Shown piece by piece: positions 1 through 64,000 of a stretch of DNA of 64,000 nt. The notes under the pieces are model-generated. The model saw nothing but the letters and a program-made list of their open reading frames with translations. It was not told the origin of the DNA and searched no databases. Origin of the DNA: Circinella umbellata (lineage: Eukaryota; Mucoromycota; Mucoromycetes; Mucorales; Lichtheimiaceae). Location of the stretch: assembly GCA_025093555.1 (NCBI GenBank), contig JAIWNF010000031.1, positions 1 to 64,000 on the forward strand. The letters are read 5' to 3'. The position numbers were made by a program, and so were the translations under genes. The stretch's first letter is position 1, and each line of letters opens with the position of its first letter.

Positions 1-744
1 ACCTTTCGATGATCATGTATATACGCCAGAAACAGAGTATGTTCTTCTGGTAAATCTCTTCGTAGCGGTTTTGATTTTTCCATAAATTGAAATAATGTTG
101 ATATTAGACATAAATCTTTATCATCCATGAGGCCGAGGACAGTGGACTTTACTTGCGTTTCTTTAGCTTCCCTGAAGTGAATGATTCCCGAAACTGGTTT
201 GTCGTCTTTTAATTCAATTTGAATATCTCTGTATTGCAGTCTTCCTACATCCGATCTTGGTCTAGCCATAGTAACAAGACACATTAGGATAACTGTTTTT
301 TGTTGAAGATCATATAATTTGAGATCGCTATTATATGGCCATTCTGTTTTAATCAGGTTTATCAGTAAAGTTGTATCCCATGTTTGAAATTGGTGTTTTT
401 CTGGAATCAATATTTCTTTATGTTTCTTTGCCTTGAAAAATTCAATGATGCACTCTTGATTTGCAATTGGTATTTGATCCGGGTGAATTATCTTGAAGAC
501 AGATGCAATGGAAGAACGTAATCCATTCAAATATTGATAGGAAAAATGACTATTATTCTTCAGAAAAAATAATACATTGTTAACATTGTACTCTGTTGGA
601 GATACTATCGGGTTTTGTGCTGCGCACCAGTTTAACCATTTATTCCAACCAGAATTGTATACACGATGTGTATTTGTTCTTTGAGCATGAGATAAATATT
701 CAATTGTATCTTCATCTAAATTATTAACTGCTTTCCTCTTGTGG
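1..744 (-). pseudogene. DIRS tyrosine recombinase, partial, cut by hAT insertion and window edge
   Basis: An open minus-strand frame runs from the hAT target site to the window edge. It contains W-x2-W-x2-W-C near the start, then MARPRSDVGRLQ, which carries the first catalytic arginine of the recombinase, and EEHTLFLAYI at the edge. The HxxR and tyrosine motifs would lie beyond position 1. It aligns residue for residue with the recombinase at 22345-23576, for example RPRSDxGRLQYxD in both. The enzyme would integrate a circular cDNA by strand exchange. It is non-functional here because its 5' part is separated by the hAT element. Confidence 0.75.
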
Positions 745-752
745 CAGATAAG

Positions 753-1759
753 TAGGGTTCTTAGTAGACCGATCCGGATCGGATTGGCACCATTTCGAAT
801 CCGATCCGTTTTGAAACGGATCGGATTTTCAGAAATCCGGATTGTCCACGGATTAGAGAATTGCAATCCGAATCCGTTTCGTGAAAATCCGGATTGAATC
901 CGTAATCCGTAATGCAAAAGAATCAATTAGATGAAAATTTAGACTATATAGTAGATGTCACAGTATTTTTTCATGAGAGAAGGTATTTTACAAGATTGTG
1001 TATAGTAGTCGTTTGAGATCGTTTAAGAAAAGTAAAACATTGGTAACAGAGGTGCATTGTTTTTAGATGATTTTATTATTTTGGTTTGAAAAACATAATG
1101 GGAAAAAAGAAGTTACAATGGAAAAGAAAGTTATAGTTGAAAAAAAGTTATAGTGGGAAAGTTATAGTAGTAAAAAAAAGTTATAGTGATAAAAAAGTTT
1201 ATAGTGAAAAAAAAAAATTATGGTGGTGGTAGAAATATAACATGACGTGGATTTTTTTTTGTGGGGGCGAGTAGTATGCTGAAAAAAAAAGAGGTATAAG
1301 TTTACCTTCTCTGTTTACATCCAAATAAAAGTTTATAATTCTCTTTATTATTACTAGATTAATAAAAATAATAATTAAGTTTATTAATCTCTCTTTTTAA
1401 TCTTCAACTTTTGCTTCTTTCTTTTCAAATATTTCTTTTCTATATTAAAGCCATTACTACTTTTCTTTTCAACTGCTCTATTCAAGTATATAATAATATA
1501 CAAAAACTTACTCTCTTCTTTATTTGAATATATATATATACCTTACCACAGCATTGTTAAAACTTTGATCCATTACTCTATAATTATAATGACGGATCAG
1601 AAAAATCCGACCGATCCATAGATCTCAATCTGTTTACAATCCGGATTGTAGAATTACGATCCGAATCCGATCCGAATCCGTTGAGACACAATCCGAATCC
1701 GATCCAATCCGTATGCAAAACGGATCGGTTTATAAATCCGGATTGTACTAAGATCCCTA
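753..1759. mobile_element. Non-autonomous hAT transposon (1007 bp) with 8-bp TSD
   Basis: The terminal inverted repeats are TAGGG(T/A)TCTTAGTA, matching at 13 of 14 positions. They are flanked by identical 8-bp direct repeats CAGATAAG at 745-752 and 1760-1767. A TAGGG-start TIR with an 8-bp TSD is the hAT signature. Both ends (about 765-910 and 1587-1740) are packed with copies of AATCCG and GGATCGGAT in both orientations, which are the likely transposase binding sites. The middle is AT-rich with no transposase. Deleting it restores the DIRS recombinase frame. Confidence 0.9.
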
Positions 1760-1767
1760 CAGATAAG

Positions 1768-2275
1768 TGCCATGCGATCATGGTCCATCTTTTCAGTTTG
1801 AACATCATTGGTTGATTTTTGTGTTTCATCTTGAGTATTGTGGGAAACCAATACTGAGTTGGCCAAAATGGTGTCACAAGTACTGCTTGATGTATTCTTT
1901 GTTGTTTGATCTGATGTAGTGTTTGTGGTATGAATTTCCACGGTGGAAAGAGATACATTCCCTTCTTCAGCCATGTTTGTTGGAAGGCGTCTAACCCCAG
2001 TGCATCCGGATCTGGTCGAAGACTCCAGAAGTTTGGTAGTCGAGTATTTAGTCTGTCTGCAAACGCATCTATTTTTAACGGACCCCATTGTTTGTTGATG
2101 TTTTGAAATATTCGATTTGGAATTGATGCTTCGTAAAATACCCTTTTCGTCTGGTGTTGTTGTCGGCTTAGCCAATCGGCTTGAATGTTTTCTACACCTG
2201 GAATGTGTTCGTAGTCTACTTCTAAGTTGAATTCGTTGCAGATATCTTGTATTTCTACTGCTATATTTTGTAATG
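1768..2275 (-). pseudogene. DIRS RNase H end and methyltransferase-like domain fragment
   Basis: The minus-strand frame begins right after the LINE target site and continues the RNase H of the 7.7-9.1 kb segment without a shift. It reads through an HIPGVEN motif, then KIDAFADR, WSLRPDPDALGLDAF and YLFPPWKFIP. These are the conserved blocks of the DIRS methyltransferase-like region. The same blocks occur at 22120-22270 in the other DIRS copy. The fragment ends in the hAT target site at 1767. The function of this domain in DIRS elements is not settled. Confidence 0.7.
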
Positions 2276-2289
2276 TTGTTGAAGCAGTA
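2276..2289. repeat. LINE target site duplication, left copy
   Basis: TTGTTGAAGCAGTA is repeated exactly at 7701-7714. Removing one copy with the LINE between them rejoins the DIRS RNase H frame (GGTAST then TLQNIAVEIQ), so the repeat is a genuine target site duplication. Confidence 0.9.
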
Positions 2290-2617
2290 GTTTATAATTT
2301 ATATTTTATTAAAGTGGAAGACTGAAATGACCGGCACCTATAGGTATATGATCGCTTCCTTGCGGTACGATGTGAATAGAAAGTTGAAGAATGAAGTTGG
2401 GGAAGTAAGAATAATAACTAGAAAAACCTCCTGTGGAGGAAAAGTTATACTAATGTGTAGAGATATAGGATGTAGTGAGAAAAAAAATAGAAAAGAAAAA
2501 AGAGATCAAAATAATGTATAGGAAAAATGAATATAAATGATTAAGAAGTAAAGAAAATTAGCTGTGTAAGATGACGAAGATAAGAGGGGTTGAGAGAGAG
2601 TACAAATGTAAAATGAG

Positions 2618-5600
2618 TTATTCAGTGGTGTTGATTGTTGTTGTAGGAAAACTATCTATGGCTTCTTCTGGTGCTGGTTCGTCATTATCAAAAGTATCGT
2701 CTGGATGGCTCAGAAAATCAATTTTCCGAAGTACTTGAATCAGAGCTGGCCATGTTTTTGACCAATTACCCGTAGCAAGCCCCACCTCAGAACGGGGAAG
2801 ACTGTTGAGAATTTGATCCAAAGGTTGTATGTTGTGCGGTAACAATGGAACAGTGCCAAATTTATCCAGTAAATCTTGCATAAGTGGTTCAAGGAGAAGA
2901 CAATGTGTGAAATGAGTTCGATGAGCTGCTTGATGTCCACATCTGCAATCCTTAAGAGGATAGGACAGAAGCCAATGCATACGCCATTTAATAAGTCGGT
3001 GACGATCTTTAGAAAAAGAAGGCAGATAAAGGATCGGATCGATGATACGCTTAGTGCGTAGACAGTTAATGGTTCTAAATTGATTACATCGTGAAATGTA
3101 TTCTTCGTCTCGTTTTTCTTTAATTGCTGTGGCAACTGGGTCTCTTGTTTGGTTGTGGCTGTTGCGTAATTTATTGAAGCATTGATGAACTGGGTTGCTG
3201 GTGGTTATCCTTTTCCATTGCTTGTTGGGGTGTTTTTGATCCCACAAAAAAGACAGTTCGATTGATTTAGCCATTGATGAGACTGGCAATGTTTGAAGGC
3301 GAGCTGCGAACTTTAATTAAAGCGTACGGGTTCGAAGTTTCATTGATGGTAAATCAGCCAAGACCATGGGAACAATGGTGGCAGAGTGTTTTGATGTTTT
3401 GCGATTTAGAGCCATTTTAATACAACCTTTTTGAGCATTATCAAGTTTTTCTAGCTGATTAGGGGATAGTGCTGCTATTGCGAGACCATATTCGAGTACT
3501 GGGCGTATAAATGTGCGGTAGGAACGTAAAGCAGGCCAAAGACCCACACCATATATATGAATCCCTAATTGTCGTAATAATGCCATGTTACCTGTTGCCT
3601 TTGTAGTTCGCTGGTGGACCAGTTGATCGTAATCAATACCAGTATTGGTGAATGGTAAGCCAAGATACTGAAAGCTGCTTGTTGTTGGTACAGGTTGATT
3701 GTATAGGTGATATGTTGTAGGTGGTGTTGAAATTGTAGACTTTGGATTAATAATGGCACATTTGGATGGATGCCATCTATATCCATAATCGCGAGAATGT
3801 TGTTCTGCTGTATTGAGAAGAAGTTGCATGTCATTTGGTGAGGCAATTAGTGCTACATCATCTGCATATAATAATGCTGAAATAATAGTTTTAGAGGTGT
3901 TAGGACGTTGTTTATTAGGACGCCCATTTTTCCCCCCAGTATACTGTTGTTCTTGCACTGAAGCTTCTGTTTTACCAGTTGTTGGTGTTGTACGGATATA
4001 TAATGGTTGGTGGCCAAAGTTGTGCATTTTGATACGTAGACGACGAGGAAGAGTGTTGATGAATACTGCATAGAGAAGAGGACTAAGGATAGATCCTTGA
4101 AGTACTCCTTTTGCTGGAAAAATATATCGGGATTGGTAGTTTTGTGAAATAATTGCAATACGAACATTATCAAACATATTACATATAATACGGAACAGAG
4201 CGCTCGGCAGTTGATGCTGCAACGTTGACCATATTGTTTGTCGATTTACGGCATCATACGCGGAGGAGATATCGAGAAATGCAAGTACTGCTGGAGTGTC
4301 GTATTGTTTAATGAATTGTTGTATTAGCATATGAAGAGAAAAAGACTGACATAGAGAGCCACGGTGATGGCGGAAACCCCCTTGTGCTATGTCGAGAGCA
4401 CCCATATGTTCAAGAAGTTTAGGCAGCAAGCAACGTTCAAGGATCTTACGTAGAACACTTGTTAGGCTAATTGGTCTATAGTTACTAGCATTAGTAGGAT
4501 CGTCTTTTTTATATATTGGAACTACTTGTGCTGTTCGCCAAGAGATTGGTGTCCATGACCAATTCCAGCATAACTGAAAAAATTTACTAAGTGTATTAGA
4601 CAGTGGTTTGGAAATTGGCTTGAGCATTGCACCAGTAAGATGATCATCACCAGGAGCTTTACGTGGAGCCATCTTGTTAATGATAACCTCAATTTCGATT
4701 GCTGGAAAGGGATTGTCATCTGTATTAATGTCCATAAATGGCAACGAGGTGTCACTGGTTCGTTCACCACCAAATACAGATGAGAGGTGAGTTGCCATAT
4801 CTTCAACTGCTTTTTCAGGGCCCTCAGGATGAGAGAAAGAGTGTGTTGAGTTTCTGTTTTTACAAATTTGTTTAATAGTTGAGTTGGCTTCATTGACAGG
4901 TGCATTTCCGAGCTTGGAACAAAATTGCTTCCAAGTATGACGTTGAGTATGGCGGATTTCCTTTGTGAACTCATCGCAAATTAGGGTGTATTTGTTCCAC
5001 AAGGTTGCTCGGACTGTAATTATATTGGGTGATTGACGCCACCGTTTATATGCTTCTTCACGTAAGTCTGCTTTGCGTTGAAGTTCATCGTTCCAGAATT
5101 GTTTCCAATGTTTGGGCCGTGCTTTAGTTCGTGTCACACTTGTATCTAATGCATTGTAAATAGCAGATACTAAATTTCTTTCGATTTGTTCAATAGTAGA
5201 ATTATCTGGTATTATTTTTGTTCCACCTTCTAAATGATCGAGAAGCTTATTAGTACTCTCAATATTACTATTAAAGTTGGTTATAAAAAGTTGTTTAACT
5301 TCGGGATCAGATAAGCGCTGTAGTTTCCAATGTTGACGTGTTGCATTTGGTGTTGGTAGTTGCTGCCATAGCGTATTTGTTGTAAAGGTCAATGTACATA
5401 GATGATGATGTGTTTTGAGTGATGTCATATCGAATATTTGTATAGTAGGGTCTATTAGTGCAGTTTCTCTTGATATGAAAAGATCGATTATACTATGGCC
5501 AGCATTATTACGAAAAGTAGGTTGTCCTCTTGCTAGTGTCCCATTCCATGTAATTAGACCATTTGTGAGAGTCCAAGGCTCTAGTACATGTAAGCCTCGT

Positions 5601-6064
5601 GAATTATTTTGGTGGTCCCCTGTGATTAATTTAGACCTAGCATTAAGGTCCTCAAAGATTATAGTATGATCATCGATTTCCAGCTGGTCGAGTAATTCTT
5701 TACATTGTATATTGTCGTTGTGATCTGGTGGTGGAGGTGGTGGTAGGTATAATCCATGAAAAGTGTATGTGTCAATTTTAAAAGAAAGTGTATATCGGTT
5801 TTTGTTAGGAAAGTGATGTATGTGGACGTTAAGGTCAGGCCTTACTAATAATGATATACCTCCTTCGCCTCATTTTTTGGGGTTAGGCTGTATTGCATAA
5901 TTATGATATTGAAACCAGTCCGTGTAAAGTCGCCCGCGAACAAGAAAGGTTTCGGTGATTAGAATGATGTCGATGTTATTGTTGTTACAAAAATTAATTA
6001 TTTCATCTGGCGATTTATCAATGCCAGTTGCATTTAATAATCCAATTTTAATATGATTGATCAT
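2618..6064 (-). pseudogene. LINE ORF2: AP endonuclease plus reverse transcriptase, two nonsense codons
   Basis: One continuous frame of 1149 codons is interrupted by TGA at 5870-5872 and TAA at 3317-3319. The N-terminal part resembles an AP-type endonuclease (IDIILITETF, then DLNAR, then SIIDLFIS). Some of its catalytic motifs look eroded: a glutamate stands where GDLNAR has glycine, and the usual SDH block reads KTHHHL. The reverse transcriptase follows with RKAPGDDHL, NYRPISLTSVLRKILE, LDISSAYDAVN, VLQGSILSPLLYAVF and the catalytic YADDVALIAS. After the second stop the frame ends in a C-terminal CRCGH...HFTHC cluster, a zinc-knuckle-like tail common in LINEs. I cannot place the clade (Tad, I or RTE-like) without a tree. 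Confidence 0.88.
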
Positions 6065-7596
6065 TGATCTTCTTGCATAGCCTCCTTATCATCGTTACTA
6101 ACATGATTATTATGTGTTGGTGGTGGAGAATCTGTTTCTAGATAAGAAGGATATGAGTGGTTGCGAGTAGGTTTGGGATGTGTCTCTTGAAATTTGGTCC
6201 AATATGAGACGTCGAGATGGTGATTATTATTGGATGGTAATGTGGTGAAATGGCGTAGGATAGCGACTTGAAGATGTTTTTTGGGGAGGCGCATACAAAG
6301 ATTAAACATACGTTCTTGATAAATTTTTCTAGCTGCTGTGGCACGTTCATCTTCTGTTAATTTTGCAAGGAGAGTGGGATCCCCAATTATTGTTGCTGAT
6401 ATGGGATTAAACTCATCTTTTGTGTGTAACTTGGCTTGTGCTAATAATTCGCGAAGTTCTTTTTCATATGAAGTGTGGATTAAAAGTCCAACAGTACCAC
6501 ATGCAGGGAATTGAATATCAATTACCCGTTCTTGGGCAATGCCTATGAGGCTGAGTGCACGTCGAATTTCACTATAAAGAGTACGACGGGGAGACGGGAT
6601 ATAAACTATTGTATATGCAGTATTATCTGTAGCAGGTTGTAAAAGACGATGAGCCCAGTTGATCATTTTTTCAGTGGGTGGTCGAACGTTTCTCTTTTTT
6701 AATGGAAGGTGTTTGCTGGTCACTGTTGCATAAGAGGTTGGTGATGATACAGTTTGGTGGTGACGATGCTTTTGTTGTTGACGTTGCATTTGTTCTTGTT
6801 GATGGTTCTTTGGTTGTTTGTGTCTTGGTTGCTGGGAATTGAGTTGGTGCAGCTGCTTTTGTAATTGCTTTTCTTTATCTGCTGCTACTAAATTACGATT
6901 TTTTTCAATTTCTGCTCTCCGTTTGCTCCAGGCTGCTTCCGAGAGTGCATGAATGGAATCCTTGGTAGTAGTAATAGCTTCCACTTCGAGCATATCTGAG
7001 TCATCGATGGTGATTTCGTCAGGGTTCTGTGGCCCTATTTTCAAAGCAGAAATCTCAGCGTGAGCCTTTTCTAACTCAAATTTTAATTGCTTATTTGCTT
7101 CGTGTAACTGTTGATTTTCTTCGAGGATATTGGCGAATGTTTTTAATTCTTCTTCAGCTGAGAATAATCTTTGTTCTGATGTGGTAGCTCTATTTTCGAC
7201 CGCTACCATTCGTTGAAGCAACTCTTCCATGGGGTTAATAACCTTTGAGAATTTTTCCTCTGGTTGTTGGTCAGCTTTTAATGCAAGACGTGCTAGATGA
7301 CTTGGTGTTGGTCCTGTTTGCGGTGAAAGTGATCTACGACGGGGTAATGTTGCTGTAGTGCGTGTTCGATGACGACTTTCTTGTTTCTCTGCACGTGATA
7401 TCATGTTTTCAGATAATAGTTTAGGTTCAAAGCCTGTATTTGGCTTTTTTGTTGGGGGGATTTTCGTTACGTAAAGTGGTGTTGCCGAGGAACGGCGTTT
7501 GCTGTGTTGTCGAGCCGTGGAACTGATCATGGTAGATGACGCGTTTGTTGTAATCTCTTGGGTGAGGTTGTGTGTGTTAATTAATTTGTCTGACAA
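6061..7596 (-). CDS. LINE ORF1 RNA-binding protein (511 aa)
   Basis: This is an intact 511-residue frame whose stop overlaps the ORF2 start in an ATGA arrangement. The N-terminus is basic and disordered. A heptad-rich coiled coil spans about residues 110-190 (LLQRMVAVENRATTSEQRL, then more leucine and glutamate repeats). A glutamine/histidine/lysine-rich linker follows. The last 200 residues contain an RRM-like fold candidate around AYTIVYIPSP, LSLIGIAQERVIDIQF and TVGLLIHTSYEKEL. Coiled coil plus RNA-binding domain is the usual plan of LINE ORF1 proteins, which package the element RNA. No zinc knuckle is evident. Confidence 0.7.
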   Translation of the reverse strand: MSDKLINTHNLTQEITTNASSTMISSTARQHSKRRSSATPLYVTKIPPTKKPNTGFEPKLLSENMISRAEKQESRHRTRTTATLPRRRSLSPQTGPTPSHLARLALKADQQPEEKFSKVINPMEELLQRMVAVENRATTSEQRLFSAEEELKTFANILEENQQLHEANKQLKFELEKAHAEISALKIGPQNPDEITIDDSDMLEVEAITTTKDSIHALSEAAWSKRRAEIEKNRNLVAADKEKQLQKQLHQLNSQQPRHKQPKNHQQEQMQRQQQKHRHHQTVSSPTSYATVTSKHLPLKKRNVRPPTEKMINWAHRLLQPATDNTAYTIVYIPSPRRTLYSEIRRALSLIGIAQERVIDIQFPACGTVGLLIHTSYEKELRELLAQAKLHTKDEFNPISATIIGDPTLLAKLTEDERATAARKIYQERMFNLCMRLPKKHLQVAILRHFTTLPSNNNHHLDVSYWTKFQETHPKPTRNHSYPSYLETDSPPPTHNNHVSNDDKEAMQEDQ

Positions 7597-7700
7597 TGTG
7601 GTAGGTGCACTAATTTAGAAAGTTGAGTTGTGTGTATTGAAAAAATAAAAAGTATATAAGTAGGGCTGAATTTCCGCGCGCGATACTCGACAGAAGTCTC

Positions 7701-7714
7701 TTGTTGAAGCAGTA
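7701..7714. repeat. LINE target site duplication, right copy
   Basis: Exact second copy of TTGTTGAAGCAGTA (see 2276-2289), at the 5' end of the minus-strand LINE. Confidence 0.9.
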
Positions 7715-9143
7715 CCTCCTGATTTTGTACTGTATTTTAGGGCGGTAATATTGTCGGTGAAAATCTTTATTAGTGATCCTTTCTGACTTTTTGCATGTAG
7801 CTTTAGCGCGAAATAAATTGCTGTTAATTCTCTTGCGTTTATTGAATATTCTTTTTCTTTTTGGGACCATGGTCCTGTTGCTTGAACTAATCTGGAACTT
7901 ACTCCCCAACCTAAGTCGGAGGCGTCTACGTGAATGATAACTTGGGGGTGTTGTTGGTATTGATCTTCCGGATCATTAGTCCATTCTTCTGCTGCATCCA
8001 TTCTTGCCACCATTGTAGTTCTTTCTTGCTCTCGTGGGATAAAATCATTGGTGCATCCCAATTCTGATGATAATGAGATAACGTTGTTGCCAGATCCCTC
8101 TGCATATGTCGAATATGCAGCAGGGCCTCTCCAATTGCTGGAATCATCGATGTCATCTTCCCCAGTAACCTGGCATACCATCTGCAGTTGTAAGGCTTTT
8201 TGTGTGTGTTCATAGCTTGTTTTATTCGCCCCATTAATTTGGTCAATTTTTTGCTTGGTACATAGATCTTCATAGTTTTCGTATTGAAAATGAAGCCCAG
8301 GAATTCTTGTTGTTGTAATGGAGTTAATACACTTTTTTGATAGTTTATCAGAAATCCTAGTTTTTCCAAATGTGATATTACTTGATGAGTATGTTTCATC
8401 GTTTCTGTTTTTGTTGTGCCCAGGATACAAATGTCGTCTAGGTAGTAGACAAGTCTGAACCCCAATTTCCTCATTGGTTCTATTGCAAACCTCATCAATT
8501 TGCTGAAAACCCATGGACTGACACTCATCCCAAAAGCTAATGTTTTGTACTGGTATACTTTCCCTTGATTTTGAAAAGTCAAATATTTCCTGGATTGTTG
8601 ATGTATTGGTGTTACAACATATGCATCTTTTAAATCTAACTTGCATATAAAGTCGTTCGTCTCTATGATATCTCGTAATGCAGGTACGCCCTCCATCTTG
8701 AAATGTTGGCATTGTATATATTGATTGATTTTTTGGCAGTCTAAAATAGGCCTGCATTTGTTTGTTTCTTGAATAGTAAAGAAGTTTGATAGGAAGTCTG
8801 TATTTTGCGTTGGTGATAATTCGATTATGTCTGCGTGAAGGAATTTTTCCACTGCTTCGTTTGCTGCCATTTGTTCTGTAGAGTTTAAGTGTATTTGGCG
8901 TAATCGCCATGGTATTGGCTTTTTTATGAGGGGTATCCGGTATCCATCTTGTATTACTGATAACGGCCATTGATGATTTGTTGTTTTTTTCCATTGTGGA
9001 ACAAACATTTGAAGTCTGCTACCTGGAGCTATTCCATCGGTAGGGATGTTGTAATTGTTGTTGCTGACTAATTGTTTGGTGAGTTTTGACTGTTGTTGTT
9101 GGTTGTTTGAGAAAAATTGTTGTTGTTGTTGTTGTATCCCCAC
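7715..9143 (-). pseudogene. DIRS reverse transcriptase and RNase H (copy 2), frameshifted
   Basis: The minus-strand frame from 9143 starts MGIQQQQQQFF and contains the DIRS RT blocks CRPILDCQKINQYIQ, CKLDLKDAYVVTPI, LAFGMSVSPWVFSKLM and the catalytic YLDDICILG. It closes at 7926. The RNase H (IIHVDASDLGWGVSS, then FTDNITALKYSTKSGG) continues in another frame. A one-base change in a run of five C's near 7943-7950 explains the shift. The RNase H then runs into the LINE target site at 7714. The protein parallels 20495-22465 closely but is interrupted, so it is inactive. Confidence 0.85.
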
Positions 9144-9943
9144 TTGTTGTGAGGACCCGATCCAAAAAAAGAGTTTTGTGGTCCACTATTTCCTCTTCTG
9201 TAGTTTTTGTAACCACCTCGTGATCCTCTGGAATTTCCTCGTGATTGGAAATGTCCATTTCCTCTGTATCCTCCTCGAAAAGTACTTGCTTGTTGAAGTA
9301 ATCTTTGTTCAAATTTTGCTTTGTGGTATGTATTAAGGAATTCATCGCTATATGCGTTCCTTGACTTGGTGTCTTCTTCTGTGTTTTCGAAGTGTTTGAT
9401 ATTATTGGGAATATTAAGTGCTTTGTCTGCGTATTCTCTTGCTTCGCATTCTTGTATTCTTGCTGTCTCGAGACCAAAAATGGCCAATCTTTTGCTTTGT
9501 TCGATGCATTTTTTGATAATTGTTTCTGTGTCATCATTGTTTGTTGTGAAGGTAAGTTGTAAAAGTTCATAGATTTCCATGGCAACTCTCGCTTGGAATC
9601 TTGTGTTTTCTGTAATTTTGTAAATTGTATTGACCACTTGAGTTGTTTCTGTTGTGTGTCTTTTGAGATAGGGGAATATGCTTTTATTGATCCTTTCTGG
9701 TGTTGTCCATTCATCCAAGTGATATTTCTTGGTGTCTCTTTTAAGCTTTTTAAAATTATCTTGTTTTTGTTGGATAGGTGTATTTGCCAAAGCTTCAGCG
9801 ATTTCCACTGGTATTGGTGATCCTGAAATTCTTGCTTCTTTTTCATCGTCGAGTTGGTTAACGATGATTCGGACAATGTCTTCCATTTCATTTTGGGTGT
9901 AAACTTGTTCATTGATATTTTGTTCCATCAATATTTTCTCCAC
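9068..9943 (-). CDS. DIRS Gag-like protein (copy 2, 291 aa)
   Basis: This is an intact frame of 291 residues. It is similar along its length to the split Gag of the other DIRS copy (13748-14139 plus 20012-20492); for example both have YHxxEWT, then DTTQVVN or ETTQVVN. The C-terminal third is arginine/glycine and asparagine rich (RGGYRGNGHFQ, GNSRGSRGGYK), a plausible RNA-binding tail in place of a zinc knuckle. It overlaps the RT frame by about 75 bp. It presumably coats the element RNA. No catalytic motif is present. Confidence 0.75.
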   Translation of the reverse strand: MEKILMEQNINEQVYTQNEMEDIVRIIVNQLDDEKEARISGSPIPVEIAEALANTPIQQKQDNFKKLKRDTKKYHLDEWTTPERINKSIFPYLKRHTTETTQVVNTIYKITENTRFQARVAMEIYELLQLTFTTNNDDTETIIKKCIEQSKRLAIFGLETARIQECEAREYADKALNIPNNIKHFENTEEDTKSRNAYSDEFLNTYHKAKFEQRLLQQASTFRGGYRGNGHFQSRGNSRGSRGGYKNYRRGNSGPQNSFFGSGPHNKWGYNNNNNNFSQTTNNNSQNSPNN

Positions 9944-10190
9944 GAATGCGCGGCTTTTGAAGGTATAAAGGGGAAAGAAAGGAAATTCAAAGTTTATTTT
10001 ATTTTATATTTTATTTTGTTACTAAAAAAGGAAAATAAAGCGCGGCTCTTGGAGCTTATTACCACATTGACGTCTGAGGCGAAGTCAACAAGAATTGTTG
10101 AAGGAACGACCAACAATACTATTTCTATCAAGAATATAATATGCTACTGTTAAATAAAAAGGTACTTGATAGGAAAAAGATGATTATATA

Positions 10191-10350
10191 CAGTCACCGC
10201 TCGCTATAATGATATTCGATATAACGATATTTCAATATAACGATAGGGTTTTGGGGTTCAAGACAGATTAAGCGGGGAAATATCGTTAATTTTATATAAC
10301 GATATCCGATAGAGTTTTGGCAAAAATATCGTTATATCGAGCGGACAAAT
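10191..10350. mobile_element. Possible short MITE with GCTCG(A/C)TATAA ends
   Basis: A left end CAGTCACCGCTCGCTATAAT preceded by TA faces a right end that reads, on the minus strand, GTCCGCTCGATATAACGATA. The centre repeats ATATAACGATA several times. A CAGT start after TA suggests a pogo-like element, but the right terminus is degenerate and no clean TA copy is seen, so the boundaries are tentative. Confidence 0.4.
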
Positions 10351-10389
10351 CATACAGGATTTTTCAAAAGAAGTTGACTATGGTGTTTT

Positions 10390-10760
10390 TGATTTCGCCC
10401 ATGACATTTTTTAAATCGTATATGCTTCTTTTATAATCGCGAATGGTGTTTTTAAATTTCGAGATGAATATTTTTTTTAATCGTACATGGCGTTCTTTAT
10501 ATTCACAAATGGTGTTTTTGATTTCGAGGTAGACGTTTTTTTTAATCGTATATGTTATTTTTGAATCCGCATTTGCTCTTTTTTTAATCGTAGATGGTGT
10601 TTTTTTATTTCGAGGTAGACATCATCAATATCCGTGGGAAATATTTTTTTTTTCGATAGTGCAGGCATAATTTTTCGAGTTGCATGTTTTAATTTTCGAT
10701 AGGTTTACTTTTTTATTCGAGTTGGCTGTCATGAAATTTTCGAGTGCTCTATCGCAATTT
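10390..10760. repeat. Degenerate tandem repeat, about 65-70 bp period
   Basis: The units repeat TTTTTTAATCGTA, then ATGGTGTTTTT, then ATTTCGAGGTAGAC, about four times with drift. A second block of AATTTTCGAGT-type units runs to about 10790. It has no coding potential and looks like an old minisatellite. Confidence 0.6.
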
Positions 10761-11306
10761 CCGAGCTTGATGACGCAATTTCCGCTCTAAAGTTATAATA
10801 ATCCGTAGATAATAACTGAATATTCGATGACGAGATAATTAATTATTATCGCTTATTATATTTATATTTTTATATATATTATTCATTATATATAGTATAT
10901 ACAACATATAGGAACTATCTGTATAAAAATATAACTATTATGGAACAGTAAATACTCATGCATAGCTTAAAGAGATGATTTACCCATAGCAGCAAAAAAA
11001 AAAAAAAGGGAAAATTCCGATCAGTCATCTTTTCCCACCTTATTCTTTACTTTTTTGATAAAAAAAATACACAAAGCCTTTATTTCAATCTAACAAAGGT
11101 AAAAACTATAATAATAACTGAATTAGATTGTCTTTTTTTTTCATAATATATTTACTTGTGAAAGAGGGAGAAAAAAAGGGAAGAACCGAACTGAGAGGTA
11201 AGTGGTATAAGGTTGGAGAAAACAAAACGACAATTGGACTGAAGTGATGTTATGGCTAGTATATTATTATAATTATCATCAATAAATTATTGGATCTGTA
11301 CACATA
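10760..11306. other. AT-rich intergenic DNA, nothing recognised
   Basis: AT-rich sequence with homopolymer runs, no open frame of note and no clear repeat ends up to the MITE at 11307. Confidence 0.5.
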
Positions 11307-11674
11307 CAGTGAAACCCCGTTTTTTGCACATATGGGATTTAGGCCAAGAGGTGTGCAAAAAGCGGGGGTGTGCAAAAATCGGGGGTGAAAAACAGAAGGA
11401 AAATAGAATAGCCGTTAACCTGACAACTATATTAGTGTATTGACAGATGTGCAAAGTTGCTAACTATAAAAATGGTCTAATATTATTGGTCATATTTCAT
11501 CTCAGCATAAGTGAACATATAAGTGGGATTTTGCACAGTCCTTCTGAAGGTGTGCAAAGTGCAAAAAGCGGGGTTTGTGCAATTTTATTAAGTAAAAACT
11601 GGGATTTTGGCTGCAAAGTGTGCAAAAAGCGGGGTTGTGCAAAAATCGGGGGTGCAAAAAACGGGGTTTCACTG
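11307..11674. mobile_element. pogo-like MITE (368 bp), family copy 1, TA target site
   Basis: The terminal inverted repeats match perfectly over 23 bp (they begin CAGTGAAACCCCG) and are flanked by TA on both sides (11305-11306, 11675-11676). CAGT ends with a TA duplication fit the pogo/Fot group of Tc1/mariner elements. Inside, TGTGCAAAAAGCGGGG-type units recur in direct orientation. There is no transposase. A second copy lies at 47116-47291. Confidence 0.85.
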
Positions 11675-11794
11675 TAAATTCTTTTGGATAATCGAATCCA
11701 TATTTTTCGATATTTTAGTGGAGGTTGTTATAGATACCAGGATTGTTTCGATCCTTCGTAATCATGTTAATATAAAAATCATTGACCAGTATAT

Positions 11795-11936
11795 TATATA
11801 TATATTCCATCCAATAATATACTCAATCCCTTCTGGACAAATGCTTTGTAATATATATATATATATATATATATTCCATCCAATAATATACTCAATCCCT
11901 TCTGGACAAATGCTTTGTAATATATATATATATATT
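11795..11936. repeat. Tandem duplication of a 70-bp unit with AT dinucleotide tracts
   Basis: The segment from TATTCCATCCAATAATATAC to AATGCTTTGTAATATATA occurs twice in direct orientation (about 11803-11868 and 11872-11936). The copies are separated by an (AT)n tract of variable length. Replication slippage at the AT tract is the simple explanation. Confidence 0.8.
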
Positions 11937-13408
11937 CTCTCGTTTATATTATAAGTAGTACAATACATTTGAGGCTGTCCAGTTTATCTCAAGAAAATAC
12001 TCGCGTATATTAAAGTATTATATATTGTTGCGGTAATATTCATTTTTATCCGACAGAATATAGGGTTTTGCTGATGTGGATTTAGCATTATTATCTCATC
12101 CGAAAGTTTAGATGCTGATGGATATATTTATCATTCAATCCGACTATCCAAGGATCCAATAGATTCAAAGTGGTAATATGTCAACGAGGCTACTTATAAA
12201 AGACCATAGAAATATTGCATTAAAAAAGTATGCCGTGCTCTTAATTTATTTTCAGGTAGCAAGTCAATAAATGTGATTATTATTATTGTATTCAACTTAA
12301 AGATTCAACAAACTTTTTAAATCTATGCTTTTCAAATGATCTAATCCCAAAGATGTCGAAATGTTATCACTCGTCCCGGTTCCTTGTGTCTTTTATACCA
12401 TATTATTCCTAGCATTATTTATGCTACAACATTTCCTATATTATTTCATAACAATAATGATATTTTGACCGTTCCCATAATAAATAATAGCAAATACCAT
12501 TGTTCAAAAAAAAACCAATCCATATAATAATTTATTACTATTACTATAACGATATGTATAACATAGTTAACAGCCCCAATAACCTCTCTATTCCATACTA
12601 TCCAAATATCCATTATCCAAATCCAAGTATACGAAGCGTAATATCAATCCATATCCAGAACACGTTTTCCAATCAATATTGTTTCCAGTGTTTTTGGCAC
12701 AAGTTATATAATCTACCGGTAGAAAAATAAAATAAGATACCAGTACCAATAGTAAACAAAAACATAGTAGTGTTATAACTTGGAAGAAGAGGTGCGTGTG
12801 TGTGTATTAGAGTATTGTTTAATCTTGTGTGCATTATTCATTCTTATCCGACAGAGCACAAGGTTCTGCTAATCAATGATCGTAAAAAAGAATATGTGAA
12901 GCTCATATAAATGTGTTTATACAAACCTAGTGCTTTTCACGGATCATATACAGATACAGATACAGATGAGGGTGGTTGGATGATAATATGTGTATCAGTA
13001 ATTTTTGTTTGACAGAAATACAGTTGAAGTAGGAAGAGTCAATGTATTCTAATGAATCAAACAAAATAAAAGTAACCAATAATAACTTTTCGTTTAGCAA
13101 TTAAAAAACGCTATTTTATAATGTAAAAATTCTCATAGTAGTTGATTTGTCCTTTTGTATAAAGGTATAATATAGAGATTTGTTCAGAATAAATATTATA
13201 CTTAAAACCCAATTGAAAAAGAGAAAAAAAGTAACGTGTTTCAATGAACAATTGCAATTGAAGAAAAGATGAAGGGGAATTTTATTATAAATATAAGAAC
13301 ACAATGGGCAATGTATCAACCAATTGAGACCGATTTACGAATAGAGAGTTATATATATATAAATATATATTAAAAAGAACAAGGGAAAAAAGTAATAATG
13401 GCTCATAC
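11937..13408. other. Intergenic DNA with one dispersed repeat pair, no gene
   Basis: No convincing coding region. A motif TTATCCGACAGA followed by GG(G/T)T(T/C)(T/C)TGCT is present near 12048-12078 and again near 12837-12867 in direct orientation, suggesting two relics of one element. The rest is AT-rich. Confidence 0.45.
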
Positions 13409-13735
13409 AGTGCTTCCACCGCCATTTGGACAAATTTTTGAAAACGTTGGTCAGATTTTTGAAAAAAATTGATCATGTTTTTGAAACCCAGTTGGTCATT
13501 TTTTCGAACTTCAATTGGTTACTTTTTTGAGAATTTAAGCACTGATTTGGTCAATTTTTTGACCAACTGAAGTTCGAAAAAATGACCATTTGTTGTCGTA
13601 CCTAAACTAATTCCAGTTGACTCCACTTCGACTTCCGATGTGATACATACTCTCTGAGCCACGCTTTATTTTTCCTTTATATAATAGTAATAAACTTGTT
13701 CCCCTTTCTTCCCCATATCTTTCTAAGCCGCGTAT
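13409..13735. repeat. DIRS left inverted terminal repeat
   Basis: 13409-13493 matches the reverse complement of 23842-23926. About 13640-13725 (TGTGATACATACTCTCTGAG onwards) matches the reverse complement of about 23725-23810. The block 13494-13600 is an extra segment with its own inverted repeat (TTTTTTCGAACTTCA against TGAAGTTCGAAAAAA). It is followed by the reverse complement of part of the internal complementary region. Confidence 0.85.
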
Positions 13736-14134
13736 CGTGGAAAAACTATGACTGATAACGCTACTCAACATGAGCAGAGAACGTACACTGAACAAGAAGT
13801 ATTTGAGTTACTTAGACGATTTCAAATCGAAGAACAAACAACAAACCAACGAGCAAGAGAAGAAAGGGAATTACCAATGGAAATCGCTTCCCCTTTGGAA
13901 GAAAATATGAAACAACAACACCAAGAAAACTTCAAGAGATACAAAAGAGAACTTACCAAATACCACCATCAAGAGTGGACTGTGGCAGAGGAAGTCAATC
14001 GATCGTTCATACCAAAACTTAAACAATTCACAGTTGATACCACCCAAGTTGTCAACGCTTATTACAAAGGAGCAGAAATCAGCAGAATATATGGACGAGC
14101 TGCTACCGAAATTTTTGAACAATTATACACCATT

Positions 14135-14139
14135 AAGAC
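14135..14139. repeat. Gypsy target site duplication, left copy (AAGAC)
   Basis: AAGAC directly precedes the left LTR and is repeated at 20007-20011 after the right LTR. Five base pairs is the usual Ty3/gypsy duplication size. Confidence 0.9.
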
Positions 14140-14568
14140 TGTCGTATGGATGGGAAAATAGATAGATAAGGTAAGATAAAAGTAGATAGAAATAGAAATG
14201 GATAACAAAGATAAGTCTTATGAGAATCGATTAAGTCTTTTATTATGAATCAAGTATCAAGATAAAAAGATAAAGATTATTTATATTATTAATTTTAAGT
14301 CTATTTATATTCTTTGGTATATAATTTCCCTATCCTACGATGATGGGTTCACTTGTTGTTTTAGTTTCAGTATATTGATATATGATATGTTTTATATTAT
14401 TATTATTATTGGTATATAATTGTGATTGGTATATTATTATTGTTATATGTTTCATTTGGTATGATTTGCTTAATATGGTATAATAGAGAAGTAACCGATA
14501 TTATTATGTTTGAGTTAGATCGGTGTATATTATTATTATTTATTTTGATAGTGGGTAGGAATATTACA
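14140..14568 (-). repeat. Gypsy 3' LTR (429 bp)
   Basis: Matches 19578-20006 except for three substitutions. Starts TGTCGTATGG and ends GGAATATTACA on the plus strand. The element reads on the minus strand, so this is its 3' LTR. The polypurine tract (minus-strand TGAGAGGGGGTAAT, 14568-14581) lies next to it. Confidence 0.92.
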
Positions 14569-14616
14569 TTACCCCCTCTCAGGTTGCTTCTCATTATTTA
14601 TGTTTATGTTTTGTGA

Positions 14617-17600
14617 TTACTTATTTTGTTTAGATCGTGTAGATCTTCGGAACGAAGTTTCCGAGTTTGAAAATTTTCTTTTGTTTATCATAGTATTTGT
14701 GTTTTTGATATTATTTGTGTTTGGTTCTGTGCCTAATCTTTTCCAATATTCTGATATCGTTTTTTGTTGAGAAAACGTTTCTGCTTTCTGCCACGTATCA
14801 TCCTTTTCTTCATATCCTGCCCATCTTACTTTATATTCATAAATACCGGGTTTATTTCGCGGTGTGCAACAATTGCTTTTACTTCGTATAATTCATCACA
14901 AGGGATTACTTCATCTTGTGAGATTAATTTTAAGCGATTGGGTGGATAGTTGGAAGGTTTTAAATTTCCCATTTCGTCTTTTAGCACATAAGAACCTCCA
15001 CGTGTTTTTCTTACAACGAGATATGGACCATCATATTCGTTTTCTAATTTGCTACCTTTGTCTGTTACTCTAACCATGACATGGCTGTTTGGTGGAAAGT
15101 CAACTATTAAATGTTTCTTATTAAATTTTTGTGCCTGTGCATCAAGTATGGCTTTTACATGTTCATTGATTGCAGGAAAAACAACTGTTTCCATTTTGTG
15201 TATTCTTTTCTTTAATTCATCATATGATAATGGCTCTATGCCTATTTCATTTCTAAAATCTTGGAATGGTTCATTTTTCTAGCAAACATTAATGTGTAGG
15301 GAGCTGTGTCTGTACGCTTTGATATTTTAGCGTTTATAGCTAGTTGAATTCCTGGAACGAAAATATCCCATGACTTGATTGCACCTCTAATGCTTTTTCT
15401 TAAAGCACGCACTGATGTTTGTACATATCGTTCTGCTGGATTAGATCGAGCATGATATGGTGTACTTTTGCGGTGGTAAACACCTGCAGCTTCTGTTAGC
15501 TTTTCCATTATCGAATTGACAAATTCGGATCCCCAGTCTGTGTTGATATAACGTGGGAAGCTAAAATCTTGAATATTTGTATTAATATTTTCGCTACTGT
15601 GTCAGATTGTTTATTTGGTATAGCGCGAAGAATAGTAAATTCGGTACACAAATCTACGGCGACAAGTAGGTAGTTATTTCCAGAAATTGTGGTCTTGAAT
15701 GGACCAGCTAAATCTAATGCCCAGTGATCTGCAGGGAGATAAGATTGGACAGGACGTAATGGATGGTATCCATGTTTTATAATGTTATTTTTAGCACATG
15801 TATCACAAGCACGTACAACACTCAATGCTTGGTGAAAAATACCGTTCCAGTTAAATCCTTGGCTTCGTAAACCTTTTGTCATGACTTCAGCGCCAAAGTG
15901 GCCGAAGTTATGCTGATCTAATAATAATTTATGTCGATCTTCCACTGGTGGTGTGATCATGTCAATAAATGGATTATCAGCATGTAAGGAATGCATATGT
16001 ATGGTATCGCTAGTATTTAAATTTTTATTATTATTATTTAATTGCGGAAGTGAATGTCGCGGTTGTGTTGGAACTGGAGCATTACCCCCTCTCAAAGATG
16101 CGATGTCATCGATGTCTTCATATAATGACTCAATAGGTCTGGTAGGGTATTTTGTAAACCTGGAATATGTACGATTTTCATTCTGGGGTATGATAAAATA
16201 GTTTCTAGCCAGTTAATCATCATGCGATTAGCTATTGGTTGTGTTTGTAACCAGCATAATGAGCGATGGTCAGTATTAAGTTCGAATTCGCGACCATATA
16301 TATATTGGTGGAATTTATGAAGAGCGAAGATGATGGCAAGAAGTTCTTTCTTGGTAGTTGAATAATTTCTTTCTGACTTAGAAAGAGTACGAGACATAAA
16401 AGCAATATGTCGAGTTTCATTTTTTATTATTTGATATAGAAGCAAGCTATGCCAGAGTTGCTAGCATCAGTACCTATGTAAAATTTCTCATGTAAAGATG
16501 GATAACGTAATATAGGAGTCTTGGTTAAAATTTGACGTACAGTGTCAAATGCTTTTTGTTGTGCTGAACCCCATTTTCCTTTGAGTGATTTTTCATGACG
16601 TAAAGCATCAATGGGAGCCATGATTTTAGCACAGTTGGGTATTGATGAGCGGAAATAATTTATTAATCCACCAAATTTCATACAATCTTTGCCTGTTTGT
16701 AAAGGAGGATAGTCTAAAACGGTTGTTACTTTACGAACGTCAAGAGCAATACCTTTAGTCGAGACACTAAATCCTAATAAATGTGTGCTTGCTTGAGCGA
16801 AATTACATTTGTCTAGATTAAGAATAAGATTGGCATCGGTCAATATTTTTATAACTTGTGCAACGTGATCTGCATGTTCGTGTATGTTTTTAGATGCGAC
16901 TATGATATCATCAATGAAACAATTTACGAATGGAAGATCATGAAATAAAATATTCATGACACGTTGAAAAGCACTGCTAAGTGTTTTGAGTCCGAAGCAT
17001 CCTTTTGCATAGGAGTACTGTGTTCCTAAGAACGTAAAGCTAAGTTTTTGTTGGTGTTCTTGTAATACTGGAAATCTCTCAAAAGCAGCTTTTAAATCAA
17101 GTGTGGTAAAAATATTACATCCACTTAGTTTTGAGAAAATTTCTTGGATGTTATTGATAGGATGTCTATCGTTATTTATCAATGCATTGTTAATTCCACG
17201 TGTGTCTAAGCAAAGTCGATGTTTTTTAATTCCATCAGGGCCAGTTGTTTTTGGAACTGCTGTTAATGGTTGATTCCAAGCAGTGTTTACTGGAGCGGGA
17301 ATGATAACACCTTCTTCTAACCATCGATTAATTGTTTCCTTTAATTCAGGAATTAAAGCATATGGTAGAGGGTATTGTGGTCTATATATCGTAATATTTG
17401 GAGGTGTTTCTAAACGAATGACAGCTTCTGGTAAAGGACAATGTGATGTCAGTGGAATGTTTTCATTTTGTTTTAAAAATGGTTTAATTTTGATATGAAA
17501 ATTATTTTGTTCTTCTTTAGAACCAGCAGGTGAATTGTTTGGAGGAGGAACATCGTAACACGTATCATTATTGATTTGTGCATGTGGATTGTCATCCCAT

Positions 17601-19554
17601 GATGTGGCAAGACCATGGATAGAGATACCCAGTTTCGGCATAAGGTCTATACCAATAGTCATGATTATGTTTTCCGAAAGCGGTAAAGCTTCGAAAGTAT
17701 GGGTGACTGTTTTGCCTCCATATTTTAAAAGAATATTTTTTACTTCCCCAACTCTTTTTCCTTCTAAACCTTCTATTGAAGTTATAACAGAACCACAATG
17801 TGTAAATGGTGTAAATGACAATTTATTATTTTTTATGTATTTTAAACTAAGTGATGACTTGTCACAACCCGTGTCAAGGAAAGCCAATATTTGTTTATCC
17901 TGTAAAGTGATAGGAACAAAAATAGCCGAGGGTACGTCAGTGTTTTGCTTAGTTTGATTATTTTTTAAAGAGTGGTTTGTGTTTTGAGTATGTGTGTTAT
18001 ATTGTAATAATGAATCGGTTTTAATAGTACCTTTATTATTGTTAGATGATGTTTCCATAAGTTCGTCATCATTGACGGAAAGCATATCTTCTACTTGTGA
18101 AGACAAGTGAGTCATACGGCTGCGAACCGTGTTATTGTTATTGTTGTTATTGAAGTTCGAACGACGAGCTCGAAGCATCTCCTGGCACTCATGTCCTCTG
18201 ACATACGGAACACGGCGGCAAAATCGGCATAAGTTAATGTTGCTGGGACCAGCACCATTATTGTAGTTACCCTTGTTGGAAGGACCAAAGAAGGAACGAG
18301 AGCCAAATTTGTTATTGTTTTGCCAGTTATTATTGTTGTTGTTGTTATATCTTGACATGCGTAATACTTCCTTCAATTTTTCGCAATCGAAACGAGTGTG
18401 ATTGGATTTCGGGTGCAAGAAGCAAGCATTCTTTTTTGAAGATACAGGTGTCTTGCCTTTTCCTTTGGATTTGTTTTTGTTAATGCGGCGACATTTGTTG
18501 TGTGGTTTTTCATTATCGGAGTCAGATTCTGCTTCATCGCTATCCGAGTTGGAATCAGAAGTACTATTAGTATCAGAAGATGTTTCTGAGGCAGCAAGAG
18601 ATTGGACCATCTGAACTACTGGTTCGAGTTTGTCTGGGATTTGGTCGCCATAATGGTTAGCAACTAATGTCCATGCCTTCTTCCGGTATTGGTGATTAAG
18701 AGAGCACAGATAATTGAAAACGAGATCCTGGTTATTCGGAATGCCATATTTAACAGCATATTCTTGAAGTTTGTTTGAATATTCTCGTAAGGATTGGTTT
18801 CTAGATTGTTTCATTGTACGGATGCGGTGTCGACGATAAAAAATCGTATATGGTGATGTAAAATAGCGTTCGACTTCGGCACGAAACAAAGTCCAGTTTG
18901 TTATTTCAGGCTTTTTCATGGTGGACAGTAACCACGCTCTTCTATTGGCGTCACACGTCATGGGGATCAGTCTTCGCCAATTTTCCTCTATGTTTAGTTC
19001 ATACGCCGCGAGGTGGACCTCAAAATCATCCAGAAATGATTCAGCAGAGTCATAGCTGTCCCGTCTCTTGTCATGTCTATGTTGGCCTCTCAATTGAAAT
19101 GCTGGAAGGTCTTTTGGAACCACCGGAGTTTTCTGTTTATCCTTGGATGAGACCTCTTTAGTGGATGTTTCATTTTTTAACACGTCCTCCATGATCGCCA
19201 AACGTTCTTGGAAATCTTTTCGTTGTTCATTAAGAGCTTGGACTTCCTCAAGGTTGTTTCTTATGGTTGCCAGAGTAATCAAGCTGGTGCAATGAACTAG
19301 CTGTTGACGTAAGTATTTTATGACAACTTCGGGTTTACTGTTTGGACCTAATTGGCTGGGATGAATTGTTCTACACCGTCTTGGTTGTCGGGAATCCATG
19401 GAGCTGCGTCCTCCATCATTGCGTCTAAATTCAGATTATTTGTTTGTTGAGCAAGACCGGCAGTTTCATCATCATTGTTTGTTTGATTGTCATGATTTAC
19501 CACGGGAGTGGATCGATTAATATTGGAGTTATTTGAAGTTGGAGTATTGGACAT
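14617..19554 (-). pseudogene. Gypsy gag-pol: Gag, protease, RT, RNase H, integrase, chromodomain; multiple frameshifts
   Basis: Translation can start at 19554, 24 nt after the 5' LTR. Order of domains: Gag with two cysteine/histidine clusters (CRFCRRVPYVRGHEC is the better one); aspartic protease (FLDTGCDKSSLSL); RT (CLDTRGINNALI, TTLDLKAAFERFPV, catalytic CFIDDIIVAS with F in place of Y); RNase H (GTDASNSGIACF, TDHRSLCWLQ); integrase with HNFGHFG...CDTC zinc site and the DDE residues (LDLAGPF, NTDWGSEF, NPAERYVQ); and a chromodomain (YEVKAIVAHR, then YEYKVRWAGY and DDTWQ). Frame changes occur near 19340, 16435, 16120, 15565, 15270 and 14850. Three look like a duplicated TA or AT, the others like one base lost from a short homopolymer. 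Chromodomains direct integration to marked chromatin. Confidence 0.88.
16081..16094 (-). promoter_or_regulatory. Candidate central polypurine tract of the gypsy element
   Basis: The 14-base string at the 3' polypurine tract (minus-strand TGAGAGGGGGTAAT, 14568-14581) is repeated exactly here, between RNase H and integrase. A second plus-strand priming site in this region is known for some LTR retrotransposons and lentiviruses. Confidence 0.5.
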
Positions 19555-19577
19555 GGTGATAGTTCACAAGAAAAAAA

Positions 19578-20006
19578 TGTCGTATGGATAGGAAAATAGA
19601 TAGATAAGGTAAGATAAAAGTAGATAGAAATAGAAATGGATAACAAAGATAAGTCTTGTGAGAATCGATTAAGTCTTTTATTATGAATCAAGTATCAAGA
19701 TAAAAAGATAAAGATTATTTATATTATTAATTTTAAGTCTATTTATATTCTTTGGTATATAATTTCCCTATCCTACGATGATGGGTTCACTTGTTGTTTT
19801 AGTTTCAGTATATTGATATATGATATGTTTTATATTATTATTATTATTGGTATATAATTGTGATTGGTATATTATTATTGTTATATGTTTCATTTGGTAT
19901 GATTTGCTTAATATGGTATAATAGAGAAGTAACCGATATTATTATGTTTGAGTTAGATCGGTGTATATTATTATTATTTATTTTGATGGTGGGTAGGAAT
20001 ATTACA
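19578..20006 (-). repeat. Gypsy 5' LTR (429 bp)
   Basis: Partner of 14140-14568. It carries the promoter of the element. No TGG-type tRNA primer binding site follows it on the minus strand: the next bases are seven T's, then CTTGTGAACTATCACCATG. Confidence 0.92.
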
Positions 20007-20011
20007 AAGAC
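20007..20011. repeat. Gypsy target site duplication, right copy (AAGAC)
   Basis: Second AAGAC copy; DIRS gag resumes at 20012 in the frame left at 14139. Confidence 0.9.
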
Positions 20012-20494
20012 AAGAACATTATCAACAGAAGAAGCTAACCAAATTTTGGATGAAGCTTTCGAAAGCGCCAAAAGACTGGCAATCCATGCATGGGTCCAAA
20101 GTCGACAATAGGATGAAGATGCAAAAGATTATGCCATCAGAGCACTTAAATTACCACAGAGTCTTAAATACTTGGAAACGAAAGACCAAGGATCAAAACG
20201 AGAAGCTTTTGACGAAGAGTTCATCAACAGATATAATGAGGCAAATTACCAACAACGGGTGCTTAGAGCAGCCACTACAAATAACTCTAGTGGAAGCAGT
20301 CGAGGAGGATATCGACCAACTTCAAATTGGAACAGCAATAGGGGCGGACGTAGTTTCTATGGACGAGGTAATCCAAAAAACTATTTCGGAGGAAGGGGGC
20401 GTGGGACCCCAACCTTCAACAGCAACAGTTACATCAACAACACCCACAGTACCACATCAACGAACAACCCAACTCACGGGACACAAAATTAATA

Positions 20495-22465
20495 ATGTCA
20501 CACAAAATACAAGTCTTACAACCCTCACGTCCTTTGATACCACTATTAGCCTTCCAAAACCCTATTACCAACTCAATAACAAATTACACTATACCATCAG
20601 ATGGAATTCTACTGGGACGTCGCTTACAACATTTTCTCCCCTACTGGAGAGAAATAACAAAACATCCTTGGCCGTCGTTATCAGTTATCCAAGATGGTTA
20701 CAAGATTCAATTCGCAAAAAAGCCGACTCCATGGTGGAACAAGAAAAAATTGACATCAGTAGAAGATCAACACCACATCAATGAAGCAATAAAAAATTTC
20801 TTAAAGGGTGGAATGATAGAAATTTCGCCTACACAAAACCGAAATTTCCTCTCAAAATTCTTTACCATACAGGAAAAGACAAAAAGAAGACCAATACTAG
20901 ATTGTCAAAAATTAAATTCATTTATACAAGTCAAGCATTTCAAGATGGAGGGTGTTCCAGCACTACGAGAGATTATAGAAAAAGACGATTATATCTGCAA
21001 GATCGATTTGAAGGACGCTTATGTGGTGGTTCCAATACGCAGCGACTCTCAAGACTTTCTAAGTTTGGAAAACGAAGGGACGGTATACCGTTACAAATCT
21101 CTCACATTTGGTCTCAGCGTCGCTCCAAGAGTTTTTTCAAAAATTATGCGCTATGCCATAGAACCTTTAAGAAAACTAGGAATTCGAATTATATTTTATT
21201 TGGACGATATATATATCCTGTCAAAAACAAAACACGAGATGAATCAAGTAACTCAACAAGTACGACAACATCTCGAGAGGTTAGGCTTTATAATCAATTA
21301 CAAGAAGAGTATCCTAATACCATCAAAAACCCAAGAATTTCTGGGCTTTACGTTCAACAGCAAGAAAATGATTATATCAGTCCCATCATTAAAGATTACA
21401 AGTTTGATGAAGAGAATTCGTCAATTAATTACTTGTCCAAGGAAAACATGCCATTGGATAGCAGGCTTGCTCGGCAAGATGACGTCAATGATTCCAGCCG
21501 TGGGCGAAGCGCTACTACATATCAGGTACTTACAAAGAGACCTTTCCAAAACATTACAGAGGACGCACCAAGACTGGGACGCAACATGCAACTTATCAAA
21601 TACCAGCCTCCAAGAATTGAGTTGGTGGCAAACATTCACAACACAGAAGAATGGTCTCCCAATTCAAAAATTTCCAGCAACGCCTCCAAAAACGATAATT
21701 CATGTCGATGCATCAAACAGTGGATGGGGAATCAGTTCCGATTTAATCACAACTTCCGGATTTTGGAGCCAGAAAGAAAAAACGCATTCAATAAACATAC
21801 GCGAACTCAAGACGATTTTGTTGGCGATTCAACACCATGCTGTAAAATGCAAAAACTCAACAATAAAAATTTACTCGGACAATATGACTGCTTTAAAATA
21901 TAGAACAAAATCAGGTGGGACAACTTCCATATTATTACAAGACCCTGCCATTCAAATACAAAATTTATGCAACCAATACAATATCGAGGTACTATATCAA
22001 CACATTCCTGGAATTATGAATACACAAGCAGACAAATTAAGTCACCGGAAAAAACCATTCTACGAATCGAACATCCCACGAACGATGTTCAATTACATTC
22101 AGAAAAAATGGGGAAAATTAAAGATAGATGCTTTTGCAGCACACCACAACCACCAACTACCGATATACTGGACATGGACACCAGACCCAGCAGCCAAGGC
22201 AATAGATGCAATGAGTCAAATATGGTTACAAAAGGGAATGTATTTATACCCACCATGGAAGCTAATACCTCAAGTTCTAAAGAAGATTCAAAAACACAAG
22301 ATAAAGAGAGCAGTTCTAGTAACACCACGGTGGCCCAGCCAATTTTGGTTTCCAATGATTCTATGGATGAAACATATAGAACCTCCAATTCTATGGAAAA
22401 TAAATCGGAAATGGTCTCTCACCGCTTGGCTATTATCAACAACCACCGGCTACAAGATGGTATAG
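20495..22465 (+). CDS. DIRS reverse transcriptase, RNase H and MT-like polyprotein (copy 1, 656 aa)
   Basis: This is an intact 656-codon frame starting three bases after the gag stop. RT blocks: KRRPILDCQKLNSFIQ, CKIDLKDAYVVVPI, LTFGLSVAPRVFSKIM and catalytic FYLDDIYILS at about residues 228-237. RNase H follows (IIHVDASNSGWGISS, IYSDNMTALKYRTKSGG, HIPGIMNTQADKLS). The C-terminal part is the DIRS methyltransferase-like region (KIDAFAAHHNHQLP, WTWTPDPAAKAIDAM, YLYPPWKLIPQVL). It would copy the element RNA into circular DNA for the downstream recombinase. It overlaps the recombinase frame at its 3' end. It looks active by sequence, although its partner genes are broken. Confidence 0.92.
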   Translation: MSHKIQVLQPSRPLIPLLAFQNPITNSITNYTIPSDGILLGRRLQHFLPYWREITKHPWPSLSVIQDGYKIQFAKKPTPWWNKKKLTSVEDQHHINEAIKNFLKGGMIEISPTQNRNFLSKFFTIQEKTKRRPILDCQKLNSFIQVKHFKMEGVPALREIIEKDDYICKIDLKDAYVVVPIRSDSQDFLSLENEGTVYRYKSLTFGLSVAPRVFSKIMRYAIEPLRKLGIRIIFYLDDIYILSKTKHEMNQVTQQVRQHLERLGFIINYKKSILIPSKTQEFLGFTFNSKKMIISVPSLKITSLMKRIRQLITCPRKTCHWIAGLLGKMTSMIPAVGEALLHIRYLQRDLSKTLQRTHQDWDATCNLSNTSLQELSWWQTFTTQKNGLPIQKFPATPPKTIIHVDASNSGWGISSDLITTSGFWSQKEKTHSINIRELKTILLAIQHHAVKCKNSTIKIYSDNMTALKYRTKSGGTTSILLQDPAIQIQNLCNQYNIEVLYQHIPGIMNTQADKLSHRKKPFYESNIPRTMFNYIQKKWGKLKIDAFAAHHNHQLPIYWTWTPDPAAKAIDAMSQIWLQKGMYLYPPWKLIPQVLKKIQKHKIKRAVLVTPRWPSQFWFPMILWMKHIEPPILWKINRKWSLTAWLLSTTTGYKMV

Positions 22466-23576
22466 ATGAAGATATGGTTATATTTTTAAATCAAAAGACA
22501 AGGCAATCAACTCAAAGAACGTATGACAATAGGTGGAACCACTGGACGGCATGGTGTTAACACCAAGAACCTCCCTGTGACGCATTGGAATATAATATAA
22601 ACAACATATTAAAATTTTTAAAGGACAATACGAAGTTTAGCAGCACTCACCTCAACACGTTACGATCATCAATTGCTTCTGTATTTTCAATTATTCACAA
22701 AGATAAAAAACCTATTGCCGATCAAGCGATAATAAAAGAATTTTTTACCGCAAAGCGAAATTCAGAGGTGAAGATTCCTAGTGAACAACAACTGGCAACA
22801 TGGGATGTCGATATTCTTGTAACATATATAAAGAAGGAATTATCACCCACGTCAGAGCTTTCTCTTAGTCAATTACAACTAAAAACAATTTTACTATTAT
22901 GCATCGCAACCATGTGGAGACCAAGATCAGATATTGGTAGATTACAATATCAAGATGTAATTATGAAACAAGAAAAAAGGAACACTGTTCTTAGAATACA
23001 CGCAAGAATGCCCAAAGAAGGCCAAGTAAAATCGATTACATTAGGAACAGTGGAAGACGACGACATATGCCCTGTCACAACAACTTGTCAATATATTTTA
23101 AAAACAGAAAAGATTCGGCAACATTTATCAAACGAACACACATTTTTTTAACATACCTAGATTCAACAATAAAGCAACCAACTTTAGTTCGACCAACAAC
23201 CGTGGCAAATTGGATCAAAACAGCAATGGAAAAAGCTGGAATTAATACAAATCACTACCAAGCACACTCAATACGAGCAGCATCAAGTACAAAAGCGGTG
23301 GAATTAGGCCATTCTATACAAGACGTGAAGAAACATGCAAACTGGAGTTTAAATTCAAATACGTTTGAACAATATTATTATAAACCCTCATCACAAGCAT
23401 CATCAAGTACTGCCATTAGTAATTCAATTTTTTCTTGTCCGGAAAAGCGTATCACATCGGAAGTCGAAGTGGAGTCAACTGGAATTAGTTTAGGTACGAC
23501 AACAAATACCTATGTTGACGAAACGAAGACTGAAGATGTGATACATACCCGACCCTGGTACCGTTACTTTGGGTAA
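22345..23576 (+). pseudogene. DIRS tyrosine recombinase (copy 1), one stop and one frameshift
   Basis: The frame overlaps the end of the RT polyprotein. It contains the first catalytic arginine (ATMWRPRSDIGRLQ), the HxxR box (YQAHSIRAASSTKAVELG), a tryptophan-containing HANWS and the terminal EQYYY with the nucleophilic tyrosine. A TAA at 22558-22560 and a one-base frameshift near 23130-23150 (ending at NEHTFF) break it. The tail of the frame, about 23452-23556, is also the internal complementary region. DIRS recombinases integrate circular DNA without target site duplication. Confidence 0.87.
23452..23556. repeat. DIRS internal complementary region
   Basis: The first half (GGAAGTCGAAGTGGAGTCAA and on) is the reverse complement of about 13588-13645 in the left terminal repeat. 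The second half (TGTTGACGAAACGAAGACTG and on) is the reverse complement of about 23795-23835 in the right repeat. This two-armed complementarity, overlapping the recombinase 3' end, is the hallmark used by DIRS elements to circularise. Confidence 0.85.
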
Positions 23577-23724
23577 CAACTTTTATTTTATTATAACTAT
23601 AATATTATCAACATCACTATTCTTTCTTATTCTCTTTATTATCATTATTTTATTGTATCATTATTTTATTACCATTATTATAATACCCCTCCCTGAAAAA
23701 AAAAATTGAATTATTTCACTTAGC

Positions 23725-23926
23725 TAGAAAGATATGGGGAAGAAAGGGGAACAAGTTTATTACTATTATATAAAGGAAAAATAAAGCGTGGCTCAGAGAG
23801 TATGTATCACATCTTCAGTCTTCGTTTCGTCAACATAGGTAACTGGGTTTCAAAAACATGATCAATTTTTTTCAAAAATCTGACCAACGTTTTCAAAAAT
23901 TTGTCCAAATGGCGGTGGAAGCACTG
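23725..23926. repeat. DIRS right inverted terminal repeat
   Basis: Reverse complement of the left repeat: 23842-23926 pairs with 13409-13493, and about 23725-23810 pairs with about 13640-13725. It ends GGAAGCACTG at 23926. Confidence 0.88.
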
Positions 23927-24140
23927 TAAAAATATTTGGTGATTATCATTGGGGGCTGGCTTAGGGTCACGACCGAGGTCACCCGCTTAGCGGTGACCCA
24001 ATCCTGATACCTTAATTCTGAAATTATTTCTCCATGCGTAAAATAAAACGACGCCACACAGATTACCTTAATTCTGAAATTGTTGCTTTTTTGCATTAAA
24101 ATAAAACGACAGCCACACCAGTTTTTCTTTTTTCTTTTTC
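23927..24140. other. Spacer with a strong hairpin, possible Crypton left end
   Basis: GGTCACC and GGTGACC form a perfect 7-bp stem around CGCTTAGC at about 23971-23992. A short direct repeat (TACCTTAATTCTGAAATT) occurs at about 24009 and 24064, each followed by AAAATAAAACGAC. No gene is seen. The left boundary of the Crypton may lie here. Confidence 0.4.
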
Positions 24141-24144
24141 TTTG

Positions 24145-24485
24145 TATTGCTTGTACCAATAAAACAATAGCACATTAGTTTTAGTTTTTCCTAGAACTTG
24201 GTACCAATAAAACAACAGCATCATCAGTTTTTTTTCTTTACTTTATTGTTCCTGGTACCAATAAAACAACAACATCATTAGTTTTTCTTTTACTTTGTTG
24301 TTCCTGGTACCAATAAACAATAGCACATTATGTAATTTTTTTTACTTGTTCATCGTACCAATAAAACAATACATAGCACATTATGTAATTTTTTTTACTT
24401 GTTCATCGTACCAATAAAACAATAGACATAAAACAATAGACATAACGTAATTTTTTTTACATTGCTCCGGGTACCAATAAAATGA
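24145..24485 (+). promoter_or_regulatory. Tandem CCAAT-type repeats upstream of the Crypton gene
   Basis: GTACCAATAAAACAA-type units occur seven times at intervals of about 55-65 bp between 24152 and 24480, all in the same orientation. The intervals contain T-runs and GCACATTA. The repeats stop about 160 bp before the Crypton ATG. CCAAT boxes bind the fungal HAP complex, so an array of them may be the promoter. A subterminal recombinase binding array is the alternative. Confidence 0.6.
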
Positions 24486-24644
24486 AAGCGCGTTATGTAG
24501 TTTTCTTTTTGACTTGAGTATAAATACTTGTTCTGTTCATCAGACATTCACTCACTCATTCACTTACTTATTCGTTTGTTCATTACATCTCTCATTCCTC
24601 TTCATTACCATTTCTACTTATATTGAATCTTATATTTGTTTACA

Positions 24645-27414
24645 ATGACTTCTGGACGCTCTGCTGCTGCTGGTTTTTCTCAAGGTTATCGAAGTTCTGG
24701 TGGAGCCAGTAGTAGTAGTAGTGTTCCACTTCCTTCTCTTCCTCTTTCTTCTCGTCTTCCTAACTTTCCTCACGCGCAATATTTTAATCGTACTGTTACT
24801 TATGCACATGCTGCTGCCGCTGCTGCCCAACAAACATTTCAACTTGCTCAAGAATCCCGCCCTAAAAATACTAAAAGAACCTATGTACCAAAACAAGAAG
24901 AATTCCTTGACTGGTGTCGCCGCCGTTGTCCTGCCGATCACACTCAGCTTTTAATTGATGATGCCAAACTACATCTTTTTTTGGTCGAAGAGGTAAAACA
25001 TCTAATTTTTATATTTTTTTAATATGAGCTTATTTCTGCTATATGCTAACCTTGTGCAATATTAGGTTGTTTTACGTGATCATCGAAGACCTGGAAAAAA
25101 AAGAAAAGAACCACCTACACCCACGCCCACAAGACCACTACCATCATCTTCTGCTGCTGCTCCTGCTCCTGCTATCATTGTACCACCACCATCTTTATCA
25201 TCTTCTGCCGCTGCTCCTGCTCCTGCTACCATTGTACCATCACCATCTTCATCATCTTCTTCTGCTGCTCCTGCTACTATTACTAGTATTCCACCTCCTA
25301 ATTCTTCCGAGGAATCTGTTGCTGCTGATGCTGTTGTTGCCGCCGAAGCTGTTTTATCTGTTGCCAATGGCAAAGTTGGGCTTGCCACAGTACTTGCATA
25401 TACTTCTGCAATCGTCGACCTTCATAAACAACAAATGCATGTGGATGGAAATTTCCACAGACAGCATCCTCGAGGACCCTATGTCTAGGCTCTCTTGGAT
25501 CGACTTCGACAAGAAGATGTGACGCGTAAACGTGACCAAATGGAGGATAGAGGCGCAGGAACTGTAGCGGATGGATACTCAACAACTGCTGAGATGAAGA
25601 GTGTTGTTGATTATTATTTTGGCAAGAACACCCAGGAAGGCCTTAGAAATTGTACTGCCTTTTTGTTACAACACTTTGGTCTGTTACATGGTGAGAGTAT
25701 CCGCATGATGGAATTTGCTGATTTACAATCAATGCTGCTTGAACGTGAAGGTGTAACTGAATGTTATGCATTGGTTATGGTTCTGTTACAAGGGAAAACA
25801 AACCAGGAAGGCCGTGTGGAATTTGCTGCATGTATCCGAAACCGGAATGTGGAGATATGCCCTCAAATGGCCCTTTCTTTTTATTTGTTCCATCGTTGGC
25901 ACATCCAAGGCGAAACGTTTCCTAGTTTGAACCAAAACAAGGACTGGTATTGGCTCAAGCTAGTCAAGTCTGCAGACCCGACGGTTGAACTATCTTATTC
26001 GCAACACCTTGATGCCGTATCTTCTGCGTTCAAAGAAATCGGATTACATTCCAAGGCAAAGACACATGCAATGCGTGGATCAGGAGCACGTATGGCAGAA
26101 CAGTTAGGAACAAGCGAATCCTCTATTCAACGGTTGGGCAGATGGAATAGTAATGCATTATCTAAGAAATATTTAACCAATGTACCAAGAGAAGCATTAC
26201 GAACTTTGGCGGGTTTTACGGCAGAAGCAGGACAATTTTATTTATCTCGTGCAGCTGTGATCCCCCCACCTGAATTGTGTCGAAAGGTTTTTCCTTGGGT
26301 TGATGTTTGGAGACAGCGTTTGGACACTGGGGATGTTGAACAATCGTCGCTCGCGGCTGATGGTTTTTTGAAGTTGCTCGAGCAGTTGCGCATTGTATTA
26401 TTGCAGGATTCAGTTTTGATGCATGAACGTTTTCTATATCACTGTCTTTGGCAAGATCCCTTATTTCAGGATGAATTGTATTTAGAATTTGAACGGTATG
26501 TATTTGTATGACCAATACTAAAGTGATTTTTTAACTAACTATCCAACTATCAAAACCTTTATAGTGAGCTGAATCTTGCTTTGGAAAACGATGTTGAACC
26601 CGCCGACTTACTACTACAGAGGGCTGTTCCTGTTCTTGAAAATAAAGTATCAGTCTTACAGCAGCAACTCAGTCTCTCAAATCAAAAATTGGACCGCCTT
26701 ACCTCATCCATTACTGGTTTATTAAGCAACATTCAACCAATTGTCGAAATCACGCAGCAAACCGGTCAACTTGAACATTTCATGCAGCAGTGGAATAATA
26801 TGTTTTTGAAGTTAAATGATGTTATGTCCGGTCGTACACCGATGAACTTATCCGTCTCTTTAAACCCACAACAGCAACAAGAACATGCTGGCTTTTCGAC
26901 ACAATCATCATCATCATCATCGTTACCACCACATCAACAACAGCAACAGCTAGCAGCAACAATCACACCAGCAATATGCTCTCAAACTCCACCACCACCA
27001 TCATCAACAATGTCTTCTCCTCCGCCTCAAACATTAATGTCTTCTCCTCCACCTCCAACATATAAAATGTCACCAAATGTTTTCATGATGAAAGATCTGT
27101 GGCGTGAGTTTTTTGATGGTTTGCCGAATGCTTTTTCACGTGGGCCTAAAGTGGATGAATTAGAGAAGAAGTATGGGAAGAAATGGCGTATGTCGGATGG
27201 AGCTAGCCAGTTTTTTAATCGTCGAAACCGTATCATTAAGCAGATTCAAAGTAAAATACCACTTGATACTCCTGAAGAAGATCGTGACACTGTTGGTAGA
27301 GACCTTGCTGCGCGATATGATTTAAAAATGAAAAGTGAAAGTCGATCATTGGATTGGATCGCCAAGAATTATAAAGAATTTTTCGACAGTACTCTTCCTC
27401 CTCCATTACTATAA
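24645..27414 (+). pseudogene. Crypton tyrosine recombinase with GCR1_C domain; single in-frame TAG
   Basis: Three exons, 24645-24992, 25066-26495 and 26565-27414, give 876 codons with all junctions in frame. Exon 1 carries an N-terminal serine/alanine-rich stretch and RTYVPKQEEFLDWC. A low-complexity Ala/Pro/Ser linker follows. The recombinase core has GESIRMMEFADL (arginine), THAMRGSGARMAE (H450, R453), LGRWN, and SKKYLT (Y485). After a coiled-coil-like stretch (residues about 600-650) and Gln/Ser/Pro linkers comes a GCR1_C-type DNA-binding domain (LWREFFDGL, KYGKKWR, RRNRIIKQI), about residues 770-835. This domain pair is typical of fungal Cryptons. A TAG at 25486-25488 (codon 257) falls just before ALLDRLR. 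It is the only lesion, so this is a very recently lost copy, or it depends on readthrough. Confidence 0.85.
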
Positions 27415-27550
27415 TGGTTTATTTGACTCATCCTCCTTTTCTCTTCTTTCTATTTCTGTCTCACTGCCACTTGTTGCACCCGGTCTATTTGCTAATTTGG
27501 CTTGTTCCTTGTGCTCTTTTTGTTGGTCTTTTTTTTCTTACTTCTGACTA

Positions 27551-27583
<33 letters not shown>

Positions 27584-27598
27584 CACACACACACACAC
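27551..27598. repeat. CA dinucleotide microsatellite
   Basis: Alternating CA for about 30 bp, interrupted by AGT, then CA again. It lies about 140 bp after the Crypton stop in presumed 3' UTR. Confidence 0.9.
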
Positions 27599-27599
27599 T

Positions 27600-28437
27600 T
27601 CGTAGAATTTTTATAGTTTATGAGACTTTTTATGATTACTTTTTTATACTCACTTTTTTATATACAATTTTTTCATATTTTTTTTTTACATTCACTTTTT
27701 ATTTTCACTTTTAATAAACTATAAATTCAATCATGTTGCTGCTTATCAGCATATTTTAATTATTTATGACTTATTGTAGTACTTTTTGACAAATAAAGAA
27801 TAGGATTTGAATAGCTTGTGGCATAATTATATCATTTCTCAATGCTTGAATAAAAAAGACCACATTGTAAAAAGTCTGGTTATTACTTTGTAATTGTTTA
27901 TTGTCCAATATATATGAAGGTGATTTCATCGCTGGTCATAGGTGAGTTAGCCTTTTAGTTTCAAAATTACGTATATCCATAACCCTTGTATAAATTATAC
28001 TAAATAGTTTTATTCGGTGAAACTATTATATACTCAATACAAGTATATTATAAGCATATATTTATAGCATACGTACTTTACTATCTTATACATATATTTT
28101 ATGTAAGCTTATATATGCATTGTAATGAATATTCAAAATACTTCGCCGTGGAGTATTGAAATGTATTTTGAATTTAATAAACTAATAATTTTCTATAATA
28201 CACTAAATCCGTATAGTAGAATATAAATATATAAATACTAACACCTATAATATCAATAGTTCAATTATATTGGTACGTTGCATACTATTGAGTTTTGCTC
28301 ATATTCAGAGAGAAAGATGATTAGTGCATAAGATATCTTACTCTAAGTGTTGGAAAATTATTACGCATACTTCATTATATAAAAAAATATGCAAGTTATA
28401 CTATATACTTTATCATGTTATATATATATATATTCTA
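27600..28437. other. AT-rich intergenic DNA, no gene seen
   Basis: T-rich tract to about 27720, then AT-rich sequence with no open frame or repeat ends that I could recognise before the GGCGCGCC element. Confidence 0.5.
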
Positions 28438-28438
28438 G

Positions 28439-29842
28439 GGAATGACTACGGGCGCGCCAAAATTTTACAGTCAGACGAGGGGCGCGCCAATTTTGAACAG
28501 GCATCTTAGTAACATGGCGCGCCCTTCGTCTACCCTTCATCTACCCTTTTTCTTCACTTATTCAAAATATTCACAGTCTCTACAATATTTATTAACAATA
28601 TATTTAACGTATTGTGCCAATTAAACATAGAGTTTCTTTCTATTTCTACGCCATAAAATATATTCAAAAATCACTGAAGCAAAAAGTTATAAAAGAATGC
28701 AATACGTATACTTCTGTAACTATACAAAGAAGCCAATAGCAAAGGAGCGAAGCAGTATGACATAGATCCAAAATGGCACCAATTGTAGGCATATAACTAT
28801 AATACGTACTATATAATGCTTGTGCTATAAATAAACGAAATTATAAGAAAAGGACATATGAATTATAATATAGAAGAATGGGTGGGCTATAGGAGCAGCT
28901 CAAAAATAGATCACGTATCAACATTTATTACGTAGGATAAAGGAATAATCTGTATAATATAAATTACCAAATAAGAGAGTACCATATAAATAGGGAAGAA
29001 GAAACAAATTGGGTCATACGTAGTATAACGAAAAAAAAAGATGACATAAATATACATAATAATACAAAGCGATAAAAAAAATCAAACCAATCATACTAAA
29101 TATGAATAACAATAGCTTCTAGAAATCTCTCTTAAAGGTATAATTTTCGTCTTGTGGCTGATCGTAAACTCTAGAGTCAAGATTTTGATTCTTAAACAAG
29201 AATTCTATTGCATCCTCATATAAAATATTGGTGTAGTCTTGTTGAATGAGTCAAGAACAAGAACACTTTGTATGAAAGATAGCGGCATAGTCTTCAAATG
29301 TTATTGTTTTTTGTAATGAACCTATGTTAAAGAATCCTGCTGGTCCATGGATCCCATAATAGCAAGCTTATATTAATATGTACAACACCTTCTATTATTA
29401 ATACATGTACAATATTTCCATTGCATAAATATTTCAATATGTTATTACTAAAGCCTTTGAAAGTAAAAATAAAAATTGAATATGATTTTTTACTTTATAT
29501 GAATTAATTCTTAATTTAATTTGATCCATTGGATATAATAGATTAAAAAGAAATTAAATATGTATATCTTTGATAGTTTTTCAAATGGCTTGATATTTTT
29601 ATTATCAAAAAGTATTCAACTGAAGAATGATGATGATTCAACCGGACTGTCATATTTTTATTCGTATTCTATTTAAAGTAGAGAAAATTCAGTTTAAATA
29701 AGATATGTTTCATATAGCAAACTTGAACAAGAGGAAGCAAAGTAAAACAGACGAAGGGCGCGCCATGTTACTAAAGTGCCGGCTCAGAATTGGCGCGCCC
29801 CTCGTCTGACTATCAATTTTTGGCGCGCCCGTAGTCATTCCC
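28439..29842. mobile_element. Non-autonomous DNA transposon with 93-bp TIRs containing GGCGCGCC motifs
   Basis: Long terminal inverted repeats of about 93 bp start GGGAATGACTACGGGCGCGC at 28439. The mirror copy ends at 29842. Each arm holds three GGCGCGCC octamers spaced 20-40 bp apart, separated by AGTCAGACGAGG and TTAGTAACAT. The arms differ at a handful of positions. The interior is AT-rich without a transposase. I could not find a target site duplication, so the superfamily is unknown. Confidence 0.85.
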
Positions 29843-31370
29843 TTTAAAAATGTATTGTCATCTCTTTATAATAATTTACATGTTCATATAAAGTAATGTA
29901 AAACCTAAGATAGAAATTTAATTACTGGTTACCATGGCATACGTAATGATTTGACAGATTTTAGCTGATAAAAATCCCAATGATTGGATCAACAGCATAT
30001 ACAAACAGTAGCTAGGGAGATATGATATTTGAAGTGAATATAAACAATTACATAAAATGTTTTCTTTCTCTTTCTGACTTTACAGTAGTGCACATATATA
30101 TACGGTTCAACCAAAGTAAATACGTAGTTAAGCAAAATTATAACTTTTTGTGTTAACGACAACAGCGAAACTGTCAAGTTCGCATGACAAAGAGCTGCTG
30201 TTGCAATCCATTATTGTAGTTACGGCCATCGGTAGTGTAAGTTAGCTATTCTATTGATACCAAAGATACAATAGAGTAACTGAGTATATAGCAATGAATA
30301 AAAAATAAACAATATTTCCTTGAACTACGCGCATACAGATGGTCTTTTTGGAAGATTACGAAAATAGCACTGGCACGTTTTCAGAAGCTACTGCTGGAAC
30401 TCATTACGTATTATTGGTATAAACATAAAAGTGATCACACACATTGAGTGGGAAAAAAATAAACTCTGGTTACAGCAAAATAACATCTAACATAAGTATA
30501 TCCTTTGATAAAAAAAACATTATTAGGGCAATATGCACTGACATTGGAATATACTCACCGTGCTTATATTTCATATTAACATCAAGTATTTTGAGTTCCA
30601 CCTACTGTGTACCACCATCTTGGGAACAAAAATGTGATTCTACAATCAAAGATAGACTATGTATATTAAACTTATCATGTAAGAAAATAAGATTCGCTCA
30701 TAATTGAACTAGACCATTTTCAAATAAAAAGTCCCTACAATCATAATTGAAAATTCTTATCGCTTAAATAATTAAAAAACCAATCCTTTTATGAATTAGA
30801 AATTGTTCTCTTTATTGAAAAAGAAAATAATCAGGCTGCCACATTTTGTAATGTTGTTCATGTATATTTTGATTTAATGTGAGAAAGTAGTGTGCTATCT
30901 TTTGTACTAAAAACCGTCATGTACCATAAAATCTCTCAAACAACATCCAAAAAAGAAATTATTCCACATATGTTGTTTGCGTCACGTTTGTTTATATCAT
31001 ATAATAATTCTAGGAATTAGTGTTTATTTTTGCTGAGTGATAAAGTACTGTAGTAATGACAAAAGATTAATAAGCAAATACTACGAATCAGTATTATTCG
31101 TTTTTGTATAATTGGTACGCTATATATATTTTATGTGTGTAATTATATTTTACAATGGTCATCTCTACCTATTTATAATAATATTTATTTGTATAATTTA
31201 GTTATACATGGTATTACTCCAGTACAGTATAACGAGAAAGCAGTTGCCGCTTTTTAACACGGGTGTCAATTGGAGATACTACTACGGGAACCGGGTAGAG
31301 ACACTACTTTAGGATCATTATAGTACGTAGGGCTAGCTGTCGCATCTTTGCTGCACTCATAGTGATTCTC
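29843..31370. other. AT-rich intergenic DNA, no gene recognised
   Basis: Contains only short open frames with no recognisable domain (for example 30444-30707) and AT-rich sequence up to the 3' end of the F-box gene. Confidence 0.5.
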
Positions 31371-33879
<2,509 letters not shown>

Positions 33880-34610
33880 TCACGGAAAGCAATAAATAAA
33901 AAAAAGGACGGGGAAGATGGGAGGGAAGGTAATAAAAAGAAAAAGAAAAAGAAAATACTTCTCGTCTTTTTATATGGTCTTTACATATTTGATTTTTGAA
34001 AAAAGTCTATTTATATGTACGTATAAGAAACAGAAAAATAAGCTACACCAAAGAGGCGCAGTTATCGCAGCATTAACCTGTTTTTTTTTTTTTGGTAGAG
34101 GCGGTGTTGCTGCACATTTTTATGTAAAAAGGGGAAAGCAGGAGCCGCAGCATTAACAATTCAATTAGCGTGTGTGATACAAACATCTCGTATTTAAATG
34201 TTAGTGTATAGTAAACTCTCATAATTATTGATAATGTATAGCCAGCGTTTGACGACCAATGAATGTACGTAGAGGATTACTAGATGGACCACTTAGTATC
34301 ACTATAGTTCATTTCAATTTGAAAAATAAAATGTACCCTCTTTTTTTTTACATGCAGAAAATATCAAACACTTATGACTCACATATTGTTCGTTAACTTA
34401 TCATTTGTATGTCCAGTATGTATACGTAATAGTTGTATGTAGTTATTTGCAACTTCTTTGAACCTTTCCTACCTTTGCACTTGTATCAATAATAAGGGTA
34501 GTATTGTATCTGCTCTCATTATATACAATATAGTTAAAAAAAGAAAATATCTATTGTTATTACCCTGCAAATGCATTATTATTACTATTTTCATAGGTTT
34601 CTAACATGGA
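33880..34610. other. Intergenic DNA 5' of the F-box gene
   Basis: The likely promoter of the minus-strand F-box gene is at 33880-34200 (AG-rich, then a T-run). The rest is AT-rich with no recognisable gene. Confidence 0.45.
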
Positions 34611-34618
34611 TGGTGTAA

Positions 34619-34975
34619 TTGTTGGAGGTACGTACCATTCTCAATGTCTTTTCATTCATCTCTACTTTATCAGCTGTGTGCATATCACGCAATGCCATCG
34701 TTGTTGCCTCTCGACATATATTTTGTAAATTAGCCCCGGTATACATATCTTTAAAATAATGGCTTCCAGGTATTAAATTTTTTGCAACTTACTTGTTTCG
34801 CTATGCTCATTAAATCTACATTATCACTTAAAGGGAGTTTTTCGAGTATATAATCTTTAAGATCTTATTTCGAGCGTCTTCGTCTGGTACGTAGTGATGG
34901 AACATATACTAATCGATTGAAACCCTCCTGGTCATAATAAAGAGTAGCAGAACGATTGGTAGCGCCCTATTTTTA
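34619..34975 (-). pseudogene. AAA ATPase fragment (Cdc48/Afg2-like second half), decayed
   Basis: On the minus strand GATNRSATLYYDQEGFNRLV is followed by YVPS, then KLPLSDNVDLMSIAKQ. After an apparent intron comes YFKDMYTGANLQNICREATT. These match the end of the AAA core and the helical lid of Cdc48-type ATPases. Between them the main frame reads RTRRRSK and a stop. Shifted by one base the same DNA reads VPDEDARNKILK, the conserved AAA block, so two compensating frameshifts are present. The DPALLRPGR arginine-finger segment is lost. No Walker A or B region is present. It is a processed-looking or truncated relic. Confidence 0.75.
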
Positions 34976-35085
34976 TGTATACGTAAAAACAATAATAAAG
35001 TTTAGCATGAGAATTAGTATTAGCAACGTAATAATTTCACTCAATAATACTGTGCATTTTTTTTTCCCTAACAGTCATCATAGTA

Positions 35086-36485
35086 TAGTGAGTATTCGTT
35101 AAACGGGTACTCATTAAACCGGTATTTCGCTAAACCGGTAGTATCCCTTAAATATTTTTTATATACTTAATAAAATACCGGTGATTCGCTAAACCGGTAT
35201 CCGGTGAGCTTTCCAAAATATTTACCGGGTTTATAATAGTATTATTTTATTTCATATAATATAATATTAGTCTTTTTATTACTAAAATCGTTGATACAGC
35301 CTTTCTTTAACGTCATCTCAACTCTTCCCTATGTTTTCAGTTGGCTAAGGTGCATACATTTTAGAATCGAAATTTTTATAAGTAATGTTTCAATTTTATT
35401 CTTTTAAACCACCGCCATTATACTAATTTTTTATCAGGTAATGGAGGGATATAGGATATTAGATGAAAGGTTATATGTTCCACTTGTTCAGTAACTCTAT
35501 AGTGAGATTTATATCATTTTAGAACTTCTAATGACTTCAATTATTTATATAGCATCCGTTACTGAACAATATAATTCAATATATCATTAACATATATTAT
35601 AATAATTTCTAGGTTTTTTATATTACTAGCAGCATCCAAAAACCCATGAATGCTTTCTTGTAAAGAATTTGAATGAATAATCACATTTTAGTTAGTACTT
35701 CTTTTCTTCAACATTTTAACTTTTAAAAACAAATTTGCCTAGCATATCTTTTTTCTTTGCTTTGTGCTCTACATCTTTTTCTTTACTCTTCCCATTTTAT
35801 GATGCTATTTTTATATATTAAATGACAATATCCATATATCCATATACGGTTAAACATATACCCGTTATTTTACATAGATTTGCGAGTGTTTCAACTTTGG
35901 TTCGATCATAAGATATCCCCAGCCAAAGTTGGAAATCACCCACCAACTTTGAGCCTCAAAAAAAAATATTTTCTGTGAAAACCAAACAGACTAATCCACA
36001 AATATTGTTCTCCATGGTTATAACTTTCATTTTTGTGGGTTAGTTTTTGTTTTGGATTTAGTTGTGTTTATTAATGGGCCATTGAAAATAGACAGAAAAA
36101 AATTCGATTCTAAAATGTATGCACCTTACTTGGTTTTCATAGCAGTCAAAAATACACAAATCATTCTTGTCATCAAGAGAAACCCTCTCAACATCTTGTT
36201 AATAACAGTGTCTCTTTTTCGTCAACTTCACACAGATGTTTTTTTCTTCTTCTTCATCTGCCTACTTACGTACTTCTTTTCAACTTTGTCACGTACTTAT
36301 TCATTACCATTGAATACTGTATGTCATCATGTTGCTGATACAATTCATTTTTACTCATTTATTCAACCGGTAACCATGGTCCATATTTTAAACACACTTT
36401 GTTGTAAATTCATTATTAATCCAGTCTCTGGTTATCCATTGCTAATTTAAGAAATACTTTATACTAATTTCATTTTTATCACTAG
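35086..36485. repeat. Dispersed element, copy 1 (TTCGCTAAACCGGT family), interrupted by a mariner-like insert
   Basis: Homologous to 45562-46165 over its whole length apart from the 779-bp insert at 35348-36126. The left part carries repeated T(A/C)TTCG(C/T)TAAACCGGTA motifs in direct orientation. The right part is T-rich and partly open (36128-36450) but has no recognised domain. The right end is degenerate (AAGAAATACTTTA). It is probably an old pogo-like TIR element. Confidence 0.7.
35348..36126. mobile_element. Tc1/mariner-like non-autonomous element (779 bp) with TA target site
   Basis: The terminal inverted repeats begin AGGTGCATACATTTTAGAAT and match over about 24 bp before a one-base difference. 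TA flanks both ends (35346-35347, 36127-36128). The homologous locus at about 45812 (GGCTACTCTGTTT) lacks the insert and carries the empty TA site, which proves the boundaries. There is no transposase inside. Confidence 0.92.
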
Positions 36486-36761
36486 AACATTAGCTCATAG
36501 TAGCATAGCTACATTATATCAACTATCATTGTTTTATCTTATCCGTACAGCTTAGTTGTTTTTCCAGTATATTCTACATATTAGTCATTTCCTTTTTAAA
36601 ACGATAATTTATTTATATTATTAGTAATAAAATAAAAATACAGAAAGAAACCATTCTGAGCAAAAACCCAATGGTGTACAAACACATTATGATCAAATAT
36701 TGGTTATAAAAACTGCAATGCTCTTGGCCGCAACTTTTTTTTTCGCAAAAAAAAAAAAGCT

Positions 36762-36850
36762 ACGTGGACAGGCCCTACCAGGCGGAGGTGGCATTGCATC
36801 AGGACCCGGCCTCCCCAGTTGATAACTGGATCATCGGCCCCTTTCCTATC
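36762..36850. other. GC-rich structured island of unknown nature
   Basis: A short GC-rich patch in AT-rich DNA, starting GCTACGTGGACAGGCCCTAC and containing a perfect hairpin CCAGTT-GAT-AACTGG. It has no open frame of note. It directly precedes the minisatellite at 36870. It could be a SINE head, a structured RNA or an old exon. Confidence 0.35.
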
Positions 36851-36869
36851 CGAAGATAGTAAAGAGTAA

Positions 36870-37045
36870 AAACACACTCACCTTTCACGCACCTTTCACT
36901 CATCTTTCAAACACACTCATTTTTCAAACACATGCACCTTTCAAACACACAGACCTTTCAAACGCACGCACCTTTCAAACACACGCACCTTTTAAACACA
37001 CGCACCTTTTAAACGCACGCACCCTTCAAACACACTTTTCAAGGA
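36870..37045. repeat. Minisatellite of about 17-18 bp units (CACCTTTCAAACACACG)
   Basis: About ten direct copies of CACCTTTCAAACACACG-like units with small changes. Copies abut without spacers. Confidence 0.9.
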
Positions 37046-39200
37046 AACGACGCGACACGACAATCTCCTTTGAAAAAGAATAAAAAAAATAAGAGTAATA
37101 AGCTTGTCAAAAGTAGTAACATGTATAATAAAATCATAAAAAAGAAAAACAATAGATCGAGGAAAAATCTTATATGATACAAAAAAAAAATAGATAGAGG
37201 AAAAAATGTAGGAGAAAATAGATACATGATCTATCGGGGGAAGTAGTACTTACCGTTGCTGGTGTAAGGAAAAAGAAAAAAAAAGAAAAGAACAGAAAAA
37301 AAAGCTCTGAAAAAGACCCTCTTTATGCTTTTTTTTTTGAGCCCGAAACAATGGTAGCATCCTTTATCATGCATCAATGCCTTTGCATAGCTGACTTTCT
37401 TTATATAATGTAGACAAGTGAAGAAGAAAAAAGGGAAGAATAGGTAAGTGAAATCATATTCCACAGCAAAATAAGCCCATGAGCGGCGTTTCGCATAAGC
37501 AGATGCTTTTCCTCCTATGAACAACATTTGTGGAGAAATCCCCGACATTTTTTTTACCGTTTTGTTACTAACCACTTGTTATTTTTATTATTATTTTTAA
37601 TAGTTACAAAGAACCATTTGCCTGCACTTGCGACGAGGGTGCTCACCTAAATGATTGTTTGCATCCATCAATGTAGACTGTTGTTTAGGCGTTGGAACTA
37701 GCTTGACGTGATACTGTTTCTGTTGAAGGAGTACCCAAACCGTTGTAGCGTGCAGGAAATAATACACACGAACCAAAAGACCAGTAACTCAAGGTTGATG
37801 GATCTTAGAGTGAACACTGCTAGATATAGTGGCTATTGCGTTGGTTGATGGTCTGGTTTTCTGGTTTTGTAATTGGAAGGGAATCTAAATTTACAAGGTA
37901 ATAAATAATAAACAAGTTGCTGGATGCTAAGATGTAGTATTATTTTTGATATTGGCCATATTCACTAAAGATGAACTATATTATTTTGCAAAGCAAACTA
38001 AACAAGTCTCGTTGACCGAACTACTACACCACTGATAATATTTATTGATCGTATGTTACAAGATTTCTACTCAAAAAATCACATAGTAGTTATATTTGAA
38101 TACTGGCCTATTATGACCGTCGAATTTCCAGAAACTCAAAAATTCCTCACCATCCGTTACCCAAACTAATAATGGGAAATATATTAAGGAACTACACAAC
38201 TCATGTGTATGGTAAAGAATGATTATCTACCATACATTTTATACCCTCGCCATCATACGTCGAAAGTAGACTATCTGCTTGTTGTTCGTTATATCTGTAT
38301 TCTCCATTTTTTCTTACGTTCGTATTTTGTAATAAAAAGATATTTCGGAGAGACATATAGGTAGTTTAACCTTGTTCACTTGGCGTAAATTTTGAAATGT
38401 CTATAAGAAAACATATGTTTATATATAAATTTAATCGAAAAAGAAAATAAAGTGCATCTGTATATAGTAATATAATGAGGACTGCTACTATTACTAGCCC
38501 TAGGTACTACTGCACTACAGATAATGGTAGACTGTATGTTTAAGATTGATGAATTCTGTTCAGAATGATGATCACAAGAAGATTGGTTTCTAGGTATTGT
38601 ATTGAATTAGTATCTGGGATAGACTATATAAAATATCATGGGTTACTAATAGCCCGTTGTTACAGAATATGTATATATGGCTGTATGGCGTATAACTATA
38701 CGCATTAACATGTTTTGAAACTTAATCTGTTATTCTTTATGTAACCTCATTCGAGCTTTGATGAATAAGGTTTATGACACCAGGTGCGAAAAAAATTATT
38801 TTAAAGCTGATAACGACTCGAAAAAGAAAATAGGCTTTTACGTATGATTTATGTACATAAATAATAAAACATTTGAAATTATGTGAGCAAATATGTTTAT
38901 TTTATGTAAAAGATTTACAAGTAAGATGCTTTTACACAATTTTTTTCAATTGTTTGCTTTTAATAGTATTTACAAATATAAAAATTACAAATTACAAATC
39001 ATTTTTTTTGTTGGATAAAAGTTTGGTATTGTGTGTGTATGATATCTTGAATATTTTAAAACATACTGAAAAGGAGGTGTGTAGTGCAAAGTGTGGTTTA
39101 CGTTTTCGTGTTTTTATAACGAAGCTGATAAAGATTATAAAATACGTAGATTATTATATTCATAGAGCAAATCTAAACCGAAAATGACAAAATATAACAC
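37046..39200. other. Intergenic DNA, no gene recognised
   Basis: AT-rich with homopolymers. Short open frames (37231-37575 minus, 38873-39187 plus) have no recognisable domain and low-complexity content, so I do not call them. Confidence 0.45.
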
Positions 39201-39351
39201 AATTGAGTATTAATACGGAAAGTTATAATTATAACACTCAAGTGCTTTCGAGAGTTCACGATACTCACTAGAAATTTTCATTAGCGTCATCAGACACTTC
39301 GTCAATCGAATCACATGTTTCATCATTACTTTGGTCTGAAGAAGACATATC

Positions 39352-41386
39352 CTAATCCACATCGGAAATCCATTCCTCAACATCAAATTCCTTGGTATTA
39401 TATCCCTTACCACTTGTTATTTCTTCAACCTTATCAACAGTATCTCGTGAACATTCTCTCACTACATAGGCCAAGGTCGTCCACCATTTTCTATGTTTTT
39501 TATTGCCATATAAAAAATTTAATCGCTTCCCCCAAGATTTCTTTTTCAAGCATGACATATATACAATGGTATAGATAGTTACCTTCAGTTGAGAAAGTCC
39601 AGCAATGATCTTGTCAATCCCGCCCTTACGAATATCTTTCGATGTACGAGGAAACGTGAATTTTGTAACTTTTTGTAAGAGGTAAAGTTTTTTATCGATG
39701 AGAGATAGTGTGTGCATTGTAACGGATAACCCCAATATTTGAACAATAGGTATATAAACACCTTGTAATGTGATAAAGTTCAGATTATCAAGCTTATTTA
39801 ACAATGTATTTAAATGACATTTAGATGCCAATACCGACTTCAGTTTATCATTATATAACTTGGATGAAGTAGTTCGTGAATGACTAGCTACTTCTGCCGT
39901 TGCTGCCTCTATCTTTTTTTTTCAGTTTCCAATATTATTCGGATATCCAATCGAAACGGTAAATTTTGATTTTTGCAGTCGAACGAAAGTGTATCCCCCC
40001 TTTATTGATTTATGCATATAAGTATATCGTTAGAATACAAATATCAGATGTCAGAATTCAAAAGAAACATAAATTAATGCATACCACTGAATAAAAATAT
40101 TTTCATCATAACCAAAGAATGATTCGAAAATAAAGGACCAGAACTTCGTAATTATCGACATTTCCGAACAATTTCTGAGAAAATCGTCAGAAAGTTGATG
40201 TTGCTTGTACGCATGGAAATCCATACTTTTAACACCAAAGAAAAAAAACATGAGACCTATATCCAGTTTATTATAAGCCTCACTCGCTCTCATCTTTTAC
40301 CCTCAGCTTACATATATGTATATATTTTTTTAGCCACTTTTGCTTCTTTTGATGGTGCACTTAAAGTATTAATGTCAATTGTATCAACTGCTTGGTAGCA
40401 CTTTTTTGCTTGGAGCGAAGAATTAGACTACAGATAAAATAGTGTAAGTAAAAAAATCTTTTTCTAATCACTGGTTCTATCACCAGCACAGCCTGTACAG
40501 CCTGTAGCAATAAATGTTTCTACGACAGCAACACAAAAGCATAAGCAGCAGCTGTAGCTCTAGTAAACATACTACAATTCTCACTTCCTACATCCACAAC
40601 CCACTTAATACTACGTATGTAAACTACCTTTTTTACCAAAGCGTTCAACTGCTTGGTTGATTCCTGCCATTCTTCTTTTTCAATCATATTATTGTATTTA
40701 TATTTATCGAGTTTCTCCATTGTGAGATGTAATTTTTTGATATGTGATCCATGAGATTTGTCACTCATGTCCGAAACCATATTTCGGCTCAAACTAGTAG
40801 TGCAATAAGTGGGAAAAAAAATCGTGTAAGCGAAAAGAAACTTTAATAGAAGGAAAAAACGCGTTTGATTAACTTACTAAAAGAAATATTTAGATTTTTT
40901 ATCTCCAATGTTGTCTTCTTCATAAAGCTGCTCCAAATTATGACCGAGTGTACCATTCAATCCAACTACCATTATGTTATCGCTTGCCATCTGGAAACAA
41001 CAGCAGTAGCAACAACAGCAATAAAATAATAATAAGAAGCGAATTTCAACATATAAATCATAAATAATTTATGGAGTGCAAAAGTACCTTCCGTTTCTTT
41101 ATTTTCCTTTTTTTCAGATGAATTAGTAACTGTACGTTTTCCAAGTGAAGTCGAAGGAGGATTTGTTGTTGAACTTGATTCCTACATTTTAGTGAGAGAA
41201 TTAAAGGAATACATCTATTTAAAATATGCCTCACAAGGAGCATTACTCCAGGTTTTTTTTTATTTTATTTTTATGTAACATTACTTCATTAAGTTTTCGA
41301 ACATTTTGTTCCTGAATACGAGCTTCAAATATCTGTTTTTCAGTTGCTAAAGTAGATAATGCGGTCCGTAATGTTTCGTCTGACAT
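39352..41386 (-). CDS. Unrecognised multi-exon gene, member A of a local family (possibly decayed)
   Basis: A start at 41386 (MSDETLRTALSTLATEKQIF) has a predicted coiled-coil look. It is followed by short exons near 41085-41190 (serine/threonine-rich, STSLGKRTVTNSSEKKE), 40520-40792, 40300-40390, and a segment containing SDDFLRNCSEMSIITKFWSF near 40100-40200. The last exon (about 39925-39352) starts near IEAATAEVASHSRTTSSKL and ends EFDVEEWISDVD. The final exon resembles the 3' part of the gene at 46742-48655 in spacing of hydrophobic residues. Exon borders are uncertain and at least one internal segment ends in a stop, so it may be a pseudogene. No enzyme motif is visible. Function unknown. 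Confidence 0.4.
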
Positions 41387-41576
41387 TTTGCAACACTTGC
41401 ACTAAGTAAAAAAGGTCGTCAATGTTGCCCACTCAATCCGTTATTTTATAATGAGGGAGTTTAAAACGCGGAGTAACATAACGTTTGCTTGCATGAACAA
41501 CAGGAATGAGAACTAAAACAATGAATACTTATTTACACCGAATAATCCAAAGAAATAAATAGAAATATACTATCAT

Positions 41577-42183
41577 TTATCACACGCTCCAAGTGAAAAC
41601 TGTAAAAAAGTGTGGCTATATATCACTTATTACTCCCGGTTTCCTTTTTTGTTACTTATCATCCTGCTTTTTTGAGTGAGATAAATTACTTATCCACCTT
41701 GTCAGTCGTAATTGTGGCGTTATAACGCCCTCGGGAATTCCGTCCCTCGGGCTTGATAAATGCCTTATTACCACTGACGTGGAAGGTAACTAATACATAT
41801 ATGCTTTTTATTATAATGGAGAGGTGGTGTCATAAAACACACAGTGTGTATATATTCATGAGAATTACGCACCCCATAAATTTTGGCGTTACTGACAATC
41901 CTGAAAGTAAAACGTTACGTATCAAACAGGTTTTGAACGCATATAAGTATTAGTTATTTTCCGCATCAGTGGTAATAAGGCATTTATCAAGCTCGTGGGA
42001 AGGAATTCCCGAGGGCGTTATAACGCCACAATTACGACTGACAAGGTGGATAAGTAATTTATCTCACTCAAAAAAGCAGGATGATAAGTAACAAAAAAGG
42101 AAACCGGGAGTAATAAGTGATATATAGCCACACTTTTTTACAATTTTTACTTCAGAAAAATTTCGGAGCGTGTGATAAACTGT
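41577..42183. repeat. Large palindrome or foldback element, two about 200-bp arms
   Basis: The left arm 41577-41785 and right arm 41960-42180 are reverse complements with few mismatches (for example both contain GTGGCGTTATAACGCCCTCG in opposite sense). The unpaired centre is about 175 bp. Within each arm GGCGTTATAACGCC is itself a palindrome. The outer ends read TTATCACACGCTCC. It has no coding capacity and no clear target site duplication. Confidence 0.88.
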
Positions 42184-42236
42184 GATAACAGCTTTATCAC
42201 ACTGCCAAAAAAAAAAAAGGTGGGGGGGGAGGCGTA

Positions 42237-43064
42237 CAGAGGATCCCCGTTAATTTCATACCCGTTAATTTTCACACCTCAATAACTTCACAAAAAATCA
42301 AGGAATGGTAAAAATAATATATGAAAATTTTCACATCCCCCTTGATTTCACTTTTACAGCACTTGGAGGCTTTGAATCCTTAATGGATATGTAAATCAAA
42401 ATAAAAATATGTGATAAGTAATTAAATTATATACAGGATGGGTTACTTTTTTTATTACGCCATTTGCATGTTTTTTCTTAAGAGTTTATTGAATGTTTAT
42501 TCCCTTCTTGCTTTTCTCGATGCAAGCCTTTGCATATAGTACTAATATCAGGTGTCTTAAACAACTTGAAATGATTTTTAGCCCATAATGCTAGCGATCA
42601 GTTTGTCATGGTTTGTGGGTTAAGTTTTTTTTTGTCAGCCAGAATACGATACTGTTCAGCTGTCAAGCCAACGTTAGATCTGACTACTGTCATTTTGTTT
42701 TGGTATATATAAAGCAAAAATATAGAAAGATGAAAAGAACAAGATGAAAAAATGTAACAATATAAAAGAATAAACTATCTCTGCACTATATATAGTTTTT
42801 TTTTTTTCAAAAAAAAAAAAGTTATAGACGTGCTCAAATAAAAAAAAGAAATAGTTACAAAAATGCATCAAGAACAATCGTATAAAGATAATTTATTAAT
42901 TGATACGTATTTTGATACAATAAACGATATACAGTAGTGAGCTGAAGTATTCAATATATACACATTCTTGGAGAAAAATTTCATAGTATCTGTTAATTTT
43001 CACACCTCTTTATTTTCCCAAAAAAAATGGAAAATGGCCTTATGAAATTAACGGGGATCCTCTG
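42237..43064. mobile_element. pogo-like DNA transposon remnant (828 bp), TA target site
   Basis: The terminal inverted repeats start CAGAGGATCCCCGTTAATTT and match perfectly over 22 bp, flanked by TA (42235-42236, 43065-43066). CGTTAATTTTCACACCTC recurs just inside the left end, and TGTTAATTTTCACACCTC inside the right. The interior keeps part of a transposase DNA-binding domain (42478-42693). Confidence 0.9.
42478..42693 (-). pseudogene. CENP-B/pogo transposase N-terminal helix-turn-helix fragment
   Basis: On the minus strand the frame reads LTAEQYRILADKKKLNPQTM, then a TGA, then LALWAKNHFKLFKTPDISTI followed by CKGLHREKQ. LxxWAKxxF and K(T/S)PxxSTI are the conserved core of the CENP-B-type helix-turn-helix in pogo-like transposases. 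The rest of the transposase is missing. Being inside the TIR element above, it identifies the superfamily. The domain would have bound the element ends. Confidence 0.75.
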
Positions 43065-43423
43065 TATCGGGTGAAAACGAGTCCAGATTCAGAAGAAATC
43101 GAATCTTGTTCCAAGTAAACCGGGTCCTTTTCTAGTAAAAACGAATCAATGTTACGAGTAAGAATAAATCTTATTAGATAGATGTAAACTTGGTTATTAT
43201 TTATGGTAAAACGTCTGGTATTGATTTATTGATGATATAGACATTGATATTCAATGAGATATTGTGATAATTATAAAAGAAGCTATGATAAGGATAGGAA
43301 AATACATATAGTTATATATACGTAGAATATAAATGATAGTAATAACAATAATAAATAAATGTTAATACGTATAGGGAAAGAAGGAGCAGTACATCCTAGT
43401 AGAAAACACAATAGTAGAAGAAA

Positions 43424-44135
43424 TCAAAATTGTGGATGATTGCTGGTGTGGCTCTAGAACTTTGGGTTATATTATCAATAAAGATCAAGAAAAGTACTTA
43501 AATTTCAAAGAAAATTATATTAGTATGTCAAAAATAATCGAGATATCTGCATTAATTATATTTGTAGCGGACATCGTGCTTTATATGACGAACTACTTCA
43601 AAGAATGGCATATGGTGTTGCACCACAATTACGAACTCGTTCTGCTTGCTGCAAGAAATACTGGTTTGATCTAGCTTTTGATATACAAGTTGCAGCGAAT
43701 ACTTTCAATTTACCTCTAGCCAGCTATTCTGATTCAATCCATGGTTCAGAATTATACCTACCATATGAATTACCTGCTCGACAGCTACTACCCGAAATAA
43801 TATATTTCGTTCATGGAAACCACTTTTAAACCATTAGAACAAAAAGGTTTCCAAGAATGACTTGGCCTCCTGTTTCGCCCAAATCATTGGCTATCTGGGA
43901 ATCTCGCGGTAGGGATCCAAAACGTTATAAGAATGTATGGAAGTATATCCATAGAAAAAAGTATCCTATAGTTCAAAACACTTCTAATGGGACTGGAAAA
44001 ATCCCGATTACAGTAGACGGTGATGGTGGGAAACCACAAATGAAAAAAGATAAATTACAAGAATTAAACGAATTACTTGCAGCAGCCGACGATGCTATTA
44101 AGCTAGAGCCAGAAGGTACATTATATTATAATTAA
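43424..44135 (+). pseudogene. OTU-type cysteine protease domain, decayed
   Basis: The segment begins IKIVDDCWCGSRTLGYII, which corresponds to the OTU D-G-x-C-x-F-R active-site block with the catalytic cysteine kept and glycine changed. A frameshift near 43576 leads to ELLQRMAYGVAPQLRTRSAC. Then come YWFDLAFDIQVAANTFNLPL and IIYFVHGNHF, which holds the catalytic histidine. A TAA at 43826-43828 follows that histidine at once. The tail (WPPVSPKSLAIWESRGRD) continues to 44135. OTU domains remove ubiquitin and are often carried by MULE-type transposons, which could be the source here. The two lesions make it a pseudogene. Confidence 0.7.
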
Positions 44136-44196
44136 TATTAGAGTATCATAGGAAAATAAGAAAGAAGTAATTATTTTAAAGCAAATTTCTAATTTA

Positions 44197-45043
44197 TAAT
44201 GATTTGCTTCAAATATCAATAGATATAAATGCATGCCCATACTGTGGAACATCACTTGGTGACCCTATACCAAACCCCATTAAAAAGATGTATGATCAAT
44301 ACATTCTAAAGAACGAGCAATTTAAAGAAACCCATCTGAAAAAGTAGAGAAAAGAAAATCAAACAAGGTATTACTTCTCGTCGAGCACTTCGTGAAAGAA
44401 CTCCTGAACGAAAAGTGGCTTTTGAAGAACAACTAGGGTTTTGCCCGTTTTCATAAGATTGAACTCATATATAAACAAGAAGGTATCAAAAAAGGTTATC
44501 CTACCGAGATAAACTTTAAGTCACTGCCTGGCCGAATCCTATCACATCTCGACACATTGGTTAAAATTGTCAAAGGCTTATTGGATAGTTCGTTTGGTGT
44601 GCATGAAGAAGACTTTGTGCAAAAAAATCAAAGAGTCATAAAAAGATTTTTATTTGCAAGAATGTCTCGTGTGGAGTTTTATACGGTAATTATATTAATA
44701 ACTGTTTACTTTCTTTCCCGATTTAGGGATATAGATATACCAATAGTATACTACCTGTCTCATATTATAGAGTGGATATTATGGCGTAAGAGGGAAAGCG
44801 ATCATAGTAAGTGTTTTTCAACATGAGTTGCTCCATAAATCAAGAGTTACAAGAAGCGATACACACCCGTTAGATGAATTAACATTTATTCAGACCATCC
44901 TTGTACCGGAGTGCAGCATTCTTTTAATCCAAGAAGATCTAAGCATTCCATCATATAAGGATGCAATTAACATTCTGATTAGCAGCCTTGAATATGGTTT
45001 ACACGTCTATCCGGATCTTGTAGAAGAAGACTATGATGATTAA
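44197..45043 (+). pseudogene. RTC4-like domain gene, decayed
   Basis: A zinc-like knuckle (NACPYCGTSLGDPIPNPIKK) is followed, in another frame, by FEEQLGFC and then RFHKIELIYKQEGIKKGYPT and INFKSLPGRI. The last exon-like part (44850-45043) has FIQTILVPECSILLIQEDLS and ISSLEYGLHVYPDL. This order (CPxC, FC...H, GYPxxIxFxxLPxRI, LVPExxxxLIxED) matches the RTC4 domain of fungal proteins named after yeast Rtc4, whose molecular role is poorly known. At least two frame changes are present. It may have been continuous with the OTU segment just upstream. Confidence 0.65.
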
Positions 45044-45560
45044 ATAGTGTAATGATCACTATAGTCTATACGTATCTCTTCTTTATCTCTGTCTCCTCTT
45101 TCTTTCTTTTCTGAATTTTATTTACTCTCCACTGTATTTGCATCTTTATCTTATTATACAGTATCTAAATAATATACTCCTTTTTTCTCTTCTCTTCACA
45201 TAACACTACGTATTAGTAGTATTATTGTTTATTATTATTATTATACACAATATTATTATAGTTTCCTTTTATTATCATATGTTCTGTCATAATTTGATTG
45301 TACTTCGCTATTGAATGTTTTTATCATTGATAATCAATATAAATCCTCCCGATTTTTTTAGTTCTATTTTTACTTAATTTTATTTGTTGTCTTTGATCAA
45401 ATACTGTATCTTTCATAAATAAATCTTTAGTTGATTTCCCTTTTATAAGTTTATCAAGACTTTTTCCTTTTCATGGATTCAGACGTAAAATTCCTGAATA
45501 CAAGAACTGCTATATACCATTATTTATAATTATTTGGTCTATTATAACCTTTATACAGTA
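45044..45560. other. T-rich intergenic DNA, nothing recognised
   Basis: No open frame or repeat structure beyond T-rich tracts before the dispersed element. Confidence 0.45.
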
Positions 45561-45561
45561 A

Positions 45562-46165
45562 GTATTCGCTAAACCGGTGCTCGTTAAACCGGTATTTCGC
45601 TAAACCGGTAGTATCTCTTAAATATTTTTTATATACTTTGTAAAATACCGGTGATTCGCTAAACCGGTATCCGGTGAGCTTTCTTAAATATTTACCGGGT
45701 TTATAATAGTATTATTTTATCTTATATAATATAATATCAGTTTTTTATTGATAACATTATTGACACGGCCTTCCTTTAACGTCATCTCAGTTCTTCGCTT
45801 TGTTTTCAGTTGGCTACTCTGTTTCCATACAAATTGAAAATACACAAATCATTCTTGCCGCCAAAAGAAACCTTCTCAACACCTTATTGATAACAGTGTC
45901 TCTTTTTCACCAACTTTACACAGATGCTTTTCTTCTTTCTTATCTGGGTATGTATGTATTTCTTTTCAACTTTGTCACGTACTTATTTATTACCATTGAG
46001 TACTGTATGTAATTATGTTGTTGATACAATTCATTTTTACTCATTTATTCAACCGCTAACCATGGTCAATATTTTAAACACATTTTGTTGTACATTCATT
46101 ATTAATCCTGTCTCTGGTTAACTGTTACTATTCGGTGAATACAGTACACTAATATCATTTTTATC
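45562..46165. repeat. Dispersed element, copy 2 (TTCGCTAAACCGGT family)
   Basis: Starts CAGTAAGTATTCGCTAAACC after TA and matches copy 1 at 35086-36485 without the mariner insert. The end near 46140 (CGGTGAATACAGTA) is a plausible diverged inverted terminus. It carries no transposase. Confidence 0.7.
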
Positions 46166-46740
46166 ACCAAAATATTAGCTCATAATAGCATAGATATATG
46201 CGTATATATAGGTATATTATTGGGATCTTTTGAATTATTGCTGCTGTCGTAGCCTAAAAACAATGTCATTATCATTTCCTTTTTTGAATCGTGTCACACT
46301 ACACATTATAATTATGAGTCAACTTCCTGTTGCCATTCTAGTAATTATCATAGTATATACTTTACTTCAATGACTCACATGTTATACCTCTTCTTGTAAT
46401 TACATGTCACCCACATTATATACGTTATTATCATTATTAGAAAACATATAAATAGTCCTTGCTCATAAAATAATAAAGCGGTATCTTTTTGAATTATATT
46501 TGTTATTCTTTATTATCATTTGTTATATTCTATTACTATTGGCTAAGGTATTGATCCGCCCAATTTATTACGACACTGCTGTTGGTTTTCATCATTCTCA
46601 TTCATATCATCATTACTATAAGATAGTTTGTATCTAAGCAACCGTTTCAGATTGGTCAACTTTGAGGATTCCGTTTGCTTGCATTCTCAGAAACTGTGTT
46701 ACATTTGCTTGTTCAAGAACGAATTCCTAAGTTATATCGT
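46166..46740. other. Intergenic DNA, no gene recognised
   Basis: AT-rich sequence; the open frame at 46628-46867 is antisense to the gene below and is a shadow. Confidence 0.4.
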
Positions 46741-46741
46741 T

Positions 46742-48655
46742 TTAATATATACATTTATAAAACATCGGAAGACATATTACAAATGGACTTACATAAAGCA
46801 TGGCAATCAGCTCAAAGACTTTAAGCATCTGATAACGCATAGCCCACGTAGTTGGAATGGTAGCTGATCGTACCTCGACAAACCGCCATTTCGCGGGATT
46901 CATAATACTTGTTTCAGTAAGTGTGATTGTATTTTGAATTACTTGTATTCCATATATTTTACGTTTGATGATGGTGTCATATGATGCACATTTATACAGA
47001 TTAATTTGTCGTTTCAATGCATTAGAAGTTGATTCGATTTGTTTCAAAGTATCATCCATCGAATGCTGAGTGTTTTCGAAAATGTTGGAGCTACGTAGTG
47101 AAATTATGCTCAATACAGTTGAACCCCGTTTTTTGCACAGGTGGGATTTGGCTCGAAAGTAGTGCAAAAACCGGGGGTGTGCAGAAAGTGGGGTCGAAAA
47201 CATAATAAAATCAAAGTGGGATTTTGGCCAAAAGGTGTGCAAAAAGAGGGAGGGTGCAAAAATCGAGGGTGCAAAAAGCGGGGTTTTACTGTAACTATAG
47301 ATGTTATACCATGTCACATGCAAGTTCCTCTTCGTATTCCTACCCTGATGACTCAATGATATTAAGATCATGATCGTAACCTGGAACACGACCAATCCCA
47401 TCTGCCTTTTTCATATGAGGCTCCACAGTTCTAAATATAACAAACTTCCTAGCGCTCAAAGCACGTTCGCACCTAAATTCCATTGCATTATAATAAGAAA
47501 CAAGAGATCATGAAACACGTTAATAATAACCGTTAATAAACTTACCAAACGAAATTCAATGCACTCAATACTTTGGCAAATGCTTTAAAAGGAGGTACCA
47601 TGTTTTCCACGAACGGAGTCCTCTCGTCATTAATAGATGGTGTCTTCGTGATACAATTGAGATGAAAATCCGTCAAAATGTACTTCATCATTTCGATAAA
47701 CTTTTTATCCTTGCTCGTAGGCTCTTGATTCCAAAGCCACTTGCAAAAGCCATCTTGATTCTGCCGTAATGCTCCAGTACAAAATTCCCAAGCATTATCC
47801 AGCTTCTTTAAAGCTTCGTTAGATTGAGCCGCTTTCTTATAGTCTTGATATATTGTTTCGGTTTCTTGATCCACTTGAGCCTTTAGTGTCGTCGAAATAC
47901 GGATGGCAAAATGGTCATTAAGCAAAGAGATATCCAGTTCTTGCAACTTCGGCTTGTGTGGTGACAAAAGATTATTGCCAGATGTTTGAATATGATAAAC
48001 TTTGTTATAACGGACTACACATAGTTCATCCTTTTATTGGTAGCTATATTAGTACAACCTCTTTACAATTACTGCATAAGCTCTTTTTACCTTATTTTTT
48101 TCTTCATTATCTGAGACTTGGAAAGGGTCTTCCAATGCCTCACCATGTACCTAAAAGAAAAGAATGTGAGAATAAATTCTATATGAAATCCTAAACCGCC
48201 ATACTTACATCAATACTTTCATCAATATCTAAACCGGTGTCGCCCGCATCAAGAGGTTCATTCCTGTTGTCACTTGTATATTTAATTTTGGCGTCACCTC
48301 CGATGCGTCGTTTACGTGATACACACACTTACCTTTGTTCTTCAGCAATTTGTTGTAAAGATTCGCTTGACTCCCTTTGAATTCGTTTGCGATGTTCGTT
48401 AATTCCTCTCTCAGTCAAGTCAGCACCAAAAATGCCACCTTCTTGTTCAGCACGAATTCTAGCTCGTTCGAGTGGTCTTTCCACTTCTACTTCCTTAAAT
48501 CGTTCCTTGCATTCATTAACAGCTGTTTCAAATGCCTTCTGTAGTCGTGGTTGTAGCAAATATTTATGGCATTCCTTAAGGTATTTCTGGATTTTTGAAT
48601 TGTATGTCTCTTCTTTATTCAAATCTTCAAATGCATTCGAATAGGCAGACCACAT
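46742..48655 (-). pseudogene. Unrecognised multi-exon gene, member B of a local family, with a MITE inside
   Basis: The first exon is about 48655-48333 (MWSAYSNAFEDLNKEETYNS, charged and helical). Further exons follow near 48220-48310 (KRRIGGDAKIKYTSDNRNEP), 48090-48150, 47545-47985 (LDISLLNDHFAIRISTTLKA ... GFCKWLWNQEPTSKDKKFI) and 47350-47460 (CERALSARKFVIFR, then KADGIGRVPGYDHDLNIIES). The last segment is 47100-46742 (IYGIQVIQNTITLTETSIMN). Several borders have good GT-AG signals. The KADGIGR...IIESSG block is reminiscent of the D-G / E-x-S layout of PD-(D/E)XK-like folds, but that is speculation. A 176-bp pogo-like MITE separates the last two parts, and the first border has no clean intron. 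Function unknown. Confidence 0.45.
47116..47291. mobile_element. pogo-like MITE (176 bp), family copy 2
   Basis: The ends CAGTTGAACCCCGTTTTTTG and its inverted mate (CAAAAAGCGGGGTTTTACTG) sit between TA pairs (47114-47115, 47292-47293). Same family as 11307-11674 but shorter and more diverged. The same TGCAAAAA-type direct units fill the interior. Confidence 0.85.
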
Positions 48656-48920
48656 TTGACTTGACGATTTCTTTAATAGGGTGCCTCAAACATCAAAATC
48701 TTTGCAGATATTGAATATTCGTACTTTTCAAAAATCGGTGTAAAAAGCATGAATTTCACGAATATTCGTATAAAAAAATATATTTTTTTAAGTATAAAGA
48801 TATTCTATGTTTAAAACTATATAGTTATGAGTCTATATAGCTATTCATGGATTTATATATATAAAAATACATTAGATGATCATTTTTTTTAACAAAATCT
48901 CATCTTACAGCGAGAGGGTC

Positions 48921-49340
48921 TCAAAGTTCTTCCAAGCGATTTCTTCTCTGATTGGCTACTTTCAGAATCCGCTGCGAATATCTGTTTGTGAATATTTGCA
49001 CAAATTTTGATGTTTGAGACATATCCGATGGTATTCGTTCCACAGTGTGTTTTGGAGTACACCAGGTTGATAAAATGTCTGTAAAAAGGTATTCAGGAAT
49101 ATTATGCTTTTTTCTAATGTCCTTGCGCAGCATTAGTTTTCCATTCACATTACTTGGTAGTTTTGGTTTTTTGAATGTCATGTTAGATTCAATATAGTCA
49201 AGAATAAAAGAAAGATTGAGTCCAGAGTACAGATATATACAATTTTTCCAAGGTTTAAGATGGAGGCGGATGTTTTTTTCAAGTAGATTTTGATTTTTTA
49301 GGTACTGGATTTTTAGACGGCTTTTGGGCTTTCTGGCCAT
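48921..49340 (-). CDS. Hypothetical protein, 139 aa, very basic
   Basis: An open frame with a good start context (CCATGG at 49340) and lysine/arginine-rich ends. It contains MLRKDIRKKHNIPEYLFTDI, then TWCTPKHTVERIPSDM, and ends SQRILKVANQRRNRLEEL. I recognise no family. The composition is less biased than noise frames nearby. It could be one exon of a larger gene or a relic. Confidence 0.35.
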   Translation of the reverse strand: MARKPKSRLKIQYLKNQNLLEKNIRLHLKPWKNCIYLYSGLNLSFILDYIESNMTFKKPKLPSNVNGKLMLRKDIRKKHNIPEYLFTDILSTWCTPKHTVERIPSDMSQTSKFVQIFTNRYSQRILKVANQRRNRLEEL

Positions 49341-49344
49341 GGGT

Positions 49345-51595
49345 GAGGGATAACTTTTTTTTTCTTTTAATGTGCGCTAGGCTCACATTGAAAAAAAAAA
49401 TTGATAAATCAATAAAAATAGGAAAGGCAAGTGATAAACCAGTGATAAACCAGTTTAGTAAAGATGATATAGTGAAAAAGAAATAGAGAGAATGTGAAGA
49501 AAGTGTAGATAAAAAAATACCCATATGATAAACGAATGATGATAAACTACTTGGACAATTTAACCACTACTTTTTTCGCATCTTGACGGCGTTAGCATTA
49601 CTATTATCTAAAGTATGTATAGGATTATTTGTTGTTGCTGTGATGTTGAGGAACGTGGTAACCTTGTTGTATTGCATCTCTTATATTTAATATCAATGAC
49701 TGCCCTGCGGGGGATAGGTGGATTGGCTTTTGTTTATTGTACTGATAAAGGCACTACTATGTTTAAAGCATTGATGATATTATTAGAATTTCGAACTACA
49801 GCAGCTTTTTGTTCCATTCGAGGAACCTTTAAAACTGATAATCATAATGCTGGCTCAGCTGTTCGCTTTTGAGTTGAAGACTGGACTGTTTTACGCATGT
49901 TTTCACAAAGTGTGTAATTAGTACCGACTGTAGGAATACATGTTCTTTTATCATTCAAACATTTTCGCCTTATAATAGCTTGTTTGTCCATTAGCTTCAG
50001 CTGCCATAGTTTACCAACCTATTCCAATCTGGCTCCGTTGCAGTTGCCAATCATGGGGCTTTATACATGTAAATTTTGGTGAATAGGTGTCACCGTGTAT
50101 TTCGCACTTTGTTTTTCTTTTAAACACTGATATTGATTTCAAAAAAAAAATTAATTTTTATGAAGAGCATTGCGCTGTTAATTTCCAGTGCATGTTTTAT
50201 ACTTGTCATACTACTACTGCTACTGATTTGTTGTTGCATATTTCTGTTGCTTTTCAAAACCGTTTTTATAATAATATTATTAGCTCTTGAATGTTGTTGA
50301 CAAATGTTGTTTTCGAATTCTTCTGTATCATTATTGTTATTATAAGTTTATTGTTGTTGGGTGTTACTGATGTCCAATTTATTTATTTCTAATGTTCAGC
50401 TAACGTTGTGCGCATAAGAACACTGATATCAAAATTAGAAGTAACATATTCTGTAATACAGAATAGCGCATCTCTCATTCGCAGACTACAAAAGGATTAC
50501 AGTCTGTAATCCCCTATTCCATCGAATTTATTGGTTGAGAACCTTCCCCCAACTACCACCAGTGAGCCTGATAATGCTTAAATTTATTGATGGCCATTAA
50601 TCATTAGTAAAATTAAAACACCTATCATATTGTTAAATTGAGCCCAGAGAAAGCTTCTCAACAATTGGGTTTTAAAAAAATATACATAGTAGTGCGTATC
50701 CGTTCAAATCAATATATCATCCGTCTTTTTTTTTTCAGAGTAGCATTTATGTAATAAAGAAAAGTCTAATAATGGGAAGGGAAAAAACATATGTTCTTTA
50801 TAAATATTTTGTCATGATGTAAGTTGTAGTAGAGAAAAAAAAAATTGGGTTTTTGGGGAGGGGAAAACAAAAAAAAAAAACAAAAACAAATAGTATGATG
50901 TTATTGTAGTGCTACGCATTATTCATAATCAATAATTATAAGCATATATGAAGATACATCCTTTTTTTTTTTTTGGTGTATTCTATGATTACAATTATCT
51001 ATTACATATTAAATAAATGAATATCAAAAAGATAGGCTTTAAAAGGGGGAATCATGTGAAAAAGAAGAAGACAATAAATTAAGTAACCGAAATGTCATCG
51101 GTCTCTTAATTTTACTAAATATGGATAAATAATTAACAGCATCCACAGATTGTAAGTATAATCAACTCATTTAACAAACCCGATTGACTCGTAATTAAAA
51201 ATCAAGGAAATTAGTAAAATCACTATTTTTAATAATATAAAATGAATAACTAAATATTTATATATATCTTTCATCATTCGTCATACCAATAAGGGGGTTG
51301 TGTAAACAGAATAAGAAATGATACAGCTGATTTAAAAGGTATCGTGTAACCTTTCAAATGATTTCCAACCCGTTTTTTGGGTCAGTGCATAAAAACTCAA
51401 CTTAGTTCTCATATATTATATTGAAATTGAAAAGAAGCGCGTGAAAAAAAAAATAACAATAATCACTTTATTTTTTTATTATAAAATACATCCTTCTTTT
51501 CTTTTTTTTCTTTGCTCCTTTTTCTTTCTCTATTTACTTTTCTTTTTTTTTTTAATTTATTCGAAAGTAAAGAAGAAGAAAAAAAAAAACACATT
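49345..51595. other. AT-rich intergenic DNA with no supported gene
   Basis: A hydrophobic frame at 49615-49872 and others are short and unrecognised. The last 150 bp before 51596 (T- and A-rich) are likely promoter and 5' UTR of the acyltransferase gene. Confidence 0.45.
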
Positions 51596-52827
51596 ATGCT
51601 TCTTTCAATATCATCAGTAACGAATAATACAGCTGTATCCATTGCTGCAGCTGCTCTCTTTATTCTCAATCGTCGTCGTAATGGAGGTTTTTATTATCGA
51701 TCTATGGCGAATATCGTATGTCTTGCAGCATCAGCTTCATGTGGCATGGTTTTCGCTATTCTTTTACGAATTATCGGTCGTCCTGATTTAATCAACTGGA
51801 TGAGTACTCGTCTTTATTATTATTTATTCAGTTTCTTTACCGGTCTTTATATTGAGATTGAAGGTCATGATTATTTGTTGAATACTGGTTCAAAAGTAAT
51901 TGTATGTAATCATCAAAGTAGTTTGGATATGGCGTTCGGTGGTGGAGTGATTCCCAAGGCTACTTCTGTTGTCGCAAAGAAAGCCCTTAAATTTTATCCA
52001 ATCTTAGGCTGGTATTGTAAGTTGTTATTATTATTAAAAACATAAAGGGGGGTAGGGGGGGAAGGGAAAGGGGGGAAGGGGGTAGTGAGATTCTTGATTC
52101 AATTATTAGGGGAGGAAAGGATTTTTGGGATATATAATTGATGATAAGGTAGGCAAAAAATTTTAATAACCTCGGTTTTAAATTTATATATTTTAGTGGC
52201 TTTGAGTAATGCAGTCTTTTTAGATCGAGGAAATAGAGATAATGCTATTAAAGCAGCAAGACGTGCTGCTGAAGATATTCACAAGAAAAAGGTAATTCGT
52301 ATTTACAATATAATTTTACCTAGCAACGATAAAACAATGATCTGATGTATATATTATTTTCCTTTTTATTCCTTCCCCCCCCTTCCCATTCTAAATAGAC
52401 AAGTGTTTGGATTTTCCCAGAAGGTATAAATTATACATATTAAGAAAACAAATAATATCAAGTTGGTGATTGTTTACTGAAAAAATAATTAATTTTAGGT
52501 ACACGTTCCTATGGTCCCGAAATTAAGTTATTACCATTCAAAAAAGGTGCTTTTTATATGGCTGTTCAAGCGCGAGTTCCTATTGTTCCTGTTGTCATGG
52601 AAAATTATAATAAATTTTATGATTCCAAGTCAAGACAATTTAAATCAGGTATTGTTCACGTCAAAGTATTACCTCCAGTTCCAACAACCGATATTCCCGA
52701 AGATTCTGAAGCTATCGATAAATTAACCAATCAAATTCGTGATGATATGCTCAAGACATTAAAAGAATTGGAAGGTATTAAAGTGAATGAAGAAAAAGCA
52801 GCACTTCATTACGATAACAAACTTTAG
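51596..52827 (+). CDS. SLC1: 1-acyl-sn-glycerol-3-phosphate acyltransferase (289 aa)
   Basis: Four exons (51596-52016, 52197-52291, 52399-52423, 52499-52827) join in frame to 289 residues. One exon is only 25 bp. The protein acylates lysophosphatidic acid at sn-2 to phosphatidic acid, the second step of glycerolipid synthesis, on the ER membrane. Evidence: an N-terminal hydrophobic segment (IVCLAASASCGMVFAILLRI, residues about 40-60), the catalytic NHQSSLD (H106, D111), VFLDRGNRD and the acyl-acceptor motif FPEGTRS (E180-R183), followed by VPIVPVVMEN. These are blocks I-IV of the PlsC/AGPAT family, and the length is normal. The ATG at 51596 is preferred because upstream in-frame codons are low complexity. 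The stop is TAG. Confidence 0.95.
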
Positions 52828-53478
52828 TAAAAATAATAATGATAATAATAATAAGGGATTAAGCAAAGCAGTAAATGGATCGACGACTTTCAACCTTGTT
52901 CTTTCTTTCTTTGTTTCTTTCTTTCTCTCTCCTTCAATCATCATTTGCCATTATTACATATTTATATTATTATTATAATGATTTTGTACTTATACCCCCC
53001 CCTGACTCTTTCTTTCTTACTTTTTTAAACATATTACTACATAAAGTCATTGAATAAATCAACTTTAGTAATATTCTTCTCGCTTTATTTATTTATTTAT
53101 GGATGATAAAGAAGTCTTAAAAAGATAAAGTAACACCAAAAGTACCAAAATGACATATAACTCAGGTGTGCATAAAAAAAACCTCTCATATTTTATAAAA
53201 AAATCAGAAAAATATATCGAAACATCAATAATAATATTAATACAACTATAATAATATGAAAAATTGAATGAGAACAAGTAAAAAAAGAGAACATGTATTT
53301 TTATTTATTATTTACAGTAGCCGCCAAATCATATCAAAGAACGTGGCTCTTTTTTATAATTAATTACTTGATATTATTTGAAGAAAAAAGAGGGGAATCT
53401 TAATTTTTTTTTTTTTTATGCGTGAAAAGAAAAAATAATTCTTTTTTCTTCTTTTTCTTTCTCACAAACAATAATAAG
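52828..53478. other. Intergenic region between acyltransferase and FKBP genes
   Basis: 3' UTR of the acyltransferase, then AT-rich DNA. A T-run at 53405-53420 precedes the FKBP start. No gene seen. Confidence 0.5.
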
Positions 53479-54520
53479 ATGCGTGTAGTTGTATTTTTCG
53501 CGTTTTTAGTTGCATTAGTTACTACAATGGCCAATGCATTACGAGAACCTCCTAAAACATTACAAATTGGTAAGAATATAATAAAACAAACACAACACTA
53601 TCAACATGGACCTTTTCCCCCTCCCCCTTTAAATTATAAGAATTCCAATTTCTAATAACAATAATTATTAGGTGTGAAAAAACGCATTCCAGAAGAAGAA
53701 TGTACCAAACGCTCGCGTGATGGGTAATACATTGGAATGAAAAAAAAGGGGGAAAACAGGATATATAATAAAGGAGAACTAATGGGGATTATATTTTTGA
53801 TTTTTGATTTTTTTTTTATAGCGACTTGCTTTCAATGCATTATACTGGTACACTCTTTGATACGGGTGCTAAATTTGATAGTAGTGTAGATCGTAATCAA
53901 CCTTTGGAGTTCACTTTGGGTAAAGGACAAGTGATTAAGGGTTGGGATCAAGGTTTAAAAAAGTAAGTTAAAAAATAAATGAAATTGAATATATATTTTG
54001 GATTGCTTATGTGATTATTTCTACGTAATGTACATGAAAAAAAAAGTATGTGTGTAGGTGAAAAACGTCGATTAGTGATTCCACCGGAGTTCGGTTATGG
54101 CGATCGTGGTGCCGGAAGTGCTATTCCGGGAGGTGCCACTTTAGTATTTGAAGTTGAACTTATGGATGTTACTCCTGGTCAACAACGTGCTTATTCTACT
54201 GAAGGAACGACTGCTGAAAAGAACTTTGGATTATTGGATACTCTTGAGTAGGTTTATTAAGATAAATTAAAAAAGAGGTGGGGGGGGAGAGGTGGGGGGA
54301 ATAGGATGAAACGAATAATGCTAACTCTATTTTCTATTTTAGTTTCCAATCGCCGATATTCTTAGCAGGAGCTGCAGTGATCTTACTTTTGATCGGTTTG
54401 GTTGCCAAGAATCTTATTTTTGGTGGTAAAGATTCAAAAGTAGTGACATCAGAAAAATCAACTGAAAAGGAAGATGAAAAAGAAGAAGTTGATGGTTCTA
54501 AAACTAAGAAACAAAAATAA
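53479..54520 (+). CDS. FKBP2: FKBP-type peptidyl-prolyl isomerase, ER signal peptide and C-terminal membrane anchor (220 aa)
   Basis: Five exons (53479-53569, 53672-53723, 53822-53962, 54047-54247, 54343-54520) join in frame to 220 residues. The first 20 residues are a signal peptide ([20 protein letters not shown]). The FKBP domain covers about residues 30-140, with [38 protein letters not shown] and [18 protein letters not shown]. These include the residues lining the FK506 pocket. A transmembrane helix at 167-189 ([20 protein letters not shown]) and a lysine/glutamate-rich cytosolic tail follow. It should catalyse prolyl isomerisation of proteins in the ER lumen. Rhizopus-type FKBP2 proteins have the same plan. 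Choosing the acceptor at 54046 rather than 54058 keeps the conserved MCVGEKR segment. Confidence 0.93.
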
Positions 54521-54909
54521 AATATGGAACATTGAGAAGAGTTTTATTTTTCCAATGTCGTGTAACAAAGTTTTTGGGGTTCCAGGCCACTTTGCCACGT
54601 ATGTGTGTTATAACTATCTTAAACTTGCGTGTGTTTTTTTTTTCCAATATTTTTATCCTGATTAATACAACATGATATACAAAAAAGAAAATCATTTTTT
54701 TAATTTATAGAAAGATATCACTATATGAATCATAGATCATATCATATATTTTATTCATTTTTTTTTTGTACAAGATATAGGTAAATAGTGTTGATTTATG
54801 TTATTGATTGGATTATGGTAACGAATTGTTGCAGATATTTTTATTGTTTTGTTGTAATAATGCTTGATGAAAATGGATTAAAAATGAAAGAAATATTGGT
54901 TGTGTCGAT
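54521..54909. other. Convergent 3' region between FKBP and small protein gene
   Basis: AT-rich, contains the 3' ends of both flanking genes; no feature seen. Confidence 0.5.
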
Positions 54910-55146
54910 TTATTTGCCAGTAACTTGATCAGCAGCCTTGGCAACTTGTTCTTTGACCTTTTCAGTTGCTTGAGTAGCTACATTCTTTTCTTCTTGTTTT
55001 ACAGGAGCTTGTTGTTGTTGTTGTTGAGCAGGCTCTTCATCATAATCACCAATTCCATATAAAGAACTACTATTGGTGTTATTATCGTTCACATCACGAG
55101 AACTGTTCTTGTCCTTGAAAGGGTTAGGGATTTGACCAATATCCAT
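54910..55146 (-). CDS. Small disordered hypothetical protein (78 aa)
   Basis: A single-exon frame: MDIGQIPNPFKDKNSSRDVN, an acidic GIGDYDEEPA, a run of six glutamines, then a charged amphipathic helix (ATEKVKEQVAKAADQVTGK). It has no known domain. Real codon use, a clear ATG with an AT-rich leader and isolation between genes support it. The C-terminal helix with regular A/V/K spacing resembles stress or lipid-droplet type helices, but this is only a shape argument. Confidence 0.55.
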   Translation of the reverse strand: MDIGQIPNPFKDKNSSRDVNDNNTNSSSLYGIGDYDEEPAQQQQQQAPVKQEEKNVATQATEKVKEQVAKAADQVTGK

Positions 55147-55568
55147 TATGAAATATATATATAAAATGAAGAAGAAAGAGACGAGTTGGTTTTTCTTTTT
55201 TGAGAGGACAATTTAAATACTACTAAAATTCCATGAAACTCAGCACACGCATATAATTGTTGGAACATATAGAAACCCCATTCATTTTTTATACCAAATT
55301 TAGTTAACCTTAGTTAGTTTTTACATGCAAACAAAAATAAATTATAACACTAAAAAAAACCACTACCAATTGTTTCTTTATATATAAAAAATACAGTAGT
55401 ATGTAGCTCTCTCATTTTATTATTTATTTTAATAAAGCAAATAAGGTTTTTGAAAAGATTTCATGTGGGGGGGAAATATTACAAGGGGTGAAAAAGAAGT
55501 TATATATTTTGTGATGATAATAGGTGGGTGGGGGACTCCCCTTCCCTCAATAACAACATTTAAAAGAA
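55147..55568. other. Intergenic region between small protein and peroxiredoxin genes
   Basis: Upstream region of the small protein and 3' UTR of the peroxiredoxin, with G-runs near 55467 and 55525. Nothing else recognised. Confidence 0.5.
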
Positions 55569-56477
55569 TTAGAAAGGAGAAGGAGTTAAACGGAGGTAAG
55601 GACGTACGACTTTAACACCCTTGGGAAAGATTTTTTGAGCTTCTTCAGTTGAAACAGAAGGATGAACAATGACATCATCACCCTTCTTCCAGTTACCAGG
55701 GGTAGTAATACGGTATTGATCACCTAATTGTAAAGAATCAATAACACGTAAGATTTCATCAAAGTTACGACCTGTAGAAGCAGGATAGGTCAAGATCAAA
55801 CGAATGGTTTTCTTGGGATCAATAATAAAGACCGAACGGACAGTGAAAGGAATACCCTTGGCATCAACATTGGTAATATCTTGATGATCCAACATATCAT
55901 ACAATGCAGATACTTTACGATCAGCATCCGCAATAATAGGAAATTGAAGATCAACACCATTAATATCATTGATATCAGCAATCCATTTGCTGTGACTTTC
56001 CAAATCATTGGCAGATAAACCGATTACATTCACTTTACGGCTGTCAAATTCATCTTGTAAAGCAGCAACCAACCCCAATTCAGTAGTGCAGACGGGAGCT
56101 AAAATATATATATATATATTAGTAAACCTGAGATAAAAAAAAAAACTCTCTCTATCCAAGTTCTCCGCCCCTCTACTTCTTTATCCTTTTTATCCCCCTT
56201 TTTATATTTTATAAAGTAATACTAAATAACTTACTAAAGTCAGCAGGATGAGAGAAAAGAACAGTCCATTTGTCACCAATAAATTCATGGAATTTGATAT
56301 CACCCTTGGTAGTTTGGGCTTCGAAGTCTATTAAGAACGCGCGTAATTTTATATTTTTTGTTTAATTCGTGATCTTTTATTTTTTTTTATAAAAGTAAGG
56401 CTACATAGGCCTTCGAGAAAAAAAAAAGATAAAAGAAATACTTTACCAGGAGCAGTAGAACCGAGTCTGAGAACCAT
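55569..56477 (-). CDS. 1-Cys peroxiredoxin, Prx6 type (217 aa)
   Basis: Three exons (56447-56477, 56235-56327, 55569-56098) join in frame to 217 residues. The protein reduces hydrogen peroxide and lipid hydroperoxides with a single peroxidatic cysteine. Evidence: LGSTAPDFEAQTTKGDIKFH at the start, SHPADFTPVCTTELG with C45, NVIGLSANDLESHSKWIADI, FPIIADADRKVSALYDMLD, VFIIDPKKTIRLILTYPAST and GRNFDEILRVIDSLQL. C45 is the only cysteine, so there is no resolving cysteine, which makes it the 1-Cys Prx6 class. Length is normal for the family (about 220). There is no mitochondrial targeting sequence, so it should be cytosolic. It needs an outside thiol such as glutathione for recycling. Confidence 0.95.
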
Positions 56478-58120
56478 TGTTATTTTTGTTTTTGTTTTCA
56501 ATAAAGTAAAGATTTATTTTGGAAGAAGAAGAAGTAAAAAAAAAAACTAAAAAGAGGGTCAACGCGTTTTTTATGCCAAAAATTCCCAAGCGCAATGATT
56601 GGATGTTTAATTTGAATTGCGCCATCGATCACGTCTTAAAACTAATAACTTGTTTTTTTTTTTCGCGTTACATTTTTTCATCAAAAAAGGGAACAAAGAA
56701 GTGTGTGTGTGTGTCTGTACTCTCTCTTTATCATTTTACTTTGTAATATCTCATTTACATAACAATAATAATAATAATAATAATAATAATCGGAATATTG
56801 ATAATAAATACGTATTTTATACAAGTTATAATTTTCTTCATGTTGTTCTGATTTTCCATATTATTTCCTGCAAAATATAAAGTCTAATTATAATTAATAC
56901 TTTTTTGCTTATGCCGCATTATCTTTTTTATTGTTCAACTCCGCAAAGTGTTATCATGATCAAAAACTTCCGTCAGATGTGTTCATAATTATGTGATTTT
57001 ACTTTATTTTCTCACAATACTTTTTGGTAACCTAAATATTTTAGTCTTCTTTTATCTTCTCTATTTACTGGATAAATATAAACTGAGAGTTAAAATGTAT
57101 TATCATGCTGCTCTCACTGCGATTATATTTTCATACCTGTAATATAATAATATCATAGAACGTAAAATCTAAAATAGTACTATCGGCATTCTTGAAGAGA
57201 AAAGCAAAAAAAAAAAAAAAACACTTTTCGTTATCATTACGCAATCCATGTATTGCGCGCGTGAGAGTGTTACAATCTTACGTACGTAGCATCTTTTTTT
57301 GAGGTTACGATCTATCTTTCAAGGGTTATAATCCATAACCTTTTTGGTAATGTATAATAGCTATATATAAAAAGACGCTTTAACTATTGAAAGTGTTACA
57401 TTTATTAACAACGATATGTACAATAATGCTACGTAGTAGTAACAGGATTATATAAAAATGTGAAAACATATATGTATATTTATATTTGTCAGCTATTCTA
57501 TAGTTATACGTATTAGAACTTGCAGTGTATGATATAATGAGTTTATCTGCAATGCTGTGTTTGTAACTACTGTCGCCTTGTTATTTACCCTTGTTTCGGG
57601 TTTCTCTTTTCTAACACCCAGTTCGACTTTTACGTATAAACGCATTTTTATTCGAATCAGTGGTTTGAATGATATATGTTTTAAATAAAAAAAAAACATA
57701 GATTTTCGTGTACTGTATTTGCATATGATAAATCTATCAAAAGAGTCGTGCGTAACCAGCGAGAATAAAGCATACAGGTTCTTTATTAGAAATAGTTTAT
57801 CAATTACTTAGATAACGAGTTCCTGTTATGTACTCACAAGCTCCTCATTAATTTTAGACAAGAAGAAACTCTTTTTCAACATAAACCTCCATAATATTAG
57901 TAAATAGTATCTCGTTCCTTTTTCAAAAAAAAAACATCTTTTACATAGATTATGTTTTCGATTATCATATACCCATCTTCCCCTTCATCACTCATTTTCC
58001 CTCTTTCTCACGCACCTAGAATTCATTGCTTGTATTTGTCTTGTTCTGTCTGTCCAACCATTGTTATATAATATTTCTTTTCTTTTTAAAATTAGAGATG
58101 CTTACCAATTGTTCTACACA
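56478..58120. other. Intergenic DNA, no gene recognised
   Basis: The peroxiredoxin promoter is in the first 200 bp. An AAT microsatellite lies at about 56763-56791. The rest is AT-rich with no open frame worth calling. Confidence 0.45.
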
Positions 58121-58123
58121 ATA

Positions 58124-58330
58124 GCCTGAGGTCGATCTTAGCTACTGGGAGTTCTATAGTAGAATGCCATATTCTGTACTAGGGCTATAACTCTTCTGTT
58201 AGTTCTACGACTTGGTGGAATGCCAAGGGTGGTTCGAATAGTGGACTGATTGTGTCATTGTCTTTTTGATCGACCGGGTCTACATGCACTTATGTAGTGC
58301 CGTTTGGTCATGACATAGATACCTCTTTAA
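58124..58330. ncRNA. Candidate structured non-coding RNA of unknown family
   Basis: A GC-richer island in AT-rich DNA with nested complementarity. GGTCGATC (58130-58137) pairs with GATCGACC (58268-58275). Inside are AGTAGAAT/ATTCTGTACT within GAGTTCTAT/ATAACTC, and CTTGG/CCAAG. Outside is CTACAT/ATGTAG. A T5 run follows at about 58263. GGTTCGAAT resembles a pol III B box at 58231. It lies about 1.2 kb downstream of the Fanzor stop. I cannot assign it to a known RNA family; strand and ends are not fixed. Confidence 0.35.
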
Positions 58331-59498
58331 AGCTATAAGATGAGCTAATTAACTGATGTATATTTTATTTTAGTCGTTTTCTTATCTTCTCATTCTTGTT
58401 TAAAACGTTTCATACGAGGTAGTGACCATCATGAAGCGATTTGTATTTTTGGCAAACAAGACAGGATCTTTTTAACTACCCATTCAATTAATAAAATTTA
58501 ATACTAGTTGTTTTTCTTTGATCATATTAGATTGTATAACAACAAATAAAAGTGAACATTTAATTCTTTTCACTCTCTTTTTCCACTTTTCTCAAATTAC
58601 CTCGATTCATCATACCTTTTTATATTCTTTGAACAGTGACCATTGATTTCAACAGTGTGTTTCTTAGTGACGAGTAAAACTGAATGACGCTGATAGCCTT
58701 AAAAAGACAACAGCAACAACAACAATATACATACCAGCATGTTTTTTATTATTATCTTAACTCACTTTTACCGAAAAATATAGAAGTATACTAGTGAATT
58801 TACACTACTAGAACGCAGTTGTATTTTTATAAAGCATCGAATGTTTTGTATAGCCAAAAAGGATCTCTCTCCAAGTAACCGTATTATTAGTTTGAGTTTA
58901 TGCGTGCAAGACTATCAACCGACGATGTATGATTAATATGAAAGTATCGTCAGAATAGGGTGAATAAACTTGATGGATGGGTTGGACGGAAACTTAAATT
59001 AATTTGATATGGGTGTACTGAATAACATACTACTATTGACCACACAAAATCACAAGCATATGAACGTTTGGATGTTGAAGCTTGCGATATAATAACAAAT
59101 GTTGGTACCAAAAATTGATTCATTCTTTTTGAGTAATAATGCATTAAATAGATATCATTCATGTCCACTGCTGGTGTTATTTGTGAACCTTTTTTTCTTC
59201 TTGGTAATGTTGTTTACTGTGCTTTATATAAATATGACTAGGGAAAGGGAGTGACGTTTTTATGATAAATATAGTTTACTCTATTTATATATGTTTTCTG
59301 GAGTTCTTTATTTATCAGAAAAAATTACGTCATAAAAAAAATATAATTCACATAAAAAAAAACTGAAGTCAGCGCACAGCATAAATTTTTTTCATGTTAA
59401 CCAGAAACAAAAGAAACAAGTACTTACTTCACCCCAGTTATTTAATACATGAATGCCAGCACATCTTTACTGGCAGTTTTAGTTTTCTTTTATAGCTA
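58331..59498. other. 3' flank of the Fanzor gene, non-coding
   Basis: AT-rich with no gene. A hairpin (TGCCAG/CTGGCA, 59454-59475, 10-nt loop) lies 24 nt after the Fanzor stop. A minus-strand GTAAGT at about 59424-59429 could mark a spliced 3' UTR. No terminal inverted repeat of a host transposon is visible on this side. Confidence 0.5.
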
Positions 59499-62400
59499 TT
59501 ATTCTTCTTCACTCGCAACTTCTTCTCGAACAAGTTCTTCTTCTTGCATTTGTGCATTAATATGTTGGTTTTGATTATCAGGACGTCGAAGGTATAATGG
59601 TCTTGAGTTAGGATCACCATTGCTATTGATATAAGCTGTAAATACTCGTCCAATATTATTTGCAGCGTTAAGATCCCTATCTATTACACGACCTAATACA
59701 TTTTCACCATTCTCGTCAATTCCTCGTTCACAATGTCGACACCATCGATATGGATATACATTACGCCTATAACCAGCTATATATACAATATTATTATTAC
59801 GTATTATTTTAAAAAGAGAAGAGAAAGTATGATCATTTAGTTTTTAAAATATTCAATAGTAGCGTGATATTTTTTCTTTTCAAAAATCATCAAGTTGGAA
59901 ACGATACAAACCAGCACGCACGCGATCAGGACATTGTGATGTACGTGTTAATGGATTATTTTCTTCATCACAGCACCAAAGTATCTTTCTTCCCTTTCTG
60001 TTATTTCCAGTAGTTCTTCTTATTTTTTGTTTTCTATATTTTAAGAAGAAATAGAGTTAGTTTCTCACTTGAATAAAAAGAAAAACAATTAATATGATTT
60101 ATCTTACCGATGATTTGTACATATCCACATATCTCTATCTGGATCACCCCGACTTTGATGAACTAAAGATACTGTACGATTATGACATACAGAACACATT
60201 ATACTTGTGTAAGACTCGTTAGTTAATATAACTAAAGTCCGACGTGCCAACACTGCACGAAATGTCTATATAATAATAAAGAAAAAGAGGTTGAAAAATG
60301 ATTAAAATCCTGAATTTGTATGATATGATGCTTTAATGTATATAAATGGTCACATACTTCCACTGGAGTAGGTTCATAACCCCTCATACTTGGTCTAAGC
60401 CTACCGTCACCATAAGCAACAATGGTTGGCAAGGGTGGCACATATCCAGGTTGTCGTCGTCGTTCTCGACGAACTGCTCGTCGATGATTTTTACGTTCTT
60501 TTTTTGAATGTCTGAAAAAGGTAGGGAGTTGAGGCGGAAGTTGTGGCTGTAAATAACACAAAAAAAATTAGCAATTTCATACCAATGAATTTAATAATAC
60601 AAGTGGATATACATACATCGTTTTGTTCATCCACACCAATTAGCAAGTTGGCTAACATTTCCAAGGCACTACGATGTGCTCCAAAATATCGCATACGCAT
60701 TTCACGATGGCGGTAATGAAAATTAAAGTTTTCATATATTCTATAGTAAAGAATGTTAGCTATTATGAAGTGTTGCGTGCAATATAGACTTTTTTTTTAA
60801 AAAAAGAAAAAAAAAACTACTCACTCTGTATGAAATTCACCTATCATACGAATGTATTGAATGAAATTTCCAGTTGTAGTCACTGTTGCTGGAACAAATC
60901 CCATCATATGGTAAAGCAGATGTAAGTCGGTAGCTTCTCGACCACGTAATGCTTCTTCAGCGACGTATTGACGTCGGTTTTCAAGCTCTCTGTATTGAGA
61001 CCACTTGAACAAAGATTGGACTCTATTATTTAGGTAAATAGTTATAATATAATTAATGTATGCCAATTATAATAAATTATTATCTTAGTTAATATTACTA
61101 CATATTAAAAGAAAAAAAAACATACTGATATTGTCCGTTATGTAATTTTATTGTGTGCTGTTCACGTTGTTGATCTGTTTCCAGCGCATCCAGTGTATCC
61201 ACAGCAGTGACCAAAGAACGAATGCCTATTTGTTTTATTAATATAGATAATTTTTTAAATAACAGTAAGTACACATTTGCTCTTTGGTAAAGCACAGTTA
61301 TAGCAATGTAACAATAAGTACGTTTATTACTGTACCTGGATCAATATATACTAAGCGAGAGTCAGCGGCGCGTTGTTGAGTTAATCCCTGAGGATTTTTA
61401 GAGAGATGATACATCCCACGTCGCCATGCTGTCAAGTCTTGATTACGAGGATATCGTACAACTTCTCTAGAGGACTGTGGCAATCGCTCTAAAATCATAT
61501 ACGATTAAAGTTAAAAAAAAAAATAATGGGATATAAACATTTTGGTACAACATCAAAATAAAGTTGTAATAAGCAGTATATTTACCACCACGGATAGTTG
61601 CGATTGGTCTTCTGAACGTCAGTGACACCCCAACACCATCAGTTTCAATATAATTGTTGAACAAATACCGTTCACGATGTTGAGATGGAAACATACCGGC
61701 TTCTATAAATTAAAAGGACACTCGTGCTATTCATCAGTTTTTGCTACGCCTTGAAGAAAATCATTGAAAAAGATCTTATTTCAAATAAAGAATACTTGCC
61801 GTCAGTTTCCCAATATGTACAGCGGCGAGGTATAACGTGATTCAAATTAAATATATCCTCCCATATTTGTTCCATTTGAACAGAAGAAAGTGCTCGAAAG
61901 GCAGCAATTGTGATTAGTCGATGTTGTCGTCTTCCTCTTGGTGGGTTAGGTGACTAATAGCATGTATCCAACGTTTATATTAGAAGATACTCTGTTTAAA
62001 ATATACATTGAATATTAATAATACAATAGAAAATGCTTACCATGATATGAGGAGGCATGTGGGCGTTAGGGTACTGAATTGAATAAATTTTTAAGATATG
62101 ATATAGTGACCGTTGATCGATTGGCATGTAAGCCACTTGATGCTTTGCAACAGGAAGTACAGTCCACCGTCTTACACCATTTTCTTCTATTTGGTTCAGT
62201 AAATATACTAAATAAGTAGGCAATCGTTGATAAATGTTTACTTGTTGCACGCTACTTGGCCTTTCAATGATACTTTGGGCATTTTCATCAGCAAACGCTG
62301 TTTGAAAAGCTTGATGATGTTCTCTGCGTGATGTAAAAGCAAAAGAAAAGAAAATAAGTTCGTTAAATACATAGAATAGTATTATACAGTAAAAAGTATC

Positions 62401-63956
62401 AGGTACTGTAATAAAAAAAAAGTGACACTTACGCATAATAATTATTTACTCTGTTTCGGATGGCAGCGGGAAACATAGAAATAATATTGTTCGGGAGATG
62501 ATCAGATCGGTCCACGAGTTGCTTGTAAATTTTATTTGCTGTTAGATTAAAAAAAAGAAAGATAATAAGAAGTTATTATTTATTAATTTCAGCAATGTTA
62601 ACAGTAAACATAAATTATAATAGCAAAGCATGATTTAATACGTTACCCAAAGTATTAGGTGATTGTCGTAAGTTTATATTAAGCTCGGTAACCAATCCAT
62701 TAATGTAAGATAACCATACTCTTTTCAAAAAGTTAGGAATATTCATAAGCAAGTGATTACGGGCATCTATTATAAATGGTAATAAATGACAAAAATTAGA
62801 CTCTTGTATAGGTAACAAAATAAAATATAGAATATTAAGGGACGACGATAAAATTCAACAATACATACTTGTCATCGCTTTTCTGGCAAAATTTCTTCTA
62901 ACTTCGGCACGTAAACCAGGATCCCATGCAGGTACTGCGTAATAAGCTAATAGTATTTAATTAGAGCCTATTACAGTACATAATCATGCACTATTTGGTA
63001 ATTCATAAAAACAAACGTAAAGCTTACCTTGACCATTATTTTGTACACGAGCAGGATTAAAGTGATTTGTAAATGTATTATCAAGTTCAGGGTAAGGTGT
63101 TGGCTAAACAATATATGTATATATGTATATGGTTAATAAGTTATTCATGTTAGGCATGTGGACAGTCAATACATAACTCTATAAACAAAACTTACTCGAG
63201 CAAGAGCTTCACCAGGTGGTGTCGTCACCAAATGAAAGGCATTTTCCCAAAAGTTTTGATCTGTTAATACAGGACGAGTGACATTGGCAGGATCTTCAAC
63301 AGATCGTAACACATGTAACGTTACAAGGTTCATTGCATCCCGTCGAAGAATAGTATATTCTTCTGCAAGTCGACGTATGAAATTCTATAAAAAAAACCAC
63401 AATTCAGTAAATACTTTTCATTATATATTTGCACGTGAAGTTTTAACTACAACAAAAAAAAAATGCATATATAATTACCAACATATCCGGCGTACCAGGT
63501 GGTGGCTGCCTTGCACCTGCCAAATAAGGATTTTCTAGAATGGTTTGGAGTTTACATTTACGTGTAACAACTCTGTTACGTCTTCTTGCTGCTCTGTGAT
63601 TATCGGGGAAAATTTCTCTCAAATATGCTCTAGCTCGTTCTCGTCCTGATAAAACACATAATAAAAATAAGTAAATACATCTAATATTGTTATATTGATA
63701 TGCGTGTGTGTATAACATAAAGTACTACATTATCCAAATACTTACGTTCCGCCAATGTTTCCGGTCTTGGATTTGGACCCCGTGTTACGGGGAATACCAC
63801 CTCTTGGTCTTCAATAATATCAGCATCAGATCGATTACTTAGAAATGAAAACCCTGACCCGTTTGAATTAAATGAATTTATGGAATCGATTGACATGGCA
63901 TCCTCAGTGTCATCATCACCTACGCTGTCGGCACTATCAATATCCATAGGCTCCAT
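59499..63956 (-). CDS. Fanzor protein: eukaryotic TnpB-like RNA-guided nuclease (940 aa, 18 exons)
   Basis: Exons: 63746-63956, 63479-63645, 63196-63384, 63028-63103, 62869-62946, 62647-62766, 62433-62538, 62041-62323, 61800-61953, 61586-61702, 61336-61488, 61126-61225, 60825-61022, 60617-60740, 60358-60546, 60108-60265, 59912-60033, 59499-59776. All joins keep the frame (2823 nt). Introns are 70-135 bp, GT-AG except one GC-AG (61703-61799). Fanzors use a guide RNA to cleave DNA with a RuvC fold. RuvC-I is VYIDPGIRSLVTAV (D550). An arginine-rich helix (KERKNHRRAVRRERRR) precedes IVAYGDG (D739). ILTNESYTSIMCSVC holds the relocated glutamate (E772), the TS pair and C779/C782. The second C-x2-C is C861/C864, then DRDLNAANNI with D883. 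The D550-to-TS spacing of about 225 residues fits the Fanzor signature. The acidic N-terminus (MEPMDIDSADSVGDDDTED) may begin further upstream, because TTCTCCAG before the ATG resembles an acceptor site. No inactivating lesion is seen. Confidence 0.9.
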
Positions 63957-64000
63957 GGCTGGAGAATAAGAACAAGTAGCAATAAAGAAAATGTAAGAAA

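Follow-up and report, generated by a model that had tools for sequence, protein, structure and literature searches.

Fanzor1 proteins in MuDR-type elements of Mucorales have been known since 2013, when they were described in the MuDr-superfamily elements ROr-4, PBl-3 and MCi-4 (Bao and Jurka 2013, PMC3627910). The structure of one Mucorales Fanzor1, PpFz1 from Parasitella parasitica, has already been solved (PMC11423790), which qualifies the original prediction's otherwise fair statement that only a few fungal Fanzors have been studied. For the SpuFz1 elements, the published account reports that CA is kept just outside the 5′ repeat and that the measured TAM is CATA, and it treats the role of Fanzors for hosts or transposons as an open question (PMC10432273).

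We analyzed a 64,000-nucleotide stretch of the Circinella umbellata genome (positions 1 to 64,000 of contig JAIWNF010000031.1, hereafter the window), near the end of which a DNA transposon of the MULE type probably carries the gene for an RNA-guided nuclease of the Fanzor1 type. To this reading, together with the mechanistic steps suggested below, we assign a probability of about 0.7. Copies are designated by contig, the window copy being C136a.

The Fanzor gene and its product

Re-splicing from the raw sequence yielded a single minus-strand frame with the exon count and protein length originally predicted (Table 1). The 17 introns are 70–135 nt each, 16 of them GT-AG and one GC-AG (intron 9, 61799-61703), and GC content is 40.4% in exons (25.4% at third positions) versus 23.1% in introns. 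The description of the gene as intact and intron-rich held for the window copy and for C136b, C5, C174 and C197, four of the ten further copies or fragments that were compared; in these four the entire 2823-nt frame is intact, as is each of the 17 splice-dinucleotide pairs. The GC-AG intron is retained in all seven other copies that cover it. The gene model is not a chance product, because the same genome holds seven more near-full copies with an identical layout of exon blocks. In addition, 12 of the 17 exon junctions recur in two annotated Circinella proteins, which are incomplete models and represent gene predictions rather than RNA-seq; junctions 6, 7, 12, 15 and 16 were not found in these two proteins. 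We found no tRNAs in the window, and a scan of its DNA for bacterial-type promoters and terminators, a type of scan not meaningful for this DNA, returned nothing.

Table 1. Features of the Fanzor gene and its element in the window.
Feature	Positions	Strand	Basis
Window part of the Fanzor-MULE element; continues to ~C136:66923, 2.9 kb beyond the window	59299..64000	-	block boundaries common with other copies
Element end on the gene's 3′ side; starts TGGAGTTCTTTATTTATC	59299..59332	.	flush in at least 8 copies, flanks unrelated
Fanzor gene, 18 exons, 940 aa	59499..63956	-	re-splicing
Exon 1	63746..63956	-	re-splicing
Exon 2	63479..63645	-	re-splicing
Exon 3	63196..63384	-	re-splicing
Exon 4	63028..63103	-	re-splicing
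Exon 5	62869..62946	-	re-splicing
Exon 6	62647..62766	-	re-splicing
Exon 7	62433..62538	-	re-splicing
Exon 8	62041..62323	-	re-splicing
Exon 9, followed by GC-AG intron 61799-61703	61800..61953	-	re-splicing
Exon 10	61586..61702	-	re-splicing
Exon 11; DPG motif with catalytic D550 (61342-61340)	61336..61488	-	re-splicing
Exon 12	61126..61225	-	re-splicing
Exon 13	60825..61022	-	re-splicing
Exon 14	60617..60740	-	re-splicing
Exon 15; basic stretch KERKNHRR..RRERRR	60358..60546	-	re-splicing
Exon 16; alternative glutamate E772 (60217-60215), first CxxC from 60196	60108..60265	-	re-splicing
Exon 17	59912..60033	-	re-splicing
Exon 18; second CxxC from 59741, D883 of RDLN 59675-59673, stop codon 59501-59499	59499..59776	-	re-splicing
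Stop codon to element end, noncoding; candidate omega-RNA scaffold	59299..59498	-	position as in SpuFz1 (PMC10432273, section 7)
Flank that would supply the window copy's guide	59279..59298	-	flank sequence; SpuFz1 analogy

The claim that the protein bears every Fanzor hallmark was likewise borne out. The RuvC-I motif DPG is present as IDPG (D550; the motif is split by intron 11), which aligned with the DPG of P0003 and P0004, and E772, invariant in a three-sequence alignment (A3), lies six residues ahead of the zinc finger (first cysteine at 779); the Fanzor clade is defined by a DPG motif together with a catalytic glutamate at this distance before the finger (PMC10711439, section 23). The finger's four cysteines (CSVC at 779, CRHC at 861) are followed by an RD motif (RDLN at 882), as the abstract of PMC3627910 describes. 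In profile searches, Pfam PF07282 matched with an E value of 4.3e-4 at 20.8 bits, under its cut-off of 26.3 bits, and the best PDB match to the A3 family profile was Guillardia theta Fanzor1 (GtFz1; E 1.8e-4); SpuFz1 scored E 0.21 with this profile and 0.54 with profile A2. A single-sequence PDB search matched no Fanzor, neither GtFz1 nor SpuFz1; a genome search for the OrfB_IS605 family PF01385 found none, and an NCBIfam search returned no family. Searching a protein database with residues 735-905 recovered one Circinella relative and nothing else, and the two near relatives are incomplete gene models. The reading of the gene as an intact, intron-rich Fanzor of the Fanzor1 type is supported, and the basic stretch encoded by exon 15 is a possible NLS.

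A recently amplified element with fixed ends

The gene is neither single-copy nor immobile. It is part of a multicopy element of 7.6–8.4 kb that has fixed ends and was recently amplified. The original prediction had noted no visible transposon ends on the 3′ side; one lies inside the window, 200 bp beyond the Fanzor stop codon, and has 20 matches genome-wide. The right ends of the copies matched too, and the element extends past position 64000 to its far end at about 66923. An intact, spliceable Fanzor with intact motif residues is found in five copies, at 0–0.4% from the window copy, with broken Fanzors in C101, C195 and C15 and clear divergence in C57, C15, C189 and C124. The window copy itself looks mosaic, its Fanzor CDS being identical to that of C136b and its transposase half having small indels in common with C5. 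By eye, the two element ends resemble each other weakly as candidate terminal inverted repeats, and a BLAST comparison of the left end with the right side gave chance-level matches only.

Other copies keep the introns wherever these are covered and undeleted, and the element therefore moves as DNA; for the same reason retroposition is ruled out as the copying route. In C189 and C124, both decayed fragments, not all splice sites survive, some being deleted or altered. Many introns had been taken to suggest long residence, but because they travel with the element they cannot be read as a mark of residence at this site.

The carrier is a non-IS607 eukaryotic transposon of MULE type. Linked to the Fanzor gene is a MULE transposase domain (PF10551; E 1.5e-4, with 22.6 bits falling short of the 27.6-bit cut-off), and a FAR1 domain is also present in the element (E 1.1e-3, 20.1 bits, below the cut-off of 28.1). 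The transposase was broken in all eight loci examined, by an identical in-frame TAG in seven and a different stop in C57. Related MULEs occur elsewhere in the genome, some of them without stops across the matched stretch; a TIR-pattern search at five more distant MULE loci found no element ends.

MULE target-site duplications are about 8–11 bp. At C136b and C197 we observed duplications of 8 bp (11 bp counting TGG), and at C174 of 7–8 bp; one target duplication is shared between C101-left and C37-right. The window copy and C5 show no duplication, and neither does C101 when its own two ends are compared. For C136b and C197, the two joins searched, the sequence formed by joining the flanks occurs nowhere else in the genome, and no empty sites were found for three insertions.

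Purifying selection on Fanzor is possible: among young copies its dN/dS was 0.21–0.36, but intron divergence was as low as dN. Neutrality tests against the window copy gave P values of 0.12 (C5), 0.050 (C101), 0.050 (C174), 0.021 (C197), 0.0006 (C195) and, for the decayed C15, 0.35, in comparisons that share history and in which introns are equally slow.

A motif outside the right end and a candidate guide RNA

Searching for the right-end pattern with at most two mismatches gave 17 matches, compared with 3 for a reversed control. We counted the 13 matches with zero or one mismatch as 12 ends, merging two C57 ends with identical flanks, and left out the four two-mismatch matches, namely C175 and, as too weak, C46:592717, C42 and C143. 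TGGG stands 8 bp outside the end (7 bp in one case) at seven of eight Fanzor-family right ends and at none of four ends of related MULEs for which no Fanzor is listed. One of these four controls, C113, was included although its flank resembles more TIR-like sequence; without it the counts are 7/8 versus 0/3 (Fisher P 0.024). The window copy lacks TGGG, as do, at the same distance, all three two-mismatch matches examined (C46:592717, C42 and C143), and on the opposite, left side CCCA was found in 0 of 9 cases. In gene orientation, TGGG would read as CCCA directly 5′ of the would-be guide match, where a TAM is expected, and its position there leads us to predict a TAM near CCCA and a guide beginning at the target duplication; the CA kept outside SpuFz1 elements, with their CATA TAM, offers a precedent.

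By analogy with SpuFz1, the 200-nt stretch between stop codon and element end would give rise to a guide RNA whose guide is encoded by the flank. The segment 59299-59520 folds better than shuffled sequences (z -2.5), conservation of the 3′ core exceeds that of introns in just one of four diverged copies tested, and covariation is almost lacking, with a double change in 1 of 32 pairs.

Competing explanations and comparison with known systems

In the reading that we favor, a related MULE transposase would act in trans to move the element, whose 3′ 200 nt would yield a guide RNA with the scaffold stopping at the element end and flanking target sequence serving as guide. Fanzor would then cut an unoccupied or vacated target beside its TAM (predicted 5′-CCCA), and repair from the occupied copy would restore or spread the element. 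Cutting would spare the occupied site for two reasons: next to CCCA, insertion leaves a target of just 8 nt, and the end of the element itself reads TCCA instead of CCCA. A further step, possible but tentative, is that Fanzor itself sets where and in which orientation the transposon persists: RNA-guided cutting of the empty site would select insertions beside CCCA, such that only those placing the target there are kept or copied. We consider it rather unlikely that the Fanzor is instead inert MULE cargo, with TGGG reflecting the target preference of a trans-acting transposase on the element's unlike ends. A MULE transposase alone would account for the observed transposition features, divergence is as low in introns as at nonsynonymous sites, and some copies carry broken Fanzors, all of which would suit a passenger; however, Fanzor frame and motifs have stayed intact in five copies whereas the linked transposase is broken at every locus examined, and a general MULE preference for TGGG is not seen, given its absence from the four related MULE ends (a tiny sample, with C113 doubtful).

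It is improbable that misassembly at a repeat produced most of the copies and chimeric flanks, which would make copy number and arrangement uncertain. Contigs C195, C37 and C46 start or stop inside the element, and the duplication common to C101-left and C37-right and the mosaic window copy would fit such errors. Against this, C136b, C197 and C174 are each two-ended with their own duplication, the joined flanks of the first two are unique in the genome, and C57, C15, C189 and C124 are clearly diverged; some joins may be wrong, but the element family is real. The original suggestion of a long-resident, perhaps domesticated gene, settled in the genome with acquired introns and a host role, is highly improbable: the intact frame, 17 introns and basic stretch would be expected of it, but near-identical copies with unrelated flanks, sharp ends, target duplications and the linked remnant of a MULE transposase contradict it, and the other copies have the same introns. 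Both domestication and the lack of a 3′ transposon end are rejected on the basis of the copies and the flush end at 59299.

The element belongs to a family that is young, in which several nucleases are intact, the linked transposases are broken and a target motif stands exactly at the expected TAM place, making it a natural system for asking whether a Fanzor shapes transposon insertion. If it does, the pattern in which a eukaryotic cut-and-paste element with a dead transposase inserts would be set by a nuclease motif rather than by a transposase, and the homing role proposed for Fanzors would be visible in genome sequence. The TAM prediction is testable.

Like ROr-4, PBl-3 and MCi-4, the Circinella element combines a Fanzor1 gene, a MULE/MuDR-type element, a Mucorales host and target duplications (PMC3627910). 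Those elements are described there with MuDR-like inverted repeats, 9-bp duplications and no MuDR transposase, whereas ours has a broken MULE transposase, ends that are weak and unlike each other, duplications of 8 or 11 bp and TGGG on one side, a distinction drawn from descriptions. With SpuFz1/Spu-1 of Spizellomyces punctatus it shares a multicopy Fanzor1 element, noncoding sequence separating the stop codon from the 3′ end, and a motif conserved directly beyond the 5′ end (Saito et al. 2023, PMC10432273). SpuFz1 is reported as a single ORF; its locus spans 2.1 kb, has inverted repeats of 30 nt and no transposase, and its TAM is CATA, unlike the 17 introns, greater length, weak ends and predicted CCCA TAM of the Circinella element. 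GtFz1 (PDB 9cer), the best profile match among solved structures, over a span that includes the DPG motif, has the TAM TTAAN, and its locus appears from the published description to have no inverted repeats (PMC10432273). PpFz1, likened here by description rather than by sequence, is also a Fanzor1 from Mucorales and differs in its ATN TAM and its additional cyclophilin-binding FRI domain (PMC11423790).

The Fanzor gene, its assignment and its copies

Re-splicing from the raw sequence reproduced the splice model of the original prediction, in which 18 exons join in one frame to encode 940 residues; the 17 introns span 70–135 nt, 16 of them GT-AG and one GC-AG. Twelve of the 17 exon junctions recur in P0001, a 522-aa protein of C. 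minor, and in P0002, a 682-aa protein of C. umbellata; both were annotated separately and are gene predictions rather than RNA-seq. The window protein carries D550 (IDPG), CSVC (779), CRHC (861) and RDLN (882), with E772 six residues ahead of the first CSVC cysteine; PMC10711439 calls DPG plus this alternative glutamate the molecular fingerprint of Fanzors.

When checked against Fanzor/TnpB profiles, the protein matched Pfam PF07282 (E 4.3e-4), with a score under Pfam's own cut-off. A single-sequence PDB search returned no Fanzor, and protein-database searches returned no full-length match. A profile built from the window protein, P0003 (C. umbellata) and P0004 (Phascolomyces articulosus) placed Guillardia theta Fanzor1 first in the PDB (E 1.8e-4), with SpuFz1 at E 0.21, and because of that first match we filed the protein as Fanzor1. 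Judged by motifs and profile match, the gene is genuine and intact, a Fanzor as originally proposed and more narrowly a Fanzor1.

We compared 10 other copies or fragments with the window copy (C136a; C denotes a contig of the assembly). Four (C136b, the second copy on the same contig, and C5, C174 and C197) likewise retain the complete frame and every splice dinucleotide, differing from it by 0–0.4% in coding sequence with motif residues unchanged. The C101 and C195 copies have two one-base gaps each, and the end of the contig truncates C195 as well. The degenerate C15 copy has 12 stops in frame. The three remaining sequences (C142, C189, C124) are partial, and C189 and C124 have lost splice sites. 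Synonymous changes exceed expectation (dN/dS 0.21–0.36 against the window copy for C5, C101, C174, C197 and C195; 0.88 for C15), but because introns and nonsynonymous sites are equally conserved, we claim no selection on the Fanzor.

Features of the window and of related loci (positions without a contig are in window coordinates)
Feature	Position	Strand	Remarks
Fanzor gene, C136a	63956 to 59499	minus	
Element left end (gene's 3′ side)	59299		common to aligned copies
Element right end, C136a	~66923		beyond the window
Second copy, C136b	C136:73.5–78 kb		near-full
MULE-type transposase	minisatellite to right end	gene strand	PF10551 E 1.5e-4, FAR1 E 1.1e-3, both under Pfam cut-offs
L001	C200:169642-172806		Fanzor2/TnpB-like; IDPGVRTP, TCSSCG, FDRDLNSGKNI; genome's top PF07282 score
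L003	C134:1001332-1004550		second Fanzor1-type gene, intron-poor, annotated as P0003; seemingly broken over three frames, zinc-finger cysteines absent
L020	C15:5871-9155		degenerate copy
L043	C174:126440-127060		C174 right end interrupted by ~0.4 kb MITE-like insert, inverted repeats AGGGTGTCTCAAACATC
Two Fanzor-element 3′ ends	C127:520956-524000		inverted orientation, ~3 kb between
Two MULE right ends	C57:697887 and C57:720463		inverted orientation, 22.6 kb apart, identical flanks
LTR retrotransposon	14140-20006	minus (frame)	1002-codon frame; 429-bp direct repeats, 99.3% identical (14140-14568, 19578-20006)
Further inverted and direct repeats	7706-8993 and 20645-21927; 35084-36514 and 45554-46199; 41576-42179		

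A mobile element with a MULE-type transposase

The gene had been thought long resident, perhaps domesticated, with no transposon ends visible on its 3′ side. Both points are contradicted: a sharp boundary lies inside the window, 200 bp beyond the stop codon, and copies elsewhere in the genome begin flush at this end amid unrelated flanks. Searching the window protein against its own genome gave at least 131 matching stretches (49 of 111 candidates scored, so that counts are lower bounds), including near-full copies at C136b, C195, C101, C174, C5, C197 and C15, with fragments elsewhere. C136a, C136b, C5, C197, C195, C189, C101 and C142 have identical first bases at the left end; its 189 bp have 20 matches in the genome and the right end has 11, and the two ends resemble each other weakly. 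The suggested look beyond position 64000 thus found both a second copy and a far end, and the window Fanzor belongs to a mobile element. Four copies measured end to end are 7.6–8.4 kb long, much of the spread being due to a 31–32 bp minisatellite that precedes the Fanzor start and has 5.6 units in C136a against 26.3 in C136b.

Target duplications flank C136b (ATGATTAA), C197 (CATCATAG) and C174 ((G)TGATCCA). Sequence AGAGTGTG borders C101 on its left and C37 on its right; these two flanks therefore represent one insertion split across two contigs, by recombination or misassembly. Since the element starts with TGG and the target continues with TGG, an 11-bp reading of the direct repeat is also possible; in searches of joined flanks, the matched flanks of C136b and C197 overlapped by 11 bases. 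Flank comparison found no duplication of their own at C136a, C5 or C101. By its sequence, the window copy is a mosaic: its Fanzor coding sequence has 0 of 2823 differences from C136b, and its transposase region has small indels common to C5 and absent from C136b.

The same in-frame TAG stands shortly past the second catalytic aspartate of the transposase at seven of eight loci (C101, C136a, C136b, C174, C5, C37 and C197). At the eighth, one of two on C57 (a contig with no Fanzor among the listed matches), that position encodes tyrosine and a stop follows five codons on. Because all eight loci examined have a stop in frame, the transposase looks dead in each. Other MULE-type matches in the genome, 29–72% identical and in some cases free of stops along the aligned part, are candidates that could move the element in trans.

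Several rearrangements were also seen. The C57 pair of right ends is a large inverted duplication, either real or of the assembly. At C127:520956 the noncoding stretch is retained and the sequence upstream is unrecognisable as exon 18; this end is perhaps a ghost-like derivative. A 0.3-kb piece, 90% like the 429-bp repeat of the window's retrotransposon (which we take to be Gypsy-like from its reverse-transcriptase and integrase motifs), directly adjoins the C15 Fanzor copy.

A one-sided target motif and a candidate guide

The right flank reads N8-TGGG at C136b, C5, C101, C197, C37 and C46 and N7-TGGG at C174; C136a has CGTG in its place. TGGG thus occurs at 7/8 Fanzor-family right ends, against a background of 0.002 per base in the window (binomial 2e-15, three offsets allowed). 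Six of the eight have a Fanzor copy on the same contig and strand, five of these with TGGG; at C197, ~6–7 kb of partly unread sequence separates end and copy, and the other two (C37 and C46) lie where a contig breaks off or starts within the element. The motif might possibly be a preference of the transposase. Right ends that share this TIR but lie on contigs with no listed Fanzor (C57, C11, C179 and C113) have TGGG in 0/4 cases (Fisher P 0.010 against 7/8, 0.048 against 5/6, and 0.024 for 7/8 against 0/3 with the doubtful C113 left out), and three weaker right-end matches, kept out of the count, also lack it. CCCA precedes N8 on the opposite side of the target in 0/9 left flanks; the motif is therefore one-sided, and all seven insertions are oriented alike to it.

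Read in the gene's direction, the empty site is CCCA-N8-flank. A 3′-end transcript would run ...CUCCA-N8-flank, placing CCCA directly 5′ of the guide-matched target, as a predicted TAM. The degenerate C15 copy ends in CCCCA, so the predicted TAM would stand at its own junction; 10 of 11 other aligned copies end in CTCC or CTCCA, and one has no end. The 3′ stretch folds better than its shuffled versions (z -2.5; 3/200 as good). Its core is significantly more conserved than introns in C124 (P 0.014) and not significantly so in C15, C142 or C189, and RNAalifold on 12 copies found a double change in 1/32 pairs. These results are compatible with a guide RNA but do not prove one. The value of the family lies in its TAM prediction and in a natural test of whether a Fanzor shapes transposon spread.

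Our search of one open-access collection found no paper naming Fanzor together with Circinella and none combining 'Mutator-like element', TnpB and eukaryot-. The 3′ stretch occupies the position of the SpuFz1 omega-RNA described in PMC10432273, which also reports a conserved CA just outside the 5′ repeat of Spu-1 elements and a measured TAM of CATA, a precedent for deducing some TAM bases from insertion sites. For other Fanzor1s, PMC10711439 predicts that the target duplication belongs to the guide-RNA scaffold; here a variable 8-bp duplication would fit badly in a scaffold, which accords with a guide that begins at the duplication. In 2013, elements of the MuDr type that carry Fanzor1 were described from Rhizopus, Phycomyces and Mucor (PMC3627910); those elements differ in lacking a transposase and in having 9-bp duplications.
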